49,491 bases of DNA from Acidimicrobiaceae bacterium (GTDB lineage Bacteria; Actinomycetota; Acidimicrobiia; Acidimicrobiales; RAAP-2). The stretch covers positions 1-49,491 of the forward strand of contig PMTF01000003.1 of assembly GCA_003167415.1 (NCBI GenBank), written 5' to 3'. A model generated the notes under the pieces. That model did not search any database, was not told the DNA's origin, and saw only the letters and a list, made by a program, of their open reading frames with translations. The position numbers were made by a program, and so were the translations under genes. Position 1 is the first letter of the stretch, and each line of letters starts with the position of its first letter. Below are positions 1 to 49,491 of the stretch, one piece after another.

Positions 1-1
1 G

Positions 2-205
2 CGCGTGCTGAGTCGACTGGTGGCCGAGGACGCCAAACACTCACCACTGACTCAAATGGGTCGAGGCAGCACGGTCAACATCAGACTTGATCGACCGACG
101 ACCTTCGAACTCGACGGGGGCGCTCGGAAGGCGAAAAAGAAGTTCCGAGCCAGCGTCGATCGCGGTGCGATCACCGTCTGCGTACCGAAGAAGGAGGAAG
201 AATGA
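2..205 (+). CDS. Diacylglycerol/lipid kinase-like protein, C-terminal fragment (runs off the window start)
   Basis: Only the last 67 or so residues lie in the window; the frame is open to the left edge, so the GTG at base 5 need not be the true start. The fragment contains VNIRLDRPTTFELDGG followed by a basic stretch and ITVCVP, which resembles the C-terminal beta-sandwich end of the DAGK_cat/YegS/BmrU lipid kinase family, where the last strands carry an ELDG-type motif. Such enzymes phosphorylate diacylglycerol or related lipids with ATP at the membrane. Its stop overlaps the next start (ATGA), so it is co-transcribed with three more envelope-lipid genes. The family call rests on the tail alone, because the nucleotide-binding GGDGT region is off the window. 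Confidence 0.6.
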   Translation, partial: RVLSRLVAEDAKHSPLTQMGRGSTVNIRLDRPTTFELDGGARKAKKKFRASVDRGAITVCVPKKEEE

Positions 206-1179
206 GTAGCGCTACCCTCGTTCCCGAGACTCGTGGTCTCACTGGTGACGACGCGTGGGCCGTGCTAAAACGCACTGGCTGGGGTCGCATTGCCAAAGAC
301 GCCTTTAAGAGGCTGCGGGTGGCCGACGGTTTCAGTCACGTGCGCTCGTTGGCCTTTTTGATCTCGCTCGTCGCCATCGAAGGATTGATCGCCATTGTCG
401 GGCTCGCGAGCGTTTTACATAAGGGTGAAGTCAGCAATATGATCGACGCCGCCGTGCGCCGAACCATTCCCGGTCCGGCCGGCCACGTACTGACGACCGC
501 TGTGACTCAAGCCCACCGCGTCGCCGCGGGACATCACTACACCGCGCTTCTCTTCGGGGTGATTGGTGCGCTGGTGGTAGCGACCACGGCCATGGGTCAA
601 CTCGAACGCGGACTCAATCGAATTTACGGGGTCGAGCAAGATCGCCCCACGATGAAGAAGTACGGACTCGCGTTATTCTTCGCGCTCAGCGTCGGCACGC
701 TCGGGGCGGCGGCCTTCGTGTGCCTAGCCTTTGGCCGGAACCTCTTCATCTCCATTCACAATGACACGCTTACGTCGGCGTGGTCAGTGGCGCGCTGGCC
801 ACTCGGTGTGGTTTTGGCGGCCATTGCGGTCACCGTGCTCTTTCGCTGGTCACCGCGACGTTGTCAACCTCGATTGTCGTGGCTCGCCTTCGGCTCGGGG
901 ATCTCGGTCTTCTTGTGGGGGTTGTCGACGGTCGGCCTCGGTCTGTTCTACGGGTCGAGTTCGTCTTTTGGGGCGACGTACGGCCCACTGGCTGGGGTGG
1001 TGGCGTTGCTCGTATGGAGTTTGTTGTCCAGTTTCTCCTTGTTTTACGGTGCCGCGGTGGCGGCCCAACTCGAGGCGCTCCGAACCGGCGAACCCGCGCC
1101 CCAGGACGCCGAGAAGGTCGCCGAGTCAGATCCCGCGAGTGATCCAACGCAACAAAAGGTAGAAGCGCGTGACCGATGA
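202..1179 (+). CDS. YihY/BrkB-family integral membrane protein
   Basis: This 325-residue protein has about six hydrophobic segments between roughly residues 45 and 295, with a short cytosolic N terminus and a polar, acidic C terminus. The pattern matches the YihY/virulence factor BrkB family: a first helix after an FSHVRSLAF-type stretch, the conserved TTAMGQLERGLNRIYGV region near residue 130, and a late GATYGPLAGVVALLVW segment. The molecular function of the family is unsettled; it was once annotated as ribonuclease BN in error, and transport or lipid-related roles have been proposed. Its ATG overlaps the upstream kinase stop by 4 nt and its end overlaps the next gene by 11 nt, so it belongs to a four-gene envelope-lipid operon. 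Confidence 0.82.
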   Translation: MSSATLVPETRGLTGDDAWAVLKRTGWGRIAKDAFKRLRVADGFSHVRSLAFLISLVAIEGLIAIVGLASVLHKGEVSNMIDAAVRRTIPGPAGHVLTTAVTQAHRVAAGHHYTALLFGVIGALVVATTAMGQLERGLNRIYGVEQDRPTMKKYGLALFFALSVGTLGAAAFVCLAFGRNLFISIHNDTLTSAWSVARWPLGVVLAAIAVTVLFRWSPRRCQPRLSWLAFGSGISVFLWGLSTVGLGLFYGSSSSFGATYGPLAGVVALLVWSLLSSFSLFYGAAVAAQLEALRTGEPAPQDAEKVAESDPASDPTQQKVEARDR

Positions 1180-2365
1180 AGACGCTTCCAGTTCGGCGGC
1201 GGTTCCGGCCGAGCTGATTGACCGGGTGAGACGCACGCTCGAAGGCGTCATCGGGGTTCCCGCGAGCGAGGGCAATCGTGTCACGGTGCTGCACAACGGA
1301 TGTGAGATCTTCCCGGCGATGCTGGACGCTATTCGTGGCGCCGAGCACACGGTCGACTTTCTCACTTTTGTCTACTGGAAAGGCGAGGTCGGTATCGAAA
1401 TGGCCGAGGCCCTCGGTCGTCGGGCCCAGGCCGGGGTCCGCGTTCGGGTGCTCTTGGACGCGTGGGGGTCGCGACCGATCGAGAGTCATCTGATCGACGA
1501 CATGACGAAATCGGGGGTCCAAGTACGTTGGTTCCGGCCCTTGAGTCGGGTTCGCCTGGGCGAGGTCAACCACCGCACGCATCGCAAGGTCCTCGTGGTC
1601 GACGAGTCGGTGGCCTTTACCGGTGGCGTGGGCATCTCTGATCTCTGGAAGGGCGACGCGCGCAACGAACACGAATGGCGCGATACCCACTTCAAAGTCG
1701 AGGGCGCCGCCGTTGACGGGCTGCGCGCTGCGTTCTTGGACAATTGGTCCGAGACCGGCGCAGCGATCTTTGACTCGGAGTGCGACCGCTTTCCCCGTCA
1801 GCCCTCGCCCGGTCAGAGCGTCATCCAGTGCGTACGCGGCGCTTCGGCCATGGGCGGGAGCGAACTGGCCGGCGTCTTTCGGGCCCTCTTGCAGTTGACC
1901 CAACGCCATCTGCGTGTGACGACCGCCTACTTCGTACCCGACGACGATCTGACGAGGCGACTCTGCGAAGCGTCGGCGCGCGGGGTGCAGGTACAGATCC
2001 TCCTTCCCGGCCCCTTTGCCGATAAACGCTTCGTGCAGTTGGCGGCTGAGGAGAACTACGAGGAACTCATCGAGTCCGGGGTCGAACTTTGGAATTTTCA
2101 GCCGTCGATGATGCACGCCAAGATTATGACGGTGGACGGCCAGGTGGCCAACGTGGGCTCAGCGAATTTCAACTCCCGATCCCTCAACTGCGACGAAGAG
2201 ATCAACATGGTGATTTTCGATCCCTCGATCGTGCGCACCCTCGATGGCCACTTCGATGATGATCTCGAACGAAGTGTCCGGATCGATCCGAGCCGCTGGA
2301 AGAGTCGCTCGGGACTCCAACGCGTCAAAGAAAAACTCGTCGCTCCTTTGCGCCGCGTTTCGTAG
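1169..2365 (+). CDS. Phospholipase D-family protein, cardiolipin synthase-like
   Basis: This 398-residue protein has two HKD motifs, H138-x-K140-x4-D145 and H316-x-K318-x4-D323, each followed by a glycine/serine/asparagine segment (TGG, GSANFNSRS). Two HKD repeats in one chain form the active site of the PLD superfamily, and this layout is that of bacterial cardiolipin synthases, which join two phosphatidylglycerols or use phosphatidylethanolamine. Unlike classical ClsA, no N-terminal transmembrane helices are visible, so it may be soluble or peripheral, as in ClsB-type enzymes. The start is GTG, inside the end of the YihY gene. The neighbours (lipid kinase and PAP2 phosphatase) fit phospholipid remodelling. 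The exact substrate cannot be read from the sequence. Confidence 0.85.
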   Translation: MTDEDASSSAAVPAELIDRVRRTLEGVIGVPASEGNRVTVLHNGCEIFPAMLDAIRGAEHTVDFLTFVYWKGEVGIEMAEALGRRAQAGVRVRVLLDAWGSRPIESHLIDDMTKSGVQVRWFRPLSRVRLGEVNHRTHRKVLVVDESVAFTGGVGISDLWKGDARNEHEWRDTHFKVEGAAVDGLRAAFLDNWSETGAAIFDSECDRFPRQPSPGQSVIQCVRGASAMGGSELAGVFRALLQLTQRHLRVTTAYFVPDDDLTRRLCEASARGVQVQILLPGPFADKRFVQLAAEENYEELIESGVELWNFQPSMMHAKIMTVDGQVANVGSANFNSRSLNCDEEINMVIFDPSIVRTLDGHFDDDLERSVRIDPSRWKSRSGLQRVKEKLVAPLRRVS

Positions 2366-2376
2366 GGAGTTCCACG

Positions 2377-3234
2377 ATGCTCATTGTTTCGATCACCCTC
2401 CTCACGGTCATCATTCCCGGTGTCGCCGCCGGATTATTCGCGTACCGGTGGCCTCAGGCCGCACCCACGGCCCCCAAGATAAGTGTCCCGAAGGTCAAAC
2501 AGGAAGCTCGCCGACACCCCCGACTCGTCGCGTTCAGCCGATCACGACTTGATTCCGGCTCCGCCACGGGCCTCCTCTTGAGCGCCGCGATCTTCGTGTT
2601 CGTCGTAGGAGCCGCATTGGTGGCGATCGTGCTCGTCATGATTCACACCAACTCCGGATTCGCGCGACTCGATCGAAGCGTCAGTCTCTTCGGAGCGCAC
2701 CACGCCACGGCTCTTTCGACGGACTTCTTACGGTTCTACACCCAGCTTGGGGGCGCGCTGGTCATCGTCCCCCTCGGGGTCATCGTGGCGATTGCCGAAA
2801 CGATACGCCAGCGATCAGCCGCCGTATTCGCGTTCCTCACCTTGGTCGTAGGAGGACAGTTCCTTGTCGCCAATGTCGTCAAAGCGATTGTGGATCGAGC
2901 CCGCCCCAATTTTGACCAGCTGACTGGGTTCTCCGGTTCATCATTTCCGTCCGGTCATGCCGTGGCCGCCGCGGCGTGTTTGGCGGCGTTCGCTCTCGTG
3001 ATCGGGCGACGGCGCTCCCTTAGAGTGCGGGCAATTCTCGCCGGTCTCTCCGTCGGCCTCGCCACCGGCATTGCCTGCTGTCGGGTGATGCTCGGCGTGC
3101 ATTGGCTCACCGACGTTCTTGGCGGGTTGGCGCTGGGTTGGGCGTGGTTCGCGCTCTGTTCCATCGCCTTCGGCGGTTACCAGCTGCGATTCGGCGCCCC
3201 GGCGAAGACCGCCGAAGAAACCGTTCCCTCCTGA
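2377..3234 (+). CDS. PAP2-family membrane phosphatase
   Basis: This 285-residue membrane protein has an N-terminal hydrophobic helix, a basic linker (about 30-60) and at least five further helices. All three phosphatase motifs are present: K169-x6-R176-P177, P191-SG-H194, and R236-x5-H242-x3-D246. These define type 2 phosphatidic acid phosphatases, which remove phosphate from phosphatidate, phosphatidylglycerophosphate or polyprenyl diphosphates at the outer face of the membrane. It follows the PLD gene by 11 nt and closes the operon. A lipid kinase, a PLD and a PAP2 enzyme together suggest a phospholipid phosphorylation/dephosphorylation cycle. The real substrate is unknown, and undecaprenyl pyrophosphate is an alternative. 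Confidence 0.85.
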   Translation: MLIVSITLLTVIIPGVAAGLFAYRWPQAAPTAPKISVPKVKQEARRHPRLVAFSRSRLDSGSATGLLLSAAIFVFVVGAALVAIVLVMIHTNSGFARLDRSVSLFGAHHATALSTDFLRFYTQLGGALVIVPLGVIVAIAETIRQRSAAVFAFLTLVVGGQFLVANVVKAIVDRARPNFDQLTGFSGSSFPSGHAVAAAACLAAFALVIGRRRSLRVRAILAGLSVGLATGIACCRVMLGVHWLTDVLGGLALGWAWFALCSIAFGGYQLRFGAPAKTAEETVPS

Positions 3235-3347
3235 ATTCTTCACCGCGAACGGACGTCCGCTGTTCGTCAAGGAGTTCAACGTCAACGGGTTATAGGTCCA
3301 CCGGCCCTACCAGGATTTCGGCCGATGTCGCTTTCCTGTATCGGTGT

Positions 3348-4736
3348 TCACAGTCCCCCCGTAGCGAACAGTGCGATTGCCGCCGCCGCCATGATCGCGG
3401 CGGTGAGCCAACCCAGAATATTGGCGGTGATGCCGTTCACGCTTTTACCCATGAGGCTCTGACTACTCGACACTCGCATAACGACGAAGAGGAACGGCGC
3501 AGCGGCCACACCATTGATCACTGCTACTAAGACGAGCAGTTTGATTGGATTAACTTGCAAGAGACTGAACGCGGTGCCGCCGACTGTTCCTAGGGCGAGA
3601 AGGCCGTAGAAGACAGGCGCTTGGCGGATGGAACGACTAAAGCCCCACTCCTTGCCGAGTAGGCCCGCCATACCGACCGACCCCGAGGCCGCGAGTACGG
3701 GGACCGCCAACAGACCGCTGCCAATGAATCCAAGGGCAAAGATCGCGCTCGCGAAGGGTCCGGCGAAGGGTCGGAGGGCTTTTGCGGCCTGGGCCGCGCT
3801 TTGAATGTGGGTGAGGTGGTGGATATGGAGCGTCTGAGCGGTGGCCACGATTATGGCAAACATGACGACATTGGAGAACGCCATACCGGTGAACACGTCG
3901 AGACGACTCATTCGCTCTTTGCTCCCAGCCCGGCGACGACTCAGCCGTTTGAGGGGTAGCGGCTCTTCGCCGCCTTCGGGTGCGTCACGCATCTCTTCGA
4001 TCCGGTGCGCACTTTGCCAGAAAAAGAGATACGGAGAGATCGTGGTGCCGAGCACCGCGACCAAAAGTGCCAGGTACGTCTTGTTCAACTGGATGTGGGG
4101 AACGACGGTGTACGTAAGCACCTTGCTCCACTGATGGGTGACCAGGATCGCGACCACCACGTACGCCAACAGCGGCGCGCACAGCACTTTGAACCCAAGG
4201 GCGATTCGAGCAAACGAACCAATGACCAACAACCACGTGATCGCCGCGCCCGCCAGGAGCGCCCAGAGCCAGGTGGGGCCAGCATGGAGAAGGTTCATAC
4301 CCGAGCCAATGGCGACCAAGTCGGCGGCGATGTTAAGTCCATTGGCGATGATGAGGACGATGAGGAGTACGCCGATGATCGCTCGACCGGTCCGGTGGAA
4401 TCGCTTGACTGCCAACTCGCCCAGGCCCGTGCCGGTCGCGAGGGCCGTTCGATCGCAGATCTCCTGGACCGCCGCCATCAGCGGAAAGGTGATCAATGCG
4501 GTCCAAATGAAAACCAGACCGAACTGTGCTCCGGCTTGGGAGTACGTGGCGATTCCGGAGGGGTCGTCGTCGGACGCTCCGGTCACTAATCCCGGCCCCA
4601 TGGCCCTCAGGTACTGGCGCCAAATCGGACCCTCGTGCTCGGGGGTGAGATCGAATTCCGATTGGTGCTTGGACGAGGGAGCGGGTTTTACGACCTTCTT
4701 TCGCGAATTCGATTTGTGCCTACGGTCGATCGCCAT
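3348..4736 (-). CDS. Nramp-family divalent metal transporter with divergent metal site
   Basis: This 462-residue protein has a charged cytosolic N terminus (about 1-38) and about eleven transmembrane segments. The helix 1 motif reads D58-P-S-G61 where manganese/iron Nramp proteins have DPGN. The helix 6 motif reads GTTISPYLFFWQ (about 230-241) where they have GATVMPHNLFLH. The aspartate ligand is therefore kept, while the Asn, Met and His positions become Gly, Ser and Tyr. A polar loop rich in Arg, Lys and Glu (about 245-280) separates helices 6 and 7. Membership of the family is clear. The substrate is inferred to differ from Mn2+/Fe2+, because the sulfur ligand that selects transition metals is missing; magnesium-type Nramp relatives also lack it. 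The ATG has a GGAG site just upstream. No clear terminator separates it from the convergent lipid operon. Confidence 0.85.
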   Translation of the reverse strand: MAIDRRHKSNSRKKVVKPAPSSKHQSEFDLTPEHEGPIWRQYLRAMGPGLVTGASDDDPSGIATYSQAGAQFGLVFIWTALITFPLMAAVQEICDRTALATGTGLGELAVKRFHRTGRAIIGVLLIVLIIANGLNIAADLVAIGSGMNLLHAGPTWLWALLAGAAITWLLVIGSFARIALGFKVLCAPLLAYVVVAILVTHQWSKVLTYTVVPHIQLNKTYLALLVAVLGTTISPYLFFWQSAHRIEEMRDAPEGGEEPLPLKRLSRRRAGSKERMSRLDVFTGMAFSNVVMFAIIVATAQTLHIHHLTHIQSAAQAAKALRPFAGPFASAIFALGFIGSGLLAVPVLAASGSVGMAGLLGKEWGFSRSIRQAPVFYGLLALGTVGGTAFSLLQVNPIKLLVLVAVINGVAAAPFLFVVMRVSSSQSLMGKSVNGITANILGWLTAAIMAAAAIALFATGGL

Positions 4737-4955
4737 TTATCAACTCCAATGAACCTGACCTTCAAAGTCCTTCGAACATTAGCCAAGTAATCGGTGATTC
4801 TGGTGCACTTCAAATATCGACCGACAAGTTAGGTTGCAAAAACTTCGATGAGCGGGGCGTCGCCGTGGTTGGTCCACGCCGAAGGAAAGTCAAGGTGTAG
4901 TTCGGCCTCCTTGGGACAAGTTCAGAAGCTTTGGCTTGATATTTCCTAGAAGGTG

Positions 4956-5135
4956 TTACGCATCGAACCGGGATGTCAATTCCGTCGTTACGGCCACTGA
5001 GACTCCGTTCGCCACAAGGTCCATTGCTGTTGCCGCACCAAGTCCACGCGATCCCCCGGTTACGACGGCCAGCTTGCCTGTCAAGTCTGGAGACGTCGCC
5101 GAGGACTGACATTCGGAAACTCCTGATTCGCTCAT
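4956..5135 (-). pseudogene. Truncated short-chain dehydrogenase (N-terminal Rossmann part only)
   Basis: This 59-codon frame, below the length of most gene calls, starts with ATG 14 nt after the stop of the Ddn-like gene. It reads LTGKLAVVTGGSRGLGAATA near residues 18-37, the beta1-alphaA NAD(P)-binding motif (TGxxxGxG) of short-chain dehydrogenases, and then continues ANGVSVAVTT before an early TAA. Functional members have about 250 residues including a YxxxK active site; none of that follows in any frame I could read. It looks like the surviving 5' end of a dehydrogenase that once sat in an operon with the upstream oxidoreductase. A programmed or sequencing frameshift is not supported, since no continuation of the fold is visible. 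Confidence 0.65.
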
Positions 5136-5149
5136 TGAGCGGCCTCCTC

Positions 5150-5644
5150 CTATTCGACGTCATTCCGATGACCATCAATGACATGCCATCGAACGATGCA
5201 AAACCCGTGTTCGATGGCTGCATTGAGGCTTGCCCGGTCGAGATGGCCCTCTGAGTTAGATGGAATCGCCACGAATCGTCGTACGCTCGGATTCTTCGCG
5301 GCCATCAAGGCAAGTAGTTGCTCAACCTGGTTCGGGTCTCTCACGAGTTCCGGACGAGCAGCGAAGTCGCGTCCGCTCAAGCGGATTCTTATCGGCTCTC
5401 CATTGGCGAGGTTGAGTTTCCACTTTCCGCCGCCGGGAGTAAGTAACACGTCCTTGTCCCGCACGAAACTAACCGGCTGTCGGTACGCGCGGCCCGTTTT
5501 GTGTCCCTTGTACGAGATCAACATAAGTCTTGATCCGAGTGGCGTCGCGAAAGGTAAACCAAGAACAAGACGCATCGGCACGTTGACGACTCGAAATACT
5601 CGCGCTTGGATTCGGCGGCTCATAGGTCGTGCGTCTGCGGTCAC
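5150..5644 (-). CDS. Ddn-like nitroreductase family deazaflavin-dependent oxidoreductase
   Basis: This 164-residue protein has the compact split-barrel pattern of the Ddn/FDO family (nitroreductase family deazaflavin-dependent oxidoreductase). A basic N-terminal helix is followed by SYKGHKTGRAYRQPVSF (about 44-60), then DKDVLLTPGGGKWKLNL (about 63-79), corresponding to the phosphate- and cofactor-contacting strands of F420-binding members. Relatives reduce quinones or nitroimidazoles with reduced F420; cofactor use here is inferred. It is divergent from a TetR gene, with a shared palindrome between them, so repression by that regulator is likely. A truncated dehydrogenase lies 14 nt downstream. 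Confidence 0.75.
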   Translation of the reverse strand: MTADARPMSRRIQARVFRVVNVPMRLVLGLPFATPLGSRLMLISYKGHKTGRAYRQPVSFVRDKDVLLTPGGGKWKLNLANGEPIRIRLSGRDFAARPELVRDPNQVEQLLALMAAKNPSVRRFVAIPSNSEGHLDRASLNAAIEHGFCIVRWHVIDGHRNDVE

Positions 5645-5685
5645 GTTTCACCTGCTCCTAATGTCCCCGGTGATCAAATTCGTCT

Positions 5686-5691
5686 ATTATA
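5686..5691 (-). promoter_or_regulatory. Candidate -10 box for the Ddn-like gene
   Basis: On the minus strand this reads TATAAT, a perfect -10 hexamer, 42 nt upstream of the ATG at 5644. A partial -35 (CAGACA at 5712-5707) lies 15 nt upstream, a slightly short spacing. It abuts the palindromic operator, so the bound repressor would cover the promoter. Confidence 0.5.
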
Positions 5692-5693
5692 TT

Positions 5694-5716
5694 TAATCAG
5701 ATTGTCTGTCTGATTA
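5694..5716. promoter_or_regulatory. Palindromic operator between the TetR and Ddn-like genes
   Basis: A perfect inverted repeat, TAATCAGA (5694-5701) and TCTGATTA (5709-5716), is separated by 7 nt, for a total of 23 bp. It sits in the 104-bp divergent region and touches both -10 boxes. Size and position fit a TetR dimer site controlling its own gene and the oxidoreductase. Binding is inferred. Confidence 0.65.
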
Positions 5717-5720
5717 TAAT
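5715..5720 (+). promoter_or_regulatory. Candidate -10 box for the TetR gene
   Basis: This reads TATAAT, a perfect -10 hexamer, 28 nt before the GTG start of the regulator. The only -35-like element at 17-bp spacing is the weak TTTAAT at 5692-5697. The box overlaps the right arm of the operator, which is consistent with autoregulation. Confidence 0.5.
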
Positions 5721-5748
5721 AGCGAGGAGAAGTGCGAGTGTCCAGAAC

Positions 5749-6384
5749 GTGAGTCCACGGCCCTATCAACTCGGTGCGAGGCGAGTCCGGATCGACGACT
5801 CTCGTCGAAAGATCATCGATGCTGCGCGGGCCCTACTCACCGAGTCGTCCTCCTACACCACATTCACAATGGATGCTGTCGCGAAGAAGGCCGACGTCGC
5901 TCGTGCCACCATCTATTACCAGTTTGAAACCAAGATTGGCCTTATCGAGGCAGTTTGTGATGCCCTCGCTGAAGACGGGCAGATGTCAGAGCTCGCCTCC
6001 GCATTTATGAACCCCGATCCAATCGAGGCATTAACTATTTTCATTGCTTGCTTTGCCCGATTCTGGAATAGTGACCAACTCGTGATGCGCCGACTCCGAT
6101 CGCTTGCCCGACTTGAACAAGAAGTGGGCGCGGTCATTTCGGCCCGGGACGAAAGGCGCAGTTCGGGCTTGGTGGTCTTGGTCGGAAGACTATCTGACCA
6201 GCACTTCCTCGCCGTCGAGCCGGATCGGGCCGTACAGATACTGTTCACCCTCACCAGCTTTGAAACATTCGATTCGTTGGCCGCTGACAATCTGTCGATG
6301 ACAGAGGTTGAAGGTGAAATCCTCGCCATGGCCGAGGTAATTTGGAGGGATCCAAAGAAGACACGATTGACTGATACGCCCTGA
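5749..6384 (+). CDS. TetR-family transcriptional regulator
   Basis: This 211-residue protein has the TetR DNA-binding domain at about residues 16-65: RRKIIDAARALL, then a helix-turn-helix with FTMDAVAKKADVARATIYYQF. The rest is an all-helical ligand-binding and dimer domain that cannot be matched to a specific inducer. GTG is the only usable start in frame: an upstream GTG at 5738 hits a stop after four codons, and there is no in-frame alternative. The AGGAG site is rather far upstream (about 18 nt). It is divergent from the Ddn-like gene, with a palindrome between them, so it probably represses that gene and itself. The inducer is unknown, perhaps a xenobiotic or quinone judging from the target. 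Confidence 0.85.
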   Translation: MSPRPYQLGARRVRIDDSRRKIIDAARALLTESSSYTTFTMDAVAKKADVARATIYYQFETKIGLIEAVCDALAEDGQMSELASAFMNPDPIEALTIFIACFARFWNSDQLVMRRLRSLARLEQEVGAVISARDERRSSGLVVLVGRLSDQHFLAVEPDRAVQILFTLTSFETFDSLAADNLSMTEVEGEILAMAEVIWRDPKKTRLTDTP

Positions 6385-6492
6385 GGTAAAGACCCAATTA
6401 TGCGCCAATTGAACTTCCTGAAGAGCATGTAATGCACGATGAGCGTCAACTAGCAATTGGGACTCTCGAACATAGGAAGGGCACCGGGCGAT

Positions 6493-7143
6493 ATGGCGAG
6501 ATTGCGGGATAACGACCTCTGGGCGCTGGTGCGCGCCGAACGGGCTGCGCTTGCGGAGGACCTGTCGGGTCTCAATGCCGAGCAGTGGCGCCACGGCACC
6601 CTGTGCGGACAGTGGGACGTCGAGGAGGTCGTCGCTCATCTCACCGCCGCGGCAAGCCTCAATCAGTGGCGATGGGTGCGTAGCATGCTCGGCGCGCGTT
6701 TTCGTGCCGATGTGCACAACCAGCGCCGGTTGGTCGAGCATCGGGGCAGCACCCCCGCCGAGACTCTCGAACGGTTCCACGCCATCATCGGCAGCACCGC
6801 GGCCCCCTCGGGACACACCCCGGCCTACTTAGGCGAGGTCGTCGTGCACGCTCAAGACATCCGTCAGCCACTGGGACTGACCCGGACACCAAACGTTGAT
6901 GCGCTGACGCCCGTGGCTGACTTCTTTGCGCGCCGCGACTTCGCGGTTGCCAGCCGGACCACCGTTGCCGGTCTGCAGCTGCGCGCAGACGATGGACCGT
7001 TTGCCACGAGCACCGGACCACTGATCACCGGATCGACCCTCGCGCTGGTGATGAGCATGGCTGGCCGCGCTCCGTACATTGGCGAGCTCGACGGCCCGGG
7101 CGTACCGACACTGCGGGCACGCGTCCACGGTGCTGCAGCGTGA
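6493..7143 (+). CDS. Maleylpyruvate isomerase family mycothiol-dependent enzyme
   Basis: The sequence fits the actinobacterial TIGR03083-type family (DinB-like four-helix bundle): an N-terminal ERAALAEDLSGLNAEQW helix, then TLCGQWDVEEVVAHL, with the conserved W and AHL histidine that align with the metal-binding helix, and later GEVVVHAQDIRQPLG with two further candidate metal ligands (HAQD). Family members use mycothiol as cofactor for isomerisation or transfer. I place the start at ATG 6493, behind AGGAAGG, rather than at the TTG at 6457; this gives 216 residues. The substrate is unknown and no aromatic-degradation genes are adjacent. It lies alone after the TetR gene. Confidence 0.75.
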   Translation: MARLRDNDLWALVRAERAALAEDLSGLNAEQWRHGTLCGQWDVEEVVAHLTAAASLNQWRWVRSMLGARFRADVHNQRRLVEHRGSTPAETLERFHAIIGSTAAPSGHTPAYLGEVVVHAQDIRQPLGLTRTPNVDALTPVADFFARRDFAVASRTTVAGLQLRADDGPFATSTGPLITGSTLALVMSMAGRAPYIGELDGPGVPTLRARVHGAAA

Positions 7144-7266
7144 ACGATAGCGCCTTTGAACTCACGACGAACCTTGAAGACGAGGTCGCCTTCCGCGTGT
7201 AACGCCGCCTCCGCCGAGACCAACACCGTCTACGGATCTTCCGCGGTCACCTAATGCACTGCCATC

Positions 7267-7488
7267 ATGAGCATCGACAATCAAAACGCCCGTCAGTTTA
7301 TTTGGTTGACGCAGATTCCAATTGCCTGCACGCTCTCAGCAGCCGATAGAACGAATCGTGATGACGAGTGGCGGCAGTTCCTCGACGCCAGCGTCGTTGA
7401 GTCCGTGTCGACAACGTCACGCGACCAAGGGGCAGAACGCACCGCTCCGCCTATAGAGGGCCGCTTCCATAGTGTTCGCGTGACGTAG
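7267..7488 (+). pseudogene. Small conserved-type protein, probably broken (low confidence)
   Basis: This 73-codon frame contains IPIACTLSAADRTNRDDEWRQFL (about 17-39), shown here only by its key residues Cys21, Trp35 and the surrounding acidic/basic helix. That pattern resembles the N-terminal half of small uncharacterised actinobacterial proteins of about 100 residues. The remainder, rich in Ser, Thr and Arg, does not continue that pattern, and the frame ends early. I take it as a truncated or frameshifted remnant. No good ribosome-binding site precedes the ATG. It lies in the 422-bp gap between the mycothiol enzyme and the EF-G paralogue; the rest of that gap holds only the inverted repeats listed next. 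Confidence 0.3.
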
Positions 7489-7554
7489 TCGATCGGGCCC
7501 GTGCGGCCCGGTGCAACGCTCGTTCGCGCGGACTACGTTATGGGCAGCAGCCCA
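7483..7554 (+). promoter_or_regulatory. Nested inverted repeats in the leader of the EF-G paralogue
   Basis: Three perfect inverted repeats lie within 72 nt, ending 11 nt before the start codon. An outer stem ACGTAGTC (7483-7490) pairs with GACTACGT (7531-7538). Inside it CGGGCC (7494-7499) pairs with GGCCCG (7505-7510) around a 5-nt loop. After it TGGGC (7541-7545) pairs with GCCCA (7550-7554) around a 4-nt loop. The layout would suit a structured mRNA leader or a large operator. It matches no riboswitch class I know. Confidence 0.4.
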
Positions 7555-7565
7555 CGTGAATCGAG

Positions 7566-9581
7566 GTGCCATTGACCATCGCCCCTAGCCACCCCAAGGC
7601 CCGGACCGTCGCCCTGATCGGTCGCAACGGCGTCGGCAAGACGTCACTGCTCGAAGCGCTCGTGGTTGCGACCGGTGGTCTGGAACGGGCCGGAAAGGTT
7701 GACGCGGGCACCACGCTCGGCGCCAATGATCCCGAAGAACGCAAGTATCAGATGTCCCTGGGCATCTCGATGGCCCCGGTGTGGATCGGGGACGACAAAT
7801 TGACGCTGCTCGACACCCCCGGACTCATTGACTTCCACGGCGAAGTCGAGCGGGCCCTCGACGTGGCCGACGTCGCGGTCTTCGTCGTGAGCGCCGTCGA
7901 CGGTGTCCAAAGTGATTTCGTGGCCACCTGGGACCTCGCGCGCGAAGCCGACGTTCCGGTCGTCATCTTCGTGAACGCGCTCGACGCCGAGCGAGCCGAC
8001 TTTGAATCGACACTGGGATCACTGGAGTTACTGGTCGGCCCCACCCTCGCACCCTTAGAACTGCCGATCGGCGTAGGACCGTCGCTGCAGGGCGTCGTCG
8101 ACCTCTTGGCCGACGAGGCCATCTTCTATGACCACGCCACGCCCCGACACGCCCCGGTGCCCGCGGAACTGGCCGAATTGGAATCGAGGGTCCGCGCCAG
8201 TTTGATCGAGGCCATTGTCGTCGCTGACGATTCGTTGACCGAGCGTTACCTCGAGGGCGACGTGCCCACGATCGACGAACTCGAGCCGGCGCTCGCCGAG
8301 ATGATGATCGAAGGTCGCATCGTGCCGGTGACCTGCGGTTCGGCCACGCTGGGCGTCGGGGTCGATCGTCTCGCCACGCTGCTCGACGAGATCGCCGTCT
8401 CTCGACCGATCCCGGCGCTGATGAACGGCAACGAAACGTTCCTCGACCGCGACCCGGACGGCGAGCCGATCATGCGGGCCTTCAAGGTCATCGTCGACCC
8501 CTACGTCGGTCGCATCGTGGTGATGGAGGTGATCTCCGGCACGATCACGCCCGACGTCTCGCTCGTCAACGTGCGCACCAGGAACGACGAGCGTCTGCAC
8601 GGACTGCATCACCTCTTCGGCTCCAAGCTCGTTCCGGTGACGCGCGCGGTGGCCGGCGACGTGGTCGTGGTCGCCAAACTCAACGACGTCGCGGTGGGCG
8701 ACGTCCTCGCCAAGCGTGGTGTCGACTTGGCAACGGTGACGACCAAGGCACCGGCGCCGGCACTGTCGGTGGCGCTGCTGAGCGCATCGAACGACGACGA
8801 CAAGATCGCGACCGCCCTGCATCGGCTCTCCGAGGAGGACCCCTCACTGCGCGTACGCCACGACCCGGTGTCGCGCCGCCTGGTGGTTGACGCCATGGGC
8901 GATACGCACTTGAAGGTCACGCTGGAGCGGCTGCGCCGTCGATTCAACGTGAACGTGACGACTGCGACGCCCGACGTCCAGCACTACGAAACGATTCGTT
9001 CGGCTCGCGACTGCGAAGGTCGACTGAAGAAACAGACCGGCGGACACGGCCAGTTCGCGGTGGTGAACCTGAAGGTGGAACCCATCAAGCCCGACGAACC
9101 CTTCGAGTTCGTCGACGCGATCGTCGGTGGGGCGGTCCCGCGCCAATTCATCAATGCCGTGCGAAACGGCATCGAAAAGGCCATGGCCCGCGGCGGCCCG
9201 GCCGGCTTTCCGGTCGTCGGACTGCGCGTCACGCTCTATGACGGCAAATTCCACAACGTCGACTCGTCCGAAGCGGCCTTCGACACCGCCGGTTCGATGG
9301 GCGTGCGCGCCGCGCTCGACGCCGCGGGCACCGTGGTGCTCGAACGAATCATGGAAGTCACGACGACGTTCCCGACCGAGTACCTCGGTGAAGTCTTAAA
9401 TGACCTCAAGGGGCGAAGGGGCAAGGTCGTCGCGACCATTCAGGACAACGCCGCCACCGTCACGGTGACCTCGTACATCCCCGAAGATGGTCTGCATCGA
9501 TACGGCCTCGATTTTCGCGCCATCACGGCCGGCCGCGGTCGCGTCACCATTCAACTCCACCATCTGTCCGAAGCGCCGTAG
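7566..9581 (+). CDS. Elongation factor G-like GTPase (EF-G2 paralogue)
   Basis: This 671-residue translational GTPase has the EF-G domain order: P-loop G19-RNGVGKT26, effector region with ANDPEE, DTPG switch II, then domains II to V including QTGGHGQFAVVNLKVEP in domain IV. It belongs to the EF-G-like/FusA2 group and not to canonical FusA: the P-loop is GRNGVGKT instead of GHVDAGKT, and the G4 motif reads NALD instead of NKxD, losing the lysine that packs on guanine. Its role is uncertain; mycobacterial paralogues do not replace EF-G. GTG 7566 is used here, but TTG 7572, spaced 5 nt after GAGG, is an equally plausible start. No rpsL, rpsG or tuf genes are nearby, which also argues for a paralogue. 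Confidence 0.88.
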   Translation: MPLTIAPSHPKARTVALIGRNGVGKTSLLEALVVATGGLERAGKVDAGTTLGANDPEERKYQMSLGISMAPVWIGDDKLTLLDTPGLIDFHGEVERALDVADVAVFVVSAVDGVQSDFVATWDLAREADVPVVIFVNALDAERADFESTLGSLELLVGPTLAPLELPIGVGPSLQGVVDLLADEAIFYDHATPRHAPVPAELAELESRVRASLIEAIVVADDSLTERYLEGDVPTIDELEPALAEMMIEGRIVPVTCGSATLGVGVDRLATLLDEIAVSRPIPALMNGNETFLDRDPDGEPIMRAFKVIVDPYVGRIVVMEVISGTITPDVSLVNVRTRNDERLHGLHHLFGSKLVPVTRAVAGDVVVVAKLNDVAVGDVLAKRGVDLATVTTKAPAPALSVALLSASNDDDKIATALHRLSEEDPSLRVRHDPVSRRLVVDAMGDTHLKVTLERLRRRFNVNVTTATPDVQHYETIRSARDCEGRLKKQTGGHGQFAVVNLKVEPIKPDEPFEFVDAIVGGAVPRQFINAVRNGIEKAMARGGPAGFPVVGLRVTLYDGKFHNVDSSEAAFDTAGSMGVRAALDAAGTVVLERIMEVTTTFPTEYLGEVLNDLKGRRGKVVATIQDNAATVTVTSYIPEDGLHRYGLDFRAITAGRGRVTIQLHHLSEAP

Positions 9582-9611
9582 TCGCAGCTCCGGCGAGTGT
9601 GGCCGCTCGAA

Positions 9612-10676
9612 TTAGTCCGGCAGTTCCAACGCCAACCAGAGTCCGTGGTGATGACACCATCCCCACTGACGTGGTGATTCCCCGGGCAGCGTCACGAGGA
9701 CTTGCGTCGCGCCCTTTCGAGCGCTCTCACCCGAAGTCGAGGACGTCGGCCAATTCACCATGAAGGGCGATTCAAGAGAGATCCAGGCGACGTTGTCATT
9801 ACGACACCTCTCCACCATGTCCTCGAAGTAGGCCCGTTGATCGTCCTCGGAGAAATAGGCCGCGACGTAACTGTTGATCACCATCGTCAAACTCGACGAC
9901 TCGCCGAGCGCGATCGCGTCGCCGAGTCGTTCGGCGACGGTGCCGCGTAGCACGGTGGTCGCGGGCCACGAGGAACGTTGCGCGATGATCGCGTCAAGTC
10001 GGGCCAGGCGACGGGGCTCTTCCGGCCACAGACAGGCCTGGAGCCAGAGTCGATCGTCTTCGACGGCGAGATCCAGTGGGGAAGGATCAATGCCGACGCG
10101 CGAGAAAACGTCGGGCAGAGGAAGCGTACGATCGACGGACGTCTCGTCGCGACAGACCAGCGTCAATGGATTTTCATCGTCCTCCGCTCGAACCGGAAAA
10201 CGGTCGAAGTAGAGATTGATGCCGGCCGAGGTACCGACGTCAATGAGATTGATCGACGAATGACCCGGCTGCGCGATGAGCGCGATGACGGCCTGAAATA
10301 TCGCCGATCGGCCCGGCTCGTTGGTCTGGGTCGAACGATGGAGTTCGTCACGCACCAACTCGGGCTCGGTGTTCAGGACGTCAACCACTTGTCGCGCGGC
10401 ACCTTCGGGGTCCGTGATCAATCCCCATCGAGCGTCGCGGTAAATAGGTGTCAGTTCTGGATGACCACGCAGGGCCGCGAGGTGGAGCGCCGCCAGAACC
10501 AACATCGGGTTTCTCTGTTCGACACGAACGTTGGCGAGCAACTCTTGGGCAACGAGATCACTTTCGAGGGCCATCATTAACGCGGAATAGAACGGCAGTC
10601 GGTCGTGGTCTTCACGAGTGAAGGCGAAGTGATATCGACGTCGAGCGTCCTCTAGGTCCAGGTCCACACTTTGCAC
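9612..10676 (-). CDS. DUF2332 family protein
   Basis: This 354-residue protein matches the actinobacterial/proteobacterial DUF2332 pattern: an N-terminal helical part with RDHDRLPFYSALMMALESD-type sequence, PMLVLAALHLAALRGHPEL, and then LIDVGTSAGINLYFDRF (about residues 144-160), which resembles the glycine motif I of Rossmann methyltransferases. Methyltransferase activity is only an inference; the family has no assigned function. It is divergent from the MFS gene across an AT-richer gap of about 90 bp that must contain both promoters. The 30-bp gap to the EF-G paralogue at its other end has no clear terminator. Confidence 0.8.
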   Translation of the reverse strand: MQSVDLDLEDARRRYHFAFTREDHDRLPFYSALMMALESDLVAQELLANVRVEQRNPMLVLAALHLAALRGHPELTPIYRDARWGLITDPEGAARQVVDVLNTEPELVRDELHRSTQTNEPGRSAIFQAVIALIAQPGHSSINLIDVGTSAGINLYFDRFPVRAEDDENPLTLVCRDETSVDRTLPLPDVFSRVGIDPSPLDLAVEDDRLWLQACLWPEEPRRLARLDAIIAQRSSWPATTVLRGTVAERLGDAIALGESSSLTMVINSYVAAYFSEDDQRAYFEDMVERCRNDNVAWISLESPFMVNWPTSSTSGESARKGATQVLVTLPGESPRQWGWCHHHGLWLALELPD

Positions 10677-10763
10677 GATACTGAGTGAACTTTGCGTCGA
10701 AATGTATTCAATTACGGCACCATGAAGAATCTGAGTATTCGATTCGTCGTAAGGTCTTCACTG

Positions 10764-12071
10764 GTGAAAAAGAAAATTGCGATCATTCAATTGGCGAAGC
10801 ATCGCGAACCGCGCCTGCTCGTGACGGGCCAGACCATCTCGCAATTCGGCGACGGCGTGGCACTCGTTGCCCTAACCCTGTTAGTTCTCGACACGACGCA
10901 CAGTGCCTCGAAGCTGGCGTGGTTCGTAGCGGCGCGAATGACGCCACTCGTAATCTTCCTTCTCATCGGTGGCGCCATCGTTGATCGCTTTTCTCGACGA
11001 ATCCTTTTACTCATATCTGACTGCGTTCGAGCCATTCTCACGGCGATTCTCGTCGTGTTGATTGCTACCGGACACCTGAAATTCGGAGATCTGCTGATAT
11101 TCGCAGTTCTCTTCGGAACGTTCGACGCCGTCTTCATGCCGTGTATCACCGCGCTCACGCCAGAAATTGTCCCCGAAGAGTTACTCCCGGCGATGAACGC
11201 GGTCCGACCGCTGTCGAACAATTTGATGGGCAACATGATAGGTCCGGCCGTCGGCGGCGTCATCGCCGCCGCGAGTACCTCGTGGGCGATCGGCGTCGAC
11301 TGCACGACGTTTCTGGTCTCGGCAGGCGCGCTGTTCTTGATGAAACCGACGCCGACGCCCCATCGCACGCCCGGTAGCTCGATGCTGACCGAGATAAAGG
11401 AGGGCATTCGATACGTTCGCGCCACCAGATGGCTCCGAACGGGACTGGTCGCGGCGGGTATCGCCAACGCCGTGATGTTCACTCCGATGGCAGTGTTGCT
11501 TCCGTTCTTGCTGCGACACACCTTTCACGACAGCAAGGTGATAGTTGGCTATACCTTCGCCGTTATAGGACTATCGGGCGCGATTGGTGCGCTCGTTGCG
11601 TCGAATCTGAAAACGCCGCGTCGGCGTATTCGAGTCATGTGGACCTTTTGGACGATCTCCTCACTTTCCGGATTGATCGTTGGCTTCGCCACCAACTTCT
11701 GGGAAGTCATGATCTTTCCGTTGGTCGCCTCGCCATTTATGCTGCTGGGCAACGTCATCTGGGAGTCGATGATGCAAACCGAAGTACCCCGCGACCTGCT
11801 TGGGCGCGCGAGTTCCGTCGACTGGTTCATGTCATTGGGACTGGCTCCCATCGGACTAGTCGTTGCTGGACTATTGGCGACCGAATGGGGTGTGCGCACT
11901 TACTTCGTGGTGTTCAGTCTCTTGTCGGCAGCGCCGGGGATATGGATCATCCTTTCGCGCAAGATCAACGAGGTGGACAGGGGCCGCGTCAAGAAATTGG
12001 AAGTTGCGGAGCCTCCGCCAGGGACATACCCACAAGGCGAGAACCCCTCTTCGCAGAACCTGGGTATATAG
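10764..12071 (+). CDS. MFS exporter (MFS_3/EntS-like)
   Basis: This protein of about 435 residues has roughly twelve hydrophobic helices. It opens with RLLVTGQTISQFGDGV, the first-helix signature of the MFS_3/enterobactin-exporter-like group, followed by DRFSRR, the loop 2-3 motif. Such proteins export siderophores, macrolides or other small molecules. Start choice: GTG 10764 has AAGG 9 nt upstream; ATG 10722 and TTG 10692 are in frame but lack a ribosome-binding site. The C-terminal tail is polar and proline-rich. A 7-bp hairpin follows the stop immediately. No biosynthetic genes are adjacent, so the substrate is unknown. Confidence 0.82.
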   Translation: MKKKIAIIQLAKHREPRLLVTGQTISQFGDGVALVALTLLVLDTTHSASKLAWFVAARMTPLVIFLLIGGAIVDRFSRRILLLISDCVRAILTAILVVLIATGHLKFGDLLIFAVLFGTFDAVFMPCITALTPEIVPEELLPAMNAVRPLSNNLMGNMIGPAVGGVIAAASTSWAIGVDCTTFLVSAGALFLMKPTPTPHRTPGSSMLTEIKEGIRYVRATRWLRTGLVAAGIANAVMFTPMAVLLPFLLRHTFHDSKVIVGYTFAVIGLSGAIGALVASNLKTPRRRIRVMWTFWTISSLSGLIVGFATNFWEVMIFPLVASPFMLLGNVIWESMMQTEVPRDLLGRASSVDWFMSLGLAPIGLVVAGLLATEWGVRTYFVVFSLLSAAPGIWIILSRKINEVDRGRVKKLEVAEPPPGTYPQGENPSSQNLGI

Positions 12072-12074
12072 CCT

Positions 12075-12091
12075 CCGGTCGAAACGACCGG
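12075..12091 (+). terminator. Hairpin after the MFS gene
   Basis: CCGGTCG and CGACCGG form a perfect 7-bp stem with an AAA loop, 4 nt after the stop codon. There is no T-tract downstream, so a classical intrinsic terminator is not certain. The rest of the 287-bp gap to the next gene holds no confident feature, although the frame around 12130-12300 has coding-like base composition. Confidence 0.4.
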
Positions 12092-12358
12092 CCCTTGGCC
12101 TCGCCCACCCGACCACCTCGAACCTCGACCCATTCGTCGTTCGTGGATTCATTGACGACGTGCGCCACGAAGACCCAGTGCTGGCGTCGCTCTTTGACGC
12201 CGTTTACGACGACGGCGTCACCGGCGCAAACGCCATTCCATCGCGTGCTTCGCACCACGTGGCCGTGACGGGTGACGACGGCGCGCTGTGTCATACCTCA
12301 GTTCTACTCGGTGAGCGTTTGGTCACTCGACGTCACAGCGCTGTCCTACGGTGGGAAT

Positions 12359-13147
12359 ATGTCCTTCACGCAAGAGTTGCCCCGTTCGCTCTCTCCTTCT
12401 CGACTCTCGGATTTTCAGACCTGTCCCCGTCGCTACCAGTACGCCTCGATCGAGCGCATCCCCCAGCCCGCCTCCTACGCCACGGCCAAGGGTCGCTTCG
12501 CCCACTTCGTCTTCGAGCAGCTCTTCATGCTCAATCCCGAAGAGCGGACCATCGAGCAGGCCCGCGAGTTCGTCCCGGCGGCCGTCGAGGCAATCCTCAC
12601 CGAGGACGTGCGAACCGACATCGCCCTGGACGACGCGATGATGATCCGGCTCCTCCGAGAGACTGAAGAGATCATCACGACGTACTTCCGCATGGAGGAC
12701 CCGACCACGGTCACCAGTGAGGGCGTGGAGCTGCGACTCGGCGCGATCGTCGACGGCGCGCCGCTCTTCGGCATTCTCGACCGACTCGATCGCGACAAGG
12801 ATGGCTCGCTCACCATCGTCGACTACAAGACGGGCGGGCTGCCGAATCGCAACTACGATTCCCAGACCTTCGCCAACGCCGAGCTGTACGCCGCGCTGTG
12901 CGAAGCCGAGCTCGGAGAAAAGCCCTCCAAGATCCGACTGATGTACGTGGCCAAGGGCCAGAGCATCGAACGAAACGTGACCGATGTCGTCGTAAGGGCC
13001 CGCTCGCACACCGCGGCCGGTGCGTGGGAGAAGATCAACCGGTTCTACGACGACGGCGACTTCCCGGCGACCCCGTCGGTGCACGCCTGTCGATTCTGTT
13101 CGTACAAGGACCTCTGTCGCGCGAACGGCGTCGCGGTACCGATCTGA
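12359..13147 (+). CDS. RecB-family PD-(D/E)XK nuclease, Cas4/AddB-like with Fe-S cysteines
   Basis: This 262-residue protein begins SLSPSRLSDFQTCPRRYQY, the usual opening of RecB/Cas4-type nuclease domains. The catalytic core shows GILDRLD (acidic metal ligand) followed by IVDYKTG (D-x-K), around residues 135-160. One N-terminal cysteine (TCPRRY) and three C-terminal ones in C-x2-C-x5-C (ACRFCSYKDLC) match the 4Fe-4S clasp of Cas4 and AddB. It is a stand-alone nuclease without helicase or CRISPR genes nearby. The family acts on DNA ends in repair or recombination. ATG 12359 with an upstream GGTGGG is chosen; the frame extends upstream to 12272 without conserved sequence. Confidence 0.82.
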   Translation: MSFTQELPRSLSPSRLSDFQTCPRRYQYASIERIPQPASYATAKGRFAHFVFEQLFMLNPEERTIEQAREFVPAAVEAILTEDVRTDIALDDAMMIRLLRETEEIITTYFRMEDPTTVTSEGVELRLGAIVDGAPLFGILDRLDRDKDGSLTIVDYKTGGLPNRNYDSQTFANAELYAALCEAELGEKPSKIRLMYVAKGQSIERNVTDVVVRARSHTAAGAWEKINRFYDDGDFPATPSVHACRFCSYKDLCRANGVAVPI

Positions 13148-13190
13148 GTCACTCGAGGGTTTCTGCGAATTGACCTTTAGGCTGAAGGTT

Positions 13191-13784
13191 ATGCAATCGT
13201 TCGATGTTTCCTTTGATTACCGCTGTCCCTTCGCGAAGAACCTTCACCTCCACGTCATCAAAGCGCTACGCGCCGGCGCCGACTTCGAGGTCAATTTCGT
13301 CCCTTGGTCGCTCAGTCAAGGCAGTCGCGGTGACGGTCCCGACGTGTGGAACGACCCCGCGTACGACGGAGATCTGCTTTCGCTGGCGGCCGCGGTCTCG
13401 GTGCGCGACCAACAGAGCGAGTATTTTCTCGACGCGCACGAGGCCCTCTTTCGAGCGCGCCACGATCGAGCGATCCGACTGGTGACGCTCGATGAGATCA
13501 GTAACGTCCTCGCGCCACTGGGCGTCGACATGGCCAAGGTCGCCGCCGACGTCGCCTCGCGCCGACCCCACGAAGTGATCGCGGCGAGTCACAAGGAGTT
13601 CGACCGCTTCGAGGCCTTCGGCGTTCCCACCTTCGTCGTCAATGACGACGCGACGTTCGTGCGTTACATGAGCGAGCCCGGCGACGACCCGGCGCAGTCG
13701 GTCGAACTCATCACCGCTCTGCTCGCCATGATGACGAACCGTCGCGACCTGAACGAGTTCAAGCACACGCAACTGCCGCGCTAA
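13191..13784 (+). CDS. DsbA-family thioredoxin-fold protein with one active-site cysteine
   Basis: This 197-residue protein is of the DsbA/2-hydroxychromene-2-carboxylate isomerase superfamily. The first strand leads to FDYRCPFAKN (Cys12), then a helical insertion, and FEAFGVPTFVVND (about 140-153) containing the cis-proline before the last strands. The active-site motif is C-P-F-A, so the second cysteine of CxxC is missing. That argues against a classical disulfide oxidase and is closer to FrnE or kappa-GST-like members. No signal peptide is visible, so it is cytosolic. It starts 43 nt after the nuclease gene and converges with the LLM oxidoreductase gene. The function is not known. Confidence 0.78.
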   Translation: MQSFDVSFDYRCPFAKNLHLHVIKALRAGADFEVNFVPWSLSQGSRGDGPDVWNDPAYDGDLLSLAAAVSVRDQQSEYFLDAHEALFRARHDRAIRLVTLDEISNVLAPLGVDMAKVAADVASRRPHEVIAASHKEFDRFEAFGVPTFVVNDDATFVRYMSEPGDDPAQSVELITALLAMMTNRRDLNEFKHTQLPR

Positions 13785-13794
13785 TTCCGGCGAA

Positions 13795-14703
13795 TTACAT
13801 CAACTGGTATTCGATCAGCGTGTCGTAGGTCTCGTCTCGATCGTCGGCTCCGCCCGTCATCGAAGCCGAGAACTCCGTCACGCCGGCCCGGGCCAAGTCA
13901 TTCAGCTTTTCGAGGACCTGCGCGCGGGTGCCGAAGAGACCGACGTCGGCCGGACCCTTCGCCCCTTCGCGGTCCAGCATCGCGCGATAGCTCGGCAAGG
14001 TCCCGTAGATCTCGAGCGTCTCGTTCACCTTGGCCATGGTGTCGCCGACGTCGCTAGTCACCGAGATCGGCAGACTGCACACGACGCGCGGCGTGGGCCG
14101 ACCGGCCGCCGCCGCGGCGGCGTTGATCGTCGGCACGACGTGCGTGGCGATCGTCTTCACGCCGGTCATCCACGTCAACGTACCGTCAGTCACGGTCCCG
14201 GCCATCTCGAGCATCTTCGGCGCCAGGGCGGCGACTAACAGGCCGGGCGTTCGCACTTCGCTCGGTCCCAAGGCGCCGATGGTCGTCGCGCTCACGCGTT
14301 CACCGTGTGCTTGGACGCGCTCTCCGCGCAGCATCGGCGCCAGAGCGTCGAGGTATTCGCTCATGTAGCTCGCCGGGCGATCGAAGGAGATGCCCCACAT
14401 GCCCTCGACCACCGCCTTGTGGGAGAGGCCGATACCGAGGGAGAGTCGTCCGCCGATAGCCTCTTGCACCGTGCGCGCCTGGGCGGCGAGCATCGTGGGG
14501 TGGCGCGTCTGGATCGGCACGACGGCCGTGCCCAGATCGAGGTCGCGGTACTCACGTCCGACCACGGCGAACACGGTGAGGGTGTCGGGGCCGAATATTT
14601 GCGACGACCACATCCGGGAGAAGCCCCGCACTCGCAGTCCCGCGGCGCGCTCGAGCGTCTTCTCGAGCGGTCCGTCGACGTTCAATCCGATGGCGATGTC
14701 CAT
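13795..14703 (-). CDS. LLM-class F420-dependent-type oxidoreductase
   Basis: This 302-residue protein follows the bacterial luciferase-like (LLM) TIM-barrel pattern: an N-terminal MDIAIGLNVDG strand, LDLGTAVVPIQTRHPTMLAAQARTVQ (about 56-81) and GRLSLGIGLSHK, the phosphate/cofactor region in F420-dependent members. It resembles the TIGR03564-like group common in actinobacteria. It would transfer hydride from reduced F420 (or FMN) to an unknown substrate. It is divergent from purK across 35 bp, so the two promoters overlap. It converges with the DsbA-like gene, with 10 bp between their stops. Confidence 0.85.
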   Translation of the reverse strand: MDIAIGLNVDGPLEKTLERAAGLRVRGFSRMWSSQIFGPDTLTVFAVVGREYRDLDLGTAVVPIQTRHPTMLAAQARTVQEAIGGRLSLGIGLSHKAVVEGMWGISFDRPASYMSEYLDALAPMLRGERVQAHGERVSATTIGALGPSEVRTPGLLVAALAPKMLEMAGTVTDGTLTWMTGVKTIATHVVPTINAAAAAAGRPTPRVVCSLPISVTSDVGDTMAKVNETLEIYGTLPSYRAMLDREGAKGPADVGLFGTRAQVLEKLNDLARAGVTEFSASMTGGADDRDETYDTLIEYQLM

Positions 14704-14738
14704 CAGGACCTCCTCGCTCGACCGATATCGTTACGGTC

Positions 14739-15893
14739 GTGTTGATTGAATCCCAACCTACTGGTCCGGTATCAGTGGGGGTAGTGGGAGCGGGACAGCT
14801 GGCCCGAATGATGGGTGACGCGGCGCACGGTGCCGGCGTCATCCTGACGGTCCTCGCCTCGTCGCCGGAGGATTCGGCCGTCGAAACGGCCGACGTGACG
14901 ATGCTCGGATCACCGGACGACGCTCAGTCGCTCGACGAACTCGCGTCCCGGGTCGACGTCGTTACCTTCGACCACGAACTCGTCAATCTCGATCAGATCG
15001 CCGCGCTCGAAACACGAGGCGTCGTGGTGCGACCGGGCGCGCGCGCCCTACGTTTCGCCGTGGATAAAGGTCATCAGCGCCGGATTTTCGACGCCGCGGG
15101 GATACCGCTGCCCCGATTCATCGTCGTCACGTCCTCGAGCGATCCGATGTTGAAGGGCTTCCTCGACAGCGTCGGCCCGCCGGTATTGAAGGCCTCGCGT
15201 GGCGGCTACGACGGACGCGGCGTCCTCTTCCCGCAGAGCCGCGTCGAGGTCATCGCAATGATTGACGAACTCTCGACCACGACGAGCGTCGTGGTCGAAG
15301 AGCGCCTCAACCTGCGAGGCGAGCTGGCGCTCGTGGTCGTGCGCGGCGTCCACGGCGAATACGCCAGCTACCCCCTCGTCTCGACGGTGCAGTCCAAGGG
15401 CATGTGCGTCGAGGTCCGCTTCCCCGCCGGCGTCGACGAGTCGACGGCCCTCGAAGCGAATCGCCTCGGCCGGAAGATCGCCACCCTCGTGGGCGCGGTG
15501 GGCGTGCTCGCCATTGAGTTCTTCGTGAGTGACCGCGGCCTCGTCGTGAATGAGATTGCCCTGCGCCCCCACAACACGGGCCACTGGACGATCGAGGGTG
15601 CGCGCACGAGCCAGTTCACCAACCACCTGCTGGCCGTCAGCGGTCGCGCGCTGGAATCGACCGAAACGATCGTGGCCTCGGCCGTCATGGTGAACGTCGT
15701 CGGGGCCGACGAGCCTGGTTCAATCGAGGGCGCGAGGCAGATCGCCGGGGCGCACGTGCACGACTACGGCAAGTTGTGGCGCCCGGGACGCAAACTCGGT
15801 CACGTTACCGTCGTGGGCGACGATGCGCGCAGCACCCACGTGACAGCATGGGAGAGCGCGCGAGCGTACGGCACGGGGACTCGGGAGACATAG
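14739..15893 (+). CDS. purK: N5-carboxyaminoimidazole ribonucleotide synthase
   Basis: This 384-residue ATP-grasp enzyme of purine synthesis converts AIR, bicarbonate and ATP to N5-CAIR. The N-terminal [17 protein letters not shown] (about 13-29) is the PurK dinucleotide-like motif. The ATP-grasp core follows ([14 protein letters not shown], about 150-163), with [18 protein letters not shown] near residue 270, a PurK signature. The start is GTG and the stop overlaps the purE GTG by 1 nt, so translation is coupled. A purK/purE pair means CAIR is made by the two-step bacterial route. The pair is separated by 87 bp from pspA. Confidence 0.95.
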
Positions 15894-16381
15894 TGCAGCC
15901 AGTGGTGGGGATCGTCATGGGTAGTTCTTCGGACCACGAAATCATGAACGGCGCCGTCGCGATCCTGGAACGCTTCGGCGTTCCCCACGAAGTGCACGTA
16001 GTCTCGGCCCACCGCACGCCCGCAGCCATGATCGAATACGGACTGAGCGCGCGAACGCGCGGACTCAAGGTCCTGATCGCCGGGGCCGGCGGCGCGGCCC
16101 ATCTGCCGGGCATGTTGGCCGCGGTGACGACGCTTCCGGTCATCGGCGTGCCAGTCGCCCTCGCACAATTGGGCGGCCTGGACTCGTTATTGTCGATCGC
16201 CCAGATGCCCCGCGGCGTGCCGGTCGCCACGGTAGCCGTCAACGGCGCGACCAACGCCGGACTGCTCGCCGCGCGCATCCTCTCGCTCGATGACGACGCG
16301 CTGGCGCTCGCACTCGAGGAGTACCGTCAAGAGTTGGCGACGCAGGCCAGCCAACAAGACCGCGACCTGCCGCGAAATTAA
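15893..16381 (+). CDS. purE: N5-carboxyaminoimidazole ribonucleotide mutase
   Basis: This 162-residue class I PurE moves the carboxyl group of N5-CAIR to carbon 4 of the imidazole. The motifs are [11 protein letters not shown] (8-18), SAHRTP (38-43, catalytic His40) and [12 protein letters not shown] (63-74), all intact. The start is GTG in a TAGTG overlap with purK, with GGGAGA upstream; a longer frame to 15776 lies inside purK and is not used. Length and motifs are normal for the family, whose members form octamers. Confidence 0.95.
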
Positions 16382-16415
16382 CGACATTCTTACAATGCAC
16401 CGGCGGCATTTCGTT

Positions 16416-16430
16416 CGCGGGGTACCCGCG
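16416..16430 (+). terminator. Hairpin between purE and pspA
   Basis: CGCGGG and CCCGCG form a 6-bp stem with a GTA loop, 35 nt after the purE stop. No T-tract follows. A TACAAT -10-like hexamer at 16391-16396 lies upstream, so the hairpin could equally sit in the pspA leader. Confidence 0.3.
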
Positions 16431-16468
16431 TGGCCCCCTAGTGTGGACTCGTAACTAAGGAGGCCCCC

Positions 16469-17239
16469 ATGGGTATCATGAAGCGCGTCAGCACCATCTT
16501 TCAGGCCAAGGCGAACTCGGCGCTGAACAAGGCGGAGGACCCCCGCCAGACCCTCGACCTCTCGTACGAACAGCAGCTCGACAACCTCACCAAGGTGAAG
16601 CGCGCCGTCGCCGACGTCGCCACCGCGCGCAAGCGCGTCGAAATCCAGGCCGAACAACTGAAGAGCCAGGGCGACAAGCTCGCCGAGCAGGCCAAAGTGG
16701 CCCTCGGCCAGAACAACGAGCCCCTCGCGCGCGAAGCGCTCTCCCGTCGCCAGGCCATCACCGTTCAACTGGCCGACCTTGAGACCCAGCACGCCACCAT
16801 CGTCGAACAAGAACAGAAGCTGACCGACACCGCCCAGCGCCTCCAGACCGAGGTCGAGGCCTTCCGCACCAAGAAAGAGACGATCAAGGCGACCTACACC
16901 GCCGCCGAAGCGTCGGCGCACATCTCCGAGGCGGTCAGCGGGATCTCGACCTCGATGGGCGACGCCGGGGCCGCGATGCAAAGAGCTCAGGACAAGGTCG
17001 CCGAGATGCAGGCCCGTAGCGGTGCGCTCGACGAGTTGCTCGCCTCCGGCGCACTTACCGACCTCACCAGCACCAACGACGACATTCAAGCGCAGCTCGA
17101 CAAGGCCAAGGGCACTTCGGACATCGACGCGCAGATCGCGGCCTTAAAGACTCAGGTCGGGAGCGGTGCCACGTCGGAGCTGCCTTCGGGTGACGCTCCG
17201 GCCACCGACGCCGCTACCGACACCGAGGAGGCCAAGTAA
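16469..17239 (+). CDS. pspA: PspA/IM30 family envelope-stress protein
   Basis: This 256-residue protein is nearly all alpha-helical coiled coil (about 25-185), as in the ESCRT-III-like PspA/Vipp1 family that coats and stabilises damaged membranes. It begins MGIMKRVSTIFQAKANSALNK, an amphipathic membrane-binding helix, followed by EDPRQTLDLSYEQQ with the family's conserved DP. The C-terminal 50 residues are low-complexity and acidic, longer than in E. coli PspA. A strong AAGGAGG site precedes the ATG. Its stop overlaps htpX (TAATG), and pspAB follows; the three form one stress operon. No ClgR-like regulator or PspM gene is adjacent. Confidence 0.92.
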   Translation: MGIMKRVSTIFQAKANSALNKAEDPRQTLDLSYEQQLDNLTKVKRAVADVATARKRVEIQAEQLKSQGDKLAEQAKVALGQNNEPLAREALSRRQAITVQLADLETQHATIVEQEQKLTDTAQRLQTEVEAFRTKKETIKATYTAAEASAHISEAVSGISTSMGDAGAAMQRAQDKVAEMQARSGALDELLASGALTDLTSTNDDIQAQLDKAKGTSDIDAQIAALKTQVGSGATSELPSGDAPATDAATDTEEAK

Positions 17240-18144
17240 TGACCAAGTCGAAGATTGAGAGTGACCACGGGCTGAACGTGCGGATGTTCATGACGGGCCT
17301 CGCGCTCGTCATCCTCTACGTCGTCATCTTCACGGTGCTCTTGAACGTCGGAGTCCAGTTGGGCTTCGTCGTCGTGATCTGCTTCGGATTGCTTTTCTCC
17401 CAGTACTTCTTCTCGGACAAGATTGCGATGTTCTCGATGCACGCCAAAGAGGTGACGCCGGCCCAGGAGCCCAAGTTGCACGAGATCGTGGACCGACTCT
17501 GTTTACTCGCCAACATGCAAAAGCCCCGCGTCGGTGTCGCCGAAATCGACATCCCCAACGCCTTCGCGACCGGACGCAGTCCCAAGCACGCGGTGATCTG
17601 TGCCACCCGAGGACTGATGAACCGTCTGAACGATGAGGAACTCGAAGCGGTGCTCGCCCACGAGCTGAGCCACGTGGCCCACCGCGACGTCGCGGTGATG
17701 ACGATCGCCTCGGGGGTTGGCATGCTCGCCGGACTGGTCGGTCGAATCGCGCTCTGGAGCACGTTGCTGTCCGGCGGCGGACGCAGTCGTAGCGGCAATC
17801 AGATCGTCCTGCTCGAGATGCTGACCTTCGTCATTTCCATCGTCATCTACATCATCGCCTACTTGTTGACGATGGCCCTCTCGCGCTACCGCGAACTCGC
17901 GGCCGACCGCTCCGGAGCGATCCTCATCGGCAAGCCCAGCGTGCTCGCCAGCGCGCTCGTGCACGTCACCGGTGACATGGGCAAGATTCCGCGCACCGAC
18001 CTTCGCAAGTCCGAGGGCATGAACGCCTTCTTCTTCGCCCCGGCCCTCGCCGGCAATACGGCCGCGTCGCTCTTCTCGACGCACCCGTCATTGGAGAAGC
18101 GACTGGACGCGCTGAAGAAGCTCGAAATCGAACTCAACGGCTAG
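17239..18144 (+). CDS. htpX: HtpX-like M48 membrane metalloprotease
   Basis: This 301-residue membrane protease has two N-terminal transmembrane segments (about 18-37 and 42-58), then the zinc motif H141-ELS-H145 with third ligand E219 in RYRELAAD, and two more hydrophobic stretches (about 155-175 and 190-212) between them. HtpX-type enzymes cleave misfolded membrane proteins on the cytosolic side. The end, STHPSLEKRLDALKKL, is the usual M48 closing motif. It overlaps pspA by 1 nt and pspAB by 1 nt, so it is translationally coupled to membrane-stress genes, which supports a quality-control role. Confidence 0.92.
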   Translation: MTKSKIESDHGLNVRMFMTGLALVILYVVIFTVLLNVGVQLGFVVVICFGLLFSQYFFSDKIAMFSMHAKEVTPAQEPKLHEIVDRLCLLANMQKPRVGVAEIDIPNAFATGRSPKHAVICATRGLMNRLNDEELEAVLAHELSHVAHRDVAVMTIASGVGMLAGLVGRIALWSTLLSGGGRSRSGNQIVLLEMLTFVISIVIYIIAYLLTMALSRYRELAADRSGAILIGKPSVLASALVHVTGDMGKIPRTDLRKSEGMNAFFFAPALAGNTAASLFSTHPSLEKRLDALKKLEIELNG

Positions 18145-18719
18145 TGGGTCTTCGCGACACTCTCTTCGGTCGCACCAAGCAGGTCGCGCCGAAACTCGAC
18201 GGACTCTTCGCGTTGCCGTCGGCGGCGCTGACGCTGCAGAGTGAGCTGGACCTGGTCTCATCCGGCAACGCTGGACTGTGCTTCAAGGCCGGCAGCGGTG
18301 AGACGACGATCACGACCGACGACGAAATACTCGAGCTGCTCAACTTCAACGACCAGACCGGCACCGTCAAGGTCACGACCGACGATCTGGGATTCAAGTG
18401 GTTGGTGGTGACCGACCCCGAACTCGACGGCCTGGTCACCAGAATTCACGGGGCCAACACCACCATGGTCGAACACGGACTAGGCCCGCGGCTCTTGTGC
18501 GCGGTCTTCGGTTTCGTCCCCAAGACGCCTCCGGGCGACGGCGCGGTCCGCTTGGTCTATCTCCTCAAGCAGGGCACTTTCTACCCCTTCGCCCCGACCG
18601 GACCGAGCCAGCGCGACAATGAGCTCGAACTACGCGTGCGATCGTTCGTCGGTGACGACCTGCCCATCGAAAAGGACCTCTCGCGCTGGATGGCGCTGTG
18701 GAACCTGCCGGTTTCCTAG
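18144..18719 (+). CDS. PspA-associated protein PspAB
   Basis: This 191-residue protein begins GLRDTLFGRTKQVAPKLDGLF, typical of PspAB proteins, which occur beside pspA and htpX in actinobacteria and archaea. It has no transmembrane segment and looks like an alpha/beta protein with a central strand-rich part (KWLVVTDPELDGLV). The biochemical role is unknown; a partner or adaptor function in the PspA response is inferred from constant gene linkage. The start is GTG in a TAGTG overlap with htpX. Its last 4 nt overlap the convergent pterin dehydratase gene. Confidence 0.82.
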   Translation: MGLRDTLFGRTKQVAPKLDGLFALPSAALTLQSELDLVSSGNAGLCFKAGSGETTITTDDEILELLNFNDQTGTVKVTTDDLGFKWLVVTDPELDGLVTRIHGANTTMVEHGLGPRLLCAVFGFVPKTPPGDGAVRLVYLLKQGTFYPFAPTGPSQRDNELELRVRSFVGDDLPIEKDLSRWMALWNLPVS

Positions 18720-19030
18720 AGCACGAACTCGGCGAAGTCGTCGGCGATGATCGCCTCAAGCCCTTCGGCGTAGTCGAGGTCCAACTGCGTCAGAGCGTCC
18801 ACGTCGTGGGTCCATAACTCGAAGCGCACACGGCGGTATCCCAGCGTCACGTTGGGATGATGGTCGAGACCCTCGGCCAGTGTCACTTGCGCCTGCAGCA
18901 GCCGAACGCTGCTCGGGTAGTCCGTCGTCGCGACTTCACGCACGAGGTGCGAATCTTCTATGCGCCATGTTGAGTGTGACGTGATCCAGTTCTGCACGAC
19001 GGCGTCGTCGAGTCGATTCGGTGGCGTCAA
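18716..19030 (-). CDS. 4a-hydroxytetrahydrobiopterin dehydratase (PCD/DCoH)
   Basis: This 104-residue protein has the pterin carbinolamine dehydratase fold. The active-site motif [13 protein letters not shown] (56-68, with His57 and His58) is followed by [14 protein letters not shown] (His75). The enzyme dehydrates 4a-hydroxytetrahydropterin formed by aromatic amino acid hydroxylases; many bacteria lack such hydroxylases and carry it with an unclear role, sometimes linked to molybdopterin or folate chemistry. No hydroxylase is in the window. Its ATG overlaps the fumC stop by 4 nt, so it is the last gene of the nfo-fumC operon. Confidence 0.9.
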
Positions 19031-20415
19031 GGGTGGGTCATGTCTTCGGGCACCACGGCGGCATCGAACTCTTCAGCGCTGAGCAACCCCAAGGTGAGCA
19101 CCGCCTCGCGCAAGGTGGTCCCCTCGTGATGGGCCTTCTTGGCTACCTCGGCGGCTTTGTCGTAACCAATGGTTGGAGCCAGCGCGGTCACGAGCATCAA
19201 CGAGTCGTGCAGATGCTTTGCGATGCGCTCGACGTCGGGCTCGAGCCCCTCGATGCAGAACTCGCGGAACCTATTGCACGCGTCAGAGAGGAGATCGACC
19301 GAGTTGCAGAAATTATGAATGAGTACGGGCTTGCACACGTTCAGTTCCAGATTTCCGCGTGAGCCGGCCGCCGTAACGGCCACGTCATTGCCGAAGACCT
19401 GCACCGCGACCATGATCATCGCCTCGCACTGTGTGGGATTGACCTTGCCGGGCATGATGGAACTCCCGGGCTCGTTCTCGGGCAACTTCAATTCGCCGAG
19501 TCCCGAACGAGGGCCAGAGCCGAGCCAGCGGATGTCGTCGGCGATTTTTGCCAGGCTGGCCGCGAGCGTTCTGATCGCGCCGTGGGCGAAGACCAGTGCG
19601 TCGTGCGCGGCCAAGGCGGCGAAGTAGTTCGGCGCGGTGACGAAGGGTTTACCCGTCAACGCCGCGATCGCGACCGCCGCACGCTCACCGAATTCGGGAT
19701 GAGTATTGAGTCCGGTGCCCACGGCAGTACCGCCCGCAGCCAACTCACAGAGTCCGGACAGAACCAGGTCCAACCTCGCCAGGTCGGCATCGAGTTGGGC
19801 CACGTAGCCCGAGAACTCTTGGCCCAACGTGAGAGGCACCGCGTCCATCAAGTGCGTTCTTCCGATCTTGGTTATGCCGGCGAAGGCCTCCGACTTCACA
19901 TTGAAGGCGTCACGGAGATGAACAACCGAAGGTACGAGGCGGTCAGTGATCTCGAGGACCGCCGCGATGTGCATCGCCGTGGGGAACGTGTCGTTGGACG
20001 ACTGGGACATGTTGACGTGATCGTTGGGGTGAACGGGATCTTTACTACCCATCACGCCGCCGGACAACTCAATCGCTCGATTTGAAATGACTTCGTTCAC
20101 GTTCATGTTGGTCTGCGTACCGGAACCGGTCTGCCAGATTCGGAGGGGAAACTCGTCAGCGAGAACTCCGTCAATCACCTCGCGCGAAGCCTGCTCAATC
20201 AGCGATGCACGCTCGGAATCGAGCTTGCCCAAATCGTGATTCACCTGTGCCGAAGCGAACTTCAATATTCCGAATGCGCGTATTAATGCCGGAGGCATTG
20301 TTTCGTGTCCAATTGCAAAGTGATGAAGGCTTCGCTCGGTTTGAGCGCCCCAGTAGTGATTCGCCGGAACCTCAATCATGCCCATTGAGTCGGACTCCAC
20401 TCTCACATCACTCAT
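19027..20415 (-). CDS. fumC: Fumarate hydratase class II
   Basis: This 462-residue enzyme of the TCA cycle interconverts fumarate and malate. The three conserved blocks are present: [18 protein letters not shown] (97-114), [17 protein letters not shown] (185-201, with catalytic His188) and [11 protein letters not shown] (317-327, with catalytic Ser318). It is the iron-free, tetrameric class. I start at ATG 20415, directly after an AGAGG site; the frame extends to 20442 inside the upstream endonuclease gene, but that would have no ribosome-binding site. Only 10 nt separate it from nfo and 4 nt overlap with the dehydratase. Confidence 0.95.
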
Positions 20416-20425
20416 TGCAGCCTCT

Positions 20426-21706
20426 TTACCTTTTCTTGGCAAGCTTCTTGGCCTTCTTCGCGGGCGCCTTCTTGGCGGCGGCCTTCTTCGCCGGCTGCTT
20501 CTTTGCGGGCGTCTTCTTGGCGGCGGTCTTCTTCGCCGGCGACTTCTTTACGGGTGACTTCTTTACGGGTGACTTTTTGACGGCGGTCTTCTTCGCAGGC
20601 GACTTCTTTACGGGTAACTTTTTGACGGCGGTCTTCTTCGCGGACGTCTTTTTGGCGGGCGCCTTCTTGGTAGGTGATTTCTTCACAGCTGCCTTCTTGG
20701 CCGGCGCCTTCTTGGCGGCGGCCTTCTTCGCCGGTAACTTCTTCGCCGGCTTCTTCTTTGCGGGTGGTGTTGTAGCGGCTGGAGGCATGACAAGGACCAT
20801 CGCTTCGAGTTCAGCGGACACTTCACCGTCGTAGAGCTTGATCCCCTCAACGACAACCTTCCGAGCCGCGATGACATCTTCCCAACGAGGTCCCTCGCCT
20901 GTTCCGGGCACCTCGAGCAGCAATGGCAAGTCGCGGAAATCGGGATGTCCCACGAGTGCGGCTAGACCCATCGTGCCAATCGTCCCTTCGTCGATGTTGG
21001 CGTGACGATCCCGGTTGCCACCTAGTTCGATCTTGGAGTCGTTCAAATGGAAGCAACGAAGGCGTCCGAGGCCGATGTGCATATCGATCTCGTGCACGAG
21101 TTTGTTGGTGCCATGGGTGCTCGAATAATCGATTCCACTGGCCCATAGGTGTTGCGTGTCGATGCACAGACCAATCCGCTCGTCCCCCCCGGTGGCGTCG
21201 ATCAACGCCTGAATCTCATCGAGACTTCGTCCAACCGTGCCGCCGGTTCCGGCCGCGTTCTCGATCAGGATCGGACACTCTTCCACCCCGGGTGGCGCTG
21301 AGTCCGCTGCATCCAACGCGCGTTTGAACGCCTCGGCCATCTGCGGCAACGCCGTCTCGAATCCGCTGCCCTTGTGAGAGCCGACGTGCAAGACGACGCC
21401 CGATGAAGCCATGCCCCGACCCGTCGAGAGGTTGCTGATCAAGCAGGCGACCGAACGCTCGTAGAGCTCCTTGTCGGGAGTGGCCAAGTTGATCAAGTAC
21501 GTCGCGTGACAGAACGTGTGCGTGACACTCGGATGATTCGCCTGCGCCTCGCGGTACGCGGCGAGTACCTCGGGCGCGTACTGCGACGGTTTCCACATTC
21601 GAGGACTCTGCGTGAATATCTGAATCGACGTGGCGCCGATATCGACGCCCTCTTCTAGCGAAGGGATGAGCTTTCCACCCCCGCGGACATGTGCACCTAT
21701 GTTCAT
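20426..21706 (-). CDS. nfo: Endonuclease IV with C-terminal histone-H1-like lysine tail
   Basis: This 426-residue protein has residues 1-308 as an AP-endonuclease TIM barrel (AP_endonuc_2): HVGSHKGSG (107-115), [10 protein letters not shown] (147-156), [13 protein letters not shown] (179-191), CFHLNDSK (218-225), [12 protein letters not shown] (233-244) and [11 protein letters not shown] (263-273). Residues 316-426 are a disordered tail of about 22 near-perfect five-residue units, KK-x-P/A-A/V, ending KKLAKKR, like the tails of actinobacterial HupB or eukaryotic H1. Typical Nfo ends near 280-300 residues, so the tail is extra. The barrel would cut 5' of abasic sites; the tail probably adds non-specific DNA binding. 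The start is ATG 21706; an upstream frame to 21808 overlaps the divergent gene. Confidence 0.9.
20429..20761. repeat. 15-bp-period coding repeat (lysine tail of nfo)
   Basis: A run of about 22 degenerate 15-bp units on the plus strand reads as variations of cttcttggcggcgg and cttctttacgggtga. The units encode the KKxPA pentads of the endonuclease tail. Two adjacent units near 20545-20575 are almost identical. Such DNA can change copy number by slippage, so tail length may vary among strains. Confidence 0.75.
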
Positions 21707-21748
21707 TACAGTAAAACTACATCTCCGGACCTCGACGACAGGATTCAC

Positions 21749-22150
21749 ATGACCGATGCATTCACACCCGCCGCTCGCGAACTCATCGGCAAAAAGGTCC
21801 TCGCGCACGTGGCGAGCCTCGACGCCGACGGCGGTCCGAACGTCTCACCGGTGTGGATCGAGCTCGACGGTGACGACCTCGTGATCAATACCGCACTCGG
21901 TCGAGCCAAGGCCCGCAATCTCGCGTCGGACGCGCGCGTCGCGGTGTCCATCGTCGACCCCGACGACGATCATTCCCTGATCACCTTTCGCGGATCGGTG
22001 GTCGGTTTCACGACCATCGGCGCCGACGAGGTGATCGATCGGCTCGCGCAGAAGTACCTCGGCGTGGACTCCTACCCCGACCGCCGCGAAGGACAGGTGC
22101 GCGTCACGGTGCGGATCCATCCCGATCACATTTCGAGACAGCCCGAGTAG
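21749..22150 (+). CDS. PPOX-class F420-dependent-type protein (Rv1155-like)
   Basis: This 133-residue split beta-barrel protein is of the pyridoxamine 5'-phosphate oxidase-like superfamily, closest in pattern to TIGR03618/Rv1155-type F420-binding proteins: VLAHVASLDADGGPNVSPVWIE (about 16-37), then NTALGRAKARNLASDARVAVSIVDPDD, where the KARNL helix contacts cofactor phosphate. Relatives use F420 rather than FMN; the substrate is unknown. The ATG is 42 bp from the divergent nfo start. The frame extends to 21689 within nfo, but nothing conserved is there. Its stop is 3 bp from that of the convergent trmD operon. Confidence 0.8.
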   Translation: MTDAFTPAARELIGKKVLAHVASLDADGGPNVSPVWIELDGDDLVINTALGRAKARNLASDARVAVSIVDPDDDHSLITFRGSVVGFTTIGADEVIDRLAQKYLGVDSYPDRREGQVRVTVRIHPDHISRQPE

Positions 22151-22153
22151 CGA

Positions 22154-22630
22154 CTAGCGGTACGTCGTCACGTCGCCGACGCCGCTCGATTCGCTCGACG
22201 CCTCGCGAAGAACCTCGTCACCTCGGCGCAAATGCGTGCCGTCGAAGCTCCACACGGCGACCGGCGTCGGCGGTGCCGGTCGGTTGTAGGCGCCGACCAG
22301 GGTGGCGACTCCGTTGGAAAAATTCACTTCATCATTGGTCAACAGCGCCTCGAGGACCTGCGCGCTGGCTTCGGCCGTAAGCGCGCTCACGACCACGGTG
22401 TCCAGAGGAATCAGCCAGCTGAGCGTGGCGACGTCGCGCGCCGCCATCTGGGCCGAGTAGTCCTCGGAGAGTTCCAACCAGACGCCAATCGGTCGTTGGA
22501 GTCGATCGTGCAGCGAACCGAGGGCGATGATCGTGTCGGCGTCAGTGATCGAGACGACGACGTGGTGGTTGGCTTCTTCTACGAATGCGTCGAGAGCGTC
22601 GAAGCGAACGTCGAGTCGGACCAACGCCAT
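22154..22630 (-). CDS. Uncharacterised 158-residue protein, possibly a reduced LLM (luciferase-fold) protein
   Basis: There is no clear family by simple recognition. Parts run in the order seen in LLM-class oxidoreductases: DALDAFVEEA, then HVVVSITDADTIIALGSL, AARDVATLSWL (LLM proteins have a similar ARxxATLxxLSGGR helix), VLEALLTNDEVNFSNG (like the LL-G-EPVSFEG stretch) and YNRPAPPTPVAVW (like the RPxPxPVPVW strand). At 158 residues it is half the usual size and lacks the GRLxLGxGxG loop, so cofactor binding is doubtful. It starts 3 nt after the DUF2469 stop and ends the long minus-strand operon. Treat the LLM link as a hypothesis. Confidence 0.75.
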   Translation of the reverse strand: MALVRLDVRFDALDAFVEEANHHVVVSITDADTIIALGSLHDRLQRPIGVWLELSEDYSAQMAARDVATLSWLIPLDTVVVSALTAEASAQVLEALLTNDEVNFSNGVATLVGAYNRPAPPTPVAVWSFDGTHLRRGDEVLREASSESSGVGDVTTYR

Positions 22631-22633
22631 GGC

Positions 22634-22933
22634 CTAGGGCTGCAGGTCCTCTTTGGGTAACTTCTCGATATTCACGTCGCGAAACGTGAGGACGCGCACC
22701 GACGGGACGAAACGGGCGGTGCGGTACATGTCCCAGACCCAGGCGTCATTGAGCGTGACCTCGAGCAGCGTCGGCGTTCCCGTGGAACGGACCTCGATCA
22801 CGACGTCGTTGGCGAGGTAGAAGCGGCGATCCGTTTCGACCGCGTAGTTGAACGTGCCGACGACTGCCTTGTACTCCTGGACTAAAGCGAGTTCCAGCGT
22901 CGACTCGTAGTCGTCGAGTTCCTCTTCGCCCAC
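22634..22933 (-). CDS. DUF2469 family protein
   Basis: This 99-residue protein matches the actinobacterial DUF2469 family almost end to end: LDDYESTLELALVQEYKAVVG, ETDRRFYLANDVVIEV, LNDAWVWDMYRTARFVPSVRVLTFRDVNIEKL. The family is almost always next to rplS, trmD and the RNase HII gene, but its function is unknown. The protein is small, acidic and cytosolic. It starts 3 nt after the rplS stop. Here the RNase HII gene usually seen in this neighbourhood is absent, and a 158-residue unknown protein takes that position. Confidence 0.9.
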   Translation of the reverse strand: MGEEELDDYESTLELALVQEYKAVVGTFNYAVETDRRFYLANDVVIEVRSTGTPTLLEVTLNDAWVWDMYRTARFVPSVRVLTFRDVNIEKLPKEDLQP

Positions 22934-22936
22934 GCG

Positions 22937-23296
22937 CTACTGCGTGCGCTCGGTGACGCGCAGTTCCTTGATCTTGGCGGCTTTTCCGCGCAGATCACGC
23001 AAGTAGTACAGCTTGGCGCGACGAACGTCGCCGTAGGACTCGACTTCGATCTTGGCGATGGTGGGCGCGTGCACCGGGAACGTGCGCTCGACGCCCACGC
23101 CGAAGCTGATCTTGCGCACGGTGAAGGTTTCGTGAACGCCCGATCCCTGACGGCGAATGACCACGCCCTGGAAGATCTGCACGCGCTCGCGGGTGCCCTC
23201 GACGACGCGAACGTGGACCTTCACGGTGTCACCGGTACGAAACGAGGGAATGTCATCGCGAAGGGAGTCGCGGTCGATGAGGTCGGTCGGGTTCAT
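22937..23296 (-). CDS. rplS: 50S ribosomal protein L19
   Basis: This 119-residue protein is collinear with bacterial L19: [63 protein letters not shown] and [21 protein letters not shown]19 sits at the 30S-50S interface. It follows trmD by 38 nt with its own ribosome-binding site, in the classic rpsP-rimM-trmD-rplS order. Confidence 0.97.
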
Positions 23297-23334
23297 GGGA
23301 GCGGTCCCTTTCGGATCACTGAGGCTTTTGAAGT

Positions 23335-24087
23335 TTAGCCGTTTCGCTCGTTCGCTTCCAACACCGGGAATTCGGCCAGTATCGCGTCGTCCTCGTCACT
23401 CAACCCACCGCGCGCCGCGATCAGGTCGGGACGACGTTCGATCGTTCGCCGTAGTGCCTGGGCGCGACGCCAGCGCGCGATTCGGGCGTGGTCGCCCGAA
23501 CGCAGTATCTCGGGTACCGCGACACCGCGCACCTCGGCCGGCTGGGTGTAGTGCGGGTACTCGAGCAGTCCGTCGCTAAATGACTCGTCGAGACTGCTCT
23601 CGTCGTTGCCCAATGCCCCCGGTCGCAGCCGCACCACGGCCTCGATCACGCACAGCGCCGCCAGCTCCCCACCGGCCAGCACGAAGTCCCCGAGGGAGAT
23701 CTCGTCGTCGACCACCAGGTCGAGCGCGCGCTGATCGATGCCTTCGTAACGGCCACAGAGGAGCGAGAAGCCCTCGAGCGCGGCCAGCTCCTGGGCGATC
23801 GCGTGGGTGAAGGGACGCCCGGAGGGCGTCAGCGCGATCAGCGGTCGAGCGATGTCGGGATGTTCATCGAGCGTTCGAAGGATCGGCTCGGCGCGCAACA
23901 CCACGCCCGCTCCCCCGCCGAAGGGCGTGTCGTCCACCGTGCGGTGCACGTCGTCGGTGGCGTCGCGCAGGTCATACAGATGAAATCGCCACACGTCGCG
24001 CTCGCTCGCGCGACCGAGCACTGAGGTCGAGGCGTAGTTGGCGATCGCCTCCGGGAAGAGGGTCAACACGTCCACGCGCAGCGTCAT
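23335..24087 (-). CDS. trmD: tRNA (guanine37-N1)-methyltransferase
   Basis: This 250-residue SPOUT methyltransferase makes m1G37 in tRNAs reading CNN and GGG-type codons, preventing frameshifts. It has [12 protein letters not shown] at the start, [18 protein letters not shown] (about 51-68), [19 protein letters not shown] (about 111-129) and [21 protein letters not shown], the trefoil-knot SAM site. The length is normal. The ATG overlaps the rimM stop by 4 nt. Confidence 0.97.
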
Positions 24088-24560
24088 TCGAAGAGTCCTT
24101 CGGGCGCGTCGACCTCGATGCGCACGTTGGGCTCGACGGTCGTGACGAAGGTCAGGGGCACGAGGGTGCCGCTGTCCAGGACCAACAGGTCACTCGCCGG
24201 GTTGGCCTCGACTCCGACGACGACGCCTCGGCGCACTCCGTTCGCGTCGAAGACCTCGGCGTCGTAGAGCTGATCGATCCAGATGACGCTTTCGTCCTTC
24301 AGACGAGGCGCCGAGAGCACGACGCCGCGCCAGTGCTCGGCTTGCTCGCGCGTCTCGAGGCCCTCGAAGGTCACGATGAAGCGTTGTTGGTGCGCGATCG
24401 AAGCCACCACCCGCAGCGGACCGCGGTCGCTGAGTAGTTCGCTCCCGGGGGCCAGTCGTTCGGTGCGGTCACTCCAGAGGTCGACGAGAACCTGACCCTT
24501 GAGGCCCTGTGCTTTGATGATGCGCCCGACTTCGAGCGTGGGGCGCTCTTCGGCGCTCAC
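24084..24560 (-). CDS. rimM: Ribosome maturation factor RimM
   Basis: This 158-residue two-domain protein assists 30S head assembly around S19. The N-terminal RimM barrel begins EVGRIIKAQGLKGQVLVDLWSD. The C-terminal PRC-barrel half runs from about residue 90 (IDQLYDAEVFDANGVRRGVVVG), with LVPLTFVTTVEP near the end. The start is GTG 24560, 2 nt after the khpA stop. Place and order in the operon are standard. Confidence 0.93.
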   Translation of the reverse strand: MSAEERPTLEVGRIIKAQGLKGQVLVDLWSDRTERLAPGSELLSDRGPLRVVASIAHQQRFIVTFEGLETREQAEHWRGVVLSAPRLKDESVIWIDQLYDAEVFDANGVRRGVVVGVEANPASDLLVLDSGTLVPLTFVTTVEPNVRIEVDAPEGLFE

Positions 24561-24562
24561 GA

Positions 24563-24901
24563 TTAGTCGACGATGTCGACGGAGGTCGTCACGCCGTCGC
24601 GTGCGCCCGCGGCGCCGACGAGGGCGCGAATGGCTTGGGCCGTGCGACCACGGCGTCCGATGATGCGACCCATGTCATTGGCGCCGACGCTGAGCGAGAG
24701 GATGACCTTGCCCTGGCGCTCCGAGACATCGACCGAAACCGCGCTGGCGTCCTCGGCCAGTGAGGTGGCGATGAACTGCAAGACCGCGGTCGCCGTGGCG
24801 GCGTTGTCGACCGAGTCACTGCCCTCGTTGACGTCCTCGTCTTCGTACCCGTCGTCAATCGTGTTGACGTCGCCGACGACGTAGTCGTTGACGTCGCTCA
24901 C
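24563..24901 (-). CDS. khpA: KH-domain RNA-binding protein KhpA, with acidic N-terminal extension
   Basis: This 112-residue protein has a KH domain from about residue 36 to the end, with the nucleic-acid-binding loop MGRIIGRRGRTAQAIRALV (G-R-R-G) intact. KhpA, with KhpB/Jag, binds small RNAs and mRNAs. Typical KhpA is about 75-80 residues. Here an additional 35 residues precede the domain and are very rich in Asp and Glu (DDGYEDEDVNEGSD). The ATG at 24901 overlaps the rpsP stop by 4 nt, which supports the long start; no later start has a better site. The gene lies between rpsP and rimM as in most actinobacteria. Confidence 0.92.
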   Translation of the reverse strand: MSDVNDYVVGDVNTIDDGYEDEDVNEGSDSVDNAATATAVLQFIATSLAEDASAVSVDVSERQGKVILSLSVGANDMGRIIGRRGRTAQAIRALVGAAGARDGVTTSVDIVD

Positions 24902-25203
24902 TGGGCGACCTCAGCGGCCTTGGCGGCTTTGGCCGCCTCGAACATGTCCAGCGCGCCACTGGTCTTGAGCAACTTGGCGACACGCTCGGTCGGCTGGGCA
25001 CCCTGTTGGAGCCAACGCAAGACCTTTTCGTTGTCGATCAGCGTGATGGTCTCGGGCTCGGCGGCCGACAGGCCCCGGGGCTGGTAGGTGCCGACGATCT
25101 CCAGGAAGGCCCCGGAGCGCGCCCGGCGGCTCTCGGCCGCCACGACGCGGTAGGTCGGTTGCTTCTTCTTACCCATGCGCACCAAACGAAGTTTCACAGC
25201 CAC
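24898..25203 (-). CDS. rpsP: 30S ribosomal protein S16
   Basis: This 101-residue protein starts VAVKLRLVRMGKKKQPTYRVVAAE, the canonical S16 N terminus, with AFLEIVGTYQPRG and WLQQGAQPTERVAKLL later. I use GTG 25203 with AAGGGG upstream; the frame runs to 25239 but that adds non-conserved residues. The C-terminal tail is alanine/lysine-rich (FEAAKAAKAAEVAQ), as in actinobacterial S16. It is preceded by 68 nt without a gene after ffh, a likely promoter or processing region. Confidence 0.95.
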   Translation of the reverse strand: MAVKLRLVRMGKKKQPTYRVVAAESRRARSGAFLEIVGTYQPRGLSAAEPETITLIDNEKVLRWLQQGAQPTERVAKLLKTSGALDMFEAAKAAKAAEVAQ

Positions 25204-25271
25204 GACGAAATCCCCTTCAAACCTTTTGTCCCGGTCCACCGGAACTGGGCGAGATACCCGAGCGTCAAAGT

Positions 25272-26756
25272 TTAGCGTTGTTTGGGGGGTGTAACCCTCC
25301 CGCCTTTCTTCTTCTTGTTTTTGCCACCGCCGCCACGAACGGGCGCTCCGGCCTTCATTCCCGCACCGAGCGCTTCGAAACCGGGAGGGAGCGACTCACC
25401 GCGTTGCGCCTGCGCCTTCGCCGCCATGTTCGCCATTCGTCCCATGCCGCCGGGCATCGCCGGCATCGCGCCACCGCTCATCTGTCGCATCATCTTTCGC
25501 ATCTCGTTGAACTGCTTCAGGAGTTGGTTGACCGCGCTCACGGTCGTGCCCGAGCCACGAGCGATGCGCGTGCGTCGTGATCCGTCGATGATGACCGGTT
25601 CGCGCCTTTCGCGCTTGGTCATGGACTGGATGATCGCCTCGACCTTGTTGAGTTCACCCTCATCGACGTTGTTGGCCGCGCTGCGCATCTCCTTGGTGAC
25701 GCCGGGCATCATCTTCATGATCCCGCCGAGCGATCCCATCTTGCGAACCTGATTCAGTTGAGCGAGGAAATCGTCGAGCGTGAAGGTCCCGCTCATCATC
25801 CGCCCGGCGCCCTCGGCGACGATGTCCGAGTCCATTCGTTGCTCGGCCTGCTCGATCAGCGAGAGCACGTCACCCATACCCAGGATCCGTGACGCCATTC
25901 GGTCGGGGTGGAAAAGCTCGAAGTCGTCCATCTTCTCGCCCGTCGACGCGAAGACCACCGGTCGACCGACGACGCCGCGCGCCGAGAGCACGGCTCCGCC
26001 GCGCGCGTCGTAGTCGAGCTTGGTGACGATGATGCCCGACAGGGCCAGGGTCTCGTGGAAGGCCCGCGCCGTGACGACGGCGTCTTGACCGGTGACCGCG
26101 TCAATGACCAAGAAGGTGTAGTGCGGCGAGGTGACCTTACTGATGGAGCGCACTTCGTCCATCAGCGCTTCGTCGATCGAGAGACGACCGGCGGTGTCGA
26201 TGATGACGACGTCGCGACCGAGTCGCGTCGCCTCTTTGAGCCCACTCTTCGCGACGTCGATCGGCCTCGAGGCTTGCGAGAAGACGTCGACGCCCACCTG
26301 GGCGCCGAGGACGCGCAGTTGTTCGACCGCCGCCGGTCGCTGAAGGTCGGCCGCGATCAAGTACGGTTGGCGTCCTTGTTGTTTGAACCAGGCGGCCAAC
26401 TTGGCCGCCGTCGTCGTCTTGCCGGCTCCCTGGAGACCGGCCAGCAAGATGACCGTTGGTGGCTTGGAGGCGTAGGTGACCTTGAAGGCCGATCCCCCGA
26501 GCACTTCGATCAGCTGTTCGTGGACGGCCTTGATGACCTGTTGGCCGGGCGAGAGACTCCGGCTGAGCGTCTCGCCGCTCAGGCGTTCGCGCACGGCGTC
26601 GAGGAACGCACGAACGACGCCGAGTTCGACGTCGGCTTCGAGAAGCGCCGCGCGGACTTCGGCCAACGCCTCGTCCAGGTCGGCGTCGCTCAAGCGCCCG
26701 CGTGAGCGCAGCGAGGTGCCGAGTCGTTCGAACCGTTCACTCAGGGCATCAAACAT
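25272..26756 (-). CDS. ffh: Signal recognition particle GTPase Ffh
   Basis: This 494-residue protein has an N-terminal helical bundle (1-85), then the G domain with GLQGAGKTTTAAK (P-loop near 108-120), IIDTAGRLS and VTKLDYDARGG, then a methionine-rich M domain (about 330-460: MRKMMRQMSGGAMP and similar) that binds signal peptides and 4.5S RNA. It targets membrane proteins co-translationally to FtsY and SecYEG. The basic C-terminal end (GKNKKKKGG) is typical of high-GC Gram-positives. The FtsY gene lies directly upstream, 16 nt away, so the SRP and its receptor are co-expressed. The 4.5S RNA gene is not in this window. Confidence 0.97.
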   Translation of the reverse strand: MFDALSERFERLGTSLRSRGRLSDADLDEALAEVRAALLEADVELGVVRAFLDAVRERLSGETLSRSLSPGQQVIKAVHEQLIEVLGGSAFKVTYASKPPTVILLAGLQGAGKTTTAAKLAAWFKQQGRQPYLIAADLQRPAAVEQLRVLGAQVGVDVFSQASRPIDVAKSGLKEATRLGRDVVIIDTAGRLSIDEALMDEVRSISKVTSPHYTFLVIDAVTGQDAVVTARAFHETLALSGIIVTKLDYDARGGAVLSARGVVGRPVVFASTGEKMDDFELFHPDRMASRILGMGDVLSLIEQAEQRMDSDIVAEGAGRMMSGTFTLDDFLAQLNQVRKMGSLGGIMKMMPGVTKEMRSAANNVDEGELNKVEAIIQSMTKRERREPVIIDGSRRTRIARGSGTTVSAVNQLLKQFNEMRKMMRQMSGGAMPAMPGGMGRMANMAAKAQAQRGESLPPGFEALGAGMKAGAPVRGGGGKNKKKKGGRVTPPKQR

Positions 26757-26772
26757 GTGGCATAACTTACCG

Positions 26773-27816
26773 TCAGGTGTCGAGCAGTGAATCGACGAAG
26801 GCCTCCGGTTCGAAGGCGATCAGGTCCTCAACGCCTTCGCCCACGCCGACGAACTTGACGGGAATGCCGAGGTCGCGCTCGATAGCGACGACGATCCCGC
26901 CGCGCGCCGTGCCGTCAAGTTTGGTGAGCACGATTCCCGTGACGTCGGCCGCGGCAAGGAACTCTCGTGCTTGGCTCAACGCGTTCTGGCCAGTCGTGGC
27001 GTCGAGCACCATGAAGGTTTCCACCACTTGACCGGGTTCGCGGTCGGCGACGCGTCGGACCTTGCTCAGTTCATCCAACAAGTTCGTGCTATTCGATCGT
27101 CGTCCGGCGGTGTCGGCCAGGACGATGTCCACTCCCCTCGCGGCGGCTCGACCGAGCGCGTCGTGCACGACCGATCCGGGGTCCGCGCCTTCGGACGCGC
27201 GCACGATATCGGCACCGGTTCTGGTGGCCCACTGCTCGAGTTGGTCGGCCGCGGCCGCGCGGAACGTATCGCCGGCGGCCAACATGACGCTGCGACCGGC
27301 GTCGATCTGGCGCTTCGCCAGTTTGCCGATCGTCGTGGTCTTGCCGACACCGTTCACGCCCACGAAGAGCCAGACCGGCACGCGGCCGCTCTGCGCCGAC
27401 GTCGTGACCGAACGCTCCGCCGTCAGCGAATCGAGCAGCGACGTCCGTACGGCGTTCGCGACTCCGTCGGGCGCGCCGTTCACGCGGAGATTATCGAGGA
27501 TCATCGTGGTCGTCGCGACGCCGACGTCACTGCGCAACAACACCTCTTCGACTATTTCCAACTGCTCGTCGCTGAGGGCGCCCACGCTCGAGAGGGAGCG
27601 GACCCGATCGAAGACGCTGCGCGATGATCCAAGTCGTTGCGCGAGCGACGGCACGTCCAGCGACGGCCGTGCGGCCAACTCGGTGACCAGCACCGTCGGC
27701 ATCGCCGCGCGCGGCGGTGACGCGATCGCGACCCGGCCGCGGCGACGACGACGCACCACAACGGCGGCGATTCCCAAGACGAGCACGACCGCGACAACGA
27801 TGATGACGACGATCAC
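26773..27816 (-). CDS. ftsY: Signal recognition particle receptor FtsY
   Basis: This 347-residue protein begins with one transmembrane helix (about 2-22) followed by RRRRRG, replacing the long acidic A domain of E. coli FtsY; such a membrane anchor is known in actinobacteria. The NG domain has FVGVNGVGKTTTIGKLAKRQ (P-loop), LADTAGRRSNSTNLLDELSK and LTKLDGTARGG. GTG 27816 overlaps the smc stop by 4 nt (GTGA), so translation is coupled to smc. It docks the ribosome-SRP complex to the translocon. Confidence 0.96.
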   Translation of the reverse strand: MIVVIIVVAVVLVLGIAAVVVRRRRRGRVAIASPPRAAMPTVLVTELAARPSLDVPSLAQRLGSSRSVFDRVRSLSSVGALSDEQLEIVEEVLLRSDVGVATTTMILDNLRVNGAPDGVANAVRTSLLDSLTAERSVTTSAQSGRVPVWLFVGVNGVGKTTTIGKLAKRQIDAGRSVMLAAGDTFRAAAADQLEQWATRTGADIVRASEGADPGSVVHDALGRAAARGVDIVLADTAGRRSNSTNLLDELSKVRRVADREPGQVVETFMVLDATTGQNALSQAREFLAAADVTGIVLTKLDGTARGGIVVAIERDLGIPVKFVGVGEGVEDLIAFEPEAFVDSLLDT

Positions 27817-30800
27817 GCCAATTCAACCTCTCGGGGGCGCTGCGCGCGCTGACTGATCACCTTGGACGACGCGCCCGGTCCCATCGTCACGCCGTAGAGG
27901 GCGTCGGCCGCCTCCATGGTCCGCTTCTGGTGGGTCACGATCAAGAGCTGTGCCTCGCCACGGAACTCATTGACGAGGCTGAGGAAGCGCTGCAGGTTCA
28001 CGTCGTCGAGCGCGGCCTCGACCTCGTCCATCATGTAGAACGGCGACGGGCGCGAACGAAAGACGGCGAAGAGGAAGGCCAGCGCCGCCATCGATCGCTC
28101 CCCGCCGGACAGCAACGAAAGGCGTCGGACGTTGCGGCCCAGCGGACGCACTTCGATCTCCACCCCGGTGTTGAGCGGATCATCGGGCACGGTCAAGATG
28201 AGACGGCCCTGCCCGCCGGGAAAGAGCATGGCGATCAGCGCCGAGAAGTGTTCGTTGACGTCAGCCACCGCACTCGAGAACGTCTCCATGATCTCTTGGT
28301 CGAGGGCGCTGATCACTTCTTGGATCTCGCGGCGCGCGTGACGCACGTCGCTCACCTGGGCGTCGAGGTCCTTGTAGCGCTCCTCGAGCGACGCCAGTTC
28401 ATCCAGGGCCAGCGGATTGATGGGACCGAGCGAGGTGATGCGCGCTTCCAGTTCCGCGACGCGTACTTCGAGGGTCACGCCTTCGGGCAGTACCGGGTGC
28501 GCCACCTCGCCGAGGTCGGACGGCTCGATCCCGAGGTCGTGTCGGATGAGTTCATTGAGGTTGGCGATCTTCACCACCAACTCGGCCTGTTCGATCTCGC
28601 TGCGACGCACGGTCTCGCCCAACTCGGCGAGTTTCGATTCAGCCTCTTTGCGCTCGCGTCGGACCGCTTCGAGCCGTTCGGCCCCGGCGCGCGTGGCCTC
28701 CAACTGTTCGCGGTAGGTCGAATCCATCGCCTCTTGCGACGTACGAATCTCTTCGGCGCTGCTTTCGACGAGCCGGGAGAGCCGTTCGAGGACCTGGAGA
28801 TCGAACTCCAGCGATTCGCGCCGGCCGGCCGCTTCGGCGCGTTCACTCGAACGACCTTCCAACCGCTGTTCGATCTCGCCCCGGCGTTGCTCCAAAAGTC
28901 GGCGCCGCTCGGAGAATTCGGCCTCGCGACGAGAAAGCGCGGTGGCCTCCTCGTTCACTCGCTGGCGCAACGCCTCGAGTCCTCGGCGCGCTTCGGCGAC
29001 GCGCGCTTCTCGCTCGCCCGCGACGGTGACCGACTCTTCGAGCGCGGGCAGTTGTTTTCTTAGGTTCAAAAGCTCGTCGTCGTTCGTGACGATCTGCTCG
29101 TTCAGTTCGGCGAGGTCGTCACTCAGTGTCTCTTCGGTGGTGTTGAGTTGATCGATGAGGGCACCGAGTCGGCGCTCCTCGCCTTCGAGTCGCTCGAATT
29201 CGGCGTCGGTCTGCGCCTCGCGCGACGTGGCGCGGTTCAACAGTTGACGCGCGTCCACGGCCGCGACGTCGGCGCTCTTTCGACGATCGCGCACTGGCGT
29301 GACGGCGTCAATCGCGTCGCGCGCGGCCAACTGTGACTCTTCCACGGTGACGCGGGTTACCACGGAACGACCGGACGCAATGCGCCAACCGGAAGACGCG
29401 AAGCGATCGCCGTCTCGCGTGACGATGATCAATTCGGGGTTGGCGAGCGCCACGTCCATGCCCGACTCCCAGTCACTCGCGATGAAGGCGCGCGAGAACA
29501 GGGCGTCGAGCACCCGCGTCACGTGCGCCGGCGCCTTGCGACGAGCGCGCACGAGTGGCCGCAGCGCCTCACAGCCCGGAGGCGTATCCGGCGCGGCGAT
29601 GTCACTCTCGGCGACCGGCAAGATGAGTCCCGCTCCCTGTTCACGGCGAAGCGCTTCGAGGGCGGCCCGGGCCGAACGTCGTCCGTCGACGACCATCGCC
29701 CCGACCGAGGCGCCCGCGGCCGATTCCACGGCCCGCTCCCAACCGGTTTCGATCTCGATGAGATCGAGAAACGCGCCGAGGACACCCTCGAGGTCACCGA
29801 TGATGGCGCGCCCACCGGCGCCCGAAAGCTCATCGAGAGCCCGGGCCAATGCCTCGGCGTGCGCCTCGGTGCGGGCGGCCCAGTCGGTCGCCGCGCGAAG
29901 TTCTTCGTCGCACGAGGAACGCTCCACCTCGGCGTCGTCGGCCGCGTGCTGGGCGTCCAATCGTTCCTGTCGCGCACTCTCCAAATTGAACCGCGCCTCG
30001 TCGAGGGCGTGTCGAACCATTTCGTGTTCGGAGGTGCTTTGCGTGAGCCGCGCATGCGAATCACCGAGACGGGTCGTGGCTCGACGCTCGCTCTCGCGCA
30101 GCGAATTCAATGAACGTTCCAAGAGCGCGATGCGTTGTCGCGCCGCGACCAAGGCCGCTTCGTCGATTTCGCTCGAACCTGATCCCCACGTCTCGTCGAA
30201 GGTGTTCTGGGCCGCGTCCAGTTCCTCTTGGGCCACGGCCACCGCTTCGCGCAGGACGTTCAACGCCAGGTTTTCGTCGTCGACACTCTGGAGATCGGTG
30301 GTGAGCTTGGCGGCGTCCGCTTCGAGGGTGGCGATCACGTTCTCGTCGGCCGAGGCGATCAGCGCTTGGCGCAGCGAACGTTCACGCTCCTGTATGACCG
30401 ACGCGGTGCCGCGGGCTCGCTCGGCCAGTCCCTGGAGGGTGCCGAGCGCCGAGGCCAGCATCTCTTCGCGGCGACTGGCCATTTCGGCGGCCGCGCTGGA
30501 GGCCTGCGCGTCAAGGGTCACGAGCTCGAGGCGTAGTCCACGCTCGCTCGCGCTCGAGCCGACCAGCTCACCTTCGATGATCGTGCGTCGACGCTCGAAG
30601 CCGAGGAGGCGAGTGGAAAAGAGCGCGCGTCTCGCGGACCGGAGGTCGGCCTCGACGTCGGAGTAGCTACGCGCCGAAACCGCTTGGCGCTCGAGTGGTC
30701 GCATCTGACGACGAACCTCTCGCACGAGGTCGCCGAGGCGCTCGATGTTCTCCTGGGTCGCGGCGAGTCGTCGTTCGGCGCGCTCCTTGCGACGTCGGTG

Positions 30801-31307
30801 CTTTAAGACGCCGGCGGCCTCTTCGATGACCGCGCGACGATTCTCTGACGAGGAGTTGAGAATCGCATCCAGCTGGCCCTGACCGATGATCATGTGCTGT
30901 TGGCGTCCGACGCCGGAGTCGCTCAGCAGTTCTTGCACGTCGAGCAGTCGACAGGTCGTTCCGTTGATGGCGTACTCGGAGTCGCCGCTGCGAAAGAGCG
31001 TGCGCGATATCGTGACCTCGGCGCCGTCGATCGGCAGCTTGCCCGAGGAGTTGTCCAGGGTGAGTGCCACTTCGGCTCGGCCGAGCGCCGGGCGGTTCGC
31101 CGTGCCCATGAAGATGACGTCATCCATCTTCGAACTGCGCAGCGCCCTCGTGCTCTGGGCCCCTAAAACCCAGGTCACGGCGTCGACGACGTTGGATTTG
31201 CCCGAACCGTTGGGACCGACCACCGCCGTCACCCCGGTCTCGAATTCGAGCACGGTGTTGTCGGCGAAGGACTTGAAGCCCTTCATGGTCAATCGCTTAA
31301 GAAACAC
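27813..31307 (-). CDS. smc: Chromosome segregation ATPase SMC
   Basis: This 1164-residue protein has a Walker A motif at G31-PNGSGKS (31-38), coiled coil to about 480, a hinge (about 490-660, ending around GSEL-type glycines in ASGWRIASGRS), a second coiled coil, and the C-terminal LSGGERSMAALAFLFAVF signature with Walker B MMDEVEAALDD. It forms the condensin ring with ScpA and ScpB, neither of which is in the window. The start is GTG (FLKRLTMKGFKSFAD follows). The gene is about average length for the family. Large open frames on the opposite strand are shadows of its biased codons. Confidence 0.97.
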   Translation of the reverse strand: MFLKRLTMKGFKSFADNTVLEFETGVTAVVGPNGSGKSNVVDAVTWVLGAQSTRALRSSKMDDVIFMGTANRPALGRAEVALTLDNSSGKLPIDGAEVTISRTLFRSGDSEYAINGTTCRLLDVQELLSDSGVGRQQHMIIGQGQLDAILNSSSENRRAVIEEAAGVLKHRRRKERAERRLAATQENIERLGDLVREVRRQMRPLERQAVSARSYSDVEADLRSARRALFSTRLLGFERRRTIIEGELVGSSASERGLRLELVTLDAQASSAAAEMASRREEMLASALGTLQGLAERARGTASVIQERERSLRQALIASADENVIATLEADAAKLTTDLQSVDDENLALNVLREAVAVAQEELDAAQNTFDETWGSGSSEIDEAALVAARQRIALLERSLNSLRESERRATTRLGDSHARLTQSTSEHEMVRHALDEARFNLESARQERLDAQHAADDAEVERSSCDEELRAATDWAARTEAHAEALARALDELSGAGGRAIIGDLEGVLGAFLDLIEIETGWERAVESAAGASVGAMVVDGRRSARAALEALRREQGAGLILPVAESDIAAPDTPPGCEALRPLVRARRKAPAHVTRVLDALFSRAFIASDWESGMDVALANPELIIVTRDGDRFASSGWRIASGRSVVTRVTVEESQLAARDAIDAVTPVRDRRKSADVAAVDARQLLNRATSREAQTDAEFERLEGEERRLGALIDQLNTTEETLSDDLAELNEQIVTNDDELLNLRKQLPALEESVTVAGEREARVAEARRGLEALRQRVNEEATALSRREAEFSERRRLLEQRRGEIEQRLEGRSSERAEAAGRRESLEFDLQVLERLSRLVESSAEEIRTSQEAMDSTYREQLEATRAGAERLEAVRRERKEAESKLAELGETVRRSEIEQAELVVKIANLNELIRHDLGIEPSDLGEVAHPVLPEGVTLEVRVAELEARITSLGPINPLALDELASLEERYKDLDAQVSDVRHARREIQEVISALDQEIMETFSSAVADVNEHFSALIAMLFPGGQGRLILTVPDDPLNTGVEIEVRPLGRNVRRLSLLSGGERSMAALAFLFAVFRSRPSPFYMMDEVEAALDDVNLQRFLSLVNEFRGEAQLLIVTHQKRTMEAADALYGVTMGPGASSKVISQRAQRPREVELA

Positions 31308-31345
31308 GCAAGAACGCTACCAACCTTCGAGGGTGACGCCGGTGG

Positions 31346-32248
31346 TTAGGACTGGCATTTCGCACAGTAGAACGTGGAGCGCCCGCGAACCGTCTCTCGC
31401 TCGATGGGTTGACGGCACTGGAAGCACGGCTGACCCTCTCGGTTGTAGACCTGATGGAACTGTTGGTACGTGCCGGGCACGCCGTCGGGGTCGACGAACT
31501 GCTCGTCGTCCAGCGTCGAGCCGCCGTGCTTGATCGCCTCGGTCAGGGTCTCGGAGATGGCGCGGTGCAGTCGGCGAATCTCGATCGTCGAGAGCGATTC
31601 GGACTCGCGGTCGAAGCGCAGCCCCGCGGCGAAAAGGATCTCGTCGGCGTAGATGTTGCCGATCCCGGCCAGGATGTCCTGGTCGGTGAGGACGACCTTG
31701 AGCGACGTCGAGCGGCTGCGCAGTATCGCGGCGAATCGGTCCCAACCGATCTGGTCTTCGAAGGGATCGATCCCGAGATGCGCCAGTTCCGGCACCACCT
31801 TTCGCAGGGCCAATCCGTCGCCGCCGATCGAGAGGCGCGCGAACTTCGAGATCTCGACGACAACGCCCTCGGCCGGGGGCGTCGAGATATAGAGCTCGCC
31901 GAAGGTTCGCGGGTCGACGTAGCGGAGCTCGCCCCCCTGGGCGAACGTGAAAACGACGTGGGTGTGTTTGGGTTTCGGGTCCTTGGGACCCTTGGCGCGC
32001 AAGAGCTGGCCACTCATCCCGAGGTGGATGACGAGGTGCGTGCCATTTTCCAGCCCGAAGACGAGATTCTTGCCCAGGCGCTGCGCGCTGCGAATCGAAT
32101 GGCCCTCGATCATGGCGCGAAAGTCCTTCGCCGTCTTGTGACGACGCACCAGGCGCCCGTTGGTGACCGAGACGGACTTGACCTTCTTGCCGATCAGGTC
32201 GCGCGCCAGCGACGCGCGCACCGTTTCGACTTCGGGAAGCTCAGGCAT
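31346..32248 (-). CDS. mutM: Formamidopyrimidine-DNA glycosylase
   Basis: This 300-residue base-excision enzyme for 8-oxoguanine and Fapy lesions starts MPELPEVETVR with the essential Pro2 and Glu3, has HLGMSGQLL (the beta-strand with catalytic Lys/His region) and ends with a C4 zinc finger C-x2-C...C-x2-C (CFQCRQPIERETV, then FYCAKCQ). I start at the canonical MPELPEV ATG at 32248; the longer frame to 32491 lies inside rnc. It overlaps the end of rnc by 8 nt. The rnc-mutM-smc order is common in actinobacteria. Confidence 0.96.
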   Translation of the reverse strand: MPELPEVETVRASLARDLIGKKVKSVSVTNGRLVRRHKTAKDFRAMIEGHSIRSAQRLGKNLVFGLENGTHLVIHLGMSGQLLRAKGPKDPKPKHTHVVFTFAQGGELRYVDPRTFGELYISTPPAEGVVVEISKFARLSIGGDGLALRKVVPELAHLGIDPFEDQIGWDRFAAILRSRSTSLKVVLTDQDILAGIGNIYADEILFAAGLRFDRESESLSTIEIRRLHRAISETLTEAIKHGGSTLDDEQFVDPDGVPGTYQQFHQVYNREGQPCFQCRQPIERETVRGRSTFYCAKCQS

Positions 32249-32927
32249 CACGCCTCCCCCAGGCGTCCTCGGCGGCGCGCGCTTCGGCGCTCTTCTTGGA
32301 GCGTCCTTCACCGATGCCCATGTCTCGTCGCGCGATGCGCACGACCGCGCTGTAAGTGGCGTCGTGGCTCGGACCGGACGAGGTAACGTCGTAATCCGGC
32401 GTGCCGAGGCCGTTGGCCTCGGACCACTGTCGAAGCCGCGTCTTGGGATCACTGTCGCCGGGGCGCGACGCCGCGTCGGCCACGGCGTCACCGAGCGTCA
32501 CCTGGACGAAGGACTTCGCCGCGTCGTAGCCCTTCTCCAGGTAGATCGCGGCGACCAAGGCTTCGTAGGCGTCGGCGAGCAAGGAGGGGCGTTCGAGTCC
32601 GTGTTCCTTCTTCACGCCGCGTCCGATGCGCATCGCGCTCGCCAGATCCAAGCGCGTCGCGGCCTCGGCCAGGGACGATTCGTTCACCACGCGTGAGCGG
32701 ACCAGCGAACCGGATCCCTCGTTCAATTCCGGGTGGGCCGTGACGATGAGGTCGGCGACCGCGAGGTCAACGACGGCGTCACCGAGAAATTCCAATCGTT
32801 CGTTGGACTCGCACTCGTGTTCGGCGGCGTAACTCGAATGGGTCATCGCGACGGCCAGCAGCGCACTGGCGCGCGCGAGACCCACTCGCTCGGCTAGGGA
32901 ATCAAGTGGTGACTGCAACAAACTCAC
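32241..32927 (-). CDS. rnc: Ribonuclease III
   Basis: This 228-residue protein has the RNase III signature NERLEFLGDAVVDLAV (42-57; Glu44, Asp50) and second metal-binding pair Asp119 and Glu122 in LLADAYEALVAA, followed by a double-stranded RNA-binding domain from about 160 to the end (KTRLRQWSEANGLGTPDYDV and KKSAEARAAEDAW). It processes rRNA precursors and structured mRNAs. ATG 32927 follows the acpP stop by 8 nt. Length and motifs are normal. Confidence 0.96.
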   Translation of the reverse strand: MSLLQSPLDSLAERVGLARASALLAVAMTHSSYAAEHECESNERLEFLGDAVVDLAVADLIVTAHPELNEGSGSLVRSRVVNESSLAEAATRLDLASAMRIGRGVKKEHGLERPSLLADAYEALVAAIYLEKGYDAAKSFVQVTLGDAVADAASRPGDSDPKTRLRQWSEANGLGTPDYDVTSSGPSHDATYSAVVRIARRDMGIGEGRSKKSAEARAAEDAWGRRDA

Positions 32928-32935
32928 GTGCCTCG

Positions 32936-33223
32936 TTAGGTCACCTGCAGCTTGTCGGCGACGTAATTGACCGCGTCGCGGACGCTCAGGAGACCTTCGA
33001 GGTCTTCGTCATCGATGTGAAAACCGGCCGAGTATTTGGAAAGGGCCTCTTCGAGGGCCTCGACCAATTCGATCAGGGCCAGTGAGTCAGCGCCCAAGTC
33101 GGTGAAGGGCACGTCGTCGGCGATCTCGTCGGGACTCTTCTCGAGGATTTCGGCGAGTTGATCACGGACGATAGCCAAAATGGTGGCCCGATCCAGTGTT
33201 GATGGATTTACAGCGTCTGCCAT
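32936..33223 (-). CDS. acpP: Acyl carrier protein
   Basis: This 95-residue acidic four-helix protein has the phosphopantetheine site GADSLALIELV, serine at position 47. The N terminus is about 12 residues longer than E. coli ACP. It carries growing acyl chains for fatty-acid synthesis. Gene order plsX-acpP-rnc is the common bacterial arrangement, linking it with the phosphate acyltransferase upstream. It has a clear ribosome-binding site (GGGAG) and a 62-bp gap before it after plsX. Confidence 0.95.
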   Translation of the reverse strand: MADAVNPSTLDRATILAIVRDQLAEILEKSPDEIADDVPFTDLGADSLALIELVEALEEALSKYSAGFHIDDEDLEGLLSVRDAVNYVADKLQVT

Positions 33224-33285
33224 TGTCCACTCCCTTATTGCTGCTGTTCGAGTTTACCGAACGGCCGGGGATGTGGTCCAGAAAA

Positions 33286-34269
33286 TTAACTCTGATCAGG
33301 TCGGATTGTGAGACGCAGTTTCTCGACGACGTGGGCGGCGTCCATCTCTGAAGCGACGCGCAAAGCGTTCTTGATGGCGGTGGCGTTGGAGGACCCGTGG
33401 GAGATCACGCAGATGCCGTCGAGGCCGAGGAGCATGGCCCCGCCCTGATTTTCGGGGGTCAACTCGGCCGCCAAAGGCAGCAGGTACTCGAATAACACGT
33501 CACCGGCCGCGCGGGTCTCGTCGTTGGTGGCGACGGCCGAAAGGACCGTGGCGAAAATGAACTTGAGCGCGCCCTCGAGGGTCTTGAGGGCCACGTTGCC
33601 GGTGAAACCGTCGGTGACGACCACGTCCACCGGCGCGGGCACCAGGTCGCGGCCCTCGACGTTGCCGACGAAGTTGAGTCCCTCGAGCGCGGCCAGGAGT
33701 TGGTGCGTCTCTTTGACCAGTGGTGTTCCCTTGGTGGACTCTTCACCGATCGACAGCAGACCGACGCGCGGATGATCGACGTTGTAACGCGCGGTGACGA
33801 AGGTACTGGCCATCAGGGCGAACTGCACCAGCATCTCGGGCGTGCACTCGGAGTTCGCACCGGCGTCAACCAGCACCATCGGCGTGTGATCGGGATTCGG
33901 TATCGGCGTGGCGATGCACGGACGCACCACGCCGGGCAGGCGGCCCATGCGAAGGAGCGCCGAGGCCATCGCGGCGCCGGTGTTGCCGGCCGACACCATC
34001 GCGCAGGCCCTGCCGTCGCGCACCAGTTCGGCCGCGCGCACCAACGAGGAGTCCTTCTTCTTTCGCACGCTGGCGGCCGGGTCGTCGTCCATGGCGATGA
34101 CCTCGGTGCAGGGAAAGACCTCGAGTCCCAGGGTGTCGCCGAGTTGATCGGGCACGCCGACCAGGATGACCGACAGTCCCAGTTCGTCGACGGCGTTACG
34201 GGCCCCGGCGATGATCTCCTTGGGAGCGAAGTCGCCACCCATCGCGTCCAGGGCGATGGGCAGGGTCAA
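33286..34269 (-). CDS. plsX: Phosphate acyltransferase PlsX
   Basis: This 327-residue protein starts PIALDAMGGDFAPKEIIAGA, the PlsX signature, with SAGNTGAAMASALLRMGRLPGV (about 96-117), VDAGANSE and VVTDGFTGNVALKTLEG. It converts acyl-ACP to acyl-phosphate, the first step of phosphatidate synthesis by PlsX/PlsY. It begins 1 nt after the rpmF stop. It is co-transcribed with acpP, its substrate carrier. Confidence 0.96.
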   Translation of the reverse strand: MTLPIALDAMGGDFAPKEIIAGARNAVDELGLSVILVGVPDQLGDTLGLEVFPCTEVIAMDDDPAASVRKKKDSSLVRAAELVRDGRACAMVSAGNTGAAMASALLRMGRLPGVVRPCIATPIPNPDHTPMVLVDAGANSECTPEMLVQFALMASTFVTARYNVDHPRVGLLSIGEESTKGTPLVKETHQLLAALEGLNFVGNVEGRDLVPAPVDVVVTDGFTGNVALKTLEGALKFIFATVLSAVATNDETRAAGDVLFEYLLPLAAELTPENQGGAMLLGLDGICVISHGSSNATAIKNALRVASEMDAAHVVEKLRLTIRPDQS

Positions 34270-34270
34270 C

Positions 34271-34450
34271 TTAGTTGACCTCTACGGCAACGCGATTCTT
34301 GTACCAGCCACAGTTGGGGCACACGACGTGCGGCAATTTAGACGTCGCGCACTGCGGGCAGACGCTGCGCGCCGGGCGATCTAAGGTCCAGTTGGCCGCA
34401 CGGCGGCTGCGGGTCTTGGCTTTGCTGGTCTTGCGCTTCGGGACGGCCAT
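34271..34450 (-). CDS. rpmF: 50S ribosomal protein L32, zinc-binding type
   Basis: This 59-codon gene starts MAVPKRKTSKAKTRSRRA, exactly the L32 N terminus, and continues with a C-x2-C...C-x2-C zinc ribbon (VCPQC at about 30-34 and VCPNCGWY at about 43-50). The four cysteines show it to be the zinc-dependent form, not the Zur-regulated Cys-less paralogue. It sits between DUF177 and plsX, the usual linkage in bacteria. Confidence 0.96.
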   Translation of the reverse strand: MAVPKRKTSKAKTRSRRAANWTLDRPARSVCPQCATSKLPHVVCPNCGWYKNRVAVEVN

Positions 34451-34483
34451 CGTTCTTCTCTTTCAGATACACGGGCGGGCCCG

Positions 34484-35038
34484 TCACACTTCTTTGGATT
34501 CGCCGGTCTCTAGTTCCGTGAATCGGAGTCCGTCCAGTGTAGCCCAGCGCGAATCGAGTGGCGCCTGGCACTCACAGGTCGCCTCGTTGCGGTCGATGCC
34601 GCAGAACGGGCAGAGTCCTTTGCAGTCCTCTCGACAGAGCGGGGCGAGAGGCAGGTCCAAGAAGATCGCGTCGTGCACCAGCGGGGCCAGATCGATGAAG
34701 TCGTCCTCGATCAGATAGACCTCTTCGTCCCCGACCTGACGATCGTGGACGAATCGTTCGTTCACGCTGACACTGCTCAGGCCCAAGACCGGCGTCGAAC
34801 AGCGCCGACAGACCCCGTGCCACGGCGCCTCGACCTGGCCCCGGGCGCGCAGTCCCCCGTTGAAGCTTTCCAGGCGCAGCTGCAGCCGCACGGTCGCCTC
34901 GGGAAAGACATCGGTCTCGGCCGGTCTCCGCGGGGGGAACTCGTGAGGTTCGTCAAAGGGTGCTTCGAAGGCGACCTCGGCGCGCGAGGGCACGTCGCGC
35001 AATAGTCGAGCGACGGGAACGAGGTAGGCCGAAGCCAC
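34484..35038 (-). CDS. DUF177/YceD family protein
   Basis: This 184-residue protein matches DUF177/YceD: an N-terminal barrel with VCRRC (about 88-92) and C-terminal LPLAPLCREDCKGLCPFCGIDRNEATCEC, a cysteine-rich segment with several C-x2-C pairs. YceD-type proteins are linked to 23S rRNA/50S assembly and are nearly always encoded next to rpmF, as here (33 nt apart). GTG 35038 follows the coiled-coil gene stop by 5 nt. Confidence 0.9.
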   Translation of the reverse strand: MASAYLVPVARLLRDVPSRAEVAFEAPFDEPHEFPPRRPAETDVFPEATVRLQLRLESFNGGLRARGQVEAPWHGVCRRCSTPVLGLSSVSVNERFVHDRQVGDEEVYLIEDDFIDLAPLVHDAIFLDLPLAPLCREDCKGLCPFCGIDRNEATCECQAPLDSRWATLDGLRFTELETGESKEV

Positions 35039-35043
35039 GGTCG

Positions 35044-35676
35044 CTAGAAGGCGTCCTGGTCGAAGAACGACGTCGTGTCCTCGATCCCGGTGGGCTCCTT
35101 GAAGTCGGGCGCGATTCCCGAGAGCTGTTCGTCGGTCTCGGCCTCTTCGATCAGCGACGTCGGCAGTCCCTGGGCGCTCAGGCGTTCGCGGCCCGAATGG
35201 GTGGTCTTGAGCAGTCGCTCCAGCACGATCTCGAAGCTGCCGAGCTTGCCGTCGATGAAGTCCTCGGACTGATTGATCATCTGGCGCGACTGGGCGTGCG
35301 CCTCGGCCACGATCTGTTGGGCCATCAGGCGGCTCTGGCGAACGATCTCGGTCTTGTCGACCATCCGGGCGGCCTCGGCGCGGACCTGATCCATCAGTTG
35401 CTGGGCCTTTTGCAGCTCGGCCGCCATCAACTCCTCGCGGTCGCGCAGGGCCCAGCGAGCTTCACGGATCTCGTCGGGCAGGCTCCGCAGGGCCTGCTCC
35501 AACAGTCCCATCACGTCGTCACGCGGAATCAGCGCCGAATTCGACAGCGGCATCTGCTTGGCGTTGGCCACCAGTTCGATGAGGTCGCGCAGATCGGACT
35601 CGATGTCACGGCGCACGTGGCGACCGGACGGCTCCTGGATCTCTTCGGGGTCGTCGTAACCGTCAAAGGACGTCAT
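35044..35676 (-). CDS. Coiled-coil protein, SepIVA-like (DivIVA-related)
   Basis: This 210-residue cytosolic protein has a central helical region (about 25-155) with a DivIVA-like coiled coil: REARWALRDREELMAAELQKAQQLM and later VRQSRLMAQQIVAEAHAQSRQM. In mycobacteria the gene in this position, between coaD/rsmD-like and DUF177/rnc-type genes, encodes SepIVA, a septal DivIVA-domain protein needed for cell division. Similarity is by layout and pattern, not by a motif I can prove. Both ends are polar and acidic. Its ATG overlaps the coaD stop by 4 nt. An ATP synthase b-subunit-like label would be a mis-hit from the coiled coil. Confidence 0.65.
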   Translation of the reverse strand: MTSFDGYDDPEEIQEPSGRHVRRDIESDLRDLIELVANAKQMPLSNSALIPRDDVMGLLEQALRSLPDEIREARWALRDREELMAAELQKAQQLMDQVRAEAARMVDKTEIVRQSRLMAQQIVAEAHAQSRQMINQSEDFIDGKLGSFEIVLERLLKTTHSGRERLSAQGLPTSLIEEAETDEQLSGIAPDFKEPTGIEDTTSFFDQDAF

Positions 35677-36161
35677 TGCCCACCTCCTGGAAACTTGCCG
35701 ATAAAGCGTTTGGCGACGGCGGCGGGCACGAAGGGCGAGACGTCGCCGCCGTAGCGCGCCACCTCGCGCAACAGGCGCGAGGCGATGAAAGAGTGCGTCG
35801 AACTCGACGGGATGAAGAGCGTCTCCACGCCCGAGAGCGACCGGTTCATCTGAGCCATTTGCAGCTCGCTCTCGAAGTCTGAGACGGCGCGGAGACCCTT
35901 CACGATCGCCGTGGCGTTGACGTCCTTGGCCACGTTCACCAGCAGCGTCGAGATCGAGACGATCCGGACGTTTTTCAGGTGCACCAGCGATTCGGCGATC
36001 ATGTCGCGGCGCTCGTCGAGGTCGAAGAGCGCCTCGGACTTCTGGGGGTTGCGAATGGCGGCGACCACGATCTCGTCGAAGATGTGCGACGCGCGCTCGA
36101 CGACTTCCAGGTGCCCGTTGTGGAAGGGATCAAAGGAGCCGGGGATGAGGCCAACGGTCAT
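35673..36161 (-). CDS. coaD: Phosphopantetheine adenylyltransferase
   Basis: This 162-residue nucleotidyltransferase catalyses the fourth step of coenzyme A synthesis. GSFDPFHNGHLEVVERA (8-24) holds the H14-x2-H17 motif, and SSSTHSFIASRLLREVA (about 118-134) the ISSTxxR-type motif. The enzyme is a hexamer in other bacteria. It overlaps rsmD by 4 nt upstream and the coiled-coil gene by 4 nt downstream. Confidence 0.96.
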   Translation of the reverse strand: MTVGLIPGSFDPFHNGHLEVVERASHIFDEIVVAAIRNPQKSEALFDLDERRDMIAESLVHLKNVRIVSISTLLVNVAKDVNATAIVKGLRAVSDFESELQMAQMNRSLSGVETLFIPSSSTHSFIASRLLREVARYGGDVSPFVPAAVAKRFIGKFPGGGQ

Positions 36162-36682
36162 GCGCCACCTTCGTCCGGTTCCAACATCGTTACGAGCGTA
36201 GTGCCGTAACGCTTGGTTTTGGTCACGATCCAGCCGGCCGGCGGCTCCATATGGCGATCGTTCTCGACCATCACCCGCCGGGCCGCGACGCCGTTCAACA
36301 CGCTCGAGAGGTCGAGCGGACCGTAGGGCGGATCGGCCAGGACGAGATCGAGGTCATCCGGCGGCGACCACACCGGCAACATGGCGCGCACGAAGACCGC
36401 CTCGGCGTCGAAGCCGAGCGGCTCGAGGTTCGACTTGACCGCCGCCAGACAGGCCGGGTCAGTGTCGACGAAGTAGACCTTGGCGGCGCCCCGGGACATC
36501 GCTTCGATGCCCATGGCGCCCGAGCCGCAGTAGAGATCGGCGACGACCAGGTCGTAGAGTCCGCCGCGACTCTCGAGCATCGAGAAGATCGCTTCGCGCG
36601 CGTAATCGGTCGTCGGGCGCACGGTCGACGGGAGCTTCGCCTTCAGCGGACGTCCCCGAGCCGACCCACCAATTACTCGCAT
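36158..36682 (-). CDS. rsmD: 16S rRNA (guanine966-N2)-methyltransferase RsmD
   Basis: This 174-residue protein starts MRVIGGSARGRPLKAK and RPTTDYAREAIFSML, both typical of RsmD. The SAM-binding glycine motif is VADLYCGSGAMGIEAMSRGA (about 43-62) and the catalytic motif is LADPPYGP. It methylates G966 of 16S rRNA. The rsmD-coaD pair is widely conserved. It lies 25 nt after recG. Confidence 0.95.
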   Translation of the reverse strand: MRVIGGSARGRPLKAKLPSTVRPTTDYAREAIFSMLESRGGLYDLVVADLYCGSGAMGIEAMSRGAAKVYFVDTDPACLAAVKSNLEPLGFDAEAVFVRAMLPVWSPPDDLDLVLADPPYGPLDLSSVLNGVAARRVMVENDRHMEPPAGWIVTKTKRYGTTLVTMLEPDEGGA

Positions 36683-36707
36683 CCCTCAAGGGTAGGTCGA
36701 GTACTCG

Positions 36708-38918
36708 TCACGACTTGAACAAGTAGTCGGCTTCTTCATCGTCGATAAATAGGCGTAGTTCGTCAACCATCTCGGGCTCGGCGTCCAGTCCGTCGACCCT
36801 CACCATCGTGTCGGCCACCCGCTGGGCGGCGATCAATAAGTCCTCGTCACGGCGGAGAGATGCCAGGTGCAGGTCGCTGCGTCCTCGTTGGCGCGAGCCC
36901 AAAAGCGTCCCCTCACCCCGCAGATCAAGGTCAATCTCGGCCAGCGCGAAGCCGTCGTTGGAATCGACGAGGGCCTGCAAGCGAATCGCGCCCTCGTCGG
37001 TCGGTGAGGTGCCCAACAGGTAGCAGTAACTCTGTACGTCGCTACGCCCGACCCGCCCGCGCAACTGGTGCAACTGGGCCAGACCGAATCGCCACGCGTC
37101 CTCGATGACGATGACGCTGGCCTCGGGAACGTCGACGCCGACTTCAATCACCACCGTGGCGACGAGTACGTCGATTTCGCCGGCGCGAAACTGCGCCATC
37201 ACTTCATCTTTTTCCGGTCCCTTCATCTGGCCGTGCAGGAGACCGACCGCGAGTCCGCGCAACTCCTCGAGCGCGAGACGGGTGCGCTCTTCGACCGCGC
37301 TCTTCGCTTCCACCCGTTCGGAGTCCTCGACGAGGGGGCAGATCACGTAGGCCCGTCGACCGAGGGCGACCTCGTCGCGCACCCGCTGCCAGCAACTGGC
37401 GACTTCCAGGTCGCCCTTCGCCCAGAACGTCTCGATCGGCAGGCGCCCCTGGGGCATCTCGTCCAACACCGAGATGTCCAGGTCGCCGAAGACGACCATG
37501 GCCGCCGTGCGCGGAATAGGCGTGGCGGTCATCACCAACAGGTCCGGGTCGGCCGCCTCGTCCGAGCGCTCGCGGCCCTTGTCGCGCAACGCCGCGCGTT
37601 GTTCGACGCCAAAACGGTGCTGCTCGTCGATCACGATGACCCCGAGCGCGCGAAAGCGCACGTCGTCACTCAACAACGCGTGCGTGCCGACCACGATGTC
37701 GATCGAACCGTCGCGCAGTCCGTCCAACACGCTCTGGCGGTCCTTCGCCCGGACCCGACCGGTGAGCAGTTGAATGGATAACGGCCGTTCGCCGCCCAGC
37801 ACCGCAGGGTCCGCTTTGGTGAGACCCTCTAAGTCCTTGCGCAGTGACGCCAGGTGTTGTTCGGCCAATACCTCGGTCGGCGCCATCAGCGTGCCCTGTC
37901 GATTCCCGTCGATCGAGGCCAACAACGCCGTCAACGCGACGACAGTCTTGCCCGACCCGACGTCACCCTGGAGCAACCGATGCATCGGCAACGGCGACGA
38001 GAGGTCCGCGGCGATCTCTCCCAGCACCCGTCGCTGGGCGTTCGTGAGGGCAAAGTGATGGCCGACCAGAAATCGACGCACGAGCGACGACGACCCGTCA
38101 GCGAGCGCCCCCGGCCCGACGTCGAGGTCTTCGACGTTGATCGGATGACGAATGCCGGCCGACGACTCCTCGAGGCGACGACGTCGAAGCGCGAGGAGTA
38201 GCTGCAGACGCAAGAACTCGTCGAAGGCCAGGCGTCGACGCGCCGGTACGGTGTCGGCGTACTCCGCGGGCAGGTGAATCCCCCAGTACGACGCGGTGCG
38301 ATCGACGAGGTCGAGTTCACTGCGAACGACTTCGGGCACCGGATCGAGCAGCGGTCCGGCGCGGCGCAGGCTCTCGTCGATGAAGCCGCCGATCTCCCAA
38401 CTGGTGAGGCCGGTCTTGCCCGAGGCCGGATAGATCGGCACCACCCGACCGATTCGCGAGGCGTCTCGTTCGTCGCCCGACGCGCCGATGATGACGTCCA
38501 CCACCGGGTTCGTCATCTGGCGCTGACCCTTGTAGTCCGTCACCTTTCCGAAGAACAGCGCCTGGACGCCGACCGGGAGCTGGCGTTCGCGCCAGGCCTG
38601 ATTGAAGAAGACGACCTTGAACGAACCACTCTCGTCACTGACGCTCGCCTCGACCATGATGCGGCCGTTCTTCGTGCGACGGCCGTTGATCTTGGTCACC
38701 TCGCCGAACACCGCGGCCTCTTCACCGACGGTGAGGTCCGAGAGGTCCACGCGCTTGGTGCGGTCGATGTAGCGACGGGGATAGATGGTGAGGAGATCGA
38801 AGACGTTCTCGATGCCCATCGACGCCAAGGCGGCGGTGCGCTTCTCGCCGATGTGGCGCAGTTGGCTAACGGGTATTTCGCCTAACTGGCGTAGTCGGCG
38901 CGGCGCCGTCTCGTTCAC
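36708..38918 (-). CDS. recG: ATP-dependent DNA helicase RecG
   Basis: This 736-residue protein has an N-terminal wedge/OB domain (about 55-190), then helicase lobes: RLLQGDVGSGKTVVALTALLA (Walker A, near 310-330), IVIDEQHRFGVEQR (DExH box), VMTATPIPRTAAM (motif III) and QLRGRVGRSDVQSYCYLL (motif VI). RecG remodels stalled forks and Holliday junctions. GTG 38918 overlaps the DAK2 gene stop by 4 nt. It is slightly longer than E. coli RecG. Confidence 0.96.
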   Translation of the reverse strand: MNETAPRRLRQLGEIPVSQLRHIGEKRTAALASMGIENVFDLLTIYPRRYIDRTKRVDLSDLTVGEEAAVFGEVTKINGRRTKNGRIMVEASVSDESGSFKVVFFNQAWRERQLPVGVQALFFGKVTDYKGQRQMTNPVVDVIIGASGDERDASRIGRVVPIYPASGKTGLTSWEIGGFIDESLRRAGPLLDPVPEVVRSELDLVDRTASYWGIHLPAEYADTVPARRRLAFDEFLRLQLLLALRRRRLEESSAGIRHPINVEDLDVGPGALADGSSSLVRRFLVGHHFALTNAQRRVLGEIAADLSSPLPMHRLLQGDVGSGKTVVALTALLASIDGNRQGTLMAPTEVLAEQHLASLRKDLEGLTKADPAVLGGERPLSIQLLTGRVRAKDRQSVLDGLRDGSIDIVVGTHALLSDDVRFRALGVIVIDEQHRFGVEQRAALRDKGRERSDEAADPDLLVMTATPIPRTAAMVVFGDLDISVLDEMPQGRLPIETFWAKGDLEVASCWQRVRDEVALGRRAYVICPLVEDSERVEAKSAVEERTRLALEELRGLAVGLLHGQMKGPEKDEVMAQFRAGEIDVLVATVVIEVGVDVPEASVIVIEDAWRFGLAQLHQLRGRVGRSDVQSYCYLLGTSPTDEGAIRLQALVDSNDGFALAEIDLDLRGEGTLLGSRQRGRSDLHLASLRRDEDLLIAAQRVADTMVRVDGLDAEPEMVDELRLFIDDEEADYLFKS

Positions 38919-40552
38919 TCGATGCCGAAGTAATAGGGGTAGAGCGGCTGGCCCCCGTGATGGACTTCGACCGCGACGCCCGGGTACTCGTCGGCGAGGA
39001 ACTCGGTGATGCGCCGAGTGTTCGCGGGCGACGATCCCTCGCCTTCAATGATGGTGAGCAGTTCGTGGTTGGGCGTGATGAGCTCGTTCAACAGGCGATT
39101 GCTGGCCCCGGCAATGGAGTGATCGATGGAACGAACCCCTTTGGGGGAAAGTCCGATCCAGTCGCCGACGTGCACCTCGCCGACGTCGGTGGTCGTGTCG
39201 CGCACCGCCTGGGTCACTTCGCCGGCCACCACGTTGCAGGCCGACGCACTCATCAAGGCCGCGTTCTCCTCGGCCGAGGCGTCGGGGTCGTATTCGAGCA
39301 GAGCGGCGAACCCTTCGACGATCGAATCGGTCGGCACAACGGTCACGGTCTGCTCGACCAGACCGTTGACTTGTTCGGCGACCGGACGAATGTTCTTGTT
39401 GTTCGGCAGCAAGACGACCTGTTGAGAGCCGGTGGCCTCGACGGCCGCGACGAGGTCGGCGGTCGACGGGTTCATTGACTGACCGCCCGCGACGAGGACG
39501 CGAACGCCCAGGGAGCGAAAGATCCGACCGACGCCTTCACCGACGACCACCGCGACGACCGACGTCGTGGGGGCCGCGTCCGGTTCTACGTCGAGCTGCG
39601 CAGCACCCCCCTCGCGAACCCAACGTTCCTCGATGACCTGCTCCGAGAGGTCGGTCACGCGGATGTTACGAGGTCGTCCGGCGTCGAGGGCCGCCTCGAC
39701 GGCCGTGCCGATGTTGTCGGTGTGGATGTGGCAGTTGTAGATGCCGTCGCCGCCGACGATGACGATGGAGTCGCCGATGCCCGACCAGACTTCGCGAAAG
39801 GCGTGCATCTTGTCGTTCTCGGCCTCGAGGAAGTACATGACTTCGTAGCGCAAGTCGGCGATCGTCGATTCGCGGGCCTCGGTCTCTTCGCGCACGTGCA
39901 CGGTGATGGAGTCGGCCGACGGCGCGATGGGCAACGGATCGTGCGCGACGACGCTGCACAGCGCGTCGAAAAGCAACAACAAGCCCGTGCCCCCGGAGTC
40001 GACCACGCCGGCCTGCTTCAACACCGGGAGCTGCTCGGGCGTGAAGGCCAGCGCGTCCTTGGCGCGGTCACGCGCGGAACGCACCAGCTCGATCAGCGTC
40101 TCGCAGTGGGCGCGCGCTCCCTCGGCGGCGGCGCGCGCTATGGAGAGCATCGTGCCTTCGACGATGCGCACGACGGCCTGGCGGGCCAAGACGTCGGCGT
40201 TCTCGAGCGACTCGGCCAGAAGATCGGCCGACACGTCGCCCTTGATCGGAAACTTCGCGACCAGACCGCGAAGCATCTGGGAGAGGATGACGCCGGAGTT
40301 GCCGCGCGCGCCCATGAGCGAACCGTGGGCGATGGCCTTGCAGACCTCGGACATCTCCGCGTCGTCGGCCAAGGGGCCAAGTTCTGCGGCGACGGACTCG
40401 ATGGTGAGCGTCATATTGGTCCCGGTGTCGCCGTCGGGCACCGGATAGACGTTGAGTCGATTGATGACATCCTTATGAGAACGCAGGAGTTCGGAGTAGG
40501 TGGCGATCGTTGAACGCAGTTCGCGGGCGGACAGCGTCAACGGAGAGGTCAT
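38915..40552 (-). CDS. DAK2-domain protein, FakA/YloV-like fatty-acid kinase subunit
   Basis: This 545-residue protein has a DhaL-type kinase domain first (about 8-200) with NRLNVYPVPDGDTGTNM, whose aspartates bind Mg-ATP, and MGARGNSGVILSQMLRG. The middle and C-terminal parts (VLLPNNKNIRPVAEQV) match YloV/FakA. In Gram-positive bacteria FakA with FakB phosphorylates exogenous fatty acids to acyl-phosphates, the same intermediate that PlsX makes. No separate fakB/degV gene is visible here. The gene is divergent from rpmB. It leads the long minus-strand operon and overlaps recG, as in many Firmicutes and actinobacteria. Confidence 0.88.
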   Translation of the reverse strand: MTSPLTLSARELRSTIATYSELLRSHKDVINRLNVYPVPDGDTGTNMTLTIESVAAELGPLADDAEMSEVCKAIAHGSLMGARGNSGVILSQMLRGLVAKFPIKGDVSADLLAESLENADVLARQAVVRIVEGTMLSIARAAAEGARAHCETLIELVRSARDRAKDALAFTPEQLPVLKQAGVVDSGGTGLLLLFDALCSVVAHDPLPIAPSADSITVHVREETEARESTIADLRYEVMYFLEAENDKMHAFREVWSGIGDSIVIVGGDGIYNCHIHTDNIGTAVEAALDAGRPRNIRVTDLSEQVIEERWVREGGAAQLDVEPDAAPTTSVVAVVVGEGVGRIFRSLGVRVLVAGGQSMNPSTADLVAAVEATGSQQVVLLPNNKNIRPVAEQVNGLVEQTVTVVPTDSIVEGFAALLEYDPDASAEENAALMSASACNVVAGEVTQAVRDTTTDVGEVHVGDWIGLSPKGVRSIDHSIAGASNRLLNELITPNHELLTIIEGEGSSPANTRRITEFLADEYPGVAVEVHHGGQPLYPYYFGIE

Positions 40553-40631
40553 CGGTTGGTAATGCTACAATGGACCTTCGGTTTAGACCGGTGGCGCCAT
40601 CGGGCGTCGGCAACCAAGGAGAACGTTCGTC

Positions 40632-40841
40632 ATGGCATCCGTCTGCGAAATCTGCGGTAAGAAGCCGTCGTTCGGCATGAACGTCTCTCACTCGCACCGT
40701 CGCACCAAGCGACGTTGGAACCCGAACATCCAGCGCGTGCGCGCCATGGTCGGTGGCACGCCGAAGCGAATGAACGTCTGCACCGGCTGTATTCGATCGG
40801 GCAAGGTCACCAAGCCCGTTCGTCGCAACGTCGACGCCTAG
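40632..40841 (+). CDS. rpmB: 50S ribosomal protein L28, zinc-binding type
   Basis: This 69-residue protein starts [31 protein letters not shown], typical L28, with C-x2-C pairs at 5-8 and in [12 protein letters not shown]. The cysteine pairs mark the zinc-dependent form. A strong AAGGAG site precedes the ATG. The divergent 79-bp gap to the DAK2 gene contains a TACAAT (40566-40571) as a possible -10 and a small CGGT/ACCG hairpin in the leader. Its end lies 1 bp from the convergent thiL stop. Confidence 0.96.
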
Positions 40842-40842
40842 T

Positions 40843-41796
40843 TCAGAGCTGGTGCTGCCAGCCCCGACGTTCGAACTCTTCTCCCCGTAACGTCCTCTGG
40901 GTTACGTCCTTCACCACGACGCCAATCTTTAAAGGAGCGCGAAGTCCTCGGTCCTGAAAGACCAGTCGCAGACGGGCCGCGTCGTCGGCGGCGATCAACA
41001 GTTCGTAGTCCTCTCCCCCGCTGATCGCCTCGTCCATGGTCGCGCCGTCGGCCACGGGTACGTCACTTAACACGAAGCCCACGCCCGAGGCGTCGGCGAA
41101 TCGGTGCAGGTCCAGACCGAGCCCGTCGCTGAGATCCATCATGGCGTGAGCGCCGGCGCCGCGCGCGGCCATGCCTTCGACGAGGCGCGGCCACGGTCGT
41201 CGGTGCGCGACCACGAGTTCATCCGAAAGAGACGCGCCGGCCCGGCGACGGCGAAGTCCCGCGGCCGATCGACCGAGTGCGCCGGTGACCAAGAGTTCGT
41301 CGCCGGGCTGAGCGCCCGAACGGTAGAGCGCCCCACGGCCGGGGCACTCGCCAAAGACCGTGACCGCGACCGTCACGTCGCGACCTTGCGCCAGGTCCCC
41401 GCCGACGATCGGGCAGTTGGTCACGATCGAGGCGTCGGCCATGCCGCGATGCAACTCCTCGAGGTCGGTCCCTTCGGGAGCGGTGACCGCGACGACGCAG
41501 CCTCGAGGACGCGCTCCCATGGCGGCCAAGTCCGAGACCGCGGCGGCCACCGCTTTGAACCCGAGGTCCTCTAATGGGAAGTATTCGGAATCGAGATGGA
41601 CACCGAGAACGGCGACGTCCGTGCTGATCACAGCCTGTCCCACGAACGGCGCGAGCACCGCGGCGTCGTCACCGATGTGACGCTCACCCATCGGGATCTT
41701 GCTCTGTCCGACTATTTGGGCGATACGCTCAATAACGTCATCTTCACGGCGGGAGTAAACCCCTTCGGGGACTGTTGGGTCAGTCGGCGTGGGCAT
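40843..41796 (-). CDS. thiL: Thiamine-monophosphate kinase
   Basis: This 317-residue protein of the PurM-like ATPase superfamily phosphorylates thiamine monophosphate to the diphosphate cofactor. IGDDAAVLAPFVGQAVISTDV (about 41-61) gives the Mg-binding aspartates. VSDLAAMGARPRGCVVA is the second motif, followed by IVGGDLAQGRDVTVAVTVFGE, and MMDLSDGLGLDLHRFADAS near 215. All are intact. The thiL-rpmB-DAK2-recG-rsmD-coaD neighbourhood matches actinobacterial chromosomes. No TPP riboswitch is visible in the 62-bp divergent gap to pckG. Confidence 0.94.
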   Translation of the reverse strand: MPTPTDPTVPEGVYSRREDDVIERIAQIVGQSKIPMGERHIGDDAAVLAPFVGQAVISTDVAVLGVHLDSEYFPLEDLGFKAVAAAVSDLAAMGARPRGCVVAVTAPEGTDLEELHRGMADASIVTNCPIVGGDLAQGRDVTVAVTVFGECPGRGALYRSGAQPGDELLVTGALGRSAAGLRRRRAGASLSDELVVAHRRPWPRLVEGMAARGAGAHAMMDLSDGLGLDLHRFADASGVGFVLSDVPVADGATMDEAISGGEDYELLIAADDAARLRLVFQDRGLRAPLKIGVVVKDVTQRTLRGEEFERRGWQHQL

Positions 41797-41817
41797 GAAC
41801 CTGGTTCGCCAGGAGAA

Positions 41818-41835
41818 CGTCGCGATGTGGCGACG
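41818..41835 (+). promoter_or_regulatory. Inverted repeat in the pckG leader
   Basis: CGTCGC and GCGACG form a 6-bp perfect stem around a 6-nt loop (GATGTG), ending 23 nt before the pckG GTG and 22 nt from the thiL ATG. It could be an operator shared by the divergent genes or an mRNA hairpin. There is no T-tract. Confidence 0.3.
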
Positions 41836-41858
41836 CCTTATGAGTGGAGGAACCCAAC

Positions 41859-43664
41859 GTGTCGTACCCGACCCAACACAAAAAGCTCATTTCGTGGGTG
41901 GAAGAGATCGCGCGGCTCACAACCCCCGATCGTATCCACTGGTGCGACGGATCGGACCAGGAGTACGACGATCTGTGCCAGCTCCTCGTCGATCACGGAA
42001 CCTTTACCCGGCTTTCTCCGACCAAGCGACCGAATAGTTACTACGCCACGTCGGACCCCAGTGACGTAGCGCGCGTTGAGGACCGCACGTACATCTGCTC
42101 CAAGGACGAGAAGGACGCGGGGCCGACGAACAATTGGCGCGAACCGAGCGAGATGCGTGAGGTTCTCACGGATCTCTTCAGGGGATCGATGAAGGGACGC
42201 ACGATGTACGTCGTGCCCTTCTCCATGGGGCCGCTGGGATCGAACATCAGCCACGTCGGCGTCGAGGTCACCGACTCGGCCTACGTCGCGGTCAACATGA
42301 AGATCATGACCCGCATGGGCCGCGGCGCGCTCGAGGTGCTCGGCGAGGACGGCGAATTCGTGCCGTGCCTGCACTCGGTGGGCATGCCGCTCAACGAGGG
42401 CCAGGCGGACGTGAAGTGGCCGTGCAACGCCGACGACAAGTACATCGTGCACTTCCCGGAGACCCGCGAGATCATCTCCTACGGTTCGGGCTACGGCGGC
42501 AACGCCCTCCTGGGCAAGAAGTGCTTCGCCCTGCGCATCGCTTCGGTGCTGGCGCGTGACGACGGCTGGCTGGCCGAGCACATGTTGGTCCTGAAACTCA
42601 CCAACCCGGCCGGCGAATCGCGCTTCGTGACCGGCGCGTTTCCGAGCGCCTGCGGCAAGACCAACCTCGCGATGCTGGTGCCGACGTTGCCGGGCTGGAA
42701 GGTCGAAACCGTCGGCGACGACATCTGCTGGATGAAGCCCGACTCCGAGGGACGGCTCCGCGCGATCAATCCCGAGGCCGGTTTCTTCGGCGTGGCGCCC
42801 GGTACCAACATGGTGACGAATCCCAACGCGATGCTCTCGGTCGAGGCCAACACCATATTTACCAATACCGCCATCACGCCCGACGGCGACATCTGGTGGG
42901 AGGGCATGGGCGACCCGCCCGAAGGGCTGATCGACTGGAAGGGCCAGCTGTGGTCCAAGGACCTCGGTACCCCGGCGGCGCACCCCAACTCTCGCTTCAC
43001 CGCCCCGGCCGCCCAGGACCCGGCGATCGCCGCGGAGTGGGAAGATCCCGCCGGCGTGCCGATCGACGCGATCCTTTTCGGCGGCCGACGCGCCAGCGTC
43101 ATTCCGCTGATCTTCCAATCACGCAACTGGGACCACGGTGTCTTCTTGGGATCAATCCTTTCCTCGGAGACGACCGCCGCGGCGACCGGCGCCGTCGGCA
43201 AGTTGCGACGGGACCCCTTCGCGATGCTCCCCTTCTGCGGCTACAACATGGCCGACTACTTCGCTCACTGGCTGACGTTCTCCGAGCGCTTCGACGAGGA
43301 CAAGTTGCCGAAGATCTTCTATGTCAACTGGTTCCGCAAGGGAACTGACGGACGCTGGCTTTGGCCCGGCTACGGCGAGAACAGTCGCGTGCTCGAATGG
43401 GTCTTCGAGCGCACCGCCGGTCGCGGCGACGCCGTCGAGACGCCGATCGGCTTCGTGCCCTCAATGAGCGCGCTCAACGTCGAGGGACTCAACGTCACCG
43501 CGGCGGACATGAGCGAACTGTTGACGGTCCACAACGACGAGTGGCGTCACGAGGTGCCCAGGATCCGCGAACACTTCGCCGAGTTCGGTGACGAATTGCC
43601 CGCGAAACTCCACGCCGAAGTCGATCGACTCGAAGCGAAACTGGTACAGACGACCTCCGTTTGA
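41859..43664 (+). CDS. pckG: Phosphoenolpyruvate carboxykinase (GTP)
   Basis: This 601-residue protein converts oxaloacetate and GTP to PEP, linking the TCA cycle to gluconeogenesis. [17 protein letters not shown] carries the kinase P-loop with the hyper-reactive cysteine of GTP-type enzymes. [34 protein letters not shown] and [15 protein letters not shown] are family blocks. I choose GTG 41859, 8 nt after GGAGG; GTG 41844 is in frame but overlaps that site. The GTP type is the usual one in actinobacteria. fumC elsewhere in the window is a pathway neighbour but is not linked. Confidence 0.96.
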
Positions 43665-43728
43665 CGAAGCGGTCGAGAGGCCGTGCTAGACAGTCGGGCA
43701 GTCGTTCGCGACGTCTGAGGAGGCCACG

Positions 43729-44517
43729 GTGATTACGGACCGATTTCGTATCGACGATCAGGTGGCGATCATCACCGGCTCTGGACGCGGCATCGGCGCC
43801 GCGAGCGCGATCGCCTTGGCCGAGTGCGGCGCGCACGTCGTCATCGCCTCGCGAACCGCGTCGGACCTCGACGAGGTCGCCCACCAGGTGGAGGCCCTCC
43901 AACGTCGTGCCGTGACGGTGCCGTGCGACCTCGCCGACCTCACGGCGATCGCCGAGCTCGCCGCGATCGCGCGCCGGGAGTTCGGTCGCATCGACATCGT
44001 GGTCAACAACGTCGGCGGCGCCGTCCCGCTGCCCTTTCTTCTGACGACCCCGGAGTACATGGAAGAGGCCTTCCACTTCAACGTGGCGACGGCCCACGCG
44101 TTGAACCTCGCCGCGGTGCCGATCATGCTCGAACGCAGCGGCGGGTCGATCGTCAACATCTCCTCGGTCATGGGGCGCGTGGCCGGTCGCGGCTACGCCG
44201 CCTACGGTACAGCGAAGGCGGCCATGGCGCACTACACGCGACTCAGTTCGAAGGACCTCGCGCCCAAGATCCGGGTGAACGCCATCGCGGCCGGTTCCAT
44301 TGCCACCTCGGCGCTCGAGATCGTGATGACCACGCCGGAGCTGAAGTCGATGATGGAAGAGATGACCTTGCTCGGTCGCATCGGCGACGTCGAAGAGATC
44401 GCCGCTGGCGTGATCTTTCTGGCCTCGCCGGCCGGCGCCTACATCACCGGCAAGGTCCTCGAGATCGACGGGGGCATCGACATCCCTAACCTGGACTTCC
44501 AGCTACCGGATCTCTAG
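43729..44517 (+). CDS. Short-chain dehydrogenase/reductase
   Basis: This 262-residue SDR has the cofactor motif [12 protein letters not shown] (about 16-27), then NNVGG, the catalytic serine in VNISSVMGR and Y-x3-K in [10 protein letters not shown] (about 161-170), and IDGG near the end. The Arg in IASRTASDL after beta2 suggests NADP preference. It may be a 7-alpha-hydroxysteroid- or 3-oxoacyl-reductase-like enzyme; the substrate is not readable. GTG 43729 follows GAGGAGG. It is 64 bp downstream of pckG and convergent with the NADH dehydrogenase gene. Confidence 0.88.
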
Positions 44518-44525
44518 ACGATCCG

Positions 44526-45827
44526 CTAGTCCACCGTCTCGGCGTCGGCCACGATCAGTCGCGGTCCCGACGGCCAGTCGAAGTAGCGCCAGGTCCAGTT
44601 GATCAACACCCGCAGTCGATTGCGAAATCCGACCAGGTACCACAGGTGCAAACCGAGCCACGCGAGCCATCCGAGTCGGCCCTTGACGACCACTCCGTGC
44701 GGCAGCTCCGCCACCGCAGCGTTGCGACCGATCGTCGCCATGATGCCCTTGTTGTGGTAATGGAAAGGCGTCGTCACCTCGTGGTGGACGACGTGCAGTA
44801 TTTGCTCGGCGCAGTGTCGGCCACTTTGAATGGCAACTGGCGCGAGTTGTGGACAGTACTCACCATCACGTAGCGGCACGGCCGCGGCGTCACCGACAGC
44901 CCAGACGTTGATGCTGTCGAAGAGCCGAAGGTCCGCGCCGACGCGAACCCGTCCGCCGGGACCGGACGGCGCCTCCAAGTCCTCGGGCAACGCGTCGCCG
45001 GCCGAAACGCCGGCGGCCCAGATAACGACGGCGCACTCGATTTGCTCACCGTCGCTGAAACGGATCGAGTGTTCATCGATCGACACGACCGATCGCCCGA
45101 ACTCGACGTCGACCCCGGTCGATTCGAGTCGTCGCTTCGCGTACGCGCTGGCGCGCTTGGGAAAGGCCGTCAACAGTCGCGGCGCCACGTCGACCAACAC
45201 CACGCGGATCCGCGCCGGGTCCAAACGAAGGCCGTCGCGCTTGATGGCAATGGCGATCAACTCCGACAACGCGCCCGAGGTCTCGACTCCGGTCGGACCG
45301 CCCCCGACCACCACGAACGTGAGGTCCGGTGAATCGTGGGAAACCTCGCTGCGGACCTCGGCCTCTTCGAGCACCGAGAGCAGCCGATTCCGGAGGCGTC
45401 GAGCGTCGGCCAAGGTGTAGAGCGGCATGGCGAACTGCGACGCGCCGGGAACGCCGAAGAAGGCGGCGGTCGCCCCGGTCGCGATCACCAGGTGGTCGTA
45501 GTCAATCTCCGAACCGTCACCGAGCGTGACGAGATTTCGTGCCTGATCGACGCTGCGCACGCGACCGTGACGAAATCGCACGTTCGCGGCGTGGCCGAAA
45601 ATCGTGCGAATCGGAAAGGCCACGTCGGCCGGCTCAAGACCGGCCGTCGCCACTTGATACAACAATGGCAAGAACGTGTGGAAGTTGTGCTGGTCGATAA
45701 TGGTGACCCGAACGTCCTGATGGGCCAGGCCCTTGGCAGTGGCGACGCCGCCGAATCCCCCACCGATAACGACGACGTGGGGCAACGACGCGAGGTTCCC
45801 AGGAACGGAGCGGGAGGGAATCGCCAT
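44526..45827 (-). CDS. Type II NADH dehydrogenase / FAD-dependent NAD(P) oxidoreductase
   Basis: This 433-residue protein has two Rossmann folds: VVVIGGGFGGVATAKGL (about 18-34) for FAD and FVVVGGGPTGVETSGAL (about 171-187) for NADH. VWAVGDAAAVPL (about 310-321) is the second FAD motif. HTFLPLLYQVATAGLEPADVA is the strongly conserved NDH-2 segment. The C-terminal LGLHLWYLVGFRNRLRVLINW is amphipathic and anchors these enzymes on the inner membrane face. It passes electrons from NADH to quinone without pumping protons. The 36-bp gap to the next upstream gene leaves room for co-transcription with the MFS gene. Confidence 0.92.
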   Translation of the reverse strand: MAIPSRSVPGNLASLPHVVVIGGGFGGVATAKGLAHQDVRVTIIDQHNFHTFLPLLYQVATAGLEPADVAFPIRTIFGHAANVRFRHGRVRSVDQARNLVTLGDGSEIDYDHLVIATGATAAFFGVPGASQFAMPLYTLADARRLRNRLLSVLEEAEVRSEVSHDSPDLTFVVVGGGPTGVETSGALSELIAIAIKRDGLRLDPARIRVVLVDVAPRLLTAFPKRASAYAKRRLESTGVDVEFGRSVVSIDEHSIRFSDGEQIECAVVIWAAGVSAGDALPEDLEAPSGPGGRVRVGADLRLFDSINVWAVGDAAAVPLRDGEYCPQLAPVAIQSGRHCAEQILHVVHHEVTTPFHYHNKGIMATIGRNAAVAELPHGVVVKGRLGWLAWLGLHLWYLVGFRNRLRVLINWTWRYFDWPSGPRLIVADAETVD

Positions 45828-45863
45828 GTCAGGGCCAGCATAATGAAGGGCCGAATTACGCCG

Positions 45864-47168
45864 TTACGCGTGCGCGAAGCGACGCCCGAGTCCGTAGACG
45901 AGGCCGGCGACGATCATCAGTACGGCGAGTAAACCATCCCCGACCGAGAAACGCATCGTGATGGCGACCGGTATCACCGCGCCGACCACCCACAGCAACT
46001 GCTGACGGACGGCGAAGCGCGCGAAGGTCCGGCCCTGGGCACCGGGCGCCACGTTGCGTTGCGTGATGGCGTCGAAGGTGGGCTGGGCGACCGCGGCGCA
46101 CAGTCCCAGCCAACCGGCCAGGAACACCTGGGCGATGAGCGTCGGATGGAACGAGGCCACGCCGGCGCCGAGTCCGGTGGCGAGCAGCGCCAGCGTCAGC
46201 AACGTCGACTCCGGTACGGCGTTGCGGACCCGCGTGACCAGCGCCAGTCCGACGAGCGCCCCGAGGGCGCTGAGCGTCAGGGCGACGGCGAAGTAGCCGA
46301 GACCGGCGTTCTCGCGTCGAAGGCCGAAGGCGAGCAGGAACGTCGCGAATCCCACGGTGAAGCGCATCAACGCTGCCGCGCTGAGTCCCCACACGACTTC
46401 AATGTCGCCCATCGGGTTGAGGGCGTTGCGATCGCGCTCGGCCTGTGTCAGGCCGACGACCTCGTCGCGCACGACCTTCGAGGGGCGCTGGAGTCGCACG
46501 CTCGCGACGGTCGCCGCGACGAAGACGAAGGAGGCCGTGATCAGCACGCTCGGAGCCCCTATTCCCTTCAAGATTCCTGCGCCGATCGAGCCGACGAGGA
46601 GTCCACTGAGCGTGCCGAGTAAAGTCAACTGCGCGTTGAATCCGGAGTAACCCCTTTCTTGTTGGACCTCGGCGCTCGGCCACCCCGCACCGCCGACGTG
46701 ATCCGAATGCTCGCGCAACTGATCGGTGCGTGCCATCTCGGGCACCAGCGCCCCGCGGGTGACGACGTAGAGCTTCGAAGAGATCAGCACCACGAAGGCC
46801 AACGGAAAGAGCCAGAGCGAGTTGAGGTGTTCGCTCATCGACCAACACAGCACGACGCGCACGATCGCCGACAACGCCACCAAGATGCGCCGTCCATTCG
46901 CCGACTTGTCGATGAGCGGTCCGAGCAACGGCGACACGACCGCGAAGGGGGCGATCGTCAACAAGAGATAGGCCAGGACTCGCCCCTTGGCCTCAGTTGG
47001 TGAGACCGAAAAGAACAGTGATCCGGCCAGTGAGACCGTGACCAGGGTGTCGCCCGCCATCATCAAGACGTGCACGAGCGCGAGACGACCGAAGGCCGTC
47101 CGTTGATCGAAGAGTTCCTGCGCGGAGGCCCACGCGAGGGAACCAAAGCCCCGTCGTCGCACGACCAC
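45864..47168 (-). CDS. MFS transporter
   Basis: This protein of about 434 residues has twelve predicted hydrophobic helices. PLLGPLIDKSANGRR (about 80-94) is the loop 2-3 MFS motif in a divergent form. Loop 4-5 is short, and there is a long cytosolic central loop with QRPSKVVRDEVVGLTQAERDRN between helices 6 and 7. It resembles actinobacterial MFS proteins of unknown substrate. Several GTG starts lie close together (47168, 47162), and the first is used. It is upstream of the NADH dehydrogenase gene on the same strand. Confidence 0.8.
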   Translation of the reverse strand: MVVRRRGFGSLAWASAQELFDQRTAFGRLALVHVLMMAGDTLVTVSLAGSLFFSVSPTEAKGRVLAYLLLTIAPFAVVSPLLGPLIDKSANGRRILVALSAIVRVVLCWSMSEHLNSLWLFPLAFVVLISSKLYVVTRGALVPEMARTDQLREHSDHVGGAGWPSAEVQQERGYSGFNAQLTLLGTLSGLLVGSIGAGILKGIGAPSVLITASFVFVAATVASVRLQRPSKVVRDEVVGLTQAERDRNALNPMGDIEVVWGLSAAALMRFTVGFATFLLAFGLRRENAGLGYFAVALTLSALGALVGLALVTRVRNAVPESTLLTLALLATGLGAGVASFHPTLIAQVFLAGWLGLCAAVAQPTFDAITQRNVAPGAQGRTFARFAVRQQLLWVVGAVIPVAITMRFSVGDGLLAVLMIVAGLVYGLGRRFAHA

Positions 47169-47289
47169 GAGCGTAGGTGATGACCGTTCGATCCACGAAG
47201 CGAGCGCGGCAGCCCTCCGCTAAACCGTCTCGACGAGTACGTCGCGACGACGAGTTCGTTCATCCCGCGTCCACCACGCAAACACTGAC

Positions 47290-47646
47290 TCAGTTCGAGA
47301 AGCAGCCTTGGTGGTAGATGACACTGGGCAGAATGCTCGCCTTGCAGTCGACGGAGCGAGAGACGATAGCCCATCGACCACTGATCGCGTCGTACGCCAG
47401 CACTTCGGTGACGCCGATCGCCTGTTCACCGGTGCCGACGGTCGCCCAGACGTAGGCCCACTGGCCTTCGCACCCGAAGTTCTGAATCGACGCGAGGTGG
47501 AACTGGCTGTCAAAGGCCTGACCCAGCGCCGACGTCGTGCACGGAACCGGCGGGGCGGCCGACGCCGAACTCGAGGTCGTGCGGAAACTGAGTACCACGA
47601 GGGCGATGAGCACCAACGCGGCAATCACGAATCGCGAAATCCTCAC
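47290..47646 (-). CDS. Small secreted protein with four cysteines, unknown function
   Basis: This 118-residue protein has an N-terminal signal peptide or anchor (about 1-22 hydrophobic after MRISR), with SSSASAA as a possible signal peptidase I site near residue 31. The mature part has four cysteines: one near the start (PPVPC), one in NFGCEG, one in SVDCKA and one in HQGCFS, which could make two disulfides. No family is recognised. The gene stands 121 bp from the MFS gene and 7 bp after a TetR gene on the same strand, so it may be co-transcribed with that regulator. Confidence 0.7.
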   Translation of the reverse strand: MRISRFVIAALVLIALVVLSFRTTSSSASAAPPVPCTTSALGQAFDSQFHLASIQNFGCEGQWAYVWATVGTGEQAIGVTEVLAYDAISGRWAIVSRSVDCKASILPSVIYHQGCFSN

Positions 47647-47653
47647 GCAGTAA

Positions 47654-48286
47654 CTACACCACAGATTCTGCGTTAGGTGACGAAAGAATCACGCCGAGCA
47701 GGGTGGCCATCGAGACCTCCCACTCCGCGTTGTCAATCGGCGTCGTCGACACGTCGTCGAGCGTGCGCCCGACCAAGAGGACTTGAATGAGTACGGCGAC
47801 CGAATGGGCCGAGAGGTTACGGTTGAGCCACTCCCGCTGCTGACCGTATTCCACTATCGACTCCAGCTCGCTGGTGAGGCGCGATTGGGTCTCGCCGATG
47901 AGTATGCGCAGCTCGGGACGCATCATGGAGGCCGCGACGATACGGGCCCGCAAGGCGCGACGGGCGCGACGCTCGTCGCTCGAGGTGAAGGTGCCGATGA
48001 GACCCTGCATGGCCACCAGGTACTCTTCGTTGGTCTTTGACGTGACGCTGACGATCTGTAGTGTCGCAATGTCCTCTTGTGCCAATTTGGTGAACATCTG
48101 GTGATAGGCCGCGTCGATGACGCCTTCGCGCGATCCGAAGTGGTGGTACACCGAGCCGTAGTTGACGCCGGTCGCCTCGCAGATTTCCGGAATGCGAATA
48201 AGCGATTCATCGGCCTTCATGAGGCGTTCGCCGACCGCGTCCAGGACGGCCTGCATGACCGGCGCGGAGCGGTTCTGTTTCGACAT
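47654..48286 (-). CDS. TetR-family transcriptional regulator
   Basis: This 210-residue protein has an N-terminal TetR helix-turn-helix at about residues 10-60, with IPEICEATGVNYGSVYHHFGSREGVIDAAYHQ as core. The C-terminal part is helical without an identifiable ligand pocket. ATG 48286 is preferred to the TTG one codon earlier. The upstream AT-rich stretch (48287-48340) has an imperfect inverted repeat, TTTGAC...GCGCAAA around 48316-48337, possibly its operator. Its target is unknown; the secreted cysteine protein follows closely. Confidence 0.85.
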   Translation of the reverse strand: MSKQNRSAPVMQAVLDAVGERLMKADESLIRIPEICEATGVNYGSVYHHFGSREGVIDAAYHQMFTKLAQEDIATLQIVSVTSKTNEEYLVAMQGLIGTFTSSDERRARRALRARIVAASMMRPELRILIGETQSRLTSELESIVEYGQQREWLNRNLSAHSVAVLIQVLLVGRTLDDVSTTPIDNAEWEVSMATLLGVILSSPNAESVV

Positions 48287-48445
48287 CAAAATATGTTAAC
48301 CGGATGAATTAAAACTTTGACAATCTGTATAGCGCAAACTACCTGTTCACGGGGCGATTGTTCGAAAGTTGTGTCGCCGACAATCGCGTCGTGTCAAGCT
48401 CGGAGAACGCTGGAGCAGGCTCGGTAATAGGGACCGGCGCCGAAT

Positions 48446-48811
48446 TTACGGTTGGCAGTTGGGTGCGCAGGGCGTGAAGTGCACCGAATGGAAGATGGCC
48501 GTCACGAAGAAAATGATGAAGACGACCCCGGCAACGCCGACCCAGCCCAGCACGATGCCGGCGGTGGACATTCCAATCCCTCGCTGACCAGTTCGCGCAA
48601 TCTCGCGCTTGGCCATGTAGCCGAAGACCAGTGCCAGGATCGAACCAACCCCGTAGAGCCACACGATGCCCAAGACCATGGAGGCGATGGCCATGCCGTT
48701 GAACTCCGAGGACTGCTTGACGACGATGGAAGGCGCACTGAAGGTGTTGACCCCGCAGACCCGACAGAACGCGGCGTTGTCGGCGTTGTTATGACCGGCC
48801 GTGCACAGCAT
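48446..48811 (-). CDS. DUF4190 membrane protein with N-terminal zinc ribbon
   Basis: This 121-residue protein has a zinc-binding knuckle at residues 3-19 (C-x3-H and C-x2-C, as in LCTAGHNNADNAAFCRVCG) and two hydrophobic helices (about 40-62 and 83-105) with the DUF4190 pattern GMAIASMVLGIVWLYGVGSILALVFGYMAKREI and GMSTAGIVLGWVGV. It ends with two cysteines near HFTPCAPNCQP. Such proteins are common and uncharacterised in actinobacteria. A GAAGGAGG site precedes the ATG. It lies between a TetR gene and a P450 gene on the same strand. Confidence 0.82.
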   Translation of the reverse strand: MLCTAGHNNADNAAFCRVCGVNTFSAPSIVVKQSSEFNGMAIASMVLGIVWLYGVGSILALVFGYMAKREIARTGQRGIGMSTAGIVLGWVGVAGVVFIIFFVTAIFHSVHFTPCAPNCQP

Positions 48812-48853
48812 CGCCCTCCTTCACCGGGCTAACGGTAATCGCTGGTCGGTGGT

Positions 48854-49491
48854 TCACCAGGTGACTGGTAATTCCGCCATACCCCGCAAGAACGGGTGGG
48901 GCTGGTAGGTCGGTGTGTATCCTTCGGCCAGTCGAAGTCCCGGGAGACGGGTCGTCAGCACTTCCAAGGCGATGCGCGCTTCCAACCGGGCCAGCGGAGC
49001 GCCGATGCAGTGGTGAATGCCGCGACCGAAGGCCAAATTTGGCGCGACGCGTCCGCGTTCGATCGAGAAGGAGTTGGCGTCGGTGTAGTAGCGCTCGTCG
49101 CGGTTGGCGGCCAAGTAGACGAGAAAGAGCTTCTGGCCGGCCGAGACCGACTGGCCGAGCAACTTCGTATCGCGGGTCGCGATTCGCCACATCCCGTAGA
49201 CCGAGGGATCACAACGAAGGGCCTCGTCGAAGAACTGCGGTCCGAGGCTCGGTTCCTCCACCAGAGCCCGCCAGCGCTTCGGTACCGACAAGAGCCGCCA
49301 GAGCACGTTGGTCAGTTCGTGGGCCAACGTCTCGTGGCCCGCCAGGAAAAGCCCCGGGACGAGGGACAGCATTTCTCGCTCACTTAAGTTGAACTCGTCA
49401 CGACCTCGGGCGATAACGGTCAACAGGTCGTTCTGGGGTCGGACGTAGCGCTCGTCAATCAGACGCGTGATCATCCGGTGCATCTCGAGAA
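48854..49491 (-). CDS. Cytochrome P450, C-terminal part (runs off the window end)
   Basis: About 212 residues are visible and the frame is open at the right edge, so the N-terminal half is missing. It has the I-helix oxygen-binding motif LAGHET, the K-helix E-x2-R in FDEALRCDPS, and the heme-binding loop FGRGIHHCIGAPLAR with the cysteine thiolate. These are diagnostic for soluble bacterial class I P450s. Substrate and redox partner are unknown; no ferredoxin gene is seen in the part of the locus inside the window. The DUF4190 gene lies 42 bp downstream. Confidence 0.92.
   Translation of the reverse strand, partial: LEMHRMITRLIDERYVRPQNDLLTVIARGRDEFNLSEREMLSLVPGLFLAGHETLAHELTNVLWRLLSVPKRWRALVEEPSLGPQFFDEALRCDPSVYGMWRIATRDTKLLGQSVSAGQKLFLVYLAANRDERYYTDANSFSIERGRVAPNLAFGRGIHHCIGAPLARLEARIALEVLTTRLPGLRLAEGYTPTYQPHPFLRGMAELPVTW

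Follow-up and report, generated by a model that had tools for sequence, protein, structure and literature searches.

Lysine-repeat tails on actinobacterial proteins that act on DNA are already known. Lysine repeats have been described in topoisomerase I (TopA) and in Streptomyces HrdB, Ku and HupS (PMC7398561), and in topoisomerases, Ku and histone-like proteins, lysine-rich regions of low complexity are reported to take part in nonspecific DNA binding (PMC6821194). The repeats of TopA, which are degenerate and C-terminal, have been likened to histone H1 sequences and are described as stabilizing the enzyme on DNA; S. coelicolor TopA deprived of them still had high DNA affinity, with readier dissociation and a loss of processivity (PMC7398561). 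Mycobacterial HupB and Streptomyces HupS bear a PAKK/KAAK-type or lysine-repeat tail (PMC5676037, PMC11229371), and the HupB tail is described as indispensable for nucleoid association (PMC5676037). Mycobacterial and Streptomyces Ku is a DNA-repair protein with a lysine-rich C-terminus, and the lysine-rich domains of both Ku and HupB are reported to be required for DNA interaction (PMC7398561).

The locus described here adds a base-excision-repair enzyme, endonuclease IV (Nfo), to this short list. The gene lies in a stretch of 49,491 nucleotides, hereafter the window, from the genome of an Acidimicrobiaceae bacterium (contig PMTF01000003.1). Within the literature that could be searched, Nfo and the glutamine synthetase GlnII of the same genus are new carriers: no report of a lysine-repeat tail on a bacterial endonuclease IV or glutamine synthetase was found among the literature matches listed, most subscription journals being outside the coverage. 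The features of the locus are as follows.

19027..20415, minus strand: fumC (fumarase; Lyase_1 and FumaraseC_C), the next gene, with 10 nt from the nfo stop to its ATG
20426..20428, minus strand: TAA stop of nfo
20429..20785, minus strand: lysine-repeat tail, residues 308-426, net charge +48, predicted to be disordered (composition, pentads, pLDDT)
20453..20764, minus strand: tandem array of a 15-bp repeat encoding KKxxx units (Tandem Repeats Finder, 20.8 copies)
20786..20881, minus strand: helix and linker joining the barrel to the lysine repeats, residues 276-307 (AlphaFold2 helices 275-293 and 298-304; alignable among the nearest relatives)
20882..21700, minus strand: endonuclease IV (Nfo) catalytic barrel, residues 3-275 (TIGR00587, AP_endonuc_2, nine invariant positions)

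The nfo gene is a single open frame of 426 residues on the minus strand (20426-21706), running from an ATG at 21706 to the TAA, and the first-pass annotation had its coordinates right. The ORF list also gives a 460-aa version with a GTG start, which extends this frame upstream. The start MN[IV]GAHV was found in 28 of 33 aligned Nfo rows, which were trimmed to the match start, so that it marks a conserved methionine and not a mapped start. A 209-aa frame on the plus strand (20205-20834) is the F-rich complement of the repeat and was treated as spurious, and no RNA features were found in the window at the gathering threshold.

The N-terminal part of the protein is a complete Nfo barrel. TIGR00587 covers residues 3-275 with 216.6 bits (curated cut-off 129.65), Pfam AP_endonuc_2 matches at 1.9e-38, and four PRK01060 equivalog models also match, each below its own cut-off. 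Nine positions are invariant in 33 aligned sequences (H67, H107, E149, D183, H186, H220, D233, H235 and E265), and we take these to be the metal ligands of endonuclease IV. With its putative catalytic residues intact, the protein is probably an active endonuclease IV. Among canonical enzymes of known structure, the barrel matches 2x7v at 2.6e-41 and 1qtw at 1.9e-32; solved chains named endonuclease 4 or IV have 258-307 residues and are too short for such a tail. A complete barrel had been proposed from the start, with an extent of about 1-308; the first part of that proposal stands, but the barrel ends earlier, and a helix and linker fill the interval to about residue 307. In an AlphaFold2 model built on 33 sequences, the mean pLDDT was at least 83 in 26 of the first 28 ten-residue blocks and lay between 43 and 51 in the blocks of the tail from residue 321 on. 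The tail is thus predicted to be disordered, such low values being expected of disorder and not proof of it. Residues 1-307 are acidic (net charge -16, pI 5.2), and the whole protein is basic (pI 9.9).

The 119 residues of the tail comprise 47 K, 30 A, 17 P, a single R and no D or E, which bears out the earlier description of a highly charged extension. There are 20 strict KKxxx units followed by KK (KKxxxKK) and 23 KK-led pieces of any length, so that the original estimate of about 22 was a fair one. The lysine autocorrelation at a lag of five residues is 0.84, and this periodicity is therefore not due to chance. These are degenerate lysine-rich repeats at the terminus of a DNA-acting protein, as in the lysine-repeat (LR) tails described for other actinobacterial proteins, and the likeness to HupB-type tails noted at first pass was well seen. 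The differences lie in the proteins that bear the tails. Compared with TopA, the catalytic unit is Nfo, and the repeats are mostly strict pentads over about 110 residues. HupB and HupS are built on an HU domain, for which Nfo gave no match, its N-terminal part being Nfo itself. Ku serves end joining and Nfo base excision, and the two have different catalytic folds. In yeast Apn1 the C-terminus is extended by a basic segment that carries nuclear transport signals, a eukaryotic targeting role. Like Nfo, Apn1 is a member of the endonuclease IV family (PMC4666366).

A further likeness, to histone H1, had been suggested and holds for composition only. Pfam HC2 exceeds its cut-off of 40 with 44.3 bits, but the match comes from the tail alone, and the NCBIfam histone-like models all fall under their cut-offs: Burkholderia H1-like 49.2 (80), HC2 32.4 (135) and Rv3852 41.9 (100). 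Homology of the tail to histone H1 was therefore rejected.

To place the tail among its relatives we used 67 nfo loci found by a search of genome contigs, all titled metagenome-assembled genomes, some of which may lie outside the genus of the window. Six loci that were partial or broken at the match were dropped (L054, L062, L064, L065, L068 and L070); the C-termini of L062 and L065 carry lysine tails and were counted nowhere. Four more (L061, L063, L066 and L067) were dropped for want of the motif used for cutting the tail, and these have no lysine tail. This left 57 relatives and the window, or 58 rows, in which tail length was counted from 32 residues past the start of the LEVPG motif. In the four nearest relatives, with barrels 94-96% identical, the tail is in frame; one of them, L008, leaves its contig inside the tail. 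An assembly join or frameshift was ruled out, since separate metagenome assemblies show the same fusion. A tail encoded as a separate gene was looked for in close relatives with a negative result, in keeping with the single fused gene first proposed.

The fumarase gene is retained downstream as well. Of 55 relatives examined, 44 have the N-terminal motif of fumarase downstream of nfo, as do 20 of the 24 complete ones whose tails reach at least 40 residues; the motif is strict, so that the misses may be real fumC genes. Because fumC is kept downstream, we conclude that the end of nfo grew into a tail in a setting of conserved gene order.

Within the genus, both the enzyme and its tail are patchy. 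Nfo is present in 44 of the 61 sampled genomes, and 17 of 61 show no Nfo. The 44 proteins were read by script, except for one that was read by eye; tails of at least 40 residues are present in 19, of 15-39 residues in 10 and of fewer than 15 in the remaining 15. Since so many proteins have scarcely any tail and so many genomes lack the enzyme, both tail and enzyme are dispensable. The genome of the window has one Xth-type AP endonuclease (231.9 bits), whose open frame of 268 aa has no room for a long tail. Xth was matched in 59 of 61 genomes of the genus, 58 of them over the cut-off; because Xth is near-universal and Nfo is not, Nfo is the second, optional AP endonuclease.

Outside the genus, no lysine tail was seen in any of the 19 Nfo read in the class sample (among 27 class Nfo listed). 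One Nfo from the same order and another family, L089, has an Arg/Pro-rich C-terminal extension of about 40 residues. None of 60 further Nfo C-termini from the class and phylum had a lysine tail, the longest extension having 36 residues, of which 5 are R and none is K; these 60 were a targeted sample of the matches listed, taken from open frames of at least 340 and not comprising every such frame, and 11 of them (class picks) were below the family cut-off. The idea of the lysine tail as a general Nfo feature of the phylum was rejected on these 60 C-termini. Among the Nfo examined, the lysine tail is confined to the genus of the window and its relatives.

The best explanation of the tail, and one we consider fairly probable, is that it acts as a DNA tether. 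Nfo would then consist of an acidic barrel fused to an unstructured polycation, which would bind DNA mainly by its charge and without sequence preference. In this way the tail would hold this optional enzyme at or close to the chromosome, slow its dissociation and raise its effective concentration at AP sites. This reading is by analogy with the lysine repeats of actinobacterial TopA, Ku and HupB/HupS; we infer both the target, DNA, and the benefit, which would be longer residence or higher affinity. A DNA target had been proposed in the first-pass annotation and is retained as the best explanation, but as the sole target it is weakened by what was found on other proteins of the genus, namely a similar tail on GlnII and none on HU. 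The condensation of DNA and the lysine modification that were suggested alongside are speculative for this protein.

Other tails in the genome of the window were catalogued with two DNA patterns, a protein search having given 3 matches; the patterns miss repeats that contain Arg or are irregular. The DNA pattern for KKxxxKK gave 42 matches in the genome, 20 of them inside nfo, against 14 for a reversed-pattern control. Lysine repeats were found on TopA of the same genome, and an integrase-like C-terminus with lysine repeats was recognised by eye. A DksA-like protein (L004:1480-2490, plus strand) has a long N-terminal half rich in lysine and alanine, its best NCBIfam match being below the cut-off. 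A 438-aa frame (L002:1504-2817, minus strand) has KKAPARKAA repeats over about its last 55 residues and no Pfam or NCBIfam match outside its C-terminal part. At the end of contig C26 (L083), a lysine-repeat stretch of 17 residues runs off the contig. The single HU match in the genome of the window has no tail, and across the genus 28 HU C-termini were read, that of the window's genome among them, none with a lysine tail (L120 and L182-L210; 31 loci, 3 of them missed by the motif).

A further carrier is GlnII (L003:1525-2634, minus strand), which matches the NCBIfam GlnII equivalog with 579.7 bits (cut-off 500) over residues 5-335 of 370 and ends in a basic tail of the KKAPAKK type. We read 53 GlnII C-termini in the genus (L151-L180 and L342-L363), 51 of them complete, and for 22 C-termini only the last stretch was fetched; all 51 complete ones are basic, with at least 7 K+R, and G328 has an ambiguous base. 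The class sample held two more GlnII of the genus, one of which (L274) is Arg-rich, and no such tail was seen on the 26 GlnII read outside the genus. GlnII is a metabolic enzyme, so that such a tail need not mean DNA. Earlier eukaryotic analyses had found low-complexity regions to be depleted in metabolic proteins (PMC6821194). The occurrence of the tail on GlnII across a genus challenges the habit of taking such tails for DNA-binding, and it is the main fact against reading every one of them as a DNA tether: either the nucleoid holds GlnII as well, or such tails have an affinity for polyanions in general.

The second of these options leads to an alternative for Nfo that seems unlikely to us. 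The tail may bind polyanions generally, with DNA as one of several, or a polyanion other than DNA (RNA/ribosomes, polyphosphate, acidic partners), and one sorting device would be common to Nfo, GlnII, TopA and the DksA-like protein. The spread of lysine repeats over these proteins, the 438-aa frame and the integrase-like C-terminus of a single genome speaks for it, as does the contrast between GlnII inside and outside the genus. However, where the effect of a lysine-repeat tail has been measured, as covered in PMC7398561, it is exerted on DNA, and the GlnII tails are mostly shorter than that of Nfo (23-40 aa in 30 measured in full; about 69 in G099) and may have a cause of their own. A more specific version, which we hold to be rather unlikely, is that the genus uses a shared lysine-tail tag, moved to or regrown on Nfo, TopA, the DksA-like protein and GlnII, which would gather them at a single polyanionic site (the nucleoid, or for example polyphosphate), perhaps under a common lysine modification, while HU goes without the tail that serves nucleoid association in mycobacteria and Streptomyces.

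Another explanation is that slippage and repeat expansion lengthened a short Lys-rich C-terminus, the tail being in the main a tolerated and almost neutral by-product. The variation among relatives speaks for such an origin. Over the 58 rows, tail length ranges from 0 to 246 residues, with at least 40 in 30 rows, 5 of which are cut by contig ends. The variation in repeat number that had been expected between strains is seen here between species, with 20 strict pentads in the window, 16 in L005, 17 in L006 and 7 in L007. The units also differ between clades: KKxxx pentads in the clade of the window, TKATK-like units with periods of 6/15 in L017 and L026, a period of 4 in L024 and L030 and one of 11 in L009. 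In L027, L028 and L039 the C-terminus is no more than AKKK. Some tail lysines have decayed, as in AKE of L005 and VNK of L006. Against this, lysine codons stay lysine while the adjoining fourfold-degenerate sites vary. In the tail of the window, none of the 47 AAN codons ends in a pyrimidine, compared with 54% pyrimidines at its fourfold third bases, and in 30 tails 19 of 896 AAN codons do so (Asn), compared with 41%; both comparisons are nominal, as repeat units are copies of each other and the sites are not independent. Lysine also prevails over arginine across unlike repeat units, though the more distant relatives L055 and L056 have mixed Lys/Arg tails. In the 36 rows with tails of at least 20 residues, there are 917 K, 102 R and 43 D/E in the tails, compared with 296 K and 615 R in the barrels to which they are attached, and this in G+C-rich DNA (GC of the window, 0.63). 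Finally, the search of Nfo homologues for Lys-rich tails and their mapping on a tree, as the first-pass annotation had advised, showed that the long tail state clusters: on a maximum-likelihood tree of the barrels it needs at least 5 changes, 3 of them forced by well-supported branches, compared with a shuffled mean of 20.8. Taken as the main cause, slippage is quite improbable.

Least probable is a tail that is chiefly a regulatory surface for lysine acetylation or pupylation, setting activity or turnover and not tethering the enzyme, even though acetylation of HupS lowers its DNA binding (PMC11229371), mycobacterial HupB and Ku have acetylated lysine stretches, and Streptomyces TopA may be pupylated according to proteomics (PMC7398561).

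Returning to the DNA tether, the relatives offer a natural series on one barrel family (no tail, an AKKK tip, 15-39 residues, and 40-246 residues with several repeat types), which is a set for asking how much tail charge a repair enzyme needs. The predominance of lysine over arginine, the retained lysine codons and the lysine repeats on TopA of the same genome also speak for this reading, and the dispensability of tail and enzyme speaks against it. Across the 58 rows, tails are more basic where the barrels are more acidic (Spearman -0.57). The relation is modest in independent contrasts on 50 rows, from which open-ended rows, outgroups and L055/L056 were left out (-0.42, sign-flip p 0.006); of 49 contrasts, 27 had opposite signs, 18 the same sign and 4 were zero. 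This is suggestive of charge compensation and not proof of it.

Two minor observations concern individual relatives. Four loci from genomes titled Acidobacteria, Acidobacteriota or Microbacteriaceae (L026, L028, L049 and L065, the last partial and outside the tree) carry an Acidimicrobiaceae-like Nfo, and these are possibly mislabelled or contaminated metagenome bins. The longest Nfo tail, with 246 aa past the barrel (L009:3001-4623, plus strand), has a mixed-charge segment ahead of its lysine repeats, unlike the other tails compared.
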